Assembly (NCBI GenBank): GCA_013152435.1
Contig: JAADGJ010000122.1
Coordinates: 1 to 55,587, forward strand
Origin: Chloroflexota bacterium
GTDB taxonomy: Bacteria; Chloroflexota; Anaerolineae; DUEN01
Reading direction: 5' to 3'
DNA: 55,587 nt
Part shown: piece by piece, positions 1 through 55,587 of the stretch
Position numbering within the stretch: the stretch's first letter is position 1
Layout of the letters: every line of letters begins with the position of its first letter
The notes under the pieces: generated by a model
Database searches by the model: none
What the model was told of the DNA's origin: nothing
Seen by the model: only the letters and a program-made list of their open reading frames with translations
Translations under genes and position numbers: made by a program

Positions 1-1305
1 ACCGGCGATCTGTTGGTCACCCTGTCCGGCCACACGAACGAGGTCATGGGCATCGCCCTGAGCCCGGATGGCTCGCTGCTGGCCACCGCCAGTTGGGATC
101 GGACGGTGAAGGTCTGGGACCTGCCGGCCTCGATCGAGGCTGGTGTCGGCCGGGAGCTCCTCACTTTGGCCGGTCATACCTCGGCGGTCCAGAGCGTCAG
201 CTTCAGCCCTGACGGGGCGCGCCTGGCCTCGGCAAGCTGGGATGGGACGGTGAGGGTGTGGGATATCGGCCCTGAGGGCAGCGCGGAGGGGCACGTGTTC
301 GTCAACGGCGATGCGCCCGGCCCGGCCTATGCGGTCGCCATCGCCCTCAGTCCGGATGGGACCTACCTGGCCGCGGCCAACTCGGATGGGACGCCGAAGG
401 TATGGGACACGGCCACCGGTCAGATGGTGCACGCGCTGTCCGGCCACGGGGATCGGGTCGAGGTCATCGCCATCAGCCCGGACGGCGCAACCGTGGCCAC
501 GGCCGGCCACGATGATGTCATCAAGATGTGGGACACGGCCACCGGGGAGGAGCGATGGACCACCGCCGGCTTCGAGTGTGGGAAATACGAGATCGCCTCG
601 TGCGACATCGCCTTCAGCCCGGACGGCCGATTCCTGGCTGCCGGGGACTCGGCGGGGACGGTGACGGTGTTCGAGCTTCGCGCCGGGCCTGAAGCCTCCG
701 AGCAGCTCCGCATCGCGGCTCACCCGGATGCGATCTTCTCCATAGCCTACAGCCCCGATGGAGCCCGGATCGTCACCGGCGGTTGGGATCGCACGGCCAG
801 GGTGTGGAATGCCGGGACGGGGGAGCGCCTGCACACCCTGGCCGGTCACGATGCGCCCGTCTACGGGGTGGCCTACAGCCCCGATGGGCGCCGCATCGCG
901 ACGGCCAGCCAGGACGGGACGGCGCGCCTGTGGAATGCTGAGTCCGGAAGGGAGGAGGCTATGCTGGTCGGGCACTCCAGCTCGGTCTTCGGCGTCGCCT
1001 TCAGCCCGGACGGGACGCGGATCGCCACGGCCAGTTACGATGGCACGGCGAAGTTATGGGACGTAGAAACCGGTCAGAATCTGCTCACTCTTTACGGCCA
1101 CGCCGGCGCCGTCACGGACGTGGATTTCAGCCCCGATGGGATGCGCCTGTATACCGCCAGCACGGATGGGACCGATCGCGTCTATGTGTTGGATCTCGAA
1201 GCTGCCGTGGCCCTGGCGCGATCTCGCCTGACCCGCCCCCTGACGGACGAGGAATGTCGGCGGTTCTTGCACGTGGATCGATGCCCCTCCGCACCTGGAA
1301 GATAA
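1..1305 (+). CDS. WD40 beta-propeller protein, 5'-truncated by window edge
   Basis: The reading frame is open from the first base, so the N-terminus lies outside the window; a TTG at 13 is only an internal codon. About nine WD40 units are visible, each with a GH near the start, a central SPDG turn and a closing WD or WN, for example [27 protein letters not shown] and YDGTAKLWD. The tail [16 protein letters not shown] resembles the C-terminus of large bacterial proteins in which a WD40 propeller follows an NTPase, kinase or BTAD-type regulatory domain; that is recalled family knowledge. The upstream part probably carries such a signalling module, but this cannot be seen. A propeller of this kind serves as a protein-interaction scaffold. 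No catalytic residues are expected in the visible part. The gene is followed by a repeat-rich spacer rather than an operon partner. Confidence 0.93.
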
Positions 1306-1410
1306 AGAAACCTCCGATCGGGCTCGTGGTGGGTGCCGTGGGCCGTTTCGCAAATCTCCACCGCGTTGGAGGCACGATCGGGCTGTTCCGGACGGTGATT
1401 GTCCATATCT

Positions 1411-1717
1411 CACTGCCGAGACGCAGAGAGCGCAGAGAAGGCAGGACAGGGAAATGACCTCATTTGAGAGTATGTCTGAAAAATGCCGTTGCTTCTGCTG
1501 TGGGGAGGCCCGGAGGGGCGAAGCCCCTCCGGAAAAAGCCCTTCTTTTGCCTTCGACCTGCCTGGCCTCGGCCTGGGTCCTTCGGGAAGGGCCGAGAAAG
1601 GCAGGTACAGGCCGGAAAAGTGGGATTTCCGTGGAGGGGAGGACCCCTCCACACCTCCCCCTGTGGAGACGGATCTATGAGCCTGACTTCGCGTCCTCTG
1701 CGACTCTGCGGTGAAAA
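1411..1717. repeat. Dispersed repeat copy A with imperfect terminal inverted repeats (MITE-like)
   Basis: The left edge (about 1411-1436, cactgccgagacgcagagag) is an imperfect inverted copy of the right edge (about 1691-1717, read back as ttttcaccgcagagtcgcag). Between them lies a core (1471-1610) shared with 21626-21735, 38622-38756 and 39651-39825. The core has a perfect 10-bp hairpin with a GAA loop at 1510-1532 and a second inverted repeat near 1578-1604 around ccttcggg. Short ORFs through it on both strands are spurious. No transposase is present. Confidence 0.6.
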
Positions 1718-1773
1718 ACGGTGTGATCGACAAGATCAGTGACACTTGTGGGTAATCACCGCTATTCCGGCTG

Positions 1774-1802
1774 TTGCCATGCTCGCATTTTTAGGATATA
1801 CT
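1774..1802 (+). promoter_or_regulatory. Candidate sigma-70 promoter for the LuxR-family gene
   Basis: TTGCCA at 1774-1779 and TATACT at 1797-1802 are separated by exactly 17 bp. The start codon of the next gene is about 270 bp downstream, leaving a long leader (1803-2073) in which I see no clear gene. Confidence 0.45.
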
Positions 1803-2073
1803 CTCTTGGAATCATGTGATTTCCTCGGACGATGGATGAAGGGGCCGCAACGGCGGTGGAGACACGGGCCGTCCCCATCTTCGCCGATGGCTGGCCGTGG
1901 ACACTCTCTGCGGCAGCGGATAGTGATCGTAGCGATCTGCTCGCCCTCACGATCTCACTTCCTACTCCTACATCCCCCCAGCTGTCCGCCTCTCGAGGCC
2001 GTGGTTTGTGGTCCGTCCGTTTTCCGGGCGATCGTCATCGCGACGATCGCGTTTCGACTGATGGAGTCCCAGA

Positions 2074-4779
2074 TTGATCCCTCTGGCATCCGGGCCGCCG
2101 GACTGGCTGGCGAAAACGAAATTTCATCCTCCTTTGCCCCCTGAGGATATCATCCCGCGGCCGCGCCTGCTCGAAGGTCTGAACGAGGCGTTGACGTCAC
2201 ATGCCTTGACGCTGCTCTCCGCGCCGGCAGGATCCGGCAAGACCACCCTGTTGGCGGCGTTCTCGCTAGCTTACCCTGATGTCCCGCTGGCCTGGCTGTC
2301 GCTGGACGCGGGGGACGATGCTCCCACCCCATTCCTGCTCTCCCTCACCACCGCTTTGCAGTCCCTGAGCCCGGGATGTGGCGCGGCGACCCGGGCGCTT
2401 CTGGCGAGCCTCACCGATCCGGCCGCCGAACTGCCGCGCCTGATGGGCGTGCTGATCAACGAGGTGCTGGAGTCACTCCCCGATCCGTTCATCCTGGTGC
2501 TGGACGACCTGCACCAGATCACGGAGGCGACCATTTACGCTTCCCTGGATCACTTGCTCGAACGTCTCCCACCGCAGATGCACCTGGCCATCGCGACCCG
2601 ACGTGATCCGCCCCTGGCTCTGGCCCGCCTGCGGGCGCGCGGCCAACTGGCCGAACTGCATCTGTCCGATCTGCGCTTCGACCTGACGGAGATCGCCCTG
2701 TTCCTGAACGAGAAGCTGGGGCTGGACCTCTCGCCCGCCGATCTGACGGCGCTACAGGCGCATACCGAGGGGTGGGCGGCAGGCCTGCGTCTGCTGGCGG
2801 CCTCGTTGGACCGCATCCCTCCTGAGAAGCGGGCCACCTTCATCGCCCACGCGGCCCAGGCGGATCGCTACGTCTTCGACTTCCTGGCGGAGGAGGTGTT
2901 GAGCCGTCAGGAGCCGAAGGTGAGGGACTTCTTGCTTAGAACCTCCATCCTGCCTGAGCTGACCCCGGCGCTGTGTCAGGCGGTGACCGGACGGGACGAC
3001 GCGCATCGGATCCTCGAGGAGCTACACCGCCGGAATCTCTTCCTCGTCGCGCTGGATCATGGGGCACGGACGGACGATGGGCGATCGGCGTCGCCCCATC
3101 ATCCATCGTATCGTTATCACGCCTTGTTCGCCGAGTTTCTGCGTCAGCAACTGGCGCGGAGGATGCCCGAACTGCCGGCCGTATTGCACCGTCGGGCCGC
3201 AGCGGTGCAGCGGGACCCCGCGCGGGCCCTGCATCATTATCTGGAGGCCGGAGCCTGGCAGGAGGCCGCTCAAGTGATCGAGCGAGTCGGGGAGCAGCTG
3301 CTGCATGAGGGAGCGCTGGACACACTGCGCGACTGGATCACGGCCTTGCCCGCGTCCGCGCGGGAGGAGCGCCCCTGGCTGACCTGTTTCCTGGGCGCGA
3401 TCGCCTCGTACCGGGGGGAGTTCGACCGGGCGCAACGGCTGCTCACACGGGCGCTGGCTGGCTTTGAGGCCACTGGGGATTCCGCCGGACAGGGGGAAGC
3501 CCTGGCGCTGTTGGGCGGCATTGCCAGCGGACTGCACGATGTCCAGCGCGCAGACGAGTTCCTGAAGCGGGCCCAGGCCTATTCTCTGCCGCCCGAGAGG
3601 CGGGCTTTCGTCCACATCAGCCGCGCCTGGGTGGGCGTCTACAAGGGCGATTGGACACAGGTGGATGCGGAGCTTGCTGCCGCGATACAGACGGCGCTGG
3701 CCGCGGAGGATCCGGCTGTGTTCAATGTCCTGGCCTTGCAATTACACGTGCCGTTGATCTTCGCTCCCGGTGGCATCGCCCCGATCGAGCGCTACTGTCA
3801 TCAGGTGTTGGCGCACTTTGGCGAGGGGGTTGGCCTGGCCCAGGCTGGGGCGTACACGCTCCTGGGCAACATTTACGCGCTACAGGCCAGGCTGGATGAT
3901 TCGTATCAGGCGCTGGAGCGTGCCCGACGGATCAATGAGCAGCTGGGCGGGTTCGTCTTCCTGGAAGTGAATATGGACTTTTGCGTCCTGTCCGCCGCCC
4001 TGGTACGTGCCGACTACGGCGAGTTGGAGCGATACTGGCGCGCCCAGTTGCCCCGCTACGAGCGATTGCGTGGCGCTCGAGAGTGGCTGGCCTGTTTCCT
4101 CTATTGTCAGGGCCGCGCGCTTTGGCTGCAGAGCCGCCTCAGGGAGGCTCGGGAGATCTACGCCCGCATGGTGGCGGCCGAGCGGCCCCAGGATGTGCCG
4201 GAGAATCACATCGTCAGGGCGATGATGCGCGCTCTGCTGGCCATAGGCGATCGACGATACCCCGCCGCCGAGGAGGCCCTGCGCCAGGCGGCCGATCTCC
4301 AACGGCACGTGCGTTATAGCCTGCTCTGGGGCAATGCCCGCCTGTTGCTGTCCCATCTCTATTGGCGGTGGGGGCGCTCGGAGGAGGCCCTGGCGGAATT
4401 GCGCCCGTTGCTGACCGAGTACGAGCGGATGTGCATGCCGGGCCTGATCCTGATGGAGGGCGCTGCCATGATCCCCGTGCTGCGCCTGGCGGTCGATCGG
4501 GGCGTGCACGTTTCCTTTGCTCGCCAATTGCTGGATATGCTGGCACAGACGCGCCAATCACGATCCGTCTCCATCACTACCACCGGCAAGATGTTGACCC
4601 CTCGAGAGATGGAGGTGTTGCAGCTTATCGCGCAAGGGGCCAGCAATCGCGACATAGCCGAAGCGCTGGTGATCACCGAACGCACGGTGAAGTCCCATGT
4701 GACCAGCATTCTGAGCAAACTAGGCGTTACCTCCCGCACCCAGGCGGCCGCAAAGGCCCGGGAGATGCGCGTTTTCTGA
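2074..4779 (+). CDS. LuxR-family transcriptional regulator, MalT/LAL type
   Basis: This is a 901-residue ATP-dependent signal-transducing transcription activator. A STAND-type NTPase sits at the N-terminus: Walker [10 protein letters not shown] at residues 50-58 and Walker B ILVLDD at 140-145. The middle (roughly 350-800) is a helical TPR-like sensor region, and the C-terminus is a LuxR helix-turn-helix at 841-901 beginning [11 protein letters not shown]. Length and order match MalT/LAL regulators, which oligomerise on binding ligand and ATP. The frame is closed upstream by TGA at 2059-2061, so the start is the TTG at 2074, with GGAG at 2063-2066 as the ribosome-binding site. The inducer is unknown. 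The gene stands alone, with the WD40 gene upstream and an orphan-gene patch downstream, so its target cannot be inferred from context. Confidence 0.93.
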
Positions 4780-4920
4780 TTCTCAGGCAAACCGGAACCA
4801 GGAGGCTAGCTGCGGATTTATCGGATTGTCTTTGATTGAATCCATGTGATTTGTGGCCGTCTTTTTTGTACGACGAGCCAGGAACCAAACAGATAGAGCG
4901 CTCGTTTCATACTCTTTTTA

Positions 4921-4966
4921 CCCTCCGGATCGTACCAAAGTACGATGAAAGTGCCGGAGGGTTTTT
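4921..4966 (+). terminator. Rho-independent terminator enclosing an 18-bp palindrome
   Basis: An 8-bp stem, CCCTCCGG at 4921-4928 with CCGGAGGG at 4954-4961, is followed by TTTTT at 4962-4966. The loop contains a second perfect inverted repeat, ATCGTAC-caaa-GTACGAT at 4929-4946, so the RNA could form nested hairpins. It lies about 140 bp past the LuxR-family stop and could end that transcript or act as an attenuator for the downstream patch. Confidence 0.7.
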
Positions 4967-5010
4967 GTATGTTGGGCATACCAACCCTGTCCGGTGCGCA
5001 ATCAGGTGCG

Positions 5011-5112
5011 CAATCAAGAGTAGGGTTCTTACATGGGCAGTCATTCCTCATCGGCGCGGTCTTCTTCGCCATCTTCCTACACTCTGTCAAGCTGAGGAAT
5101 TCCTTGGGGTAA
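5011..5112 (+). pseudogene. Remnant of a small membrane-protein gene (paralogue of 7276-7515)
   Basis: Read from 5011, the frame gives a peptide containing HGQSFLIGAVFFAIFL and ending NSLG before TAA at 5110-5112. The intact gene at 7276-7515 ends with HGQSFLIGAVFFALFL and KSLE. Nucleotide similarity extends upstream to about 5011 and stops there, so only the last third of the gene is present and there is no start codon or ribosome-binding site for it. It is best read as the 3' end of a decayed duplicate. Confidence 0.75.
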
Positions 5113-5185
5113 CCTATTTCACGCATGTGGTCATGTGCTTTCCAATGGATGTTGCTAATCCAAAGTGCCCTATCGGAGGTGAAAA

Positions 5186-6514
5186 ATGCCCATTCCCACC
5201 CCAGCCCAACTGGAAGATATCCCGGTTCCTTTGCCGCAGTGGCTCCCGCCGGGTGTCAGGGACAGCGAAGTAGACCGGCAAAACTGTCGCATTAGCTGGA
5301 ATGCCGCGAGTGCCAATAATCCGGTCGTCGTGGCCAGAGTCAATCGCAGTGGCATGCCCAAAAAGGGCGCCATAGTCGCCGTCGGTGCCAGTTTAGGCTT
5401 CCCCAACATGGCCGAGTGGGGGCTTATCAACAATCCCAATGGTGCGGGCTATGTCATGGGGCTGTATTTCAACAAGAATCTCGGCGGCACAGAGGTCATC
5501 ATGGAGATCGATCCGGCCCAGCCGCCCTTATCTCAACCGATCCCGACCTTTGCAGCATACCCGCCTTTGCAACAGGACCCGAATTCTGACTACTGGCTCG
5601 TCGACGGCTGGGAAGGTTTGAACGCCCCGATGGTTTTGTACGTGCGGGTGAAGGCAGGGGCTGACTACAGGTTTGGACGTCTCATGTTCTGTGACCTCAC
5701 CGGAAGCGTGACAGGCTTGCAAGGCGAGCGGGTGGTGCCGAATTTCGATGCCTACTATTCGAATACAACGAATCGGGCCATGCGGGTCGTGCCCGAGCAT
5801 CCGGCTACCATTCAAATCAAGTATACCTGGCCGCTCGGTGTTTTTGATCCCTTCAATTTTCCAGATCAGACCCCTAGTGCCTGGGAGCTGCGTTGGCAAG
5901 ACTTGCGCGATCCGGCTGACAACTTTACTTTTACCCCTTTGCACAGCAACTCGGGGCCTGACGTGGTTCTCGGGGTGGGGGTGCAAAAGCTGAATCAGCT
6001 GAATCCCAACGTCCACCCTGCGGGCGACGGCTACTTCGTGTACGTGCTACGCAGAGACCAGGCCTTAAATGATCACATCGACTTCTATATCTTCGACTAC
6101 CATCCCGATGACCTCGCCGCCTCAGCCGAGCTTTTGCGCGGCACGGTTCCGCTGCCGCCTCTGGGGCCGCATGAGGCTTACCGTTGGATCGGTGACGATG
6201 AGTCCTATATCGATCCCATGGGGAACCCCTGCATTGCCCTGACCTTGATGAACAGGCCCGGCAACCCCAACTCCGCCCCGGGCGTGGTCTGTGTCTTCGA
6301 GTTTGCCTACATGGGTCTGGCTGGCCCGACTGTCCAGCCTGCCGACACGTCCTTTACCGTAGTAACCCCCGCCGGTTCCTCTGCCTCGCCGCGCAAAGAC
6401 CCCGAGACCCTGACCGTTGTAGATCCAAATGGTGACTTCTGGGTATACATCTTCAACCGCGAATATGAAAACGGTGACTGGCGGCTGCACCGGACCCTGG
6501 CGTGGAGACCATAG
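5186..6514 (+). CDS. Hypothetical protein, 442 residues, no recognised family
   Basis: Translation should be strong: GGAGGTGAAAA directly precedes the ATG at 5186. The product begins MPIPTPAQLEDIPVPLPQWL and has no signal peptide or membrane segment. It is rich in proline, aromatic residues and short hydrophobic strands, consistent with an all-beta fold, and has repeated phrases such as FVYVLRRDQ, DFYIFDYHPDD and FWVYIFNREYENGDWRL. I do not recognise a domain or catalytic motif. The absence of an export signal is odd for a protein that otherwise looks like a surface or structural beta protein; export by a non-classical route or an intracellular shell role are both possible. It sits between two copies of the ATCGTAC palindrome, at 4929 and 6564. 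Composition looks less GC-biased than neighbouring genes, hinting at transfer. Confidence 0.8.
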   Translation: MPIPTPAQLEDIPVPLPQWLPPGVRDSEVDRQNCRISWNAASANNPVVVARVNRSGMPKKGAIVAVGASLGFPNMAEWGLINNPNGAGYVMGLYFNKNLGGTEVIMEIDPAQPPLSQPIPTFAAYPPLQQDPNSDYWLVDGWEGLNAPMVLYVRVKAGADYRFGRLMFCDLTGSVTGLQGERVVPNFDAYYSNTTNRAMRVVPEHPATIQIKYTWPLGVFDPFNFPDQTPSAWELRWQDLRDPADNFTFTPLHSNSGPDVVLGVGVQKLNQLNPNVHPAGDGYFVYVLRRDQALNDHIDFYIFDYHPDDLAASAELLRGTVPLPPLGPHEAYRWIGDDESYIDPMGNPCIALTLMNRPGNPNSAPGVVCVFEFAYMGLAGPTVQPADTSFTVVTPAGSSASPRKDPETLTVVDPNGDFWVYIFNREYENGDWRLHRTLAWRP

Positions 6515-6563
6515 TTTCGGTATCTGATTTCCCATCCGAATATCATACCTCTCCTACCTTCGG

Positions 6564-6581
6564 ATCGTACTAAAGTACGAT
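6564..6581. promoter_or_regulatory. Second copy of the ATCGTAC palindrome, possible operator
   Basis: A perfect 7-bp inverted repeat, ATCGTAC-taaa-GTACGAT, matches the palindrome at 4929-4946; only the first loop base differs, and the flanks cTYCGG and GA are also shared. Here no T-run or larger stem surrounds it, so a protein-binding site is more plausible than a terminator. It lies 75 bp upstream of the next gene's start. Confidence 0.45.
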
Positions 6582-6655
6582 GACTTTGCTGTGAGTTCGG
6601 CGTACTTTCAGACCAACAAACATCTTTTAGTCATTCAATGCATAGGAGGGATCCC

Positions 6656-7189
6656 ATGGAAAAGTTACAGCGACTTTCTGTGTTCGGACTGGTAACTCTG
6701 TTGCTGGCGCTGGCCTTGCTGGCAAGCGTCATCTGGCCAGCGCCCTCGACGGCCCTGGCCCATGGGGGCAAGGGTACAAAATCCGCCCCAATCAAAGCTT
6801 CGGTGAACTTTAGGCTTGAGGTGGTGAAGGTTCTCGAGCACAGCAGTAATAAGAGGGGAATGGGCAGGATAGTATTCAGCGGACCTGCCCAGAATGGAGT
6901 TTTCATCGACGGTGATGGAAAGGTGTATTTCGAGTTTGATCTCGCCCAGGGGGTGGTTGATAGTGGTGATGTCTACCTCTCTGCGGATGTCATCGTCCAT
7001 GCCAAGAAGGGTGTAGGAAGTGGTAGTGTGGTTGGAAGGATGAAAAGCATTCAGGTAGCAGCAACCGGAATAAATGGAGATGGGAATCGGTGGGCAGAGG
7101 GGACAGCCGACCTGGAACTCCTGGTGGAGGCCGGTTACGCGAGGGGGCTCGATTTCAACCTCTTCGATCCGGTAGAAGCTCAAGAGTAG
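6656..7189 (+). CDS. Secreted hypothetical protein, about 177 residues
   Basis: A frame opens at ATG 6638, but AGGAGGG at 6645-6651 lies just before a second ATG at 6656, which I take as the start (MEKLQRLSVFGLV). Residues 9-28 form a hydrophobic signal sequence ending in ALAHGG, a likely signal peptidase I site. The mature part of about 140 residues is predicted to be beta-rich (VNFRLEVVKVLEH, KVYFEFDLAQGVVDSGDVYL), with no cysteines and no recognised domain. It ends DPVEAQE. The palindrome at 6564-6581 sits in its upstream region. The next gene encodes a small two-helix membrane protein, and the two may be co-transcribed. Function unknown; an exported beta-sandwich accessory protein is the most that can be said. 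Confidence 0.8.
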   Translation: MEKLQRLSVFGLVTLLLALALLASVIWPAPSTALAHGGKGTKSAPIKASVNFRLEVVKVLEHSSNKRGMGRIVFSGPAQNGVFIDGDGKVYFEFDLAQGVVDSGDVYLSADVIVHAKKGVGSGSVVGRMKSIQVAATGINGDGNRWAEGTADLELLVEAGYARGLDFNLFDPVEAQE

Positions 7190-7275
7190 CGGAGATGGAT
7201 TGAAGTACCTAGCCGCTAACAGAAGATCTAGGAGACACCAACCGTATTCATCTCACAGCCACTGGGGGCTTTCTC

Positions 7276-7515
7276 ATGTCTTCCACGTACAAAGCCTTGA
7301 CCGCCATCGCAGCCTGGTTTTGCTTCATCAACGCGATGTTGTCCGTGATCGCGCTTCTGGCACTCGGCATCGCAACCGGCGCCTTGATGGGGACCGTCAA
7401 CGATGTCGAATCCGGGAAGCTGTGGTTCTACCGCCACGGGCAGTCATTCCTTATCGGCGCGGTCTTCTTCGCCCTCTTCCTGTACGCTGTCCAGGTACGG
7501 AAGTCCTTGGAGTGA
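7276..7515 (+). CDS. Small two-helix membrane protein, 79 residues
   Basis: Starts at ATG 7276 (MSSTYKALTAIAAWFC) with a weak GGGGG ribosome-binding site. Two hydrophobic segments are visible: about residues 8-36 (ending LALGIATGALMG) and about 57-73 (SFLIGAVFFALFLYAVQV). The connecting loop, about 20 residues, contains DVESGKLWFYRHG. There are no catalytic motifs and I do not recognise a family. A decayed copy of its 3' third lies at 5011-5112, so this gene has been duplicated locally. Its TGA ends at 7515, 14 bases before the start of the alpha/beta hydrolase gene, so the two are probably co-transcribed. Confidence 0.72.
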   Translation: MSSTYKALTAIAAWFCFINAMLSVIALLALGIATGALMGTVNDVESGKLWFYRHGQSFLIGAVFFALFLYAVQVRKSLE

Positions 7516-7529
7516 GAAACGGAGAACTT

Positions 7530-8495
7530 ATGGACAACCAGCGTACTGAACGCTACCGTCAGGCCGAACGCGCCTTGTGGGCGCATTATGGCGTGACCCC
7601 GCGTGAGCGTTTCCTCGACTTGGCAAAGCCCGCGGTTTGGGTGCGGGTCCAGGAGGTGGGCGAGGGTAGCCCGCTGCTTTTCATCCACGGCGGCCCGAAC
7701 GCGGGCAGCACCTGGGCGCCGCTCGCGGCGCGGCTGCGCGATTTTCGCTGCATCCTTCTCGATCGGCCGGGCAGCGGGCTTTCGGAGGTGCTTGATCTGC
7801 GCGTGCCATCGCTTCGCAGCCTGTTGGTCGATACGATCGTCTCGGTCATAGACGCGCTGGAATTGCCCAGAGTAGACCTGATCGTCAGTTCGTTCGGCGG
7901 GTACCTTGGGCTGGAACTGGCGCGCACGCATCCAGAGCGGGTCGGCCGCATGATTCAACTGGGATGTCCGGCTTTTCTACCCGGGATGAAGATCCCCGTC
8001 TTCATGCGTCTGCTCACCATTCCACCGATTGCCCGCCTGATGGGCAAGCAAAAGCCGACCGTTGCTGCTTCCAAGAACATCCTGCGCCAGATCGGTCATG
8101 GGGCTTCTCTGGATGCCAACCGCATTCCGGATGTGTTTCTGGAATGGTATACGGCATTGCAGGCTTACACCGACACCATGGCCAACGAGGTCAGTGGCAT
8201 TCAACAGGCGATGACCTGGCGCGGCCCACGGCCGCAGTCCATCCTCACGTGGGAGCAATTGCGGCAAATAAGGACGCCGACCACGTTTTTCTGGGGCAGC
8301 GAGGACGCCTTTGGCGACGTTGCCCTGGCACAACGGGTTGTGGGGACCATGCCATATGCCACCCTGGAGGTGCTGCCCGGCGGTGGCCATCTGCCCTGGC
8401 TGGATGACCCAGACGGCGCCGCTCGTCACGCACGCGCCTTCCTGCAAATGCCCGTCGAGTCCCTGTTCGAGGCCATCTCCATCCTGAGGGTTTAG
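7530..8495 (+). CDS. Alpha/beta-hydrolase fold protein
   Basis: The open frame extends back to 7200, but homology-like sequence begins at ATG 7530 (MDNQRTERYRQAERALW), preceded by GGAG at 7521-7524, giving 321 residues. The oxyanion-hole motif LLFIHGGPN covers residues 49-57, the nucleophile elbow is VSSFGGYLG with Ser121, the acid is probably the Asp in FWGSEDAFGD, and the catalytic His is in GGGHLPWLDDP. The fold matches proline iminopeptidase, haloalkane dehalogenase and esterase relatives; the substrate cannot be told. The elbow residue two before Ser121 is Val, where a small Gly or Ala is usual. It follows the small membrane-protein gene by 14 bases and precedes an amidase, suggesting a small hydrolytic operon. 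Confidence 0.88.
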   Translation: MDNQRTERYRQAERALWAHYGVTPRERFLDLAKPAVWVRVQEVGEGSPLLFIHGGPNAGSTWAPLAARLRDFRCILLDRPGSGLSEVLDLRVPSLRSLLVDTIVSVIDALELPRVDLIVSSFGGYLGLELARTHPERVGRMIQLGCPAFLPGMKIPVFMRLLTIPPIARLMGKQKPTVAASKNILRQIGHGASLDANRIPDVFLEWYTALQAYTDTMANEVSGIQQAMTWRGPRPQSILTWEQLRQIRTPTTFFWGSEDAFGDVALAQRVVGTMPYATLEVLPGGGHLPWLDDPDGAARHARAFLQMPVESLFEAISILRV

Positions 8496-8568
8496 CTCAA
8501 GGCCAGCCTGTCAAGGCCGAGGAAACCATGGGGAGAGACGCAGTGAGAAGTTGGCCCAGGAGATCATC

Positions 8569-10152
8569 ATGCTGCAAATGGAACAACAGCGCACCCGAGC
8601 AATCACCAGCCTGAGCGCGACAGAACTGGCCGAGAAGGTCCGCGCTGGCGAACTCTCTGCCGTGGAGGTGATCGAAGCACACATCCAACGCATCGAGGAA
8701 GTAAACGGCGTTCTGAACGCGGTCGTCATCCCCTTGTTCGACCAGGCCCGCGCCGCGGCCGCCGAGGCCGACGCCAAGCGGGCTCGCGGCGAGCCGCTTG
8801 GCCGGCTGCACGGCGTCCCCGTGACCATCAAGGAACAATACCGGATAGCCGGGACGCAGGTCACCCTGGGCGCGCTGAACAAGATCGGTAACGTGTATCA
8901 CGACGAGGGACCACTGGTGTCCAAGCTGCGGGAGGAGGGGGCCATCATCCTGGGCAAGACGAACATCATTCAGACGCTGTCCAATTTCGAGAGCGACAAC
9001 CGGGTTTACGGGCGTTCCAACAACCCCTGGAACCTGAAGCGCACCCCCGGAGGCAGCAGCGGCGGCGAGGGCGCGATCATCGCAGCCGGCGGCTCCCCCC
9101 TGGGGTTGGCCGGAGATTACGGCGGCAGCACCCGCATCCCGGCCCATTTCTGCGGCGTGCAGGGGTTCAAGCCCACCAGTTGGCGGCTCTCCAACGCCGA
9201 TTTCCCGCCTGATCTGCTCACCGGGGGACAGGAGACCGTCATCCCGCAGCCCGGCCCCATCGCCCGCACCGTGGCCGACCTGCAGCTAGCGATGGCGATC
9301 TTCGCCGAGACGTCCCTCGAGACCACGTTCGACATGGTCCCCCCTGTCCCCTGGCCCGATCCGGCGAAGGTGGACGTGAGTACTCTGCACATCGGCTATT
9401 ACACCGACAACGGGTACTTCCCGGCCTCGCCCGCGCTGCGCCGCGCGGTGGAGGAGGCCGCCGAGGCCCTACGGGCGATGGGCGCGATCGTTGCCCCCTT
9501 CACCCCACCCGACGCCGCCGAGGCGATTCGGATCTTCCTGGGTTCGGCCTCGGCCGGGGGCGGTGCGGACTTCAAGCAATTGCTGGGGGATGAGAAACCG
9601 ATTCCACAGATGCAGAACATGTTCCGGAGCATGTCCACCCCGGCGTTGGTGATGCGGTTTCTGCCCAAGATCATGGGCGCTCGCGGCCAGAATTACGTGG
9701 CACATATGATCGAGTGTATGGGTGCCCGCTCCACGCAGGCATACTGGGAGATCGTGGAAGCACGCACCGCGTACCGGGCGCAATTCGTCCGCTCGCTGGA
9801 GGAGGGCGGCTTTGATGCGATTCTCTGTCCTCCGTGTGCGCTGCCGGCCATCATCCACGGTACCAGCGGCGATCTCTTCCCGGCGATGAGCTACGGCCTG
9901 CCCTATAACGTGATCGGCGCGCCGGCGGGCGTGGTCGCCGCGACGCGAGTGCGCCCCGGCGAGGAGAGCGACCGTCCTGTGGGACGCGATCTGGTAGAGA
10001 TCACGGCTCAGCAGGTGGAGCAGGACAGCGCGGGTTTGCCGGTAGGCGTGCAGGTGGTCGCCCGCCATTGGCGAGAGGACATCGCGCTGGCCGTGATGGC
10101 CGCGCTGGAGGCGCACTTCCGGACGCGGCCCGATTACCCGACTTTGATATAG
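8569..10152 (+). CDS. Amidase-signature family hydrolase, FAAH-like
   Basis: A TTG at 8551 opens the frame, but AGGAG at 8559-8563 sits just before ATG 8569 (MLQMEQQRTR), giving 527 residues. The amidase-signature triad is intact: Lys88 in TIKEQ, the cis-serine in GGSSGGEGA (163-164) and nucleophile Ser187 in GDYGGSTRIP. The GGEGA and FCGVQGFKPT sequences resemble fatty-acid-amide-hydrolase-type and broad amidases more than GatA. No gatB or gatC gene is nearby, which argues against a tRNA amidotransferase role. It should hydrolyse a carboxylic amide to acid and ammonia in the cytoplasm; no signal peptide is seen. The gene lies between the alpha/beta hydrolase and an O-methyltransferase on the same strand, with spacers of 73 and 50 bases. 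Confidence 0.92.
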   Translation: MLQMEQQRTRAITSLSATELAEKVRAGELSAVEVIEAHIQRIEEVNGVLNAVVIPLFDQARAAAAEADAKRARGEPLGRLHGVPVTIKEQYRIAGTQVTLGALNKIGNVYHDEGPLVSKLREEGAIILGKTNIIQTLSNFESDNRVYGRSNNPWNLKRTPGGSSGGEGAIIAAGGSPLGLAGDYGGSTRIPAHFCGVQGFKPTSWRLSNADFPPDLLTGGQETVIPQPGPIARTVADLQLAMAIFAETSLETTFDMVPPVPWPDPAKVDVSTLHIGYYTDNGYFPASPALRRAVEEAAEALRAMGAIVAPFTPPDAAEAIRIFLGSASAGGGADFKQLLGDEKPIPQMQNMFRSMSTPALVMRFLPKIMGARGQNYVAHMIECMGARSTQAYWEIVEARTAYRAQFVRSLEEGGFDAILCPPCALPAIIHGTSGDLFPAMSYGLPYNVIGAPAGVVAATRVRPGEESDRPVGRDLVEITAQQVEQDSAGLPVGVQVVARHWREDIALAVMAALEAHFRTRPDYPTLI

Positions 10153-10202
10153 GTCGCCTTGTGGGGGTGTGATCTCCCTGCCTGGTGAAGGAGAGAGGGA
10201 AG

Positions 10203-11255
10203 ATGCCGATCCATCCTGTTTGGGTGGAAAGAGTGATGCTTAAAGCGGGCGCGTTCCCCGCGCCGTTGCTGGATGGGTTCATCTACTGGATGGCCAGCAA
10301 GGCCTTGTTGGTCGCCAACGATCTGGGCGTGTTTGATGTGTTGGAGATGGGCCCCCTTTCCGCCTCGGAGCTGGCCGAGGCGGTGGAGGCCAGCGAGAAG
10401 GGCGTGCGTGTGCTGTTGGAGGTGTTGGATTCGCTGGGCTATGTGGCTCGCAGCGACGGGCGGTATGCGAACACCAAGATGGCCTCCAGGTGGCTGGCCC
10501 GGCGATCTCCCGATACCCTGGCTCACTCCCTGACGTTCTTCCACGAGTTCTGGCAGCGAGCGGAATACACGGAGGAGGCCATCCGCAGAGGGGCGCCTCC
10601 CATCAGCGCCTGGGAGTGGATGGCTCAGCGCCCTGGGACCTATCGACACGCCCAACTCCATTGGCGCAGCCTCGCCCGAATGGGGGGCAAGGAGATCGTC
10701 TCCAAGGTCAGGTTGCCCGCCGGGGCCAGGCGGCTACTTGATCTGGGCGGCGGGCATGGCCTGTACGCGATCCAGTTCTGCCGGTCCTATCCCGAGCTGT
10801 CGGCGGTGATCTTCGATTGGGCTGAGGGCATCGATATGGCGGAGGAGACCATCGCCGAGGAGGGGATGGGAGACCGGGTGGGCGTTCAGGTGGGCGATTT
10901 CTTCTCCGATTACATCGGTGATGGCTATGACGTGATCCTGATGTTCAACCTCATCCATAGCAATAGCGGCGTCGAGAACACGGCTTTGCTGGAGAAGGTC
11001 TTCCACGCCCTGAACCCGAATGGCCTGGTCGTCATCTACGATGCCATCCTGGACAAACGGTCTTCTGGGATTTCCGGTGTGCTCGCCTCGCTGTTGGGGC
11101 TGAACCTTCTGGTGGAAGGAGGGGGGCAGGCCTATCATTTCGAGGACGTGAGCGGTTGGCTGGCGCAGGCCGGCTTCGTCGATCGCCGGCGGATTCGCCT
11201 GATGAGGGCGCGAGGATTTGCCTTGATCCTGGGCACGAAGCCGCCGGCGGGTTGA
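10203..11255 (+). CDS. SAM-dependent O-methyltransferase-like protein
   Basis: A GTG at 10185 is upstream, but AAGGAG at 10187-10192 points to ATG 10203 (MPIHPVWVERVMLKAG), giving 350 residues. The N-terminal 100 residues form the winged-helix dimerisation domain of plant-type and polyketide O-methyltransferases (ASKALLVANDLGVFDVL, then SLGYVARSDGRYANT). The SAM-binding motif LLDLGGGHGLYAI is at 178-190, followed by an acidic strand end in VIFDWAEG and post-motif DVILMFNLIHS. The general-base His of this family would lie in the NLIHS region. Substrate unknown; O-demethylpuromycin- or hydroxyindole-O-methyltransferase-like annotation would be usual. It ends the plus-strand catabolic run before the fluoride module. 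Confidence 0.88.
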   Translation: MPIHPVWVERVMLKAGAFPAPLLDGFIYWMASKALLVANDLGVFDVLEMGPLSASELAEAVEASEKGVRVLLEVLDSLGYVARSDGRYANTKMASRWLARRSPDTLAHSLTFFHEFWQRAEYTEEAIRRGAPPISAWEWMAQRPGTYRHAQLHWRSLARMGGKEIVSKVRLPAGARRLLDLGGGHGLYAIQFCRSYPELSAVIFDWAEGIDMAEETIAEEGMGDRVGVQVGDFFSDYIGDGYDVILMFNLIHSNSGVENTALLEKVFHALNPNGLVVIYDAILDKRSSGISGVLASLLGLNLLVEGGGQAYHFEDVSGWLAQAGFVDRRRIRLMRARGFALILGTKPPAG

Positions 11256-11466
11256 GGGATATGGTTTGGAGGATCGAGAAGGGGAAGTGGATATCGAGGA
11301 TTCGACGCTACAGGATTGATCGCCGGCGAATGGCCGGCGACGTTTTGGACGGAATGTCATACCGGTGTTAAGATGGGATATCTCTCCCGCAGGGTGCCGA
11401 TGGGTAGGTGACGCGTGCGTCACCCCGTCCCGGTGCTCTGGATCAATCGCTTGAAAATGCAGACCA

Positions 11467-11541
11467 TGGTGATGGGGTCCACCATCAACCGCCGACAGGC
11501 TGATGACTCCTACAACCATCTGGATCGATTGTAGGAGTCAT
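11467..11541 (+). ncRNA. Fluoride (crcB-motif) riboswitch with SD-sequestering expression platform
   Basis: The aptamer begins GGTGATGGGGTC at 11468-11479 and closes with CACC. A later ACCGCC-gaca-GGC stem is followed by the hallmark GGCTGATGACTCCTAC (11498-11513). The loop segment GGGGTC can pair with GACTCC to form the conserved pseudoknot. Directly downstream, ATGACTCCTACAA (11503-11515) is perfectly complementary to TTGTAGGAGTCAT (11529-11541), which contains the Shine-Dalgarno AGGAG (11533-11537) of crcB. Fluoride binding should hold the first strand in the aptamer and free the ribosome-binding site. Confidence 0.9.
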
Positions 11542-11545
11542 TTGT

Positions 11546-11929
11546 ATGAATCGGATACTTTGGGTAGGCTTGGGCGGGTTCGTCGGAGCGGTCCTTCGAT
11601 ACGGTGTGAGTGGCTGGGTTCAGAAGTGGAGCGGAAGCGTGAACTTCCCCCATGGGACGCTGGCCGTCAACCTTCTCGGCTGCCTGATGATCGGCTTGCT
11701 CTCGCAGCTCACAGAGAGCCGCAGCGTCTTCACCAGCGAAACCCGGCTGTTCGTCTTCATCGGCGTTCTGGGGGCTTTCACGACCTTCTCTACCTTCAGC
11801 AATGAGACGATGAACTTGCTGCTGGATGGCGAGGATCTCTTCGCCCTCTCCAATATGGCGGCGCAGCTGGGCGGGGGATTGGGCATGGTGTGGCTGGGGC
11901 GCGTGCTGGTCCGGCTCATGTGGAGGTAA
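11546..11929 (+). CDS. crcB: Fluoride exporter CrcB/Fluc
   Basis: This 127-residue protein has four predicted membrane helices and the family signatures GGFVGAVLRY near the N-terminus, GTLAVNLLGC in helix 2 and GAFTTFSTFSNE in helix 3, whose Phe/Thr/Ser residues line the fluoride pore. Fluc channels work as antiparallel dimers in the cytoplasmic membrane and let fluoride out of the cell. The ATG at 11546 follows a Shine-Dalgarno contained in the fluoride-riboswitch hairpin, so translation should rise when fluoride accumulates. A single crcB gene implies a homodimeric, dual-topology channel. A DUF190 gene follows after four bases, a pairing often seen in fluoride-resistance operons. Confidence 0.97.
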   Translation: MNRILWVGLGGFVGAVLRYGVSGWVQKWSGSVNFPHGTLAVNLLGCLMIGLLSQLTESRSVFTSETRLFVFIGVLGAFTTFSTFSNETMNLLLDGEDLFALSNMAAQLGGGLGMVWLGRVLVRLMWR

Positions 11930-11933
11930 GAGG

Positions 11934-12269
11934 ATGACACTCTCCGAGGAAGGGTATCTGCTGCGCATTTTCATCGGCGAGAGCGATAAGTGCGAGGGCA
12001 AGCCGCTGTACGAATGGATCGTTTTACGGGCACGCGAGCAAGGGCTGGCCGGGGCGACGGTGTTGCGGGGGATGATGGGGTTCGGCCCGAGCAGCCGGGT
12101 ATACACCAGCAAGATACTGCGGCTGTCGGAAGACCTGCCGATCGTCGTGGAGATCGTCGACTCCAGGGATAAGCTGGAATCATTCCTGGTGACGATCGAC
12201 GAGGTCGTTCGGGAGGGGCTGGTCACCCTGGAAAAGGCGCAGGTTCGCATCTATCGAGGGAGGGAGTAG
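11934..12269 (+). CDS. DUF190 family protein
   Basis: Starts at ATG 11934, four bases after the crcB stop, with GAGG (11923-11926) and AGAGG (11929-11933) ahead of it; 111 residues. The sequence has the DUF190 pattern: an N-terminal strand RIFIGESDKCEGKPLYEWIV, then GLAGATVLRGMMGFG, RVYTSKILRLSEDLPIVVEIVD and a C-terminal strand VRIYRG. The fold is ferredoxin-like and PII-like, suggesting a small cytoplasmic regulatory or ligand-binding protein. Members are commonly encoded beside crcB; the biochemical role is not established. Close spacing and the shared riboswitch imply co-expression in response to fluoride. Confidence 0.93.
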   Translation: MTLSEEGYLLRIFIGESDKCEGKPLYEWIVLRAREQGLAGATVLRGMMGFGPSSRVYTSKILRLSEDLPIVVEIVDSRDKLESFLVTIDEVVREGLVTLEKAQVRIYRGRE

Positions 12270-12270
12270 C

Positions 12271-12304
12271 AGGGCAGGACGCCCATGCACGGACGTCCTG
12301 CCCT
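12271..12304. terminator. Stem-loop between convergent genes
   Basis: A perfect 11-bp inverted repeat, AGGGCAGGACG at 12271-12281 and CGTCCTGCCCT at 12294-12304, starts right after the DUF190 stop and lies 36 bp from the end of the converging mannosidase gene. There is no long T-run on either side, so it may be a weak bidirectional terminator or a 3'-end stabiliser. Confidence 0.6.
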
Positions 12305-12339
12305 GTGTGTCGCCAAGTCATGCCCTCTGTTGTCGGCGA

Positions 12340-15300
12340 TCACATCTCCAGACGGAAGGTGCGGATCTGGAAGGGGCGGATGGGGAAGGCAAACCGGTTC
12401 CCCTCGGACGGTTGCGGTCCCTCCGGCTCCTCCACCAGGTTACTGGCGGTGACGCCTCGCAGTTCGCTCAGTGTCGTGATCGTCACCTGCCCCCGGCCGC
12501 CATTCGGCTCGTACAGGCGCATGATCCATCCCTGGCCGTCGTCGGCCGGCTTCAGCGTCTCCAGCACGGCCGGGCCGTTCACCTGCACGAAGCTCTGTGC
12601 CGCCGGGAGGGATCCATCCCCCTGGCCGGCGGGCAGACACACCAGCGGCACGTTCAGCTCCCATCCTCGCCGCACGGTCTCCCCCTGGCGCCAGTCCCCG
12701 CCGTGAGGCCACAACGAGTAGACGAACTCGTGATGGCCGCGGTCGGCGTTGGGATCGGGCCATTCGGGGCCGCGCAGCAGCGTCAGCCGGAGCACGTTGC
12801 CCTTCACGTCGTAGCCATACTTGCAGTCGTTGAGCAGGCTGACCCCGTATCCCGCCTCGGATAGATCGGCCCAGCGGTACGCGGCGACCTCGAACTTCTC
12901 CTGGTCCCAGGACGTGTTGCGATGGGTGGGCCGCTGCAGGGCGCCGAATTGGATCTCGAACGTGGCCTGGTCGGCCAGCACCTCCACCGGGAACGCGGCC
13001 TTGAGCATCACCTGCCGCTCCTGCCAGTCCGCCCGGGTGACGAAATCGATGCGGGGCATCGCGTCGTAGAGGACGATGTCCTGCTCGATGCGGCTGTCTC
13101 GGTGGTGGCGGATGACCCGGATGCTCCCCCGCACGGGGCCCGTCTCCACGACCTCTACGGTGCACTCCCCTTCGAAGGGATACTCGCGACGCTCGAACGT
13201 CGCGTGCACATTCCACGCCGCCTCCCGCTCCGGCCCATCCTGGAAGAGCTGCAGGCGATTAGCGACCTGGCCCGACGGGATCACCTCTCGTTGATGTCGC
13301 TTGTCGTACAGTCGGGTGATCTCTCCCACGTCGTTGAGCTCTATGATGAAGAACTGGTTCTCCACCCGTTGTGGCGTGACGACCAGGCTGGTCTCGGGCT
13401 CCCCATCGGCGGGGCGCAGCGTGAGGGTCGTGTATCCCACGGGAGGCACCTCCGGCGGGGCGAACACGATCTCCGCCTGTCCGTCGCGTTGGGCGATGAC
13501 CTGAACTGAGGCGGCCCGTCCCTGCGGGTCGACGAGCTCCACGGGACCTGTGGGGGCCGGGATCGTGGCGGTGGCCACATCATTGCGGGCCCAGGACAGG
13601 CTGTTGAAGACCAGCAGGTCGGCCGTCGGGGCGCGGTGGGCGATGGCTTGCAGGGCCGCGTCGCGCACGGCGCGAGCAGTCCGCTCGATGCGGGCGTAGT
13701 CTCGGACGGCCTCCTCGTACACCTGGCCGATGGAGGAGCCCGGCAGGATGTCGTGGAATTGCAGGAGCAACAGGTTCTCCCAGGCGTCGTGCAGCGGCGA
13801 CATGTCGATCGCGTCGTCCACCCATTGGGCGAGCACGCCGGCGATCTCCGCCTCGCGAAGCAGGAGTTCGTTCTTGCGGTTGCCTCGCTTGGTGGCGGCC
13901 TGCGAGGTATACGTGCCGCGATGGGTCTCCAGGTACAGCTCGCCGTGCCAGACGGGCAGCTCGGGCGCGGCCGCCCGGACGCGATCGAAGTATGCCTCCT
14001 CCAGGCCCTGGTGGCAGGCGGGCAGCCCCGGATAGCGCTCGAGCCGGTCGGCGTACTCTAGCATCTCCTCGGTGGGGCCGCCACCCCCATCGCCGAAGCC
14101 GAAGGGGAAGAGGATCTCGTCGTAGATGGCCTTCTCGTGGAAGTGCTCCCACGCCAGGGCCAGCTCCTCCGGCGTGGGGTTCCCGTTGTAGCCGCGCTTG
14201 AGCCGGGGGATGTGGGCCAGGACGCGGGTGCCGTCGATCCCCTCCCACCAGAAGAGATGGTAGGGGAATGGATTGCGCGCCTGCCAGTGGAGCTTGTTGG
14301 TGTAGAAGGAGGTCAGCCCGCAGCCGTTCAGGATCTGAGGTAGGTTGCCGGGATATCCGAAGACGTCGGGCAGCCAGCATACGCGGGGCCGGGTCCCGAA
14401 TTCCTCTCGGAAGAAGCGCAGGCCGTGCAAGATCTGGCGGATCAGCGCCTCGCCGGAGGAGATGTTGCAGTCGGCCTCGACCCACATGCCGCCGGTGGTC
14501 TCCCATCGCCCCTCCCGCACCCAGCGCTTGATCTCCTCGTACAGCGCCGGGTAGTACTTCTTGGTGTAGGCGTACAATTGGGGCTGGCTACAGGAGAACC
14601 GGTAGCGGGGGTATTGCTCCAGTAGACGGCAGGCGGTGCTGAAGGTGCGTCCGCACTTGCGGATCGTCTCCCGGATCGGCCACAGCCAGGCGGTGTCGAT
14701 GTGGGAGTGGCCGGTGAGGAAGATGCGGCCTCCCTCGGGATCGGGGGCGATCCCCTCGAGCCGATCCTTCAGGATGCGCCGCGCCTCCATCACCTCCCGG
14801 CGGAACCGATCCTGGGGCAGCGTGAGATCGATGGCCAGGAGCGCGTCCTCCAGGGCATCGGCGATCCGTTGCCGGCGCCGCTCGTCTCGCACGGCCTGGG
14901 ACGCGTCCCAGGCGAGGCGCAGGTCATACCACGCGGCCTCGATCTCGGCGTCCACCTGTTCCAGGCGGATCTGGCGTAATCGAGCCTTTTCGCTTGCCAG
15001 CTCCGGCAGGCACATCACATGGGGGATCGCGATGAACTCGGCCTCCAGGTGCAGCGTTCCCGCGTGGGGAACACGCACACGAGAGTGATTGGCATCGATG
15101 CCCGCATATGGTCGCCCATCGATGCTGAGCAGACCTTCCAATCCCTCGCCGTCGAAGACCAGGAACAGTTGCTCCAGTGGGACATCAGTTGGCGGGGTGA
15201 CCTGGGCGCGCAGGAAGACGGTCTTCCCGGCGGGCCACCATCCCTCGCCGTCCACCTGAACCCAATCCCCCTCGTAGCGATACTCGTTGGGAGCCAGGTG

Positions 15301-15399
15301 GTCGGCGAGACGCGCCTGGTAGGGAGCGATGGGCCAGCTTTGCACGATGGCCCGGCGATGTAGGATGTCCAGCTTCATACGAATGATGCGCGGATCCAT
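12340..15399 (-). CDS. Alpha-mannosidase, glycoside hydrolase family 38
   Basis: The frame opens at 15465, but GGAGGG lies six bases before the ATG at 15399 (MDPRIIRMKLDIL), giving 1019 residues. The GH38 catalytic domain shows the zinc-binding GHSHIDTAWLW (His233, Asp235), the nucleophile Asp345 in WLPDVFGYPG, and a further zinc-ligand region LQFHDILPGSS. The central helical domain and C-terminal beta domains (for example YRWADLSEAGYGVSLLND) are complete, so the enzyme should be active. It hydrolyses terminal alpha-mannose from oligosaccharides or glycoconjugates; there is no signal peptide, so it probably acts in the cytoplasm on imported sugars. The gene stands alone between the fluoride module (convergent) and korAB. 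The sugar importer at 31-34 kb is a possible but unproven functional partner. Confidence 0.96.
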   Translation of the reverse strand: MDPRIIRMKLDILHRRAIVQSWPIAPYQARLADHLAPNEYRYEGDWVQVDGEGWWPAGKTVFLRAQVTPPTDVPLEQLFLVFDGEGLEGLLSIDGRPYAGIDANHSRVRVPHAGTLHLEAEFIAIPHVMCLPELASEKARLRQIRLEQVDAEIEAAWYDLRLAWDASQAVRDERRRQRIADALEDALLAIDLTLPQDRFRREVMEARRILKDRLEGIAPDPEGGRIFLTGHSHIDTAWLWPIRETIRKCGRTFSTACRLLEQYPRYRFSCSQPQLYAYTKKYYPALYEEIKRWVREGRWETTGGMWVEADCNISSGEALIRQILHGLRFFREEFGTRPRVCWLPDVFGYPGNLPQILNGCGLTSFYTNKLHWQARNPFPYHLFWWEGIDGTRVLAHIPRLKRGYNGNPTPEELALAWEHFHEKAIYDEILFPFGFGDGGGGPTEEMLEYADRLERYPGLPACHQGLEEAYFDRVRAAAPELPVWHGELYLETHRGTYTSQAATKRGNRKNELLLREAEIAGVLAQWVDDAIDMSPLHDAWENLLLLQFHDILPGSSIGQVYEEAVRDYARIERTARAVRDAALQAIAHRAPTADLLVFNSLSWARNDVATATIPAPTGPVELVDPQGRAASVQVIAQRDGQAEIVFAPPEVPPVGYTTLTLRPADGEPETSLVVTPQRVENQFFIIELNDVGEITRLYDKRHQREVIPSGQVANRLQLFQDGPEREAAWNVHATFERREYPFEGECTVEVVETGPVRGSIRVIRHHRDSRIEQDIVLYDAMPRIDFVTRADWQERQVMLKAAFPVEVLADQATFEIQFGALQRPTHRNTSWDQEKFEVAAYRWADLSEAGYGVSLLNDCKYGYDVKGNVLRLTLLRGPEWPDPNADRGHHEFVYSLWPHGGDWRQGETVRRGWELNVPLVCLPAGQGDGSLPAAQSFVQVNGPAVLETLKPADDGQGWIMRLYEPNGGRGQVTITTLSELRGVTASNLVEEPEGPQPSEGNRFAFPIRPFQIRTFRLEM

Positions 15400-15531
15400 G
15401 GATACTCCCTCCGATACGTTCGGTTCGTTGCTCGCCCGTTTGCTCGCTGGAAGGAAATATAGCATGTTCGGGCTTTGCTGTCGAGGATGGAGTCGGATAG
15501 AGGGATTGCGGGCGCTGTGATGGAAAGAAGA

Positions 15532-15562
15532 AGGCCAGCGCGAATGCCCTCCGCGCTGGCCT
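15532..15562 (-). terminator. Rho-independent terminator of the korAB operon
   Basis: The stem AGGCCAGCGCG (15532-15542) pairs with CGCGCTGGCCT (15552-15562). Reading the minus strand, the hairpin is followed by TTCTTCTTTC. It is 47 bp past the korB stop. Confidence 0.75.
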
Positions 15563-15608
15563 GAAATCCTTCCTCATCTCGGCGTCGTGCCCGGCCACTG
15601 TGCCGGCG

Positions 15609-16580
15609 CTATCTCATCATCATCTCCACAAAGATCTTGCTCAGGTCGGTCAGGGTTCGCCCCTCTTCATCGGCGATGACTCGGCGGGCCGGTGGCCGCT
15701 CGCGATAGGTCGGGGTCCGCTGGCACAGGCGGTCCTCAAAGGTGGGGACCAGGTGATTCTCCAGGAACACGCCGGTCGGGATGCGGTCGCCCCACTCATG
15801 TGCCTTCTCGATGTAGTAACAGATCTTCTCATACAGGTAGCTTTCATCCGCGTCCTGCGGGACGAGGGGATCGTATCCCTCTTCCGCCACGTCGTAGATG
15901 CGGGAGTGTCCCAGGTCCTTGCCGGCGAACCAATCCCGGGTGTGGAGGTTGTTGTATGTTGGGCACGGCTGGATCACCTCGAGGTAGGCCAGCCCGGGAT
16001 GGTTGATGGCCCTCTGGATGAGGTCGACCAGCTGGCGGATGTTATAGGCGTATCCCCGCCCGATCCATGTGAACCCGGAGGCCAGCGCCAGCAACAGCGA
16101 GTTCACCTGCCCTTGCATGTTCGGCTCCGGCAGGCTCTTGGTCTGCAGCCCCAGGGGAAGCGTGGGGGAGGCCTGACCTTTGGTCAGGCCGTAGACCTCG
16201 TTGTTGTAGAGGATGTACGTCAGATCGACGTTTCGGCGGCCGGAGTTCACGAAATGTCCCGCGCCGATGGCGAACCCATCGCCGTCGCCGCCGACGGCGA
16301 TGACGGTGAGTTCCGGGTTGGCCAGCTTGGTCCCCATCGCGTAGGGGAGCACACGGCCGTGTAGCGTGTGCACGCCATACGCGTTGACGTGATATTGCGT
16401 CTTGCCGGAGCAGCCGATGCCGCCGAAGATGGCCACCTTATGAGGGGTCAGGCCGAGCTTGGCCAGGGCCTGCTGCAGGGCGTTCAGGATCCCGTAATCT
16501 CCACAGCCAGGGCACCAATCGATCGGTTCCTCTACCTGGTAATCTTTCGCTGTGATCTTCGTCATGGTCATCGTTGCCAT
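15609..16580 (-). CDS. korB: 2-oxoacid:ferredoxin oxidoreductase, beta subunit
   Basis: A GTG at 16601 directly follows the korA stop, but ATG 16580 (MATMTMTKITAKDYQ) after GGTGG is the more likely start; 323 residues. The product binds thiamine pyrophosphate (GDGDGFAIGAGHF ... NNEVYGLTKGQ) and a [4Fe-4S] cluster through cysteines in WCPGCGDYG, GGIGCSGK and QPCPTYN. The CPTYN form is typical of 2-oxoglutarate-type beta subunits, but substrate specificity is not certain from sequence. With the fused gamma-alpha partner upstream, it would oxidatively decarboxylate a 2-oxoacid to acyl-CoA using ferredoxin in the cytoplasm, or run in reverse for reductive carboxylation. The two genes form an operon ended by the hairpin at 15532-15562. 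Confidence 0.94.
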   Translation of the reverse strand: MATMTMTKITAKDYQVEEPIDWCPGCGDYGILNALQQALAKLGLTPHKVAIFGGIGCSGKTQYHVNAYGVHTLHGRVLPYAMGTKLANPELTVIAVGGDGDGFAIGAGHFVNSGRRNVDLTYILYNNEVYGLTKGQASPTLPLGLQTKSLPEPNMQGQVNSLLLALASGFTWIGRGYAYNIRQLVDLIQRAINHPGLAYLEVIQPCPTYNNLHTRDWFAGKDLGHSRIYDVAEEGYDPLVPQDADESYLYEKICYYIEKAHEWGDRIPTGVFLENHLVPTFEDRLCQRTPTYRERPPARRVIADEEGRTLTDLSKIFVEMMMR

Positions 16581-16601
16581 GTTCGTTCCACCACCTTTCA
16601 C

Positions 16602-18545
16602 TCACTCGTATGGATTGCGCAGGACGATCCGCCGCTCGGCGGTGCCTTCGTGGATGGTCTTGAGGGCCCAATAGACCTCCTGGCCGGACATGGGGCGACC
16701 GTTGTATTTCAGGATCAGGTGATCACTGGCACGCCCGGTGTGCGCCCGCAGGAGCTCCGCGAACTGCCCGGAGTAGTTGGACTCGACGGCGACCAGGGGG
16801 GAGGCGTCCTCGATTAGGGGGGCGATCGCCTCCGTCGGGAAGGGCCACAGCAGATGGACCTGCACCAGCCGCGCGGAGATCCCATCTGCCTTAAGCCGAT
16901 CCAGGGCCTCCAGGATGCTGCCCTTGTTCGAGCCCCAGCTCACGATGGTGAAGGCGGCGTCCACATCGCCGTATACCTTGAGCTTCTCCTCCTGGGGGAT
17001 CTCCCGGGCGACCAGCTCCAACTTGCGCATCCGCTTTTCCATCATCTGCTCGCGGATCACCGGATCCTCCGTGACCCGCCCGTATACGGTGTGCTCGCCG
17101 CCCGTGAGCCAGTGGATGCCGCCCGGCTGTCCCGGGAACGCGCGCGGGGAGATCCCCGATTCGGTGATGGCGAAGCGCGGGTAGTGTTTGCGGCCGTTGT
17201 CCTCGGTGGTGGGCGTGTAGAACTCCCCTCGCTCAATGCGAATGGTCTCCGTGTCGAAGGGGCGCACCGTCTGCGTGGTGCTGGCCATCGCCTTGTCGAC
17301 CAGGTGGATCACGGGCATCTGATAGCGCTCGGCGTAGTTGAACGCGTGGATCGTGTCGTAGAAGGCTTCCACGATGTCGCCGGAGGCCAGGACGATGCGG
17401 GGGAATTCGCCGTGGCCGGCGTGGATGGCGAGCATCAGGTCGCCCTGCTCGCTGCGGGTGGGCAGGCCCGTAGAGGGGCCGCCGCGCTGGTAGAGGGTGA
17501 TCACCAGGGGCACCTCGTTGATGCCCGCCCAGCCCAGGCCTTCGACCATCAAGGAGAAGCCGGGGCCGGAGGTCGCCGTGGCTGTTCGGGCGCCGGTCAG
17601 GGCCGCGCCGGAGGCCATCGCGATGGCGGAGAGCTCATCCTCCGTCTGCACGATGACGGCCAGCCCGTCCTTGCCATTGCGCAGGGGGAAGTTGGCGTGC
17701 GCCTCCAGGAAGACGCTCTCGTCCGTTGCGGGGCTGATGGGATAGTAAGTCTGGAAGGTCAATCCGGCGGCCAGCTTGCCCAAAGCCACGGCCTGGTGGC
17801 CGTTGATGAGCAGACGGTGCTCATTGATGTCCATGGGCACCAGGCGAAAGTCAAGATCGTGGGTGTCGAAGCGCTCGTGGACGAACTCGTAGGCCAGCTC
17901 CACCGCCTGTACGTTCATGTCGATGATCTTGGCCCGGCCCGGGAAGGTCTTCTCCAGCGCTTTGGCCAGGTAGTCGGAGGGGTAGTCCAGCAGGGCGCAG
18001 GAGATGGCCACCGCGATGGTGTTCAGCGTGCGATCCGCGATCGCCTTGGGGACCTCGAGCTTCTTGGCCAGGGCGCTGGTGATCTCGTCGTAGGACACCG
18101 CATAGGTCTGCACACCCCGTCGGCGGGCGTCCTCCAGAAGGCCGCCCGTGGTGGGGGGCAGGTCCCTTTCCTCCAGATAGGCGCTCAGATCGTTCCGCAG
18201 ACGCTCTCCCAGGAACGGGATCCGGTTCAACGGTGTATCCGCATGGCTGGCGTTGTAGACGATGCCGCCGCCGTGCACGACGGCAATGGCGTGGCGAGCC
18301 AGACTCTCCGCCTCAAAGGTCGTCAGCAGGTCCGCCGTCTCACGATGACAGGTAACCGGATAATGAGCCACGCGTACGTCGTAGTAGCTGTGGCGTCCTT
18401 TGATATTGGAGTAATACTCTCTTCGGCCATAGAGATGGAGTCCCCCGATGGCGCAGGCACGGGAGAAGATCCCCGCTGCCGTGTCTACGCCACTTCCCTG
18501 GGGGCCTCCCACCCGCCAGGCCAGCTCTTGTTGCTGTTTGCTCAC
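16602..18545 (-). CDS. korA: 2-oxoacid:ferredoxin oxidoreductase, fused gamma-alpha subunit
   Basis: The start is GTG at 18545 (first residues MSKQQQELAWRVGG), preceded by AAGGAGG at a six-base spacing; 647 residues. Residues about 9-190 are the gamma domain (VGGPQGSGVDTAAG), and the rest is the alpha domain with YYPISPATDES, ATATSGPGFSLMVEGLG and PLVITLYQRGGPSTGLPTR, the segments that bind CoA and face the TPP site. The fused gamma-alpha order is characteristic of KorA/OorA-type enzymes in archaea and many anaerobic or facultative bacteria. A separate ferredoxin-domain delta subunit is absent, as in two-subunit enzymes. The upstream spacer is over 1.2 kb, so regulation may lie there. The large plus-strand frame opposite this gene is a shadow. 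Confidence 0.95.
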   Translation of the reverse strand: MSKQQQELAWRVGGPQGSGVDTAAGIFSRACAIGGLHLYGRREYYSNIKGRHSYYDVRVAHYPVTCHRETADLLTTFEAESLARHAIAVVHGGGIVYNASHADTPLNRIPFLGERLRNDLSAYLEERDLPPTTGGLLEDARRRGVQTYAVSYDEITSALAKKLEVPKAIADRTLNTIAVAISCALLDYPSDYLAKALEKTFPGRAKIIDMNVQAVELAYEFVHERFDTHDLDFRLVPMDINEHRLLINGHQAVALGKLAAGLTFQTYYPISPATDESVFLEAHANFPLRNGKDGLAVIVQTEDELSAIAMASGAALTGARTATATSGPGFSLMVEGLGWAGINEVPLVITLYQRGGPSTGLPTRSEQGDLMLAIHAGHGEFPRIVLASGDIVEAFYDTIHAFNYAERYQMPVIHLVDKAMASTTQTVRPFDTETIRIERGEFYTPTTEDNGRKHYPRFAITESGISPRAFPGQPGGIHWLTGGEHTVYGRVTEDPVIREQMMEKRMRKLELVAREIPQEEKLKVYGDVDAAFTIVSWGSNKGSILEALDRLKADGISARLVQVHLLWPFPTEAIAPLIEDASPLVAVESNYSGQFAELLRAHTGRASDHLILKYNGRPMSGQEVYWALKTIHEGTAERRIVLRNPYE

Positions 18546-19816
18546 AGATACCTCCTTAGGACTGAAGTAGTGGGTATGACCGCGTCATTAGAAAGACGAG
18601 GCGGTCGGGACGAGTCGAATGGGATGTGAAGCCGGACATGATCCATAAACCAAAGCTCCTGCCTCCCCTCGACCCCCGCGGCGCCAGGGGATCGAGCGAG
18701 TGCTTGCTAGGGTGAAAACACCAGGGCAGACAAGCCGATGCGTGGAAGATGATGTCCCCGTGGATAAGCAGCGGATGGCTCCCCTGTGCCCTTCGGATCT
18801 TACCGTGATAATCAATCGATAACTCCACTTCTGAGGTGGTCGATTCCGTCTGGTCGAGCCTGACCTAACGGCTCTTCCGGCGTCATGGATGCGTCCACCT
18901 TCTTTGATGCGCCTGACCCGCGGGGCGTTGCATCGATTCGATGTGAGGAGCACGAGTGAACGGGACCCCCGCGCGATGAGGGAGCAGATGGGGATGCATG
19001 TCTGGGTCGCTTGGGGCTCGGAGATGTCGATGGTAGCCGCCGCTCTGGAGGGATCGGGCGGGAGCTACCATCGACTTCCTGAAAATGGGGATCCTCACAC
19101 GTCGATGGTGGTCGCCCCGATGGAGTGCTAGGGGAGCTTGTAGGCGCCGTCGGGGATAGGGATTTGGGACGTCATGGGGGAATAGCAGCGTGGTCCGATG
19201 CTGGCGTCGGAGATCGCGTAGGCGAGAGCGTGTGCCTTTCTCGGAGGGCGGTAGGGAATCGAAAGCGGATGGTTGTGGATTCAAAGGGAACGGTCTCGCA
19301 TCTCCGACCATGCTGTTTGTTGCCTTCGCATTTGCGCTCGTGATATCGTCGGAATCGGATCAAGCATTGGGTGGGAGAGATCTCCTGATCCCTACACTCA
19401 ACCTTCCCTCTCGACGGCGACCGGGTCTGTAAACTCCGTTCCCTATTCGGAGCGAGATTTGGGGAGATGGTCGTCAGAACGCGCTCTCAGACCCAGGCTC
19501 TCCTTTCCTCTCATAATTCTGCCTTAATTCGGCCGGTCGCGCAAGAATCACGGAGGCTACGGTCAGGTTTTTTCAAAGTCAGTGCTGGGGTAGTCTCCCT
19601 CATGGGTGTTGCCGGGGCAGGGGCGATTCATGAATCGCCTGCCCACGGGTAGGCGGCAGCAGATAAATCCTCCCGTCTGGGAAAAGGCCCTCAGGAGGCA
19701 CCATTCATGCAGCGCTGCTCACAAAATGGCCTCCTGTGAACGCGCCAACACGAGAGGGGACAAAATTCTAATCGTGGAGGGGGGCTCAACTTTATGAAAC
19801 TCGTAACATTCTTTTA
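18546..19816. other. 1.27-kb non-coding spacer upstream of korA
   Basis: I see no convincing gene: the short frames here lack ribosome-binding sites and recognisable domains. Structure present: an imperfect hairpin on the minus strand at about 18667-18695 (CTCGA and CCCC pairing with GGGG and TCGAG), a perfect 12-bp inverted repeat GTCGATGGTAGC/GCTACCATCGAC at 19026-19037 and 19064-19075, a palindrome at 19615-19644 centred on GATTCATGAATC, and an inverted repeat AGGAGGC...GCCTCCT at about 19693-19736. The stretch ggttttttcaaagtcag at 19566-19582 recurs at 39555-39571 beside dispersed repeat copy C. Confidence 0.6.
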
Positions 19817-19845
19817 TTGACACTATCTGCTTTTTGTGGTATGAT
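19817..19845 (+). promoter_or_regulatory. Near-consensus sigma-70 promoter of a small transcription unit
   Basis: TTGACA at 19817-19822 and TATGAT at 19840-19845 are 17 bp apart, in a locally AT-rich patch. This is one of the closest matches to consensus in the window. The transcript would start near 19853 and run through a structured leader into a 23-codon ORF. Confidence 0.75.
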
Positions 19846-19859
19846 TTATTTGCCAACTT

Positions 19860-19927
19860 GGTTTAGAGGCCGTATCGCTCCGCGGTGGTAAACCGTTTGC
19901 CTCTTTGTAGAAGGATTGCAGAAACGG
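19860..19927 (+). ncRNA. Structured leader, possible H-type pseudoknot
   Basis: Complementary segments are interleaved: GGTTTA (19860-19865) pairs with TAAACC (19889-19894), and GAGGC (19866-19870) pairs with GCCTC (19899-19903). A competing stem, CCGTTT (19893-19898) with AAACGG (19922-19927), would break the first pairing. I do not recognise a known riboswitch class. The arrangement could be a regulatory switch for the ORF at 19950, but this rests on base complementarity only. Confidence 0.4.
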
Positions 19928-19949
19928 AGAGACCCGGAGGAAGCCCCCA

Positions 19950-20021
19950 ATGCTCACGGCTGCGCTCGTGATTCTCGCACTGCTGATGTGGCTGGTAGTG
20001 CAGACCGTCAAGGGATGGTGA
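19950..20021 (+). CDS. Putative 23-residue hydrophobic micropeptide
   Basis: ATG at 19950 is preceded by GGAGGAAG (19936-19943) and followed by 22 sense codons and TGA at 20019-20021. The peptide begins MLTAALVILALLMWLVV and ends QTVKGW: one membrane-spanning helix with a short basic tail. Support comes from the near-consensus promoter 105 bases upstream, a good ribosome-binding site, and a hairpin about 100 bases downstream that could end the transcript. Single-helix peptides of this size often modulate membrane proteins (KdpF is an example), but no partner gene follows, and it could instead be a leader peptide or part of a regulatory RNA. Confidence 0.45.
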   Translation: MLTAALVILALLMWLVVQTVKGW

Positions 20022-20118
20022 GTTCATCGTCGAGCTCTCTTTCCTAGCTGGCAAAGATACGCCCACTGCATCGCCCAGAGATCGCCCTCTTCACGTTATC
20101 GAGTGGCCATGACCGGCT

Positions 20119-20153
20119 GAAAGCAAGGTCCCCTAAAGTCGGGGGTGGCTTTC
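20119..20153 (+). terminator. Terminator-like hairpin ending the micropeptide unit
   Basis: GAAAGC (20119-20124) pairs with GCTTTC (20148-20153), and CCCC (20130-20133) pairs with GGGG (20141-20144) inside it. The following ctcgtcctct is pyrimidine-rich but not a pure T-run. A further 9-bp hairpin, GGAGACGTG/CACGTCTCC, lies at 20183-20203. Confidence 0.5.
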
Positions 20154-20309
20154 TCGTCCTCTCTAGAAACCGAGTGTTCTTGGGAGACGTGTGGCACGTC
20201 TCCTCCTTCCCGCCTCCCTTCTCAATATCCGCGAGTGTTTGATCCCGTTTCGTATGATAACGTCCTGGCGCGACAGCGCCATATTTCGCGTCGATCGCGA
20301 CGGGAAATA

Positions 20310-20328
20310 GGCCTCCGCTTCGGAGGCC
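20310..20328 (-). terminator. Terminator hairpin downstream of the URO-D-like gene
   Basis: The palindrome GGCCTCCG-ctt-CGGAGGCC is followed on the minus strand by TATTTCCC. It lies about 50 bp past the stop of the gene ending at 20377. Confidence 0.55.
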
Positions 20329-20376
20329 GGAGATGTGTAGATGCGGGGGAAGCTCGCGCCGTTCGGTCGTATTCCG

Positions 20377-21468
20377 TCACCCCGTAGCGCTGGCATCTTC
20401 CATGGCCAACGTGCGCAGGAAGGCCTCCGCCTCCTCCTGGGACATGAGGGCCGAGATGTGCAGCGCGAATCCCCGTCCTCCCAGCTCACGCACGATGGTA
20501 CGGGCCCCCTCCGGGGTCACATATAGCTGGCATAACTTGTCGCCGTCCCGGATCCGTTTCAATAGCGGCAGCCACTCCTCGGGAGGGGGTGCGCCGTCTC
20601 CCGGGATCCATTGGATGCCGCGCAGCCGTTCGATGGAGAGGAGCATGTCCAGGTGCGGGATCTGCCCCTTACCGTCGAGGTGGTAGAAGCCGTGATCCAG
20701 CGCATCACAGCATGCGGTGAGATCCGGCAGGACGAAGCGTTCAAACATCTGCGGCGAGATCATGTACGAGAAGTCGCTTTGGAGCATGTAGCATCGTCCG
20801 GGGGACCAAATGGTCGCCCAGGGGGTGGTTCCACGCCCTGCCCGGCGGATGATCTCGTACAGCTCGTCGTAATAGCGGAGCCAGAGCTGGGTGATCTCGC
20901 CTACCAGCCGCTCCACCTCCTCCGGGGCGTCGATGAGGTCGACCAGGAGCTGCTGCGTGGTGCGCAAGGAGGCCAGCACGTCCAGATTGCCGCCCAGGTC
21001 GGTGTGGGCCACGGATACCTGATCGCCCCAACGCTCCACGGCGAGTCGCGTCAGCTCTCGCACGCGCCGCCACCAGACGTTATCGGGATCGTATCGGATG
21101 CGGATCTCATCCAGGGGGAGAGGGTCGGTCCGTTCGAACCAGACGGTCTCGGTCGTGGAGTGGACCCTGGACCCCAGGAATCCGGCCAGGATCCCCGGGC
21201 CGAAGTTCGGCCACCATTTGGGCCAGGCGTCGCCGTAGAAGCGCCGAGCCTCCAGATGGGTCTGGTAGAGGTCGAGCACCTGATCGGCGGGCATGTCGAG
21301 GGGATAGTTGCTGGTGAAGTGATGGACCTCCGGTAAGGGGGCATCCCCTGGCGATTCTACCCCCTCGATGATGACCAGGGGGCGATCCAGCTCGCCGGCC
21401 CACCAGGCCGACCAATCCCGCTCCACACGTTCCCAGTCCTCTTGTGTGAAGTGCACCTGAATACTCAT
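20377..21468 (-). CDS. Uroporphyrinogen decarboxylase (URO-D) superfamily protein
   Basis: A 363-residue protein starting at ATG 21468 (MSIQVHFTQEDWERVERDW), with AAGGAG about 12 bases upstream. It has the URO-D/methyltransferase barrel pattern seen in the catabolic subgroup rather than in haem-pathway HemE: a long N-terminal region rich in Trp (WERVERDWSAWWAGELDRPLV), then SVAHTDLGGNLDVLASL, FSYMISPQMFERFVLPDL and HGFYHLDGKGQIPHLDMLL near the C-terminal half. Members include cobamide- or cofactor-dependent methyltransferases such as MtaA and CmuA. No corrinoid protein gene is adjacent, so the substrate is open. It is transcribed alone, with a terminator at 20310-20328. Confidence 0.85.
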   Translation of the reverse strand: MSIQVHFTQEDWERVERDWSAWWAGELDRPLVIIEGVESPGDAPLPEVHHFTSNYPLDMPADQVLDLYQTHLEARRFYGDAWPKWWPNFGPGILAGFLGSRVHSTTETVWFERTDPLPLDEIRIRYDPDNVWWRRVRELTRLAVERWGDQVSVAHTDLGGNLDVLASLRTTQQLLVDLIDAPEEVERLVGEITQLWLRYYDELYEIIRRAGRGTTPWATIWSPGRCYMLQSDFSYMISPQMFERFVLPDLTACCDALDHGFYHLDGKGQIPHLDMLLSIERLRGIQWIPGDGAPPPEEWLPLLKRIRDGDKLCQLYVTPEGARTIVRELGGRGFALHISALMSQEEAEAFLRTLAMEDASATG

Positions 21469-21943
21469 GGGGGATTGCGCTCCTTCTATCAGGGTTGCTT
21501 TATTGTGACATAGTGAGGGGGATTGTCAAGGTGGTGGCGCTGCCGGGCAGGGCTTTTCACAGCTCAAACACCTGCCCCTGAAATCCTGCCGTAGGGGCGC
21601 CCCTTGTGGGTGCCTGAGGCAGCCACTTCTGCTGTGGGGAGGCTCGGAGGGGCGGAGCCCCTTCGGAGAAAGTCCTTCTTTTGACTTCGACCTGCCTGGC
21701 CTCGGCCTGGGCCCTTCGGGAAGGGCCGGGATTTGAAAAGCCCCGGCTGTCAGGGGACTCGGAGGGGCGCCAGCCCTGAAGAGGACATCCTTTTAGCCTT
21801 TCTCTACTCCGTAGGGTTGGGTGCCGTAGGTCAGGCAGGGAATACGGCGCCGCCGTGCTCCAACAACACGATGGCCAGGAAAGCAAGGCCTTCCATACCA
21901 TCCCTTCCAAGCGGAATCGCTCTTGCGCACGGGGTGAAGCGAG
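21469..21943. repeat. Spacer with dispersed repeat copy D
   Basis: The segment 21626-21735 matches copy A in the same orientation: cttctgctgtggggaggc, the GGAGGGGC-gga-GCCCC hairpin, then cgacctgcctggcctcggcc and cttcgggaagggcc. Just before it, 21592-21620 carries ggggcgccccttgtgggtgcc, related to the palindromes at 47047-47067 and 47276-47294. No gene is supported in this spacer. Confidence 0.6.
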
Positions 21944-21973
21944 CGGGCCCCTCCTGATTCCAGGAGGGGCCCG
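21944..21973 (-). terminator. Strong hairpin downstream of the beta-helix gene
   Basis: A perfect 13-bp inverted repeat, CGGGCCCCTCCTG-attc-CAGGAGGGGCCCG, lies 31 bp past the stop at 22005. It lacks a T-run but is the most stable hairpin nearby and probably marks the transcript end. Confidence 0.6.
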
Positions 21974-22004
21974 TTGATGTGCGATCCTCTGCGGCTTGTC
22001 GTCG

Positions 22005-24026
22005 CTAGAAGCCGATGCCGTCTCGCATGACGAGCGGCAGCCAGAGCTTATAGAGCGCTGGCGTCGGTGTGCTCGTCGGTGTTGCGGTGGGCGTCGGCGT
22101 TGGCGTGTTCGTCGGCGTTGGCGTGTTCGTTGGCGTCGGTGTGTTCGTCGGCGTCGGCGTATTCGTCGGCGTCGCAGTCGGCGTTGGCGTTGGTGTGAAC
22201 GCCTGCTCGCCGAAGTCTACGACGTGCGTCTGGCCGGCGATGACCGAGACGGACACGATATCCGGGCTGGTGCTGGCGTACCCGGCCGGCTGCTGCTCCT
22301 CAACCGTGTAGTCGCCGGGCCACACCGGGGAGAACTCATACCAGCCGGATGGGAAGGTTGTGTGAACCGTCTGGACGATGGTACTCCCCTGCTTAAGATA
22401 CACCGTGACGCCAGAGATTCCAGTGGTCTCCTCATCGGGCGGCCACGGGTTGCGATGCCCGTCTCCATCCTTGTCGATGAACACATAGCCGACCACCTGC
22501 CCCGTGCCGGGGGCCTCATCGGCGCCGATATCGAAGCCGCTGCCCCGGGGCCGGCTGTCTCCGTCGATGTCCGTGGTCACGCCGACATCGATCCCCTGAT
22601 CCATGGCGGTCGAGTTGGGGCCGATGTGGTAGTCCCAGTTGGGCGGGTCGATGAAGTCGGGTGTGCCGAGGAGATTGTTCGTCGTTGTGATCGTGGTCCC
22701 CGCATCGGCTATGGCGTAGGTGGGATACCACAGCGTATAGTCGGCCAGGACGGCCACGGTGTCGGTGACCGTGGTGCTGATCCCGATCGTGTGCCCGGAG
22801 AGGATGGTATTCGTCATGTTCACCGTGGTGTACGGGCCGGCGACCAGGCCGGTCTCGTTGTTGTCGGCGATCGTGTTGTGGCGCAGCCTCGCCTGAAGAG
22901 GCGTCCCTTGCAGATCGGCGGTGCCCTCCAGGTAGATGCCATCTCCCTGTCCGGACGAGGGGCTGGCGAGATTGCCCGCGATGATGTTGTTGTCCATGTC
23001 CAGTGTGCTTCTCGAGGCGTACAGGCCACCGCCTTCGCCCGCGGCGCTAGGGCTGGCCGTGTTGCTGATGATGGTATTCGCCTGCAGGGATACGGTGCTC
23101 TCATCGAAGGATAAGCCGCCGCCTTCAGGCACCATCTCCTTGCCCGCTGTATTCCCCCGCACCATGTTCTCTCGCATGGTCACAGAGCTGGACTGGGCGT
23201 GCACCCCGCCCCCGTGTCCTCCGCTATTGTCACTTGCGGTGTTGTTTCGGATGGTGTTGTTCCACAGATAGGTGGTATTGCTATACACCGCGATGCCACC
23301 GCCCCAGCCGGTTCCCAGAGTGCTGGCGGTGTTGGCCTCGACCACGCTGCCGTACATCCTCAGGTTGCTCGCGTAGGCGTATACGCCGCCCCCAAATCCC
23401 ACGGTGTTCGTGGTGGTTGCGGTGTTGCTGATGATGACGCAGTTGGTGATGGTAGTGGTGCCTGGGGTTTCCGGATTGCCTACGATGTAGACGCCGCCAC
23501 CGGCGTCATTGGTTGTCGGCGCGGAGCCAAAGCCGGTTGCGTTTCCTCCGGTGATCCGGAGCCCTTCGATCGTGGGGGTGATGCTCCCGCTGATCACAAA
23601 GACGCGGCCGAGCCCTTTCGCGTCCAGGGTGGTGAGGTTGGGATCGGACGATGGGGTCCCGGTGAAGTCGGCGCTGTAGCCACCTTGGATCAGCACCGTC
23701 TTGGTGATGTAGACGATCTGGGTGATACCGTTGCGCGCGTGCACATCCGTGTAGACGCCGGTGGCGACACGGATCTCGTCGTCGAAACCGGCCACATCTA
23801 CTGCATGCTGGATGGTGGCACAGGGGGTTGCGCTATTCGTGCAGTCGTTGCTCGCATCGCTGCCTGTGGGGGCTACGTACCGGATGGCGCCGGTGCCAGC
23901 GGCCGCTTGAACGGAGGATGGACCGGTGGCAAATAGCATGAGTAGTGCCAGCAATAACATGGTCAGGGCGAAGGCCCCTACAGACAGGGCGATGCGGTGG
24001 CGTGCATGGGAGAGTGAGATGTTCAT
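22005..24026 (-). CDS. Secreted right-handed parallel beta-helix protein with TPT-rich stalk
   Basis: A 673-residue protein starting at ATG 24026 after AAAGGAGG. Residues about 14-42 are a signal peptide ending VQAAAG. Residues 45-500 are beta-helix coils with repeated phrases such as GGGVYAYASN, GGGIAVYSN, GGGVHAQSS and GGGLYASRS and many NNTI/SNTA turns, as in pectate-lyase-like or CSLREA-type surface proteins. About 500-605 is an SdrD B-like or Cna B-like domain (GYVFIDKDGDGHRNP, YEFSPVWPGDYTVEE). A TPTNTP repeat stalk follows, encoded by 18-bp DNA repeats at 22060-22200, and the protein ends YKLWLPLVMRDGIGF. That tail resembles the LPLV-type ends I associate with secreted Chloroflexota proteins, probably a surface-anchoring signal. 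It may bind or process polysaccharide; no catalytic residues are evident. Confidence 0.9.
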   Translation of the reverse strand: MNISLSHARHRIALSVGAFALTMLLLALLMLFATGPSSVQAAAGTGAIRYVAPTGSDASNDCTNSATPCATIQHAVDVAGFDDEIRVATGVYTDVHARNGITQIVYITKTVLIQGGYSADFTGTPSSDPNLTTLDAKGLGRVFVISGSITPTIEGLRITGGNATGFGSAPTTNDAGGGVYIVGNPETPGTTTITNCVIISNTATTTNTVGFGGGVYAYASNLRMYGSVVEANTASTLGTGWGGGIAVYSNTTYLWNNTIRNNTASDNSGGHGGGVHAQSSSVTMRENMVRGNTAGKEMVPEGGGLSFDESTVSLQANTIISNTASPSAAGEGGGLYASRSTLDMDNNIIAGNLASPSSGQGDGIYLEGTADLQGTPLQARLRHNTIADNNETGLVAGPYTTVNMTNTILSGHTIGISTTVTDTVAVLADYTLWYPTYAIADAGTTITTTNNLLGTPDFIDPPNWDYHIGPNSTAMDQGIDVGVTTDIDGDSRPRGSGFDIGADEAPGTGQVVGYVFIDKDGDGHRNPWPPDEETTGISGVTVYLKQGSTIVQTVHTTFPSGWYEFSPVWPGDYTVEEQQPAGYASTSPDIVSVSVIAGQTHVVDFGEQAFTPTPTPTATPTNTPTPTNTPTPTNTPTPTNTPTPTPTATPTSTPTPALYKLWLPLVMRDGIGF

Positions 24027-24234
24027 TAGAGATCGCCTCCTTTCTGATTACCCAAGCGATGGGGGTGAATTCTCTGGATTTAGCCTCGACATGGGGAGAC
24101 GCGATACAAGATCGCTTAGCCTTGAGAGAGATGTAGAGAGTCGAGCTTGTGTGCTTGCACAAGAGGATGAACGAATTGACTCGCCTGGCAGGTTACGAAG
24201 CGCGTGGCTTCGGAGGAGCCTCCTTCCGACCAGG

Positions 24235-24263
24235 AGTGTAACACATACAATCTGAGGTGTCAA
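24235..24263 (-). promoter_or_regulatory. Sigma-70 promoter of the beta-helix gene
   Basis: On the minus strand, TTGACA (24263-24258) and TACACT (24240-24235) are 17 bp apart. It gives a leader of about 200 bases before the ATG at 24026, containing a GGAGGAGCCTCC-type palindrome around 24212-24223. The rest of the 24027-24425 spacer shows no gene. Confidence 0.7.
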
Positions 24264-24425
24264 TCGTCCCTCCTTACCTACTGTTGGGATGAATATCTCC
24301 CATCGCCCCGAGGAATGGCATCCCGACCGGTGATGCCGGCGCGCAGCAGCTCATAAGGATCAAACGTTCGAGGGACGGAAAGGATATCGCTTTTCGGCTG
24401 CAAGCGCCTCCTTTGTCGTCGTGGC

Positions 24426-25634
24426 TCAACGTCGCCGCGCGGCGAAGTCGGGGACGGGCACTGGAGCGCCACCGCGTCGCACCGATTCCTGAGAGAGCGG
24501 GATGACGGCGCTCCAGGTCACGGCGTCGTATACGTCGATGGGGGGCGGGATGTCGTTCCGGATGGCCTCGACGAAATCGAGCAGCACGAAGAAGTCACCG
24601 CCGCCGTGACCGGCACCCGTGGCCCTCTCCCCCCACTGTCGCCAGGCCTCGTCCTCGTAGCGCTCCGCGTATGTCCATAAGGAACTCCAGGTCGCCTCGC
24701 CCCTCTCGGGGTCGGGTGGGCTGGCCCCCCGGTCGTGCCCATCGATCCAGACCAGGGGGCGCTCCCCGTCGTAGCGCGGGGAGACGTACGCGCCTCGAGT
24801 GCCCTGCAGCACGTAGTGGGTCATGTTGTGTGGGCGGGGGGATACCCAGTCCACGCGCAGCACGATCAGCGCCCCTCGTTCGGTCTGGATCACCGTCGTG
24901 GCGGAGTCTCCATGTTGGAAGTATCCGGGCCGCGCGGCGGGGTGATCGGCCCCCAGCCGCTCGGCCGCGTAGCGATGGGCCGCCTCCTCCCTCGTCATCC
25001 ATGTTGCCAGGCTCACCAGCCGGTCCGTACGGTTGATCCCCAGCCACTGGGCCACCGGCCCCAGCGAGTGTGTGGGGTAGCTGTTGCCGTTCACCTCCCG
25101 ACGGTAGCGCCCACGCCAGGTCAGCTCCCCGTTCTCATCGAATAGCAGATGGCGGCAGTCATGGATGTAGGCGCCCTCCGCGTAGGTCAGGTCGCCGAAG
25201 AGGCCATGGCGCACCATGCTGAGCACCAACCGGTTGGGGCGCGTGTAGCAATAGTTCTCGGCCATCATGTAGACGCGATCGGAGGCCTCCGCCGCCTCGA
25301 TCAGCGCCCATCCCTCCTCCAGTGTGCAGATGGCGGGCACCTCGCTCAGCACGTGCTTGCCCGCCGCCAACGCCTGGATCGCCTGGGCGGCGTGCAGGGA
25401 CAGAGGCGTAGCGATGAGCAGGGCGTCGCAGTCGCCCCGATCCAACAGATCCTCAAAACGGGAGAAGGCCTGGATCTCCGGGTCTTGTCTGCGCCAGGTC
25501 TTCAGCACCTCGGGATCGGGATCGCATATGGCGGTGAACCTCACCTGATCGCTCAGGTGGGAGGCTGCCTGGCGAAATGCCATCGCCCGGCGGCCGCCGA
25601 CGGCTCCCATCTTGATCGGCGTCGTGTGGGGCAA
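24426..25634 (-). CDS. Gfo/Idh/MocA-family oxidoreductase
   Basis: An upstream frame runs to 25721, but GAGGAGG lies just before TTG 25634, the likely start (MPHTTPIKMGAVGGRRAMAF), giving 402 residues. The N-terminal Rossmann domain has a glycine motif, GAVGGRR, and the strand VRFTAICDPDPEVL. The segment CDALLIATPLSLHAAQAIQALAAGKHVLSEVP is the usual NAD-domain end, but the lysine of the canonical EKP is Val here. The C-terminal domain includes ENYCYTRPN and HSLGPVAQWLG. Members oxidise or reduce sugars, inositols and sugar nucleotides, or hydrolyse glycosides by redox chemistry. It is 83 bp downstream of the lipoprotein gene. The substrate is probably a carbohydrate, by context only. Confidence 0.9.
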   Translation of the reverse strand: MPHTTPIKMGAVGGRRAMAFRQAASHLSDQVRFTAICDPDPEVLKTWRRQDPEIQAFSRFEDLLDRGDCDALLIATPLSLHAAQAIQALAAGKHVLSEVPAICTLEEGWALIEAAEASDRVYMMAENYCYTRPNRLVLSMVRHGLFGDLTYAEGAYIHDCRHLLFDENGELTWRGRYRREVNGNSYPTHSLGPVAQWLGINRTDRLVSLATWMTREEAAHRYAAERLGADHPAARPGYFQHGDSATTVIQTERGALIVLRVDWVSPRPHNMTHYVLQGTRGAYVSPRYDGERPLVWIDGHDRGASPPDPERGEATWSSLWTYAERYEDEAWRQWGERATGAGHGGGDFFVLLDFVEAIRNDIPPPIDVYDAVTWSAVIPLSQESVRRGGAPVPVPDFAARRR

Positions 25635-25717
25635 GGGAGACCTCCTCTGTTCAGGGATGGGATGGCCGGTCAGGGCCGCGGCGGCCGCGACCCTGACCGC
25701 TTTCCGGGAGCGTGTCG

Positions 25718-27724
25718 TCACTCACATTGCCATGTGTAGTCCGTGCGCAGCCAACAGCGAGGCCCTATCTGCTTGCCGGGCCTGTAGTAGGTGATGCGCC
25801 ACACGCTGCCCGGCTTCCCGCCACCGATCCGAATCCATCCCAGTCTGCTTCGGGCCTTGTTGCGGATCACCAATCCCTGGTTGGGCTTGCCGCCCAGGGA
25901 TACGGGGACCAGCCACTCGCCCTGCTTCAGAATGCCCAGATCGCGCAGCTCATCCGCCAGCCAGTCCAGGTCTCGCGTCTCCACACCCGGATCGCATCCG
26001 GATTGCCCGGGGAGCCGCAGCGCGATCTCCAGGCGCGTGGGATCGCAGCCGGGGACCCAGTACAGGTCGAAGAAGTCGGCGGCTGTCAGGGCGAACGGCA
26101 GCAGGTAGCGCCCGTTCACCCAACCCTGCTTGTTGGCGACGGCATCTCGGACCAGATACCACGGGCTGCCGCTCACGTCCACGGGGCCGTCCAGGATCGT
26201 CACGACCCCGTTGGGCGGGATCGTGTAGAATTTCGGGTTGTGCACGCCCGGCCCCGTCCGCATGTTCAACCCGTCCCACGCGCTTACCGGATCGACGCGG
26301 GCCAGGCTGCCGATGGGGAACATGCCGCCCATTTCGGCGATGAGGTCCGCCGCTCGGTTGATGGCGATGATCCACAGCGGCGGGGGCTCCGGCTGTAGCG
26401 CCAGGTTGGCCTGTCCCACCAGACGATTGGAGCTGTCGAAGGCCACGATGCCGTCGAATTGAAGCGGCGAGGTGGCGTCCATCTCCAGGGCGGCGGCCTC
26501 GTCGCCCACGAAGATCCCGCTGATGACGCGGGCGAGCCCGCTGCGAAGGATCGGATCGTTCTTGTCGCGGTAGCCCATGAGCAGGAGCTCATCCCCCGTG
26601 CGCACGCTGGTGGCGTCGCCCAGTCGGACGGCGGGCAGGGTGACGGAGGTGAGGGGGCGGTAGTCCGCGTCTCGGGTGATCTGGAGCAGGACCAGATCTG
26701 CCGTCAGGTCCACCGAGAGGACCTCGGCGTAGTAGGCGAGATCTGCCAGCTGCTCCGGCGAGGCGCTCCTGTATACGAGCACCTCGGCCCCCAGGGGCGG
26801 GGCGCCGATCTGCTCATAGTTGGCCAGGATCAGCCCATCGGATCGGATGATGACGCCCGTGCCGCTGGGCGGGTGCATTCCCGGCCCGGGTATGATCAGG
26901 ACCAGCGACTTGCTGAGCTGGCGGATGCGCTCCGCCAGGGTGGGTGTGGGGCTGGGCTTCGGTGTGGGCGTCGGCGGCCTGGGGGTTGGCGTGGGCGGGA
27001 TCGGCGATGGGGTCGGCGTGGGCGTCGGCAATTCATCGTGGAACCAGTGCCAGATCCCGTCTACCTGGGCCAGATGGGCGACCTCGCCTCGCTGCCATTC
27101 CTGGCCGTCACTACGGCCCGTGATGGTGTAGGCGATCTCGGCCACGTGGCCGTAGCTGCGGCCGCGATAGATCCATGTGTCCAGATAGCGGACCTCCTCA
27201 TAGTCGATTCGCAGCACCTCATAGGTTCGGGTGGCTTCCTGATATGCGGCGAACGCTTCCTTTTCGATGACCTGCTTGCTGTGCGGATGGAGGAGATCAT
27301 AGGCCCGGTCGTAGTCACGCTCGTTGAGCCAGCGATGGATCAGCTTCAGCGTCTCCTCCGGCCCGGGCACCAGGTTGACGGTTACCATCCCCTGCATCAG
27401 CGGGTAGACTGATTTGGGCTCGAAGCCGGGGGCGCTGACTTGAAGCTGTTCCTGCTCGGTGGCCCGGACGCGGAAGTATCCCTCGCTGTCGGTGGTGACC
27501 GTCTCCAGGCTGGAACGCACCTGGGCGTTGGCCAGGGGGTGCCCCGTGATCGCGTGCCGCACCGTGCCCTCGCTAATCGAGGGAGCGGGCGGCGATGTGG
27601 CTGTTGGGGCCGGCGTGGTTGTGGGAGCAACGGTGGGCGGGGGCATGGGAGCACATGCGACGACGAGAAGCAGCACGCAGATGAGGGGGAGCCACCGTTG
27701 GGCGGGAGAAGAAAGCCCTGTCAT
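25718..27724 (-). CDS. Lipoprotein with degenerate trypsin-like domain and SH3 domain
   Basis: The start is ATG 27724 after AAAGGAGG (the frame itself is open to 27826); 668 residues. Residues 11-24 form a lipoprotein signal with lipobox VVAC (Cys24). Then come a Pro/Thr stalk, a carboxypeptidase-regulatory-like beta domain (51-118), an NTF2-like helical-beta domain (123-230, LKLIHRWLNERDYDRAYDLL), a second PTP stalk (232-262), a trypsin/DegP-like fold (about 270-460) and an SH3-type domain (about 475-541, GLNMRTGPGVHNPKF). The protease signature is broken: the TNxHVV position reads ANYEQIG, and the GNSGGP position reads PLQFDGIV, although the ADLVLLQI strand is kept. It is therefore probably a binding protein on the outer face of the membrane rather than a protease. 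Confidence 0.85.
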   Translation of the reverse strand: MTGLSSPAQRWLPLICVLLLVVACAPMPPPTVAPTTTPAPTATSPPAPSISEGTVRHAITGHPLANAQVRSSLETVTTDSEGYFRVRATEQEQLQVSAPGFEPKSVYPLMQGMVTVNLVPGPEETLKLIHRWLNERDYDRAYDLLHPHSKQVIEKEAFAAYQEATRTYEVLRIDYEEVRYLDTWIYRGRSYGHVAEIAYTITGRSDGQEWQRGEVAHLAQVDGIWHWFHDELPTPTPTPSPIPPTPTPRPPTPTPKPSPTPTLAERIRQLSKSLVLIIPGPGMHPPSGTGVIIRSDGLILANYEQIGAPPLGAEVLVYRSASPEQLADLAYYAEVLSVDLTADLVLLQITRDADYRPLTSVTLPAVRLGDATSVRTGDELLLMGYRDKNDPILRSGLARVISGIFVGDEAAALEMDATSPLQFDGIVAFDSSNRLVGQANLALQPEPPPLWIIAINRAADLIAEMGGMFPIGSLARVDPVSAWDGLNMRTGPGVHNPKFYTIPPNGVVTILDGPVDVSGSPWYLVRDAVANKQGWVNGRYLLPFALTAADFFDLYWVPGCDPTRLEIALRLPGQSGCDPGVETRDLDWLADELRDLGILKQGEWLVPVSLGGKPNQGLVIRNKARSRLGWIRIGGGKPGSVWRITYYRPGKQIGPRCWLRTDYTWQCE

Positions 27725-28067
27725 GGTTGCACCTCCTTTGTTCGACCACCGGGCGGAACCGCCTCGGCAGCGCGAGAAGACGCAAAATGTTGAGGGGGCA
27801 AGTATGTGCTCATAAGTATAACACACTCTCGTTGATCGAGCGCCTATTTGGCCGGAGATGATCTTTCAAGATTTGACGTGCGACCACGGAAGTAGTAACG
27901 CAATCGCTCATATTGGCATATACGACGAAGACAGTGCCCCTATCTGTGCCGTCCAGTGCATGCCCGCGGAGCGCATCTCATGGGGGAAGCGGGCTTTACA
28001 GGCCCGGGAGGCGGGTGTACGATATGGCCAGGATATGGGCTCTCCTTTCATGAGTTGGGAGGGATAT
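27725..28067. other. Divergent regulatory spacer
   Basis: The spacer separates the lipoprotein gene (minus) from the amidohydrolase operon (plus). On the minus strand a TATACT at about 27813-27818 could be a -10 element, without a convincing -35. On the plus strand TTGACG at about 27875 could be a -35 with only a poor -10. An open frame continues upstream of 28068 to 27858, but the region looks non-coding. Confidence 0.35.
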
Positions 28068-28817
28068 GTGCGTTTCTTCGATTGCAACGTCTTCTTCGGG
28101 CTGCCGATGAGACGCCCGCTCGCCCCGGTCCCCACCGCAGAGGATCTGCTGGCTGAGATGGATCGCGCGGGTGTGGAGGGGGCCCTGGTCTGGCACATCG
28201 CGCAGCATGATGCCTCGCCCCAGGTCGGCAATCGGCTGCTGGCCGAGGCCATTCGGCCCTACCCGCGCCTGGTAGGGTGTTGGACCGTGCTCCCCAATCA
28301 GACGCGCGAGTTTCCCCCGCCTCCCCTCTTCTTCCAGCACATGCGAGAGGCCCGAATCGCCGCGCTGCGGGTCTTTCCCGGCTCCCACCGCTTCCTGCTC
28401 AACGCCGTGTCCATGGGGGATCTGCTGGAGGAGATGGTGGCCCGTCGGATACCGCTCCTCGTCTCCCTCCGGCGCGGCATGGAATGGCGTGACATCTATG
28501 CCCTGTTGGCCGAGTTCCCGGATCTGGTGTGCGTGATCTGCGACCACGGCAGTTGGGGCAGCGATCGCCTGTTTCGGCCGCTGCTGGAGCGCTATCCGCA
28601 TGTGTATGTGGACATCGCCCAGTACATGCTGGATGGCGGCCTGGAGGCCCTGGTGTCCGACTATGGGGCCACGCGAATGCTGTTCGGCAGCGGATTCCCC
28701 GAATCCTACTTCGGCGGCATGATGTTGGCCCTGCGACACGCGGGCATCCCGGACGAGGCTCGGGCGGCCATCGCCGGCGGCAACCTGGAGCGGATCCTGA
28801 AGGAGGTGCGCCTGTGA
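28068..28817 (+). CDS. Amidohydrolase-family (PF04909-like) protein lacking metal ligands
   Basis: The frame is open from 27858, but the protein pattern begins at GTG 28068 (MRFFDCNVFFGLPMRRP), with GGGAGGG at 28057-28063; an ATG at 28050 is the alternative. It has 249 residues and a TIM-barrel amidohydrolase-2 layout. Compared with the next gene, the metal sites are largely gone: the N-terminal HxH is FFDCNVF, the strand-end histidine is LLVSLRR, and the FGTDLP aspartate is FGSGFP. Only the CDHGSWG histidine remains. It therefore probably does not carry out metal-dependent hydrolysis and may be a regulatory or structural partner. Its TGA overlaps the GTG start of the next gene (GTGA), implying translational coupling and perhaps a heteromeric complex. 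Confidence 0.8.
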   Translation: MRFFDCNVFFGLPMRRPLAPVPTAEDLLAEMDRAGVEGALVWHIAQHDASPQVGNRLLAEAIRPYPRLVGCWTVLPNQTREFPPPPLFFQHMREARIAALRVFPGSHRFLLNAVSMGDLLEEMVARRIPLLVSLRRGMEWRDIYALLAEFPDLVCVICDHGSWGSDRLFRPLLERYPHVYVDIAQYMLDGGLEALVSDYGATRMLFGSGFPESYFGGMMLALRHAGIPDEARAAIAGGNLERILKEVRL

Positions 28818-29677
28818 TCGGACCTTCGGAGCTGGCCCGGGAGTTCTGGGAGTCAGGAAGGGTGGAGTCCTGTCCCATCTATGATATGCACGGACACATG
28901 GGGATCTGGCACTCCATCTATTTCCCCCGAGCCGACGCGGCCGCGATGATCCAGACCATGGACGAGTGCGGCGTGCGGATGCTGGTCTTCTCCCATCACA
29001 TGGCGCTCTTCGCCCCCGACGTGGGGAACGTGGCCAGCGTGCAGGCCGTCCGCCGATATCCGGATCGCCTGCGGGCGTACTGTGTCGTCAACCCCAACTA
29101 TCCGGAGCATCTGGATCGGGACCTGGCGACCTTCGAGTCGCATCGTGATGTGTACGTCGGATTCAAATTTCTGGCTGACTATCACGGCATCGCTCTCACG
29201 GACGAGCGCTATCAGCCCGCGTGGGAGTACGCGAACGAGCGGGAGCTGCTGATCCTGACCCACACCTGGGGCGGGAGCGCGCTGGATGGGCCGGACGTGA
29301 TCCGCCGGATGGCCGAGCGTTACCCGCGCGTCAGGCTGCTGCTGGCGCATGCCTGTCATGGGGACTGGGACGCGGCCGTGCAATTGGCGCGGGATTTTCC
29401 CCATGTCTATCTGGAGCTGACGGCCGTGTTCGACGATCGGGGCGTGCTGGAGAAGTTCGTGCGCGAGGCCGGCTCCGATCGTCTGCTCTTTGGGACGGAT
29501 CTACCGTGGTTCGATCCGCATCACGCGATCGGCGCCCTGCTCTCCGCCGACATCGATGACGAGGATCGGCATCGTATCTGTCATCGGAACGCTGAGCGCC
29601 TGCTGGCCCCCTTCCTGGGGGGAGGCTTGGATGACGGGACGGGCGGCGGGATACCATCGGGAGGGGGATTCCAATGA
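28814..29677 (+). CDS. Amidohydrolase-family (PF04909) metal-dependent hydrolase
   Basis: The start is GTG 28814, overlapping the previous stop and preceded by AGGAGG at 28801-28806; 287 residues. The barrel metal ligands are present: DMHGHMG (HxH), ILTHTWGG, LLLAHACHG and the C-terminal aspartate in FGTDLPWFDP. Family members are decarboxylases, lactonases and amidases acting on small carboxylated or cyclic compounds; the substrate here is unknown. The paired upstream paralogue has lost these ligands. The stop overlaps the DegT gene start (ATGA at 29674-29677), so three genes form a tightly coupled operon. The frame opened by upstream codons to 28529 is antisense-free shadow of the previous gene and was not used. 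Confidence 0.9.
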   Translation: MIGPSELAREFWESGRVESCPIYDMHGHMGIWHSIYFPRADAAAMIQTMDECGVRMLVFSHHMALFAPDVGNVASVQAVRRYPDRLRAYCVVNPNYPEHLDRDLATFESHRDVYVGFKFLADYHGIALTDERYQPAWEYANERELLILTHTWGGSALDGPDVIRRMAERYPRVRLLLAHACHGDWDAAVQLARDFPHVYLELTAVFDDRGVLEKFVREAGSDRLLFGTDLPWFDPHHAIGALLSADIDDEDRHRICHRNAERLLAPFLGGGLDDGTGGGIPSGGGFQ

Positions 29678-30951
29678 TGTCACAAGGCTATGAGAGGTTG
29701 GCGATCGAGGGAGGGACGCCCGCCAGGCGGCGGCCGGACCCGCCCATGTACCCTGGGGGGATGATGATCGATCGGGAGGAGGAGCAGGCGGTCTTGGAAG
29801 TGCTGCGCACCAAGCGTCTGTTCCGCTACTACGGCCCGCATCCGGGCCCCTCCAGGGTGGACGAACTGGAGCGGGCGTTCGCTGCCCACATGGGCGTTCG
29901 CCATGCTCTGGCTGTGACCTCGGGCACGGCGGCCCTGATCTGCGGCCTGCAGGGGATCGGGGTGGGCCCCGGGGATGAGGTGATCGTCCCCGCCTACACG
30001 TGGATCGCGTCCGCCTCCGCCGTGCTGGCTGTGGGTGCCGTGCCCGTGCTCGCCGAGGTGGATGCGTCCCTCACCCTGGACCCGAAGGACGTAGAGGCGA
30101 AGATCACGCCCCATACTCGGGCGATCATGGCTGTGCACATGCGGGGCGCGCCATGCCGGATGGACGAGCTGATGGCCATCGCCCGGCAGCATGGGCTCAA
30201 GGTGATCGAGGACGCGGCGCAGGCGAACGGCGGCGGCTACAAGGGACGGCGGCTGGGCTCCATCGGCGACGTGGGCTGCTTCAGCCTGCAGTTCAATAAG
30301 ATCATCACCGCCGGCGAGGGCGGGATGGTCATCACTGATGACGAGCAGGTGTGGAAGCGGGCGGTCATGTTCCACGACGTCATCGGCGGGCTGCGCAACG
30401 GATTCCCGGCTGACGAGATCCTGTGGGGCGTCAATTTCCGCATGCCGGAGCTGCTGGCCGCCGTGGCGTTGGTGCAACTCCGTCGATTGGATGGGCTGCT
30501 CACGGCCATGCGGGAGCGCAAACGCATGCTCAAGGCCGGCCTGGACGAGGTGGTGCGGCGCAAAGGCATCCGCTTTCGAGAGATCACCGATCCAGAGGGG
30601 GATACCGGCATCGCGTTGGTGTTCTTCATGGAGGGTCCCGAGGTGGCCGGGAGGGTCGTGGAGGCGTTGCGGGCGGAGAACATCGGCGCGAGCGTGCTGT
30701 ATCATCCGGATCGGGCGGATTACCATATCTACAGGCATTGGACGCCCATCATGGAGCGGAGGACCTGGACGCCGGAGGTCGGTCCCTGGCGCTGGGCGCG
30801 TCGGGAGATCCGGTATGCTCCGGACATGTGCCCGCGCACGTTGGACCTGTTGGGCCGCGCCGTCCATCTGGATGTCAACCCGCTGCTGACCAACGAGGAC
30901 GTCGAGGAGACGATCGAGGGGGTAAGCCGGGTGTTGGAGGCGCTGGCCTGA
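29674..30951 (+). CDS. DegT/DnrJ/EryC1/StrS-family PLP aminotransferase
   Basis: A 425-residue protein with its ATG at 29674, overlapping the preceding TGA; GGGAGGGGG is placed eight bases upstream. The fold-type-I PLP site is intact: TSGTAALICGL (phosphate binding), EDAAQANGG (Asp180, pyridine nitrogen) and the Schiff-base Lys209 in CFSLQFNKI, followed by GEGGMVITDD. Members transaminate keto-sugars or, as in AHBA synthase and sugar dehydratases, catalyse related reactions; they need an amino donor such as glutamate. Coupling to two amidohydrolase-family genes suggests metabolism of an amino-cyclitol or amino-sugar, but no sugar-nucleotide genes are adjacent. The N-terminal AIEGGTPARRRPDPPMYPG is typical of the AHBA/StsC-like subgroup. 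Confidence 0.93.
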   Translation: MMSQGYERLAIEGGTPARRRPDPPMYPGGMMIDREEEQAVLEVLRTKRLFRYYGPHPGPSRVDELERAFAAHMGVRHALAVTSGTAALICGLQGIGVGPGDEVIVPAYTWIASASAVLAVGAVPVLAEVDASLTLDPKDVEAKITPHTRAIMAVHMRGAPCRMDELMAIARQHGLKVIEDAAQANGGGYKGRRLGSIGDVGCFSLQFNKIITAGEGGMVITDDEQVWKRAVMFHDVIGGLRNGFPADEILWGVNFRMPELLAAVALVQLRRLDGLLTAMRERKRMLKAGLDEVVRRKGIRFREITDPEGDTGIALVFFMEGPEVAGRVVEALRAENIGASVLYHPDRADYHIYRHWTPIMERRTWTPEVGPWRWARREIRYAPDMCPRTLDLLGRAVHLDVNPLLTNEDVEETIEGVSRVLEALA

Positions 30952-31003
30952 ACTGCGGCCTTGCGCGCCGAGCCCGGTCAGGAGATCGTCGTCCGTCGCC
31001 GGG

Positions 31004-31900
31004 CTACCCCTTCAGCCCCGTCAGCGCCACGCCCTGCACGATGAAGCGCTGCACGAAGATATAGAGGATAATGATCGGCATGATGGCGGCGACGGAGGCC
31101 GCGGTGAACAGGCCGTACTCCACGAAGTAGACGCCGATGAACTCCACCAGGCCGAGCGTGAGGGGGTACATGCGGCTCTCGGTGGCCACCACCAGGGGCC
31201 AGAGGAGGTCGTCGTACTTGAAGATGAAGACGAAGACCACCATGGCGGCCAGGCTGGAGCGCACCAGGGGCAGCACGACCCGCCAGTACGTGCTGAGCAG
31301 GCCGGCGCCATCGATCTTGGCCGCGTCGATGAGATCGTCGGGAATGGTGAACATCGTCTGGCGCATCAGGAAGATCCCGAAGGGGTAGAACATCCAGGGC
31401 AGGATCATGCCCCAGTACGTGTTCAGCATGGGGATGCCGAACGTGCGCTCGATGCGGAGAAGTAGGCCGTGCAGCGGAATGATGTACGTCGCGAAGGGCA
31501 CGGTCATGGTGGCCACGATCCCGTAGAACAGGAGGTCTCCAAACCGGGAGCGGTGCTTGACGAGGACGAAGCCGACCAGCGTGCTGGTGAACAGGACGAT
31601 GAGGGTCGTTCCGCCCGCGTAGATGAAGGTGTTCAGGAAGTAGCGGGCGAACTGCGGGGTCCACACGCCGATGTGATGCTCCAGGGTGAAGCTATGCGGC
31701 CAGAGGGTGGGGGGCACGCGCAGCAGCTCGCTGGACTCCTTCACGGAGGCCGTGATGACCCAATAGAAGGGGAAGAAGAAGATCAGCGAGAAGAGCAGAA
31801 GCCCCGCGTAGAGGATCGTACGCTCCACCGCCTGTCCCAGCCGGATGGAGATGCGCGGTCGTGCGGCCTTTGCTGTGAGAGGGTGTTCCGTCGCGGGCAT
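31004..31900 (-). CDS. Carbohydrate ABC transporter permease (MalG/UgpE type)
   Basis: A 298-residue inner-membrane protein with six predicted helices, starting at ATG 31900 (MPATEHPLTAKAARPRIS). The cytoplasmic EAA loop that docks the ATPase reads DAAKIDGAGLLSTYWRVVLP. N-terminal FPFYWVITASVKE and C-terminal FIVQGVALTGLKG are typical of MalG-type CUT1 permeases. It pairs with the MalF-type gene six bases upstream and the lipoprotein binding protein at 32885-34291 to form a sugar importer. No ATPase gene is present, as is common where a shared MsmK-like ATPase serves several CUT1 systems. The converging DegT gene ends 52 bp away. Confidence 0.95.
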   Translation of the reverse strand: MPATEHPLTAKAARPRISIRLGQAVERTILYAGLLLFSLIFFFPFYWVITASVKESSELLRVPPTLWPHSFTLEHHIGVWTPQFARYFLNTFIYAGGTTLIVLFTSTLVGFVLVKHRSRFGDLLFYGIVATMTVPFATYIIPLHGLLLRIERTFGIPMLNTYWGMILPWMFYPFGIFLMRQTMFTIPDDLIDAAKIDGAGLLSTYWRVVLPLVRSSLAAMVVFVFIFKYDDLLWPLVVATESRMYPLTLGLVEFIGVYFVEYGLFTAASVAAIMPIIILYIFVQRFIVQGVALTGLKG

Positions 31901-31906
31901 TGGGGA

Positions 31907-32818
31907 TTATTCCTCCAGGCTGGATGGCACGAAGCGGAACTGCAGAAGCGTGATGAGCACGATGATGACGAAGAAGATGACGGACATCGCGCTGGCGTAT
32001 CCCTCTTTGCCGTAGCTGAAGGCCGTCTCGTAGATGTTGTAGACCACGGTGTGTGTGGCGTAATTGGGACCGCCGCGCGGCTCAGACACGGCTCCCTGGC
32101 CGCCGGTCATGACATAGGTCTCGGTGAACATCATCAGGGTGCCGATGGTGTTGATGATGAGCACGAACAGGATCGTCGGCATCAGCAGGGGGAGCGTGAT
32201 GTTCAGGAAGCGGCGCCAGCGGGAGGCGCCGTCGATCATGGCGGCCTCATAGTAGACGTGGGGGATCGCTTGCAGGCCGGCCAGGTAGATCACCATGGCA
32301 TAGCCGATGTTCTTCCACACGCCCACGATCGCCAGGGAGGGCAGCGCGGTCTTGGTGCTGCGCAGCCAGCGCACCGGCCCCAGCCCGATCAGATCGAGGG
32401 CTGCGTTGAACAGCCCGATCCTGGAGGGCTCGAACATGTAGCGCCAGACCACCGCCACGGCCACCAGCGGCACCACGTAGGCGATGAAGTACGCGGCGGT
32501 GAAGAAGCCGCGCAGCGTCAGGTTGGTGATGCTGTTGACCAGGACGGCCAGGATCAGCCCGAGGATCATCACACTGGGCACGACCATGAGCGTGTAGTGG
32601 AAGGATACCTGGAGCGATTTGAGGAAGACCGGGTCATCCGTGAACAGGGTCTTGTAGTTCTTGAGGCCTACCCACTCCATCTGGAAGTATTGCTTCTTAT
32701 ACAGACTCCACGCGAACGTCTGGGCGATGGACTGCCACAGGACGAGGATAAAGAAAGCAGCGGTCACCAGGAGCACCAGGGTGGCGATCCAGTCTTTGGG
32801 CAGCCAGCGTTGGTTCAT
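31907..32818 (-). CDS. Carbohydrate ABC transporter permease (MalF/UgpA type)
   Basis: A 303-residue membrane protein starting at ATG 32818 (MNQRWLPKDWIATLVLL) with about six helices. The EAA loop is YEAAMIDGASRWRRFLNITLP. The region WVGLKNYKTLFTDDPVFLKSL is the usual periplasmic or external segment of MalF-like permeases, and the protein lacks the extra large loop of enteric MalF. It ends RFVPSSLEE, six bases before the MalG-type gene. A strong hairpin at 32837-32869 separates it from the binding-protein gene, which would let the binding protein be made in excess. Substrate probably an oligosaccharide or polyol, not determinable here. Confidence 0.95.
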   Translation of the reverse strand: MNQRWLPKDWIATLVLLVTAAFFILVLWQSIAQTFAWSLYKKQYFQMEWVGLKNYKTLFTDDPVFLKSLQVSFHYTLMVVPSVMILGLILAVLVNSITNLTLRGFFTAAYFIAYVVPLVAVAVVWRYMFEPSRIGLFNAALDLIGLGPVRWLRSTKTALPSLAIVGVWKNIGYAMVIYLAGLQAIPHVYYEAAMIDGASRWRRFLNITLPLLMPTILFVLIINTIGTLMMFTETYVMTGGQGAVSEPRGGPNYATHTVVYNIYETAFSYGKEGYASAMSVIFFVIIVLITLLQFRFVPSSLEE

Positions 32819-32836
32819 CTCCGACCCCCGAGCAGG

Positions 32837-32869
32837 AGAGCCCCGGCCTCATCACGAAGCCGGGGCTCT
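32837..32869 (-). terminator. Intercistronic hairpin between binding protein and permease genes
   Basis: A perfect 11-bp inverted repeat, AGAGCCCCGGC (32837-32847) and GCCGGGGCTCT (32859-32869). It lies 16 bp past the binding-protein stop and has no T-run, so it fits a partial terminator or mRNA stabiliser of the sort seen in sugar-importer operons. Confidence 0.6.
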
Positions 32870-32884
32870 GAGCTGTGGTATGGT

Positions 32885-34291
32885 TTATCGTTCCGTCATC
32901 CAGATCGGGTTGGCCTCCCAGCCGTCCTTGCCCAGCAGGAAGCTGCTGTAGTCGTTCTCCTCGAGGATCTTCTGCATCTGCGGCTTCACCTGGGCGACGG
33001 CCTCGTCGATGGGCACGCCCTCGTCTCGGATCAGCGTCCAGGCGTTGCCCCAGAGCGGGACGATCTCGATGGGCCAGATGCCGGGCGCCCGATAGTTGCC
33101 GGGCTGCGTGGTGATCGCGATGGCGCGCCAGCGAGGGTTCTCCGGAGTGAAGTCCGGCTCGTCCCAGAGCTCCAGCAGGGAGGGGTGGGTGCCCCGGAAC
33201 TTTACGTAACGTCGCTGGTAGTCCGGCCCGACCAAGTAGCGCCACAGCGTCCAGATCGCGTTCAGCCGGTCCGGGTCCTCCGTCTGTGTGGTCACGGCGA
33301 AGCCCAGATCGTCGGAGGCCCGCCCGTAGGGGGGCTCGCCCGTGAAGGTGGGGTTCACCACTGTTCCCCACTTCAGGTCCGGATACTGATTGGTGAGGAA
33401 GCCCTGGACCCAGGTCCACTCATAGGCGGTGACAGCCTGTCCCTGGCCCAGGCGATCGCGCGGCGTCAGGGGTGAGAAGCGGCTGTCCAGCTTGTACTTG
33501 TCGAACAGGTCCAGGACGAACTGGTACGCCTCCTTCATCTCCGGGGAGTCGATCAGGACCTCCTTGTGGTTCTTGTAGGTCCAGCCGCCCAGCTGGAAGC
33601 AGACGGCGTCCGCCAGCGCGCTGCCGCTGCCGGCGAAGGTGAAGCCCCATTGCTTGACCTCATCCCCGTCCCAGATGGTCAGCTCCTGGGCCCACTTGAT
33701 GAAGTCCTCCCACTTGGTGGGGATGTCCTCCCATGTGTAGCCGTACTGGTCCAGCAGCTCCTCGTTGTAGTGGACGGCGCTGGTCATGTTGCCGTTGGGG
33801 AGCGCGTAGTACTTGGCGTCGGGATCCCCTAGCGGGATCTTGTAGACGTCCGCCACCCGGGCGCCCATCTCGGCCCGTACGTCGATGATCCCTTCGGGAA
33901 TCGGCTTCACGAAGTGGTTGGACCACAGGCCGGGCAGATGGGTCTCGTCGAGCGAGCTCAGGTCGGGTGCCTGGCCGGCCTGGTAGGCGGTCGCCATCTT
34001 GGCGGGGATGTCGGGCTCCGGGATGAATTGGATATCGACCTCGATGTTGGGGTTCCGCGCCTGGAACTCGCTCTTCATCACTTCCTTGGTCATCTCATTG
34101 ATGGTGCGGCGGTCGGTGAACCATGCGGTGAGCTTGACCTTTTCCTTCTCCGCTGGCGGAGGTGTGGCGCCCTCCGGCGCTGGCGCTGGGGCGGGGGGAG
34201 CACATGCTGCGATGAGGGCACCGGCGGCCGCGCTGCCCGCTAGAGAGAGGAATCGTCGTCGACTCAGGGACCGAGAAGCCAGAACGCTCAT
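32885..34291 (-). CDS. Extracellular sugar-binding lipoprotein of an ABC importer (Tat-type signal)
   Basis: The frame is open to 34450, but AAAGGAGAGG lies just before ATG 34291 (MSVLASRSLSRRRFLSLAG), giving 468 residues. The signal carries a twin-arginine motif, SRRRFLSLAG, and a lipobox ending at Cys30 (LIAAC), so a folded lipoprotein is probably exported by Tat and anchored to the membrane. A proline/alanine linker precedes the type-1 binding domain (KLTAWFTDRRTINEM ... FQARNPNIEVDIQFIPE), with the usual ALPNGNMTSAVHYNEELLDQYGY hinge. It delivers a carbohydrate to the MalF/MalG permeases downstream. The promoter at 34422-34450 is well matched to consensus. Confidence 0.94.
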   Translation of the reverse strand: MSVLASRSLSRRRFLSLAGSAAAGALIAACAPPAPAPAPEGATPPPAEKEKVKLTAWFTDRRTINEMTKEVMKSEFQARNPNIEVDIQFIPEPDIPAKMATAYQAGQAPDLSSLDETHLPGLWSNHFVKPIPEGIIDVRAEMGARVADVYKIPLGDPDAKYYALPNGNMTSAVHYNEELLDQYGYTWEDIPTKWEDFIKWAQELTIWDGDEVKQWGFTFAGSGSALADAVCFQLGGWTYKNHKEVLIDSPEMKEAYQFVLDLFDKYKLDSRFSPLTPRDRLGQGQAVTAYEWTWVQGFLTNQYPDLKWGTVVNPTFTGEPPYGRASDDLGFAVTTQTEDPDRLNAIWTLWRYLVGPDYQRRYVKFRGTHPSLLELWDEPDFTPENPRWRAIAITTQPGNYRAPGIWPIEIVPLWGNAWTLIRDEGVPIDEAVAQVKPQMQKILEENDYSSFLLGKDGWEANPIWMTER

Positions 34292-34421
34292 TTCACCTCT
34301 CCTTTCTGACTCTGACAAGCCACCTGTGTGGCCGTTGGGGGACACGGAACCGACGGTGTCGATGGGGATAGTAGCAGATTTAAGGTCGGGGAACGATGTA
34401 GGATGGAAATGTTGCGTTTTT

Positions 34422-34450
34422 ATCCTAACATACTTATGGTAGAGTGTCAA
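34422..34450 (-). promoter_or_regulatory. Sigma-70 promoter of the sugar importer operon
   Basis: On the minus strand, TTGACA (34450-34445) and TAGGAT (34427-34422) are 17 bp apart. The leader of about 125 bases before ATG 34291 contains GGTGTCGA and GGACACGG segments that might serve as operator halves. The remainder of the spacer, to 34605, holds a 9-bp hairpin GAGGGGCGA/TCGCCCCTC at 34538-34546 and 34556-34564, probably the end of the phosphatase transcript. Confidence 0.75.
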
Positions 34451-34605
34451 TGAGCGGCTCGCGGTGATTATCCATGGGCGCTGCCCGGCCCGCGGGGAAG
34501 GGAAGGTATGGCAGGGCTGTGCTTGGGAGGAGATGGGGAGGGGCGACCCGCCGGATCGCCCCTCATGCTCATGCGTTGGCCCTCGTCCCGGGATTGGGTG
34601 CGGGG

Positions 34606-35310
34606 CTACTGAGACGAGGAAGCCGATGGATCTTGCCCCTGCGGCTGGGGCTCCTCGGGCACATGGGATGTGTCGTTGACGCAGACGACACGCGGCCCCC
34701 AGGGGAACATCTGGACGGTGGTCAGAGAGGCCGGGCTGATCACGATGCGCTGGAACAGGTCCAGGTGGACCCCCAGGTAGTGCGCCACGCAGGCTTTGAT
34801 GACGTCGGCGTGGGAGACGATGGCCACCGTCTCCCCAGGGTGTGCCCGGACGATCGCATCCAGCTCATGGAGGGCGCGTGATTGCATCTCATGGATGCTC
34901 TCCCCGTTGGGAAATCGTGCGCCCGTGGGGAAGGTCTGGATCACCCGCCAGAGATCGGGATACTTCTTCGCCATCTCCTGGGTGGAATATCCCGTCCAGT
35001 CCCCATATTTGACCTCGCCCAGCCCGTCACGGATGCGGATCGGCAGGCGGTGGGGTTGAGCGACGATCTCCGCCGTCTCGACGGTGCGCTCCAGTGGGCT
35101 GCTGTAGATGGCGGCGATCTTCTCCCGGGCCAATCGATCCGCCAGCGCATGGGCCTGCCGGCGCCCCTGCTCATTCAGATGGACGCCCGGCGTCCACCCG
35201 GCCAGCTTCTTCCCAACCCAGTCGTTGAGGGCGTGTCGGATGAGCAACAGCGTGGTGGGCTTGTGTTCGGCTTGAGTCTCTCGTGCCTTCTCGGCTTCTT
35301 TTTCGCTCAA
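34606..35310 (-). CDS. Histidine phosphatase (phosphoglycerate mutase-like) family protein
   Basis: A 234-residue cytoplasmic protein starting at TTG 35310 with GGGAGG five bases upstream. The phosphohistidine motif is LLLIRHALNDW (His26), with RH followed by Ala rather than the common Gly or Glu. Other active-site parts are YSSPLERTVETAEI, the acid region FPNGESIHEMQSR and the second histidine in AIVSHADVIKA. Members dephosphorylate sugar phosphates, phosphoproteins or alpha-ribazole phosphate. The C-terminal tail PEEPQPQGQDPSASSSQ is low-complexity. It lies just downstream of the ADP-ribosylglycohydrolase-family gene, separated by a TACG-rich repeat, with no clear functional link. Confidence 0.9.
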   Translation of the reverse strand: MSEKEAEKARETQAEHKPTTLLLIRHALNDWVGKKLAGWTPGVHLNEQGRRQAHALADRLAREKIAAIYSSPLERTVETAEIVAQPHRLPIRIRDGLGEVKYGDWTGYSTQEMAKKYPDLWRVIQTFPTGARFPNGESIHEMQSRALHELDAIVRAHPGETVAIVSHADVIKACVAHYLGVHLDLFQRIVISPASLTTVQMFPWGPRVVCVNDTSHVPEEPQPQGQDPSASSSQ

Positions 35311-35324
35311 CAGGTCCTCCCTTG

Positions 35325-35378
35325 TTACGCTTTGCGTCTTACGTTTTACGCCTTATGTTTTACGCTTCGCGCTTCTTT
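35325..35378. repeat. TACG-rich short-unit repeat
   Basis: Degenerate 9-12-bp units such as ttacgctttgcg, ttacgttttacg and ttatgttttacg occur in tandem. A relative at 41651-41731 shares tgttttacgc and continues as acgcaacacgcaatacgc. It lies between the ends of two minus-strand genes and encodes nothing. Confidence 0.65.
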
Positions 35379-35380
35379 CA

Positions 35381-37285
35381 TCACCTCGGAACCTCGTCTG
35401 CCAGATCGACCAGCCAATCCTCGACGTTGTGGCCGCCGTTGGGCCTGAACGGGTGTGCGTCGCCGCTGTCGGCGCGCAGCCCCAGCGTGAATCTCAGCTC
35501 GTCGCCCCGCTTAAGCAGCTTGACCAACAGGTGGTTGGGGCCGCGCCGCAGCCGGGCGCGGTGGACGTTGTTGAAGGGCGCCCACCAGACGCATTCGTCC
35601 ACCTCGGCGATGAGCTCGCCGTTCAGGTAGAGGCGATAGCCGTCGTTGTTGCCGATGACGATATACACGGGGCGGTCGTCCGGGGAGAGGATGGTCCGAT
35701 CCAGGTAGGCGCAGTAGGGGCCGCGCAGCCCGATGAGTCGGGGGAGATCGATCTCGTGCTCGTATGAGGGGATGATCGCAGGACGTCCCAGCTTCTGTGA
35801 CCACTCCCGATATAGCCGCTCCGCGTCGACGTCCGGCTCTGGAAGGTAGAGCCGTTGCAGGGAGACGAAGTGCTGGTTGAAGCGTCGCCTCTGCTGCACG
35901 GGATCGCTCTCGTCTGGCAGCGCGTCGTAGTAGACGCCCAGGAGCCGCCACAGCCCGGCCCCGGCGACGCCGAAGGTATACGCCAGCGGCGGATCGGTGT
36001 TGAGGCGGGCGGTGAAGAGGTTGCGCATGGGCCACTCGGTGGCGTCGGTTGGCGCGTGCAGGGCGACGGTGACGGCTCGGCGGATCGGGTCGATCGTCGC
36101 CGTCTCGGGCACGATGGTCCAGCCGGGCGGGCCTTCCAGGGTCAGTTGCCCGTTCGGGGGCGCCTCCCCCTCCACCCGCACGGTCACCGTCACCGTATCC
36201 CCTGGGGCGGCCGCGGGCAGGCCCGCGTATTCCACCGTCAATCGGGTGGCTGGCGGGCGCGCGGTGGGGGGCAATGGAGCCATCTCCGGCGCGTCGTCGA
36301 TTTGCACGCCCGTGTGGCATTCCCGGGCCAGGAGCATGCCCATGCGTGCGGTGTCCCGGGCCAGCGCGGAGAGGGTCATCTCCGGCCGGCGGTACTGGAT
36401 GCCCATCACCAGCTCATCGCCCACGCGCCGCTTGAGCGCTTCGGGGATGCGGCTGGCGCCCAGGATCTGCCCGATGAGCGCGCCGGCGGTGGCCAGCGTG
36501 CAGTCGGTGTCGTAGCCGCAGCGCAGGGCCGCCAGCAGCGTCTCCTGCAGATCGTTGCCGCCGTATAGCAGGCCCAGGAACGTGAACGGCACGTTGATCT
36601 GGGAATCGCATGCCTCCGGGATGCCGGCCAGCGCCATGAGGCGATCGCGGGCGTCGCGCAGGCTAAGCCCTTCGTCGTAGGCCTGGAAGGCCGCGCGGGT
36701 CAGCCGCTCGATAGGAGTGTCTTTGGGCAGGTAGTGGATGAACATGGCGGCCAGCCGGCGTACGTCGGGCACGAAGAAGGCCATGGCAGCCATGGCGGCG
36801 AACATCCTCTCGGCGCCGATGGATTGCTCGGTGTGGTCCAGGGAGCCATCCATCGCCGCATAGCGGGCGGCCAGGTCGGGCGCGCCGGGGAAGACGTAGC
36901 CCCAGATCTCGGCGCGAATCGGACAGCCCATGCCGGTCTCCCAGAACTGGTTGGTGAACCGACCGGACGTGGGCGGGTGGATGCCCAGCCGCCAGTTGCG
37001 ACGGAAGATGCCGTATTCGTTGAAGGGGTACCAGCATCCCTCCAGCCAAGCGGCCGCCAGGTCATCGGCCGTCAGCGCGGCTCCCTTCTCCTCCAACACC
37101 TTGAGCCATAGGACCTGCAGGTCCAGGTCGTCGTTAGGGGGCATCTGATCGGGGAACATCTCGTCCGGGCTGATCTCGATCCAGCCCTTGTTCCCCTCGA
37201 AGCGGGCGCCGATGGCGCCCCCCATGGACTTACCGATCCATCCGCCCAGCACTTGGTCCAGGTAGCGCTCGTATGCGAGGTGCAT
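35381..37285 (-). CDS. ADP-ribosylglycohydrolase-family protein with C-terminal beta domain
   Basis: The start is ATG 37285 (MHLAYERYLDQVLGGW) after AAGGAG; 634 residues. The N-terminal 320 residues are an ADP-ribosylglycohydrolase (DraG-like) helical domain: GGWIGKSMGGAIGARFEG, the acidic metal motif NDDLDLQVLWLK, QSIGAERMFAAMAAMAFF and YDTDCTLATAGALIGQ, where the DTD supplies the second metal site. About 360-450 is an Ig-like beta region and 520-634 a beta-sandwich ending LVKLLKRGDELRFTLGLR that resembles ligand- or sugar-binding modules. Family members remove ADP-ribose from arginine or serine, or act on other ribosyl-type substrates; the fused C-terminus suggests a catabolic, perhaps glycoside-related, role. 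No signal peptide is seen, so it is cytoplasmic. Confidence 0.88.
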   Translation of the reverse strand: MHLAYERYLDQVLGGWIGKSMGGAIGARFEGNKGWIEISPDEMFPDQMPPNDDLDLQVLWLKVLEEKGAALTADDLAAAWLEGCWYPFNEYGIFRRNWRLGIHPPTSGRFTNQFWETGMGCPIRAEIWGYVFPGAPDLAARYAAMDGSLDHTEQSIGAERMFAAMAAMAFFVPDVRRLAAMFIHYLPKDTPIERLTRAAFQAYDEGLSLRDARDRLMALAGIPEACDSQINVPFTFLGLLYGGNDLQETLLAALRCGYDTDCTLATAGALIGQILGASRIPEALKRRVGDELVMGIQYRRPEMTLSALARDTARMGMLLARECHTGVQIDDAPEMAPLPPTARPPATRLTVEYAGLPAAAPGDTVTVTVRVEGEAPPNGQLTLEGPPGWTIVPETATIDPIRRAVTVALHAPTDATEWPMRNLFTARLNTDPPLAYTFGVAGAGLWRLLGVYYDALPDESDPVQQRRRFNQHFVSLQRLYLPEPDVDAERLYREWSQKLGRPAIIPSYEHEIDLPRLIGLRGPYCAYLDRTILSPDDRPVYIVIGNNDGYRLYLNGELIAEVDECVWWAPFNNVHRARLRRGPNHLLVKLLKRGDELRFTLGLRADSGDAHPFRPNGGHNVEDWLVDLADEVPR

Positions 37286-37548
37286 AGGGAATCTCCTTCC
37301 TCGGCTGTTGGGGCCGGTCGCCCTGCCCGGTCGTGCACGCGAATACGCAGCCCATTCTAACGGCGAATGGATTTTAGGCAAGCTCGCTCGCGGGGATGCC
37401 TCGTCGAAGATGGTGTCCTGGCGGAGGAGGAGCCCTCCGCGCCTCCCCGATAGCTGTGGCTTTTCGTTCGCTCCGGTTGGATGGTATACTGTGTTTGTCT
37501 ACATCCGATGAACGAGCATGACGGAAGGGATCGAAGGGAGGATGGCAC

Positions 37549-38553
37549 ATGGACTATCGGTTTCTGGGACAGACGGGGTTGATGGTAAGCGAGCTTTGTC
37601 TGGGGGCTATGACCTTCGGGCGGGAGACGGATGAGGAGACCAGCTATCGCATGATGGATCGCTTTGTGGAGGCCGGCGGCAACTTCATCGACACCGCCGA
37701 CGTCTATTCCCTGGGCGTATCCGAGGAGATCGTTGGGCGCTGGATGAAGGGCAAGCGCCGGGATGACCTCGTCATCGCGACCAAGGTGCGCTTTCCCATG
37801 GGGGAGGGGCCGAACGATGTGGGGCTTGGCCGGAAGCATATCCTGTCCGCTGTGGAGGCCAGCCTGCGTCGGTTGGGCACCGATTACATCGATCTATACC
37901 AGGTGCACGCCTGGGACGACGCGACCCCATTGGAGGAGACGCTGAGCACGCTGGATGAGCTGGTGCGCAGCGGTAAAGTGCGCTATATCGGCGTGAGCAA
38001 CTTCTGCGGCTGGCAGCTTCAGAAGGCGGTGGATATCAGCAAGCAGATGGGCTGGGAGCCGTTCCGATGCCTGCAGCCGCTTTATAACCTGTTGGATCGT
38101 TACACCGAGTGGGAGTTGATACCGGTTTGCATCAACGAGGGGTTGGGGGTGATCCCGTGGAGCCCGCTGCGTGGCGGGTGGCTGACGGGGAAGTATCGGC
38201 GAGGGATGGAGAAGCCGCCGGAGGGTACCCGGGTGGATCTGGCCGAGCGGCAGGGGTGGAGTGAGTCCTGGAGCCGGTACAACACGGAGCGTACCTGGCG
38301 TGTGATCGATGAGCTTCTGGCGGTGGCGGAGGAGGTCGGCAAGACGCCCGCGCAGGTGGCGCTGAACTGGCTGTTGCAGCGTCCCGGCGTCACAGCGCCC
38401 ATCATCGGCGCCCGCAATATGGAGCAGTTGGAGGATAATCTGGGCGCCAGTGGCTGGGCGCTGAGCGAGGAACACATGAAGCGGCTGAACGAGGTCAGCG
38501 CCGTGGAGGTGCCGTACCCCTACGATGTGCTGGAGCGGGTTCGGCGGCGATAG
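37549..38553 (+). CDS. Aldo/keto reductase
   Basis: A 334-residue cytoplasmic NADPH-dependent oxidoreductase starting at ATG 37549, preceded by GGGAGG. The (beta/alpha)8-barrel catalytic tetrad is complete: Asp48, Tyr53, Lys79 and His120 ([22 protein letters not shown]). The cofactor-binding segment appears near [15 protein letters not shown] at the C-terminus. The subgroup resembles YajO/YhdN or K+-channel-beta-like reductases acting on carbonyl compounds or sugars. It is a single-gene unit: a spacer of about 260 bp separates it from the divergent ADP-ribosylglycohydrolase-family gene and a terminator follows at 38579-38618. Confidence 0.95.
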
Positions 38554-38578
38554 CGGGCATTCACCTATGGCGTATGCG

Positions 38579-38618
38579 GGCCGGGCGGCGGAGGGTACAG
38601 CCGCCCGGCCGTTTTGTT
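38579..38618 (+). terminator. Rho-independent terminator of the aldo/keto reductase gene
   Basis: GGCCGGGCGGC (38579-38589) pairs with GCCGCCCGGCC (38600-38610), followed by GTTTTGTT. It lies 26 bp past the stop. Confidence 0.85.
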
Positions 38619-38621
38619 GAC

Positions 38622-38756
38622 CGGGTCGGCTCTTTCCAAAGGACACGGGCCGAGGCCAGGCAGGTCGAAGGCAGAAGAAGGGCTTTTTCCGAAGGGGCGG
38701 AGCCCCTCCAGGCCTTCCCACAGCAGAGGCAACGGCATTTCTCAGACACACTCTGA
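38622..38756 (-). repeat. Dispersed repeat copy B
   Basis: Read on the minus strand, this segment matches copy A: tgtctgagaaatgccgttgc, tctgctgtgggaaggc, the GGAGGGGC-tcc-GCCCC hairpin and tcgacctgcctggcctcggc. It starts right after the aldo/keto reductase terminator and lies about 45 bp from the PIN-domain gene's end. Copy B lacks the outer inverted repeats seen at copy A. Confidence 0.7.
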
Positions 38757-38799
38757 GTCGGCGGCGGAGGCGATTATGGCCTGTGGTGGTACCGGCGGG

Positions 38800-39219
38800 T
38801 CACCGAGGTGTGGGAACCAGAGTGAACCCAGCAGTCAGAAAATGGCGATCAAAGGCGAAGGCTTCATCGATGCCTCGCTCACGCATCACGGCGAAGCTCA
38901 CCGCATCGGTGAAGCTGAAATCCTGATCGGCGTAGCGGCGCAGGATCTCCTCTGCCTGGGTTTCCAAGGTCGCGTTGGAGTAGATTCGTGTGAGGCGGCT
39001 GCTCTGGCGAATGGAGTGCAGGAAGCGGATAGCGGGTTCGTGGCCACCAGCGCGACGGATTATGATGTACGTTTCAGCGATGATCAAGTTGGTCGTCACG
39101 AGGCCCCGGTGCTCCCGCAGCAGACGTTGGTAGGTCTCAACCGCTGCCGCGTGGTGCTTATCTCGAAGGTTGCTGATGGCGATCCAGGCGCTGGCATCGA
39201 TCAAGATCTCGCGGGCCAC
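38800..39219 (-). CDS. vapC: PIN-domain toxin, VapC type
   Basis: A 139-residue protein starting at GTG 39219, which shares one base with the antitoxin stop (TAGTG). The PIN nuclease acidic residues are present: Asp8 (ILIDASAW), Glu49 (IIAETYIII), Asp105 (FSFTDAVSFA, with Asp100 nearby) and Asp124 (FAFDRHF). Such toxins cleave tRNA or rRNA when freed from the antitoxin. The overlap with the upstream RHH gene means translational coupling, as in typical toxin-antitoxin pairs. It is bracketed by dispersed repeat copies B and C, which fits a mobile or recently gained module. Confidence 0.9.
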   Translation of the reverse strand: MAREILIDASAWIAISNLRDKHHAAAVETYQRLLREHRGLVTTNLIIAETYIIIRRAGGHEPAIRFLHSIRQSSRLTRIYSNATLETQAEEILRRYADQDFSFTDAVSFAVMRERGIDEAFAFDRHFLTAGFTLVPTPR

Positions 39220-39476
39220 TACCCGTTCTCCTCCTCGATCATTCGCGCAATATACTCATCATGCCTCTCCGCCAGGTCGTCCAGGTCAGAGTGAAAGAGG
39301 CCCATGATCTCCCACAGCGGGTCTTCTTCGGCGGGCACCTCGGCCAGGATCCGGTCCACGCCCTGGCGGATCAACTCCGCCATTGGGACGCCGCGCCGCT
39401 TGGCCAGCGCGCGTAATGCCTCCAGCTGCTCCGGGCGCAGATAGACCTGCAAAGGCTTTTTGGTGAGGGTTGTCAT
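39219..39476 (-). CDS. Ribbon-helix-helix antitoxin (CopG/VapB-like)
   Basis: An 85-residue protein starting at ATG 39476. The N-terminal 45 residues match a ribbon-helix-helix DNA-binding fold: the strand KKPLQVYLRPEQLEALRAL, then the helix-turn-helix RRGVPMAELIRQGVDRIL. The acidic C-terminus (EEDPLWEIMGLFHSDLDDL ... IEEENG) would wrap and inhibit the PIN toxin. The RHH dimer probably represses its own promoter in the upstream AT-rich patch (tatttattatac at about 39500). It is joined to the toxin gene by a one-base overlap. Confidence 0.88.
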   Translation of the reverse strand: MTTLTKKPLQVYLRPEQLEALRALAKRRGVPMAELIRQGVDRILAEVPAEEDPLWEIMGLFHSDLDDLAERHDEYIARMIEEENG

Positions 39477-39554
39477 GATGCAACCTCTGTGAGTGATGTA
39501 TATTTATTATACATTGAAATAGTTGCCATGGCAAGGCGTGCTATATCTCCGCCC

Positions 39555-39825
39555 GGGTTTTTCAAAGTCAGCGATGGAAACCACGATGGTAGGGATGCCC
39601 CCGCGTATTACCCAGCGTAGGCGATCCCCCCGCATGTGAATCGATAAGAGCATGTCTGAAAATTTACCGGCAAGGTGCCTGAGGGGGGCTCCCTCAACCA
39701 CCAGCTCCACCCTGCACCTGCCGTTCTCGGCCCTTCCCGAAGGACCCGGGCCGAGGCCAGGTAGGTCGAAGGCAGAAGAAGGACTTTTCCGAAGGGGCGG
39801 AGCCCCTCCGGGCCTCCTTGAGGCG
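39555..39825. repeat. Dispersed repeat copy C and neighbouring spacer
   Basis: The core 39720-39815 is copy A's core in reverse: ttcccgaaggacccgggccg, gaggccaggtaggtcgaagg, and the hairpin GGGGC-gga-GCCCC. The left flank starts with gggtttttcaaagtcag (39555-39571), also found at 19566-19582, and includes catgtctgaaaa at 39651, the box that also starts copy A. The rest of the 39477-40057 spacer has no supported gene. Confidence 0.6.
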
Positions 39826-40057
39826 CACGCAGGCACGACATCTCGCGTGCCCTATGGGGTAACTTTACATATCATTTTGGCTTCTTTTGCGACGTCGCAC
39901 TGATATCTTGGTGTGGGTGGCAGGGCGCTGAGATTGGGGAGGGGGCCTTTTCACCCGGATATGGCGGGAACCTGTGGAAGGTTGGCGGGGGCAAGGGGCA
40001 TGTTCGGGGATGGAAGACGGGTCGTTCTACCCGGGCGGCGCACCTTGTTCCTGTTGT

Positions 40058-40810
40058 TTACCCCGCCCGGCCGGTGATGTAGTCCTCTGTCAGCTTCTGG
40101 CGCGGGTGGGTGAAGAGCGTCTCCGTGGGGCCGAACTCGACCAGCTTGCCCAGCCAGAAAAAGCCCGTCCAGTCGGAGACCCGCGCGGCTTGCTGCATGT
40201 TGTGCGTGACGATGACGATGCTGTAGTTCCGCTTGAGGTTGTGCATCAGCTCTTCGACCTTCAGCGTGGCGATGGGGTCCAGAGCGGAGCACGGTTCGTC
40301 CATCAGGATAACCTCGGGCTTCACGGCGATGACCCGGGCGATGCACAGCCGCTGTTGCTGTCCCAGGGAGAGGCTCAGCGCGTTCTGGTCGAGCTGGTCC
40401 TTCACCTCGTCCCACAGAGCTGCCCCGCGCAAACTCTCCATCACGATCTCATCCAGGTCGGCCTTCTTGTGGAGTCCCAGGATGCGCGGGCCGAATGCCA
40501 CGTTATCGTAAATCGATTGGGGGAAAGGGTTGGGGCGCTGGAACACCATCCCGACCCGCTTGCGCAGCTCCACCACATCTGTGCCGGGCGCGTAGATATC
40601 CTGCCCATCGAGCAGCACCCGGCCCTCCACGCGTGTGCCCGGGATGGTGTCGTTCATTCGGTTCAGGCAGCGCAGGAAGGTGGATTTGCCGCACCCGGAG
40701 GGGCCGATCAGCGCCGTGATCTTCCGGTCCTCGATATCCATGGTGATATCCTGCAGCGCAGGCTTGTTGCCATAATAGAAGTGGAGGTGTTCAACCCGGA
40801 TCTTCGCCAT
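40058..40810 (-). CDS. pstB: Phosphate ABC transporter ATPase PstB, canonical-site half
   Basis: A 250-residue ATPase starting at ATG 40810 ([19 protein letters not shown]). Walker A is GPSGCGKST, the Q-loop VFQRPNPFP is canonical, Walker B is [12 protein letters not shown] and the switch histidine is in VTHNMQQAA. The signature motif, however, is LSLGQQQ in place of LSGGQQQ. It is 42 bases downstream of a second PstB gene with the opposite defect (Q-loop changed, signature normal), suggesting a heterodimer. As part of Pst it would power high-affinity phosphate uptake in the cytoplasmic membrane. A hairpin rich in CCGGGCGG follows the stop. Confidence 0.95.
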
Positions 40811-40852
40811 AGCTCCTGTACCCGATGCTCCCTTCGTCCGTCCGATCGTCCT

Positions 40853-41623
40853 TTACCCGAACCGTCCGGTGATGTAATCCTCCGTCCTCTGATCGCGAGG
40901 CGTCGTGAAGATCTCGGTGCCGCGTCGGTATTCGATCAGCTCGCCCATCAAGAAGAAAGCGGCATAGTCGGCCACGCGGGCGGCCTGTTGGATGCTGTGG
41001 GGCACGATGATGATCGTGTAATCCTGCTTCAACTGGTGGAGCGACTCCTCGACCCGGGCCGTGGAGATGGGGTCCAGGCCGGACGTAGGCTCGTCCAGCA
41101 GCAGCACCTCCGGCTCCAGCGCCAGGCTGCGGGCGATGCACAGACGCTGCTGCTGTCCGCCCGAGAGCGCCCTGGCCGGACTATCCAGTCGGTCCTTCAC
41201 CTCGTCCCACAGGGCGGCCTGCTTCAGACTGCGCTCCACGATCTCCTCAAGCCGGGCGGGGTCACGGACGCCCGCCAGCCGGGGCCCGTACTCGATGTTC
41301 CAGCGGATGGTGCCGGGCAATGGCAGCGGCAGGGCGAAGACCATCCCCACGCGGCGCCGCAGGACGGAGACGTTGACGTCGGGCGCGTAGATGTCCTGGC
41401 CGTCCAGGAGGATGCGCCCGGACATCTCGGTTCCCTCGACCAGGTCATTCAGCCGGTTGATCAGGCGCAACAGCGTCGTCTTGCCGCCCCCGGCCGGGCC
41501 GAAGAAGACCGTGATGGCGTGCGCCGGCACGTCCAGCGTCACGTTACGCAGGGCCGGCTTCCCGTCGTAGGAGTAGCTGACGTTTTCAATTCGGATCTTG
41601 GGTTCGTTTCGTTCCTCTGGCAT
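40853..41623 (-). CDS. PstB-like ATPase with altered Q-loop
   Basis: The start is ATG 41623 (MPEERNEPKIRIENVSYSYDG), after GGAGCGGG; the frame itself is open to 41662. The product has 256 residues. Walker A is GPAGGGKTT, Walker B LLLDEPTSGLD and the signature ALSGGQQQR is normal, but the Q-loop reads VFALPLPLPG where PstB has VFQRPNPFP, so the glutamine that contacts the attacking water and metal is gone. The switch-histidine strand is IIVPHSIQQAA. It forms a natural pair with the downstream PstB. The gene is separated from pstA by about 115 bp containing a TACG-type repeat. Confidence 0.93.
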   Translation of the reverse strand: MPEERNEPKIRIENVSYSYDGKPALRNVTLDVPAHAITVFFGPAGGGKTTLLRLINRLNDLVEGTEMSGRILLDGQDIYAPDVNVSVLRRRVGMVFALPLPLPGTIRWNIEYGPRLAGVRDPARLEEIVERSLKQAALWDEVKDRLDSPARALSGGQQQRLCIARSLALEPEVLLLDEPTSGLDPISTARVEESLHQLKQDYTIIIVPHSIQQAARVADYAAFFLMGELIEYRRGTEIFTTPRDQRTEDYITGRFG

Positions 41624-41650
41624 CCCGCTCCACGCGTTCCTCGATGGCGC

Positions 41651-41731
41651 CTTACACCTCATGTTTTACGCAACGCTCATTACGCAGCACGCAACACGCA
41701 ATACGCAACACGCAATACGCAATACGCATCT
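41651..41731. repeat. ACGCAA(T/C) tandem repeat in the pst operon
   Basis: Units of about 9 bp such as acgcaacacgcaatacgc repeat at 41665-41728, preceded by tgttttacgc as at 35358-35367. The array sits in the 115-bp spacer between pstA and the PstB-like gene and so would be transcribed. Its conceptual peptide (ITQHATRNTQYA-type) is an annotation artefact. Confidence 0.7.
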
Positions 41732-41738
41732 CCCCTCA

Positions 41739-42584
41739 TCACCACGCCCGTCGTCGTCGGAAATAGCTGCGGATCATCGTGGCCACGATGTTCATGGAGA
41801 GGACCAGCGCTAGCAGCACCAACGCCGTGCCGTACTGGATCTCCATGGGCATCCCCGGGACCTGAGTGCTGATCACGTACAGATGGTAGGGCAGGGCCAT
41901 CGTCTGGTCGAAAGGCGAATGGGGGAGCCGCGGCAGGTAGAACGCGGCCACCGTGAACAGGATCGGGGCCGTCTCTCCGGCCGCCCGCAGCAGCCCCAGG
42001 ATCACGCCGGTGATGATGCCGGGCAGCGCCTGGGGGAGGACGATGTAGCGGATGCCCTGCCAGCGGGTGCCCCCCAGGCTGGCGCTGACGGTGCGGAACT
42101 CGTTCGGGACGGTCCGCAGCGCCTCCTCCGTGGTGCTGATGATGATGGGCAACGTCATGATGGCCAGCGTCAGCGAGCCGGCCAGGATGGAGGTCCCGAA
42201 CTGCAGGAAGAGCACGAACAACCCCAACCCGAAGAGCCCGTACACCACCGAGGGGATGCCCGCCAGGTTGATGATGGCCAGGCGAATGGCCCGGGTGAGC
42301 CGGGTATCCCTCGCGTACTCCGCCAGGTAGATGGCCCCTCCCACGCCCACCGGGATCGCCGCCAGGGCGGTCCCCAGCGTGAGCAGCAGCGTGCCCACGA
42401 TGGCCGGGAAGATGCCCCCCTCCCTCATGCCGTTGCGTGGCACGGCGGTCAGGAACTCCCAGCTGATCGCGCCGATCCCGCGCACCACGATGGTGCCCAC
42501 GACCAGCAGGATGGGCACCACGACCAGGAACGTCGCCACGCCCAGGACGATGAACCCGATGCGCTGCACCAGATAGCGGTTCAT
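41739..42584 (-). CDS. pstA: Phosphate ABC transporter permease PstA (second system)
   Basis: The start is ATG 42584 (MNRYLVQRIGFIVLGVATF), overlapping the pstC stop (TGATG); the open frame continues upstream but inside pstC. The protein has 281 residues and about six helices. The permease EAA-type loop includes NEFRTVSASLGGTRWQGIRYIVLPQALPG, and the PstA marker SVVYGLFGLGLFV follows LAGIPS. It pairs with PstC to make the membrane channel for phosphate. The C-terminus is arginine-rich (SYFRRRRAW), consistent with an inside location. Confidence 0.95.
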   Translation of the reverse strand: MNRYLVQRIGFIVLGVATFLVVVPILLVVGTIVVRGIGAISWEFLTAVPRNGMREGGIFPAIVGTLLLTLGTALAAIPVGVGGAIYLAEYARDTRLTRAIRLAIINLAGIPSVVYGLFGLGLFVLFLQFGTSILAGSLTLAIMTLPIIISTTEEALRTVPNEFRTVSASLGGTRWQGIRYIVLPQALPGIITGVILGLLRAAGETAPILFTVAAFYLPRLPHSPFDQTMALPYHLYVISTQVPGMPMEIQYGTALVLLALVLSMNIVATMIRSYFRRRRAW

Positions 42585-43483
42585 CAGCGCAACCCTCCCC
42601 GCTCCCGTTGCTTGAACATGGTGGAAGCGGCCGCCACGTTGATGAGGAAGGTCAGTACGAAGAGGATAATGCCGATGCCGAAGAGGGCATGGTAGTGAAC
42701 GCTGCCCTGTGCCACCTCGCCCATCTCGGCGGCGATGGTGGCCGTCATGGTGCGGGCGGGGCGGAAGAGTGAATCGAGGGTCAGCGGCATACGGGCCGCG
42801 TTGCCGGTGACCATCATCACGGCCATCGTCTCCCCGATGGCCCGCCCCATCCCCAGCATGATCGCCGTGACGATGCCGGACTTCGCGGCGGGCACGACCA
42901 CCCTCCAGATGGTCTGCCACCGCGTGGCCCCCATCGCCAGGCTGGCATCTCGATAGCTCTTGGGCACTGCGTCCAGGGCGTCCTCGGCGACGCTGATGAT
43001 GGTGGGGAGCGCCATGTAGGCCAGGATGATCGCCCCGGTGAAGGCCGTCAGCCCCGTCGGCGCGCCCAGGACCTCGCGCACCAGAGGGGCGATGATCGTC
43101 ATGCCGAAGAAGCCCAGCACCACCGAAGGGATGCCTGCCAGTACCTCGATGGTGGGCTTCAGGACCTCTCGGGCCCAGCCTGGCGCCACCTCCCGCACGA
43201 AGACGGCCGTCGCCACTCCCAACGGCAGCGCGATCACGATGGCGGTCACCGTGACCAGCGCTGAGCCCAGGATCAAGGGAAGCGTGCCGAACAGGCCAAA
43301 AGTGGGGTACCAGCGTGTGCCGAAGAGGTTGTCCGGGGAGACCTCGAAGAAGACGGGCATCCCCTCGCGCAGGAGGAACAGGAAGATCAACAACACGAAG
43401 CCGATCGTGGAGAAGCCTAACACCCGGATGATCGCTTCGATGGCGAACTCACTCCATCGGACGCGCGAGGACTCATGCATCAT
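42584..43483 (-). CDS. pstC: Phosphate ABC transporter permease PstC (second system)
   Basis: A 299-residue membrane protein starting at ATG 43483 (MMHESSRVRWSEFAIEAII). About six helices; EAA-type loop PKSYRDASLAMGATRWQTIWRVVVPAAKSG and the PstC marker RAIGETMAVMMVTGN are present. The external loop GTRWYPTFGLFGTLPLILGS precedes helix 2, as in PstC. It overlaps pstA by one base and follows the second pstS gene by about 110 bp. Confidence 0.95.
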   Translation of the reverse strand: MMHESSRVRWSEFAIEAIIRVLGFSTIGFVLLIFLFLLREGMPVFFEVSPDNLFGTRWYPTFGLFGTLPLILGSALVTVTAIVIALPLGVATAVFVREVAPGWAREVLKPTIEVLAGIPSVVLGFFGMTIIAPLVREVLGAPTGLTAFTGAIILAYMALPTIISVAEDALDAVPKSYRDASLAMGATRWQTIWRVVVPAAKSGIVTAIMLGMGRAIGETMAVMMVTGNAARMPLTLDSLFRPARTMTATIAAEMGEVAQGSVHYHALFGIGIILFVLTFLINVAAASTMFKQRERGGLR

Positions 43484-43595
43484 AGACCCATTCCGTTCGC
43501 GAGATCAGGCTCTCGAAGTATTCCGACAGCCGCAGGCTGAGAGTATTATGCTTCCTCGTGATCGCTTTGATAATGCGATGAATCAGGTCATTCCC

Positions 43596-44660
43596 TCACT
43601 TCAGCGGGACGAACCCGAGTTCGGGGACCAGCTTCTGCCCATCGCTCAGGATCCAGTCCAGGTAGTCCTTCACGTGGCCTGTGGGCTCCCCGGCGGTATA
43701 CATGTACAGGGAACGGGAGATGGGATAGGATCCGTCGTTGACCGTCTCGACGGAGGGGAGCACGTAGGGCCCCTTCGGATCTCGGGCGATGGCTAGCATC
43801 TTCTGGTCGGGCGTCACGTATCCCAGGCCATCATACCCGATGGCGTTGGGGTTCTGGCGCACCTCCGCGCTGATCCCCTCCGATGAGGGCATCAATAACG
43901 TGTCGGGAGAGAAGAGCAGGTCGCTCTTCTTATCGCCCATGCGGATCACATGTTCCAGAAAGTAGACATATGTGCCGGAGTTCGACTCCCGGGAGAGCAG
44001 GACGATGGGACGGTCCTCCCCGCCCACCTCTCGCCAGTTGGTGATCTTGCCCGTGTAGATATCGGAGATCTGCTGGAGGGTGAGGCCGTCCACCGGGTTG
44101 GAGGGGTGGACCACCACGGCGATGGCATCCCGGGCGACGGTGAACTCGATGGGATTGATCCCGTTGGCCTGTGCGGCCGCGATCTCCTCGGGCTTCATCT
44201 TCCTCGAGGCGTTGGCGATGTCCACGGTGCCGTTGATCATGGCCGCGATGCCGGTGCCCGACCCGCCGCCGGTGACGGAGATGCGCACCTCCGGGTGAAG
44301 TTGCATATACGTCTCCGCCCAGGCCAGCGCCAGGTTCACCAGCGTGTCCGACCCCTTGTTCTCGATCGTCTTCGCGGCCTGGGACGGCGCCTCATGTTCG
44401 GATTCGGTGGCCTGGGCCCCGCAGCCGATCGCCGCCAGGGTGATGCCCAGGCACAGCAGGCCGGTGAGGATCCAGCGTGTCCATTGGACATGTATGGCGA
44501 AGTCTGTGGGAGTCGTGGGGAAAAGGCGGATGAGAAACGGGTGGATTCCCCTGGCCATCGTCTCGCTCGCCTGTGAGCGGAGGCGGGAAGGCCGCCGTGG
44601 ACGCCGGAGCGCCCGAGACAGGCGGATGGTCCCTCGCGAGAGGATGTGGAATCGAATCAT
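43596..44660 (-). CDS. pstS: Phosphate-binding lipoprotein PstS (second system)
   Basis: Starts at ATG 44660 with GAGG nearby, giving 354 residues, though the N-terminus of about 55 residues before the hydrophobic signal is unusually long and ATG 44558 is a possible alternative. The signal (WILTGLLCLGITLAAIGC) ends in a lipobox cysteine. Binding motifs follow the PstS pattern: KGSDTLVNLALAWAETY, the phosphate loop GGGSGTGIAAMINGTVDIANAS and RESNSGTYVYFLEHV. It differs from the upstream PstS and shares little beyond the fold, so the two systems may differ in affinity or ligand. The promoter at 44766-44793 precedes it. Confidence 0.92.
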   Translation of the reverse strand: MIRFHILSRGTIRLSRALRRPRRPSRLRSQASETMARGIHPFLIRLFPTTPTDFAIHVQWTRWILTGLLCLGITLAAIGCGAQATESEHEAPSQAAKTIENKGSDTLVNLALAWAETYMQLHPEVRISVTGGGSGTGIAAMINGTVDIANASRKMKPEEIAAAQANGINPIEFTVARDAIAVVVHPSNPVDGLTLQQISDIYTGKITNWREVGGEDRPIVLLSRESNSGTYVYFLEHVIRMGDKKSDLLFSPDTLLMPSSEGISAEVRQNPNAIGYDGLGYVTPDQKMLAIARDPKGPYVLPSVETVNDGSYPISRSLYMYTAGEPTGHVKDYLDWILSDGQKLVPELGFVPLK

Positions 44661-44765
44661 GAACCTCGTCTTCTCAGGTCAAATTGGCCCCGGTTGTGGG
44701 CGCTGTTCGCCATCCGCCCGGGGGCGTGCGGCCCCACCGAGCGGATAACGCAAAGGCCCCGGCGG

Positions 44766-44793
44766 ATTCTATCAAATAAGCGGAGAGCGTCAA
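44766..44793 (-). promoter_or_regulatory. Candidate sigma-70 promoter for the second pst operon
   Basis: On the minus strand, TTGACG (44793-44788) and TAGAAT (44771-44766) are 16 bp apart, about 105 bp before the pstS start. This suggests that the second pst set can be transcribed separately from the HD-domain gene. Confidence 0.6.
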
Positions 44794-44853
44794 GTTGTGC
44801 GCGAGGCGTGTGGCGGGATCGGATCCTCGAGGGTGACGCGAGGGGGCCGTCCC

Positions 44854-45627
44854 TCACAGCTTGTAGATCCCCAGAAGCCGGCGCTCCGTTTCCCCCTCGA
44901 TTTGCGCGGTGATCTCGACGTAGGGGGCCAGCGTGGAGCTTCGGAGCTTGTGCTTGAGGAGCTCATCCACCTGGAAGATCCCCGCCGAGTTGCTCAAGCT
45001 GATGTTCACCCGTATGGGGCGATCCTCCCCCTTCTCGATGTGGACGGCTTCCACCGCCAGCGCGGAGACGGAGTGGATGTTCACCTGGCCGGCCTCAAAG
45101 GGGATCCGGGAGCGCCCCTCCGTCATGTCCAGCGCGTCGGCCACCTTGAGCACCCCGGCTTCGAGGGTCAGGCAGCGTTGATCGGAGCGATGGGCGATCA
45201 CCGCGTGGAGCGTCTCGGCGACCATCGTCGTCAGGGCGGGCTCCTCGTAGAGCTCGCTCAGCAGCTCGCGTGCCTTGGGGTAGGCCAGGATCAGGCTGTA
45301 CTGCTCGTGGTCATCGCGGTGCACGGCGATGCCGATATCGTGCAGGCAGGCCCCCAGGACGACGAGCACTTCCGCGTCCTCGACGGCCAGTCCGTAGTCC
45401 GTGACCACGTTGGGCTGGACGTCCGCCTCCACCAGCAGCCGCAGGAGCCGCAGCGCGGCGTTGGCCACGATCCGGATGTGGACTTCGCCGTGGTCGCTGA
45501 TGCCGGAGCGGTCGACCGAGTTGACGTTGGCGCACTTCCAGAGCTGTAGAAGCTCGGCATCGTCGTTGATCCGCGCCATCAGTTGTTGCAATTTCCCATT
45601 GTGTCGGGCAGGTACCTCAAAACTCAT
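44854..45627 (-). CDS. HD-domain phosphohydrolase-like protein
   Basis: The start is the second of two tandem ATGs, at 45627 (MSFEVPARHNGKLQQL), after GAGGAGG; 257 residues. The HD-superfamily ligands are visible: a first histidine in DHGEVHIRIV, the HD pair in GACLHDIGIAVHRDDHEQYS, and a late Asp in VLKVADALDMTEG. Such proteins hydrolyse phosphate esters of nucleotides or cyclic dinucleotides, or bind them. The C-terminal 70 residues (VNIHSVSALAVEAVHIEKGE ... VEITAQIEGETERRLLGIY) form a separate beta domain. Placement between two Pst operons and beside arsC suggests a link with phosphate or nucleotide stress, but the substrate cannot be read from sequence. Confidence 0.85.
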   Translation of the reverse strand: MSFEVPARHNGKLQQLMARINDDAELLQLWKCANVNSVDRSGISDHGEVHIRIVANAALRLLRLLVEADVQPNVVTDYGLAVEDAEVLVVLGACLHDIGIAVHRDDHEQYSLILAYPKARELLSELYEEPALTTMVAETLHAVIAHRSDQRCLTLEAGVLKVADALDMTEGRSRIPFEAGQVNIHSVSALAVEAVHIEKGEDRPIRVNISLSNSAGIFQVDELLKHKLRSSTLAPYVEITAQIEGETERRLLGIYKL

Positions 45628-45726
45628 CATTCCTCCTCGTGGTGTTCTCTGGGGGTATGGCCGGACTCGTTGTGGAGCCATCGGCGATGCGAGAGCATCT
45701 GGTCCACGGGCTCCCCGGCGCTTGTC

Positions 45727-46164
45727 TCATCCCCCTGGCTCCAGGGGATATCGCCGGAGATGGCCCAGCACTCTCTCCCGGATATCGTCTCGTATCTGCC
45801 GGAAGACCGTGAGCTGTTCCTCGGGCGATCCGGTCGCCTCGGCCGGGTCCGGGAATCGGATATGGATCGTCTGGCCCTGCCCCGGCCATGCCGGGCAGTT
45901 TCGCGCGGCGTCGTCACATACGGTGACGATCAGATCGAAGGGGACGTCGCGGAACGCCTCCACAGGTTTTGAGCGCTGGTGGGTGATGTCGATCCCCAAT
46001 TCGGCCATCGTCTGCACGGCCAGGGGGTGGACGTACCCGGCCGGCCGCGTCCCGGCGGAATGCGCCTCCCATTGGTCGCCCAGGAAATGCCTGACCAATC
46101 CCTCGGCCATCTGGCTGCGAGCCGAGTTGCCGGTGCACAGGAACAGGACGCGCCGCTTTCTCAT
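45727..46164 (-). CDS. arsC: Arsenate reductase, thioredoxin-coupled (LMW phosphatase fold)
   Basis: A 145-residue protein starting at ATG 46164, overlapping the pstB stop (ATGA). The P-loop [13 protein letters not shown] begins at Cys10, and the redox pair is Cys83 and Cys90 ([15 protein letters not shown]), matching the Cys10/Cys82/Cys89 set of Staphylococcus-type ArsC. The general-acid loop FPDPAEATG follows. It reduces arsenate to arsenite using thioredoxin. Arsenate enters through Pst, so its coupling to pstB makes functional sense. No arsB, acr3 or arsR gene is in the window, so the arsenite exporter must be elsewhere. Confidence 0.95.
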
Positions 46165-47009
46165 CCGAACCTCCCGGTGATGTAGTCCTCCGTCCGCCTG
46201 TCCCTGGGATTGGTGAAGATCTTCTGCGTGGGCCCGTATTCGACCAGATATCCCGCGCGGTGTTCATCCGTCATGAAGAAGGCCGTGTAATCGGAGACGC
46301 GAGCGGCCTGTTGCATGTTATGGGTGACGACGACGATCGTGTAGTCGCGGGCCAGCTCTCGCATCAACTCCTCGATGCGTAGCGTGGCAATAGGATCCAG
46401 GGCGGAGGCGGGCTCGTCCATCAGCAGGACCTCCGGCTCGACGGCCAGGGCGCGGGCGATGCACAGGCGCTGTTGCTGTCCGCCGGACAGCGCGGTCCCC
46501 GGCTCGTGCAGCTTGTCCTTCACCTCATCCCAGAGGGCTGCCCGGCGCAGGGCGTTCTCTACGCGCTTCTCCAGATCGGGCACACGTCCCCAATGGCTCA
46601 GGCGCAATCCGGCTGCGACGTTGTCGAAGATGGACAGGGTGGGGAAGGGATTGGGCCTCTGGAAGACCATCCCCACGCGTCGGCGAATGCGCACCGGGTC
46701 CGTCCCGGGGGCGTAGATATCCTCGCCGCCCAGCAGCACGGTCCCCTTCATCCAGGCTCCCCGTACCTCCTCATGCATGCGGTTCAGGCATCGCAGGAAC
46801 GTGGACTTTCCCGACCCCGACGGGCCAATGATGGCCGTCACCCTGTGGGCGGGAATGGTCAGGGTGATGTCCCGGATCGCCACGAAGCGGCCGAACCCCG
46901 CCGTCAGGCTCCTGACGACCAGCCCGGCTTTCGATTCGGGGATGGCCCGTGTCTCCTCACCTGGCTCCAGGGTCATCAAACCTTGCACTTGCAGGTCGCT
47001 GATGGTCAT
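46161..47009 (-). CDS. pstB: Phosphate ABC transporter ATPase PstB (first system)
   Basis: The start is ATG 47009 ([19 protein letters not shown]), after GAGGAGAG, although the frame is open to 47117; 282 residues, longer than usual by an N-terminal tail of about 30 residues. All ATPase motifs are canonical: Walker [11 protein letters not shown]-loop VFQRPNPFP, signature ALSGGQQQR, Walker [13 protein letters not shown] and switch VTHNMQQAA. It can work as a homodimer, unlike the paired PstB genes downstream. It overlaps arsC and lies about 350 bp from pstA, across a spacer with GGTGCCC palindromes. Confidence 0.95.
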
Positions 47010-47036
47010 GGTTCCCGTTCTCTCCTCATTGTCATG

Positions 47037-47340
47037 TGCATAGCAGGGGTGCCTCTTGCGGGCACCCGTTGGCATCAAGTTCAGCTTGTAGGGGCGAGGC
47101 ATCCTTAGGGGCGCCATCGGTATGAGCGCCGGCGCATCTGGTGTGAAGGGCGTGCATTGCAGTGCCAGCGCTGCAGGATGCCTCGCCCTTACACTCTTTG
47201 AAGCGTGTTGGCCTCTGAATGGTGATGGGCGGTAGGCGAGAGCCCTTGCCTACGTCGTTAAGTTGATGCACAAGAGGTGCCCCTTGTGGGCACCCAGGGG
47301 GCAGCCATAAGGACTGCCCTTACCGCCCATGGACCGCGTG
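47037..47340. repeat. GGTGCCC-type palindromes in the pstA-pstB spacer
   Basis: Two hairpins are clear: GGGTGCC (47047-47053) with GGCACCC (47061-47067), and GGTGCCC (47276-47282) with GGGCACC (47288-47294). Both enclose cttg-type loops. Between them lie gtaggggcgaggcatcc (47090-47103 area) and its inverted relative ggatgcctcgcccttac (47177-47193), making a larger inverted repeat. A related palindrome is at 21592-21620. There is no gene in this 347-bp spacer. Confidence 0.6.
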
Positions 47341-47356
47341 TTGGGCCGCCCGGGGA

Positions 47357-48205
47357 TCAGGGCTGGGGCTGGTAGCGTGATCGTCCACCATACCGGACGG
47401 CCAGGCTGGCCAGCAGGACGATCGCCGTGAGCACCAGGGCGGTCCCCCACGCCTTCGTGTGCCAGTCGTCGTAGGGCGAGATGGCATAGGTGAACAGGAT
47501 GTGCGGCAGGGTGGCGATGGGTTGGGAGACGTCCGTGCTCCAGTAAGGGTTGCCAAAGGCTGTGAAGAGCAGGGGAGCTGTCTCCCCCACCACCCGTGCC
47601 AGTGCCAGCACGACCCCGGTCAGGATGCCCCGGCCGGCCGTGGGGACGATGATCCGGATCGTCACCCGCCAGCGGGGGATGCCCAGCGCCAGCCCGGCCT
47701 CGCGCAGGGAGTCGGGCACCATGCGCAGCATCTCCTCCGTGGCCCGGCTGATGATGGGCAGCATCATCACGCCCAGGGCGAACCCGCCGGAGAGCGCGGA
47801 GAAATGCCCTTGCCTGGCGACGATCAGCGTGTAGGCGAAGATGCCCATCACGATCGATGGGACGCCGGAGAGCACGTCCGCCAGGTAGCGGACGGCGTCG
47901 CCGAACCGGTTATCGCCGGACTCGCTCAGGTATATGCCGGCGCTGATACCGATGGGTAGGGCCAGCAGGCTTGCCAGGCCCACGACGATGAGCGATCCGA
48001 CGATGGCGTTGGCGATGCCGCCCCCGGGGACGCCCACCGGCGTTGGCATGTGGAGGAGGAAGTCCCGGCTCAGGGCCGGGATCCCCTGCCTCGCGACGTA
48101 GATCAGGATGATCAGCAGGATCGATGTGGATATCCCCGCGCTGAGCGCCGTCAGCGCGGCCATGAGATCGTTCGTCAGCTTGCGCCAGATGTACGCTTTC
48201 CTCAT
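47357..48205 (-). CDS. pstA: Phosphate ABC transporter permease PstA (first system)
   Basis: The start is ATG 48205 (MRKAYIWRKLTNDLMAAL), with AGAGGA upstream and a four-base overlap with the pstC stop (ATGA). The frame is open far upstream, to 49078, but only as a shadow of pstC. The protein has 282 residues and about six helices; loop DSLREAGLALGIPRWRVTIRIIVPTAGRG matches PstA. GVPSIVMGIFAYTL is the equivalent of the PstA IPS marker. It forms the channel with PstC of the first Pst system. Confidence 0.95.
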   Translation of the reverse strand: MRKAYIWRKLTNDLMAALTALSAGISTSILLIILIYVARQGIPALSRDFLLHMPTPVGVPGGGIANAIVGSLIVVGLASLLALPIGISAGIYLSESGDNRFGDAVRYLADVLSGVPSIVMGIFAYTLIVARQGHFSALSGGFALGVMMLPIISRATEEMLRMVPDSLREAGLALGIPRWRVTIRIIVPTAGRGILTGVVLALARVVGETAPLLFTAFGNPYWSTDVSQPIATLPHILFTYAISPYDDWHTKAWGTALVLTAIVLLASLAVRYGGRSRYQPQP

Positions 48206-49167
48206 CGACGTCCTCTTATTATACCCCGATTCGCTCGCAGCACGAGCAGGCGAGCCAGGGCGTTCATGGCCAGGGTGATGGCGAACAGGATCAGCCCCAG
48301 CTCGATCAGCGCGGCCAGGTATACATCCGATGTGGCCTCGGTGAACTCGTTGGCGATCTGGCTGGCCAGGGTGTAGGCCGGATCGAAGAGACAGATGGAT
48401 ATCTCTGGGCGGTTGCCGATCAGCATGGTGACGGCCATCGTCTCCCCCAGGGCCCGGCCGAGCGCCAGCATGAGGCCGCCGATGATCCCGGTGCGGGCGT
48501 ACGGCACGAGGGCGCGCCAGATCGTCTCCCATCGGGTGGCGCCGAGCGCCAGCATGGCCTCGCGTTGGTCGTTGGGCACGGCCCGCAGCACATCTCGGGC
48601 TATGGCCGTCGTGTAGGGCAGGATCATGATGGCCAGGATGGCGACGCCGGCCAGCATTCCAATGCCCAGCGGCGTGCAGGAGAAGAACGGGAGATCCACA
48701 TGCCTCCTGATCGCCTTCTCCAGATCCCGTAGCACGGGGACCATGACGTAGAGCCCCCACAGCCCGTAGATCACGCTGGGGATGGAGGCCAGGAGCTCGA
48801 TCAGGAAGGAGAGGGGCGCGTCCAGCCAGTCGGGGGCCAGCTCGGCCAGGAAGATGGCGGAGAGGAGCCCAATGGGGCCGGCGATGGCCAGGGCGAGGAG
48901 GGAGGAGACGATGGTGCCGTATATAGCCGGCAACGCGCCGAACGTTTCCGTCACGGGGTCCCAGGTGCTCTGGACGATGAACCGCCATCCGTACCGTTGC
49001 AGCGCGGGGAGGGAGCCGGTCACCAGCTCCAGGAAGAGGAGCAATACCAGGCCGAGCAGCGCGCCTGCCATGAGCCATGTCCAGCCCTGGAAGATCCTAT
49101 CCCCAATGCTGATACGGGGTGGACGTCTCAGGAGTCGCCGTGTGATCCGGGTACTCAAGGCTGCCAT
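48202..49167 (-). CDS. pstC: Phosphate ABC transporter permease PstC (first system)
   Basis: The start is ATG 49167 (MAALSTRITRRLLRRPPRI) after GAGGGG; upstream in-frame codons to 49302 look non-coding. The protein has 321 residues with about six helices. PstC markers: IPSVIYGLWGLYVMVPVL, the loop NDQREAMLALGATRWETIWRALVPYARTG and RALGETMAVTMLIGN. It overlaps pstA by four bases. A 281-bp spacer separates it from pstS, with no gene or clear terminator seen. Confidence 0.95.
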   Translation of the reverse strand: MAALSTRITRRLLRRPPRISIGDRIFQGWTWLMAGALLGLVLLLFLELVTGSLPALQRYGWRFIVQSTWDPVTETFGALPAIYGTIVSSLLALAIAGPIGLLSAIFLAELAPDWLDAPLSFLIELLASIPSVIYGLWGLYVMVPVLRDLEKAIRRHVDLPFFSCTPLGIGMLAGVAILAIMILPYTTAIARDVLRAVPNDQREAMLALGATRWETIWRALVPYARTGIIGGLMLALGRALGETMAVTMLIGNRPEISICLFDPAYTLASQIANEFTEATSDVYLAALIELGLILFAITLAMNALARLLVLRANRGIIRGRR

Positions 49168-49448
49168 TCCGTTTCCCCTCGTGAGATTGCCTGCCAGAGG
49201 CGGGGACGGTTCGTGGGTTTCCCCATGGATCCTCCTATTCGATGACGTGAAAGCGTGGTCCGGCGCCCTTGAGATGGCTGGGGGCTTCGAAGCTGTCCAC
49301 ATTTCCCGCTTTCGCCTGCCTCATGGGGCCGGGAGCCGCCAGCCAGCGAGCGCGCGAAGAGCGCAGAGGGTTGCGTTGCACGCCCTCCCTCTGTGCTCGA
49401 TTCGCCGAGTATGGCTTCGCCATGTGACTCACGGTGCCTGGCCGCGCC

Positions 49449-50564
49449 TTAAGGAATGGGATTCCCTCCCTCGCAGGTCAGGGTATCCAGCTTCTGGATC
49501 ACCCTCTCCTCCACGCGCTTGCCCAGCGGGGCGTATAGCAGCTCGATCGCATATGGATCCCCCTCGGTCAGCGCCCATTTCAGGAACGCCACGATCTTGC
49601 CGGCCTTCGCGCAGTCGTCCATATCCTGATAGAGCAGGAGGAACGTGTAGCCGGCGATGGGATAGGAGTCGGCGCCCGGGGCGTTGACCAGGAGCTGGCC
49701 CATGTCTTTCGGCATGTCCGCCGCGTAGGCGTCGGAGGCGGCCGTGATGCCCTCCAGGGAAGGCTCGATGAAGTTCCCCTCGCGATTCTGGACGGAGGCG
49801 TAGGAGATGCCGTTCTGGACGGCGTAGGCCAGCTCGATGTAGCCGATGCTATTCGGCTGTTGACGGATGACGCCCGCCACGCCCTCGTTGCCCTTGCCGC
49901 CGATGCCGACGGGCCATTCGACGGACTTCCCGGCTCCCACGGAGCGCTTCCACTCCTCGCTGACCTGGGCCAGGTAGTGGGTGAACAGGAAGGTGGTCCC
50001 GGATCCGTCGGATCGATGGGCGACGATGATGTCCTCGCCCGGCAGAGGGATGTCCGGGTTGAGCGCCTGGAGCCGCGCGTCATCCCACCGGGTGATCTTC
50101 CCCAGGAAGATGTCGGCGAGGACATCCGGCGAGAGTCTGAGCCCTTTGTCGATGGGGTTGCCGGCGGCGTCCTGCAGGTTGTAGGCGACGACGACGCCTC
50201 CCGCGACGGTCGGGAACATCCGCAGCTCGGGGGCGGCCGCCTTTTCCTTCTCGCCCAGGATCGCGTCGGAGGCCCCGAAGTCAACGGTCTTGGCCGTGAT
50301 CTGGCGGATGCCACCGCCGGAGCCGATGGACTGATAGTTGAAGCGGGCGGTGGGATCGACGTTCGTGCTGTATTCGTGGAACCAGCGAGAGTACAGCGGA
50401 TAGGGGAAGGTCGCACCTGCTCCCGTGATCTGCACGACCTCTTCCTGGGTGGACGTTTCCCCCGCCGACGCGGCCGTCGGCCCAGCCACGGGCTGGGTGC
50501 TGTTACACGCGGCCAGCAGCGCAGCGATCATGAGGATGCCGATCAGGGCTGCGGTTTTGCGCAT
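49449..50564 (-). CDS. pstS: Phosphate-binding lipoprotein PstS (first system)
   Basis: A 371-residue lipoprotein starting at ATG 50564 after GAGGAGG. The signal MRKTAALIGILMIAALLAAC ends at lipobox Cys20, so the protein is anchored to the outer face of the membrane. The mature domain has the PstS signature ITGAGATFPYPLYSRWFHEY, the phosphate loop SIGSGGGIRQITAKTVDFGASD and HRSDGSGTTFLFTHYL. It captures orthophosphate for PstCAB. A four-hexamer Pho box at 50617-50655 lies upstream, so transcription should be activated by PhoB under phosphate limitation. Confidence 0.96.
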   Translation of the reverse strand: MRKTAALIGILMIAALLAACNSTQPVAGPTAASAGETSTQEEVVQITGAGATFPYPLYSRWFHEYSTNVDPTARFNYQSIGSGGGIRQITAKTVDFGASDAILGEKEKAAAPELRMFPTVAGGVVVAYNLQDAAGNPIDKGLRLSPDVLADIFLGKITRWDDARLQALNPDIPLPGEDIIVAHRSDGSGTTFLFTHYLAQVSEEWKRSVGAGKSVEWPVGIGGKGNEGVAGVIRQQPNSIGYIELAYAVQNGISYASVQNREGNFIEPSLEGITAASDAYAADMPKDMGQLLVNAPGADSYPIAGYTFLLLYQDMDDCAKAGKIVAFLKWALTEGDPYAIELLYAPLGKRVEERVIQKLDTLTCEGGNPIP

Positions 50565-50601
50565 GGCTGTTCCTCCTCAGTGGATTGGTGAACCACTTCG
50601 G

Positions 50602-50655
50602 AGTGTACCCCAGCCCGGTTAACGCTCGTGGAAGGGCATGTTAACGTCTTGTTAA
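50602..50655 (-). promoter_or_regulatory. Four-hexamer Pho box and -10 element of pstS
   Basis: Reading the minus strand, four hexamers are spaced by exactly 5 bp (11-bp period): TTAACA (50655-50650), TTAACA (50644-50639), TTCCAC (50633-50628) and TTAACC (50622-50617). Nine bases further on is TACACT (50607-50602), a plausible -10. This matches the Bacillus-type PhoP box, TTAACA repeated with 5-bp gaps, rather than the enteric Pho box. The pstS start codon is 38 bp downstream of the -10. Confidence 0.85.
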
Positions 50656-50682
50656 GGGGGTGGAACGGTTTGCGTGGCTTTA

Positions 50683-51145
50683 GTCGTGTGGGAGATGTGG
50701 AGCGGGTAGCGGGTAGGGCAGGTTTCTCATATCTGCCCTTTCGCCGGGGGAGATGGTGTTTGCCCGGGACGTGGCAGAGGCGGCTACGGAAAGCCGCCCT
50801 ACGTGGTCGTGTGGGAGGTGTGGCGCGGTGGGGCAGGTTTCCCATACCTGCCCTTTCGCCGGGGGAGACGGCGTTTGCCCGGGACATGGCAGAGGCGGCT
50901 ACGGAAAACTACGTGGTCGTGTGGGAGATGTGGCGCGGTGGGGCAGGTTTCTCATACCTGCCCTTTCGCCGGGGGAGACGGCGTTTGCCCGGGACGTGGC
51001 AGAGGCGGCTACGGAAAGCCGCCCTACGTGGTCGTGTGGGAGATGTGGCGCGGGTAGGGCAGGTTTCTCATACCTGCTCTTTCGCTGGGGGAGATGGCGT
51101 TTGCCCGGGACGTGGCAGAGGCGGCTACGGAAAGCCGCCCTACTG
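50683..51145. repeat. Four-unit tandem repeat array between phoR and pstS
   Basis: Four units begin with gtcgtgtggga at 50683, 50806, 50916 and 51031, with lengths of about 123, 110, 115 and 115 bp. Each carries two hairpins: GGGCAGGT/ACCTGCCC with a seven-base loop (one base changed in the first and last units), and GGCGGCT-acgga-AGCCGCC (lost from the second unit). Identity between units looks very high, with most differences single substitutions. The phoR stop codon (51140) falls in the last unit. The plus-strand frames through the array are repeat artefacts. Confidence 0.9.
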
Positions 51146-52918
51146 GTGTATTCCCTTGGAAGTGTGACTCACGGGGAGGGTGAAGGAGAACGTGCTGCCC
51201 TGCCCTTCCACGCTTTCCGCCCAGATACGCCCGCCGTGCGCCTGGACGATGTGCTTGGCGATGGCCAGGCCGAGGCCCGTGCCGCCGCCGGATCGGGCCC
51301 GGTCGGCCTTGTAGAAGCGCTCGAAGATGCGGTGCAGGTCCTCCGCCGGGATGCCGATGCCCGTGTCCCGCACGGAGATGACGATCTCGTCGTGAGAGGC
51401 CCTCGCTGTGATGCTCACCTCGCCGCCGGAGGGGGTGAATTTGATCGCGTTGTGCAGCAGGTTTGTGATCACCTGCCGCACGCGCTCCGCGTCCGCCAGG
51501 AGCGGCGGCAGGTCGGCGGGCACGTCTATCGTGAGGGTGACCCCCGCGCGGGAGGCCTGGGGGCGCAGCCGTTCGACGGGGGGCATCACCACATCTCGCG
51601 CCGAGGTGGGCGTGAACCGCATGGGAACCTGGCCCGATTCGATGCGGGATAGCTCCAGGAGCTCCTGCACCATCTGAGTCAGCACATCCACTTCCGCCTC
51701 TACGTGGTCCAGAAAGCGCTGGGCGGCCGGCGGGTCCTCCCGTACGCTATCGCGCAACGTCTCCGTCAGGGCCTTCAGGGAGGCCAGAGGGGTGCGCAGC
51801 TCGTGGGAGATGTTGCTGATGAAGTCCCGGCGGATCGTCTCCAGCCGCCGCACCCGGGTGAGGTCCTGCAGGATGATCAGGCAACCCTGCGGTTCGATCC
51901 CCTTCAGCGGAGTGATGATTGCCTGCAGGAACAGTCGAGGCCGGCTCGTCTCGATGGTCTCGATCTGCTCCTGGTTCGCCTCGTAGCAGCGTCGCCACAG
52001 CTCGATGAGCTGGTGGTGGCGCAGGATCTGGGCGCACGGGCGCCCCATGGCGGCCTCCTCCGTGGTGTCGAGCAGGCGGGCGGCGGCCGCGTTGATCAGC
52101 TGGATCCGACCCTCGTCGTCGGTGATGATCACGCCATCCGCCATGTGCGAGAGCACACCGATCAGCTGGCCGCGCTCTCGCGTCAGGGTGGTGATCTTCT
52201 CCTGTAGCTGTTCCGCCATCCGGTTGAAGGCGCGGGTGAGCTGGCCGATCTCGTCCTGGGTGGTGGGCAGGAGGCGGGCGCTCAGGTCCCCTTGGGACAG
52301 TCGTTGTGCGACCGCGGTCAGCTGGCGGATGGGGCGGGTCGTGCGTCCGGCGATGAATATGGCCAAGAGGATGGCCAGCGGCGTCGTCAGCAGCGTCGCC
52401 CCCAGGAAGGCGCGATGCAGACGGGACACGTTGGCCTCGTATTGGGTCATAGGGACGGCGACCCGGGCCACGCCGATCGTCTGCCCGTTGGCTTTGATGA
52501 CGGCCGCCGCGTAGATGGTCTCCGCGTCGAGTGTGCGGCTGTGTCGCACGCTGACGCCTTCCCCCGTGGACAGGGCCTGGCGCACCTCCGGGCGGTTGCG
52601 GTGGTTATCCATCTCGGATGGGTTGGCGTGGGAATCGCTGAGCACGGTGCCGTCCGCGGCGACGACGGTGATGCGGTGGTTGAGCAGGCCGGATTGGTGT
52701 TGCACCAGGGCGTTCACGGTTGCGCGATCCTCATCGGCGGCCAGGAGGGGGCCGAGCTCATCGGCGAGCAGCCGGGCCTCGGCGGTCAGATGTGCCTGCA
52801 GGTTGGCCATCTGTGTCTCGCTGATGATGTGGGAGACGTACGCGCTGAGGCCGGCCATGATGAGGAGGATCAGCGCCACATAGGGGATCGCGATACGCCA
52901 TCGGATGTTATGGATCAT
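51140..52918 (-). CDS. phoR: Phosphate-regulon sensor histidine kinase PhoR-like
   Basis: The start is ATG 52918 (MIHNIRWRIAIPYVAL) after GAAGG; 592 residues. Helix 1 is about 8-28, an extracytoplasmic sensor domain about 30-165, helix 2 about 170-192, a HAMP domain about 190-245 (GRTTRPIRQLTAVAQRL), a PAS domain about 250-360, a HisKA dimerisation domain with His372 in FISNISHELRTPLASL, and a HATPase domain (NLLHNAIKFTPSGGE, DTGIGIP, GTGLGLAIAKHI). It phosphorylates the adjacent PhoB-like regulator. The extracytoplasmic domain of about 130 residues is larger than in Escherichia coli PhoR and more like Bacillus PhoR. phoU is absent from the window. Confidence 0.93.
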   Translation of the reverse strand: MIHNIRWRIAIPYVALILLIMAGLSAYVSHIISETQMANLQAHLTAEARLLADELGPLLAADEDRATVNALVQHQSGLLNHRITVVAADGTVLSDSHANPSEMDNHRNRPEVRQALSTGEGVSVRHSRTLDAETIYAAAVIKANGQTIGVARVAVPMTQYEANVSRLHRAFLGATLLTTPLAILLAIFIAGRTTRPIRQLTAVAQRLSQGDLSARLLPTTQDEIGQLTRAFNRMAEQLQEKITTLTRERGQLIGVLSHMADGVIITDDEGRIQLINAAAARLLDTTEEAAMGRPCAQILRHHQLIELWRRCYEANQEQIETIETSRPRLFLQAIITPLKGIEPQGCLIILQDLTRVRRLETIRRDFISNISHELRTPLASLKALTETLRDSVREDPPAAQRFLDHVEAEVDVLTQMVQELLELSRIESGQVPMRFTPTSARDVVMPPVERLRPQASRAGVTLTIDVPADLPPLLADAERVRQVITNLLHNAIKFTPSGGEVSITARASHDEIVISVRDTGIGIPAEDLHRIFERFYKADRARSGGGTGLGLAIAKHIVQAHGGRIWAESVEGQGSTFSFTLPVSHTSKGIHQ

Positions 52919-52977
52919 AGATGCCTTCAGGAAATGGTCTGGGGATCCCGGCCGGGGGCCGCGCCCTCGACCGCTTT

Positions 52978-53685
52978 CTACCCTTCGAAGCGGTAGCCGA
53001 TGCCGCGCACGGTGACGATGCGGGTGGGGTGGGCCGGGTCGGGCTCGATCTTCTCCCGCAGCCAACGGATATGCACGTCCACGGTCCGGCTGCCGCCGTC
53101 ATAATCCCAGCCCCACACGCGCTCCAGGATCAGATCTCGGGAGAGGACGACGCCTGAGTTCCGCGCCAGGAAGACGAGCAGGTCGTACTCCTTCGGCTTC
53201 AGGTGGAGGAGGGCCCCCTGTCGTCGCACCTCGCGACGTTGCAGATCGATGATCAGATCGCCCAGGTTGAGCGTCTCCTGGCGCCCGGTTTGCGCCATCG
53301 CCTCCATCGATTCCCGGTCCATGCGGACCCGGCGCAGCAGCGCCTTCACCCGGGCCAGGAGCTCCCGCATGCTGAAGGGCTTGGTCAGGTAGTCGTCCGC
53401 GCCCATTTCCAGGCCCACGACCCGATCCACCTCGTCCGCGCGAGCGGTGAGCATGAGGATCGGGATGCTCATCTCCTGGCGCAGGATGCGGCAGACCTCC
53501 AGGCCGTCCAACTTGGGGAGCATCAGATCCAGCACGATCAGGTCTGGACGCTCCTGTCGGGCGAGGTTCAGGGCGGACAGGCCGTCCATTGCCGTCAGGA
53601 CCTCATAGCCCTGCCGCCGCAGGTTGTAGGTCAGCGTCTCCACCAGTATGGGTTCGTCTTCTACGACTAAGACTTTATCACTCAT
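52978..53685 (-). CDS. phoB: Phosphate-regulon response regulator PhoB-like (OmpR family)
   Basis: The start is ATG 53685 ([16 protein letters not shown]), with GGAGGAG about 13 bases upstream, so the start is not ideal and ATG 53718 is an alternative; 235 residues. The receiver domain has the acidic pocket (Glu9, Asp10), phospho-acceptor Asp53 in VLDLMLPK, and the conserved Thr/Lys in LTARADE and [10 protein letters not shown]. The C-terminal winged helix includes [17 protein letters not shown] and the recognition region [15 protein letters not shown] with a RGIGYRF wing. It should bind the Pho box upstream of pstS. phoR follows after 59 bases. Confidence 0.94.
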
Positions 53686-53794
53686 GGATGTCCGGACATC
53701 TCCTCCATGCTGGTCCATCTGGTCAGGGAATGTGACGACGGGCGAACGACGAAGGGCGGCCATGTCCCTGGCGCGCTTTTCATGGTATCCTGCG

Positions 53795-54134
53795 GGGACA
53801 TGGCGACGGGCTCCCTATTCGCGTCAACTTAACAGCGTGGGCGAGGGCTCCCGCCTGTCGCTTTTTCCCTCCACGGGCGGCCGCACCTGAAAGGGGAGGT
53901 GCGGAGGGGCTTCCCCTTCGCAGAAAATCTCTTTCTCTCGCCTTTTCCCTGCCTGGTTGGGGCTTTGGCCGGTGGCCTCCGGCCCCACGGGGCAGGTGAG
54001 GGGCTGAAAATAGAGTTCTCTGAAAATAGAGTTCTTCGGAAGGGCTGCCGCCCCTCCGAGCCACCCCGGAGATGCGGGGCCACGCTTCTGTATCGCTCAA
54101 CTTGATACCAATGGGGCATGGCGACGGGCTTCCT
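53795..54134. repeat. Repeat element E flanked by a direct repeat
   Basis: The segment ggggacatggcgacgggct at about 53796-53812 recurs as ggggcatggcgacgggct at 54114-54131, flanking about 300 bp. Inside are gaggggcttccccttcg at 53903-53919, a GGTGGCCTCCGGCCCC-type inverted repeat and a 15-bp tandem duplication, tgaaaatagagttct, at 54004-54033. The layout resembles copies A-D (GGAGGGGC motif, ccttcg, cctgcctgg) but is more diverged. No gene is supported here. Confidence 0.5.
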
Positions 54135-54145
54135 CTTGGGGAGGG

Positions 54146-55513
54146 CTATTGGCGGCGCAGGAAGCGCCCGTGCCCGTCCGGGCCGACGAACTGACCATCC
54201 TCCACCAGCACCCGGCCCCGGCTGATGGTCACCCGCGGCCAGCCCCGTACCGTGATGTCCTCGTAGACGGAGTAGTCCACCTGGCTGTGCAGGCGGTCGG
54301 CCGTGAGCGGCATGGCGCGCTCGGGGTCGAAGACCACGATGTCCGCGTCGGCGCCGACCTGGATCCTTCCCTTCCCGGGCAGCCCGAACAGCTCTGCCGG
54401 GCGGGTGCAGCACAGGTCGACCCATTGCTGGGGCGTCAGGCGGCCGGCGCGCACGCCGAAATGATATACCAGCGGCAGGCGCGTCTCAATGCCGGCGACG
54501 CCGCCGGGGATGCGGCTGAAGTCGCCGCGGCCGCGCTCCTTGTCCCGCCACCACCACGGACAGTGGTCGGTGGAGACGACCTGCAGGGTGCCGTCGGCCA
54601 GCGCGCCCCACAGCGCCGCCTGGTCCTCCTCGGCGCGCAGCGGCGGGGAGCACACGTAGCGGGCGCCCTCGAAGTTCGGGCGCTCGTAGGCGTCCTGGGT
54701 CAGCACCAGGTACTGGGGGCATGTCTCGCCGTAGATGGGCAGCCCGCGGGCGTGGGCCGCCCGGATCTGCTCGACCACGGGGGCGCAGGAGATGTGCGCG
54801 ATGCAGGCGCGAGCGCCGGCCATCTCCGCCAGCGCGATGAGCCGGCCGGCCGCCTCGCCCTCCATGATGGCGGGACGGCTATGGGGATGCCAGCGCGGCT
54901 CCCTCTTCCCCTCGGCCAGGAGCTCCCGCACCCGCAGGCGGATGATGGGGTAGTTCTCGGCGTGGACCAGCGCCAGCGCATCCAGCCGGGCGATCTCCCG
55001 CAATGCCAGGTAGAGCTGATCGTCGGTCAGGTACTTCCCCTCATAGGCCATGAACAGCTTGAAGGTGGGGAGGCCGGCCTCGATCACCCGGGGGAGCTGG
55101 GCCAGCGTCTTGCCGCTTACGTCGGACAGCACCATGTGCAGCCCGTAGTCGATGCACGCCCGGCCCTCCGCCTCGGCGAGGCGCTCCTCCAGCGCCTCCA
55201 GGAGCGGCTGCCCCGGCAGCGGGTCCACGAAATCGACGACGGATGTGGTGCCGCCGTGCGCGGCCGCCACGGTGCCCGACCGCCAGTCATCGGACGAGGT
55301 GATGTCGCCCAGGGGCATCTGCAGGTGGACGTGGACGTCCACCGCGCCCGGGATGACCAGGCAGCCGCTCGCGTCGATCGTGCGTCGGCCGCGCAATCCC
55401 TGACCGATGCAGGCGATCTTCTCGCCTTGCACGCCGATGTCGGCCGTGTACGTCTCGGCCGCCGTGACGATCTGTCCGTTCGTGATGACCAGGTCGAAAG
55501 GTTCCATGTCCAT
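54146..55513 (-). CDS. Dihydropyrimidinase/D-hydantoinase family amidohydrolase
   Basis: The frame opens with TTG 55525; ATG 55513 (MDMEPFDLVITNG) is preferred, though no strong ribosome-binding site precedes either and ATG 55507 is also possible. The product has 455 residues with a complete binuclear metal site: His61 and His63 (VDVHVHLQ), Lys152 (TFKLFMAYEG, the carbamylated lysine), His184 (ALVHAEN), His240 (CIAHISC) and Asp316 (STDHCPW). It opens cyclic ureides such as dihydropyrimidines or hydantoins to N-carbamoyl amino acids in the cytoplasm. No partner carbamoylase or dihydropyrimidine dehydrogenase is in the window, but the gene is close to the right edge, so partners may lie outside. 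Confidence 0.95.
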   Translation of the reverse strand: MDMEPFDLVITNGQIVTAAETYTADIGVQGEKIACIGQGLRGRRTIDASGCLVIPGAVDVHVHLQMPLGDITSSDDWRSGTVAAAHGGTTSVVDFVDPLPGQPLLEALEERLAEAEGRACIDYGLHMVLSDVSGKTLAQLPRVIEAGLPTFKLFMAYEGKYLTDDQLYLALREIARLDALALVHAENYPIIRLRVRELLAEGKREPRWHPHSRPAIMEGEAAGRLIALAEMAGARACIAHISCAPVVEQIRAAHARGLPIYGETCPQYLVLTQDAYERPNFEGARYVCSPPLRAEEDQAALWGALADGTLQVVSTDHCPWWWRDKERGRGDFSRIPGGVAGIETRLPLVYHFGVRAGRLTPQQWVDLCCTRPAELFGLPGKGRIQVGADADIVVFDPERAMPLTADRLHSQVDYSVYEDITVRGWPRVTISRGRVLVEDGQFVGPDGHGRFLRRQ

Positions 55514-55587
55514 TGTGCTTGCCAAGTTGTCCGGCGACAGGATAAGCTTGCTCCTCCCCCCTGTAGTCCCCCCTCCCCAACTCGCTT

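Follow-up and report, generated by a model that had tools for sequence, protein, structure and literature searches.

A putative two-part amidohydrolase of bacteria and archaea in which one of the two barrels has no metal ligands

The nearest known architecture for the gene pair described here is that of AibH1H2, the 2-aminoisobutyric acid hydroxylase of Rhodococcus wratislaviensis, an (alpha-beta)2 complex (PMC10401708, PMC12141560) of two paired amidohydrolase-fold proteins, one catalytic and one auxiliary. The oxygenase site of AibH2 consists of D25-x-H27, H211, E265, D337, H340 and D342 (PMC12141560). ACMSD and gamma-resorcylate decarboxylase have the same fold, and the subunits of the ACMSD homodimer are both intact. 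The ACMSD monomer is inactive, since each holds half of the needed active-site arginines and the neighbour supplies one, and the dimer displays half-of-sites reactivity (PMC10143591). The ligands of the human enzyme are His6, His8, His174, His224 and Asp291, and Arg235 comes from the neighbouring subunit (PMC9021598). Finally, the pseudo-dihydroorotases of Pseudomonas ATCase and fungal CAD-like proteins are barrels without catalysis that have been kept as structural partners (PMC4581275). No description of a ligand-less partner family within PF04909 was found in the open-access literature, where AibH1H2 and the pseudo-dihydroorotases come nearest; this is weak evidence of absence.

The window, that is, the whole stretch of 55,587 nt that was analysed, is contig JAADGJ010000122.1 of a Chloroflexota bacterium (GCA_013152435.1). 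It contains three plus-strand genes in the order A, B and DegT aminotransferase, and each junction is a 4-base overlap (Table 1). A preliminary description of this DNA had proposed that A is an amidohydrolase poor in metal ligands, that it forms a hetero-oligomer with an intact and closely homologous paralogue, B, as a non-catalytic or regulatory subunit, and that the two genes make up a compact three-gene pathway with DegT. The GTGA and ATGA overlaps have the coordinates and starts described there. The GTG start of gene A at 28068 is favoured over the ATG codons at 28035 and 28050 because a ribosome-binding-like GGGAGGG precedes it; the longer open reading frame listed with a start at 27858 is unlikely, as it lacks such a site and close relatives start near 28068. 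The second permease in Table 1 owes its name to its position between the permease and the binding protein, its cluster representative having no Pfam match below 1e-8.

Table 1. Coordinates of the A-B genes and surrounding features in the window
Feature	Position	Strand	Remarks
Gene A	28068..28817	+	249 aa; metal-ligand-free amidohydrolase barrel (putative pseudoenzyme subunit); PF04909 39.6 bits; AlphaFold2 pLDDT 94.4
GGGAGGG, ribosome-binding-like	28057..28063	+	Ahead of the gene A GTG start
Gene B	28814..29677	+	287 aa; intact amidohydrolase with H26, H28, K118, H150, H179, D229; PF04909 93.1 bits
GTGA stop/start overlap, A-B	28814..28817	+	B GTG start inside the A stop
AAGGAGGTG	28800-28808	+	Upstream of the B start, within the coding end of A
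DegT/DnrJ/EryC1/StrS aminotransferase	29674..30951	+	ATG start; PF01041 295 bits (cut-off 19.8)
ATGA stop/start overlap, B-DegT	29674..29677	+	
ABC transporter permease	31004..31900	-	Converges on DegT; clusters with permeases beside other A-B pairs; cluster representative is BPD_transp_1
Second ABC permease (candidate)	31907..32818	-	Shares a cluster with genes at other pairs
ABC solute-binding protein, sugar type	32885..34450	-	Clusters with genes at other pairs; representative is SBP_bac_1
Gfo/Idh/MocA oxidoreductase, GH109-like C-terminal domain	24426..25721	-	PF01408 62 bits, PF21252 137 bits

Both proteins score above the Pfam Amidohydro_2 (PF04909) cut-off of 26.4 bits. The AlphaFold2 model of window A (pTM 0.92) has its best PDB match in 3irs (Z 23.0, 244 residues aligned) and also matches 3cjp (Z 22.8); decarboxylases, as well as chains of AibH1H2 and related oxygenases (8ful, 8sm6-8sm9), are among its other structural matches. 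The B half of an A-B fusion, as modelled, matches 3cjp with a Z of 26.6. Of the relatives with solved structures, ACMSD-type decarboxylases and uncharacterised proteins come closest.

As had been noted, A keeps the barrel layout, and it reads FFDCNVF, LLVSLRR and FGSGFP where B has YDMHGHM, LILTHTW and FGTDLP. To this can be added the loss of the strand-6 ligand (VICDHG in A versus LLAHAC in B). Window A therefore has none of the five metal ligands (HxH, strand-5 His, strand-6 His and strand-8 Asp), and window B has all of them. When 101 A domains are aligned with 114 B domains, the columns corresponding to B positions H26, H28, K118, H150, H179 and D229 contain H, H, K, H, H and D in the B domains; in the A domains, the first column is mainly N, the position of the second ligand varies freely, and the remaining columns have no dominant metal-binding residue. 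When the 82 physical pairs are scored for the five ligands (H, H, H, H and D), all five are present in 76 of the 76 B proteins that have every column, and the 80 scorable A proteins have none (67 proteins), one (12) or two (1). Chance loss can be excluded because the pattern recurs in 82 pairs. The six B residues are invariant among 21 B proteins. D5, N7, G11, N55, P151 and L244 are invariant in a 20-sequence A alignment. They include neither a His nor a Cys that might replace a ligand, and the model is that of a normal barrel, so that neither gives a sign of alternative metal ligands in A. The fold, the descent and the loss of ligands together indicate that A is an amidohydrolase barrel without a metal site.

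Like AibH1H2, A-B consists of two paired amidohydrolase-fold proteins. However, the HxH/K/H/H/D set of B is that of a hydrolase or decarboxylase, whereas AibH2 has the oxygenase site D-x-H ... E ... D-x2-H-x-D and carries out oxygen chemistry, and AibH1 still binds a mononuclear metal, whereas A has no canonical ligands in most pairs. AibH1H2 is not reported to be fused or linked to DegT in the literature consulted (PMC10401708, PMC12141560). B shares the ligand set of ACMSD and aligns to it over the length of B (hhalign probability 98%, E 5e-14; the human query sequence is identical to PDB 2wm1), but A-B is encoded by two genes, A has no metal site and the chains are shorter. The partner of the pseudo-dihydroorotases is a transcarbamylase rather than their own active paralogue, and they belong to a different superfamily branch.

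The A-B pairing recurs in other genomes. Among 100 relatives, about ten genomes have A-type matches with a second amidohydrolase adjoining, several of them in multiple copies; when 400 genomes from this phylum were searched with a profile, 45 gave matches (E <= 1e-20). GTDB contigs, scanned with a conserved alignment of closer A proteins, yielded 59 loci, in taxa that include Brocadiia and Phycisphaerae (Planctomycetota), Zipacnadia and Hebobacteria (Armatimonadota) and, among the archaea, Bathyarchaeota and one further archaeon. B adjoins A in nearly every locus that is not cut by a contig end. In total, 82 pairs were found in at least nine phyla, with members in Chloroflexota, Planctomycetota, Armatimonadota, Lentisphaerota, Latescibacterota, Hydrogenedentota, Bacillota, Desantisbacteria and the archaea. 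The exact 4-base overlap is present in 60 of the 74 pairs encoded by separate genes, and three pairs have the order B-A.

About a dozen loci encode A and B as a fused protein. Five have a single open frame (L057, L059, L061, L125 and L149), and others belong to more distant fused lineages (L154, L155, L156, L158 and L162-L165). The fusions were aligned alone; a joint MAFFT alignment put separate A proteins onto the B half of the fusions. An A gene without an adjoining B is seen in one genus (L147 and L148; at L167 a B gene of the same strand follows after about 5.7 kb), and these three solo A proteins are ligand-less too. No relative within the A clade that has an intact metal site, alone or paired, is present among the loci found. 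At L147:8281-9893 and L148:8748-10859, the solo A is followed by an RraA-like aldolase in place of B, possibly a change of partner.

A genome-wide expansion of PF04909 was considered as the reason for the pairing and rejected, since the 12 PF04909 matches of the window genome include only one A-type pair. One genome of the same class, G061, has a large lineage-specific expansion: its PF04909 domains number 45, and five of its A-B pairs, of which there are about nine (among them L047, L049, L052, L056, L057, L061, L068 and L069), are within 6 kb of DegT. Another unusual arrangement is an overlapping amidohydrolase triple, B-A-B, with the A-type protein in the centre, near dehydrogenase E1/transketolase-type genes (L058:7356-9794).

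The history of the pair appears to be long. In a FastTree phylogeny of 139 rows, a branch with SH support of 98 separates the A-type proteins, distant ones among them, from B, unpaired relatives and ACMSD, a result to be read with caution in view of the long branches. The few rows on the A side that look unpaired (L188, L193 and L194) come from loci where a B-type row is present as well. The close homology that had been assumed for A and B does not hold up. The window proteins are about 28% identical over a local alignment, and over the 82 pairs A is 20% identical to its own B and 20% to other B proteins; because A is no nearer to its own B than to any other, the split must be old. Mean identity is 37% within A and 38% within B, and A and B distances correlate with r = 0.885 over the 82 pairs; correlations within single genomes are mixed (r of 0.49, 0.95 and -0.36 with 7, 4 and 4 pairs). 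Being as conserved as B and correlated with it in distance, A is under selection and co-inherited with B, and is not decaying. Distant lineages (L152, L153, L157, L159, L161, L171 and L172) resemble the window pair very little, and they too have one ligand-poor member and, in several cases, the order B-A; the root of the A clade may lie with them.

We conclude that A is probably an obligate non-catalytic partner of B. A and B would be the two subunits of one enzyme, presumably a heterodimer. That a non-catalytic A forms a hetero-oligomer with the intact B is strongly, if indirectly, supported by comparison, namely by the pairing itself, the loss of ligands in A only, the frequent overlap, the fusions and the co-divergence, and the hetero-oligomer suggested in the preliminary description is borne out to that extent. 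The natural fusion L125, modelled as one chain, gave a pTM of 0.88, which covers the fused chain and is not a measure of an interface, and a pLDDT of 86; such a model would be expected if both barrels pack in a fixed manner. Judged from sequence comparison, A-B looks like a previously undescribed two-part enzyme, one half of which would be incapable of chemistry alone.

How A might contribute is suggested by the dimers of the ACMSD/gamma-resorcylate decarboxylase branch of PF04909, which the proposed A-B heterodimer would resemble. Following an ancient duplication, A would have lost its metal site and retained the interface together with an arginine, R167, that reaches into the pocket of B, and B would have retained the metal site and mostly lost the arginine. 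The resulting dimer would have a single working site and be built by translationally coupled synthesis. R167 belongs to the motif WGxDRxFRP (WGSDR in the window), where the helix that follows strand 6 starts. The column is Arg in 78 of the 82 A proteins (95%); in B it is Asp or Glu in 47 of 82 and Arg in 8 of 82. The comparison with R235/R239 of ACMSD is inexact, as the loop differs in length and hhalign places R167 a few residues off Arg235, and an Arg in this column is not present in all unpaired relatives and is absent from the most distant A lineages. The donation of R167 to the active site of B is therefore offered as a tentative proposal, to which we give somewhat less than an even chance. 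The broader idea, about as tentative or slightly more so, is that A-B pairs are widespread split-site amidohydrolases, in which A has lost the metal and kept the donated arginine and B has done the opposite, so that half-of-the-sites chemistry would have become fixed in the genomes of both bacteria and archaea.

The best of the other explanations is that A is a regulatory or assembly partner, one whose empty pocket serves to sense a metabolite, or one that aids the folding or metal loading of B, and that gives no catalytic residue. There are precedents, since AibH1 appears to keep its complex together (PMC12141560) and an inactive dihydroorotase is required to assemble the P. putida ATCase (PMC4581275), and the conserved residues on the pocket face of A could bind a ligand. 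This explanation is compatible with everything in our preferred reading except the trans-arginine step. Alone, however, it leaves unexplained why R167 is nearly completely conserved in A and replaced by an acid in most B proteins, and we consider it rather unlikely as the full account.

It is improbable that A is an enzyme itself, with a metal-free or alternative-ligand site, and that A and B carry out successive steps of a pathway. The catalytic face of A does have conserved polar residues (D5, N7, E81, R167 and D166), and PF04909 proteins have changed their chemistry before, as in the oxygenases AibH2 and PtmU3 (PMC12141560). However, D5 and N55 are common to B and look structural, and the absence of an invariant His or Cys and the free variation at the second-ligand position, both noted above, are not what such a site would predict. 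Fusion to and overlap with its own paralogue also fit a subunit better than a second enzyme.

Even less credit can be given to the possibility that A-B is an oxygen-dependent hydroxylase of the AibH1H2 type, in which B would hold a dinuclear site and A would be a structural barrel. The fold is the same, two PF04909 barrels are paired in both cases and AibH1H2-type structures match A, but B has H-x-H, K, H, H and D in all scorable pairs, and membership of B in this group is rejected by the ligand set and largely refuted. That A is a decaying duplicate without function, as its lost ligands might suggest, is refuted by its conservation, at a level equal to that of B, in open frames with a confident fold that form one ancient clade in at least nine phyla and are in some cases fused to B.

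PF04909 proteins are usually annotated singly as 'amidohydrolase family protein', and roughly half of the proteins in A-B pairs cannot be metal enzymes. B may be inactive if it is expressed alone, and assays of single PF04909 members may then fail. Should the trans-arginine reading be true, the pair would be a natural record of how a shared-site homodimer turned into an obligate heterodimer, one that nature has replicated dozens of times and supplemented with the fusions.

The surroundings of the pairs offer some indication of the pathway. Of 21 pairs in six genomes, 12 have a DegT gene within 6 kb, as compared to 1.33 expected from the density of DegT genes, and the observed number was not reached in 2 million simulations, and sugar-type ABC transporters also recur near the pairs. 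For example, L046 and L047 have, in one direction, DegT, a solute-binding protein, two permeases, A, B and a xylose-isomerase-like barrel. The proposed three-gene pathway is thus only partly upheld: DegT recurs, but it is often parted from A-B by transporter genes or is absent. By sequence, the window DegT is an ordinary member of the DegT sugar aminotransferases, from which it differs in its coupling to an A-B pair and, often, to an ABC importer. Its nearest solved structures are KdnA (5k8b), perosamine synthase and 2-deoxy-scyllo-inosose aminotransferase, and the motif FNKIITAGEGG holds the likely PLP lysine. A-B might hydrolyse or decarboxylate an amino-sugar- or aminocyclitol-like compound that the adjoining ABC transporter would import and the coupled aminotransferase would also handle, a doubtful assignment as to both substrate and reaction type. 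Other pairs have dipeptide-type transporters, URO-D and MTTB methyltransferases or RraA-like genes as neighbours, and this diversity suggests that different pairs have different substrates. The pair also provides a handle for testing an uncharacterised transport-plus-aminotransferase pathway across little-cultured phyla.

Gfo/Idh genes, identified by their cluster representative, are seen repeatedly near other A-B pairs, and the one in the window is a possible member of the pathway. An aminotransferase of another type is present at L166:2665-4800, where a B gene is followed (order B-A) by an in-frame fusion of an A-type pseudo-amidohydrolase domain and a class-III aminotransferase. The window also encodes, on the minus strand, two secreted-looking proteins with long Thr-Pro repeats (22005-24026 and 25718-27826); one has repeated N-rich segments resembling a right-handed helix, and the other resembles a trypsin-like protease plus extra domains.
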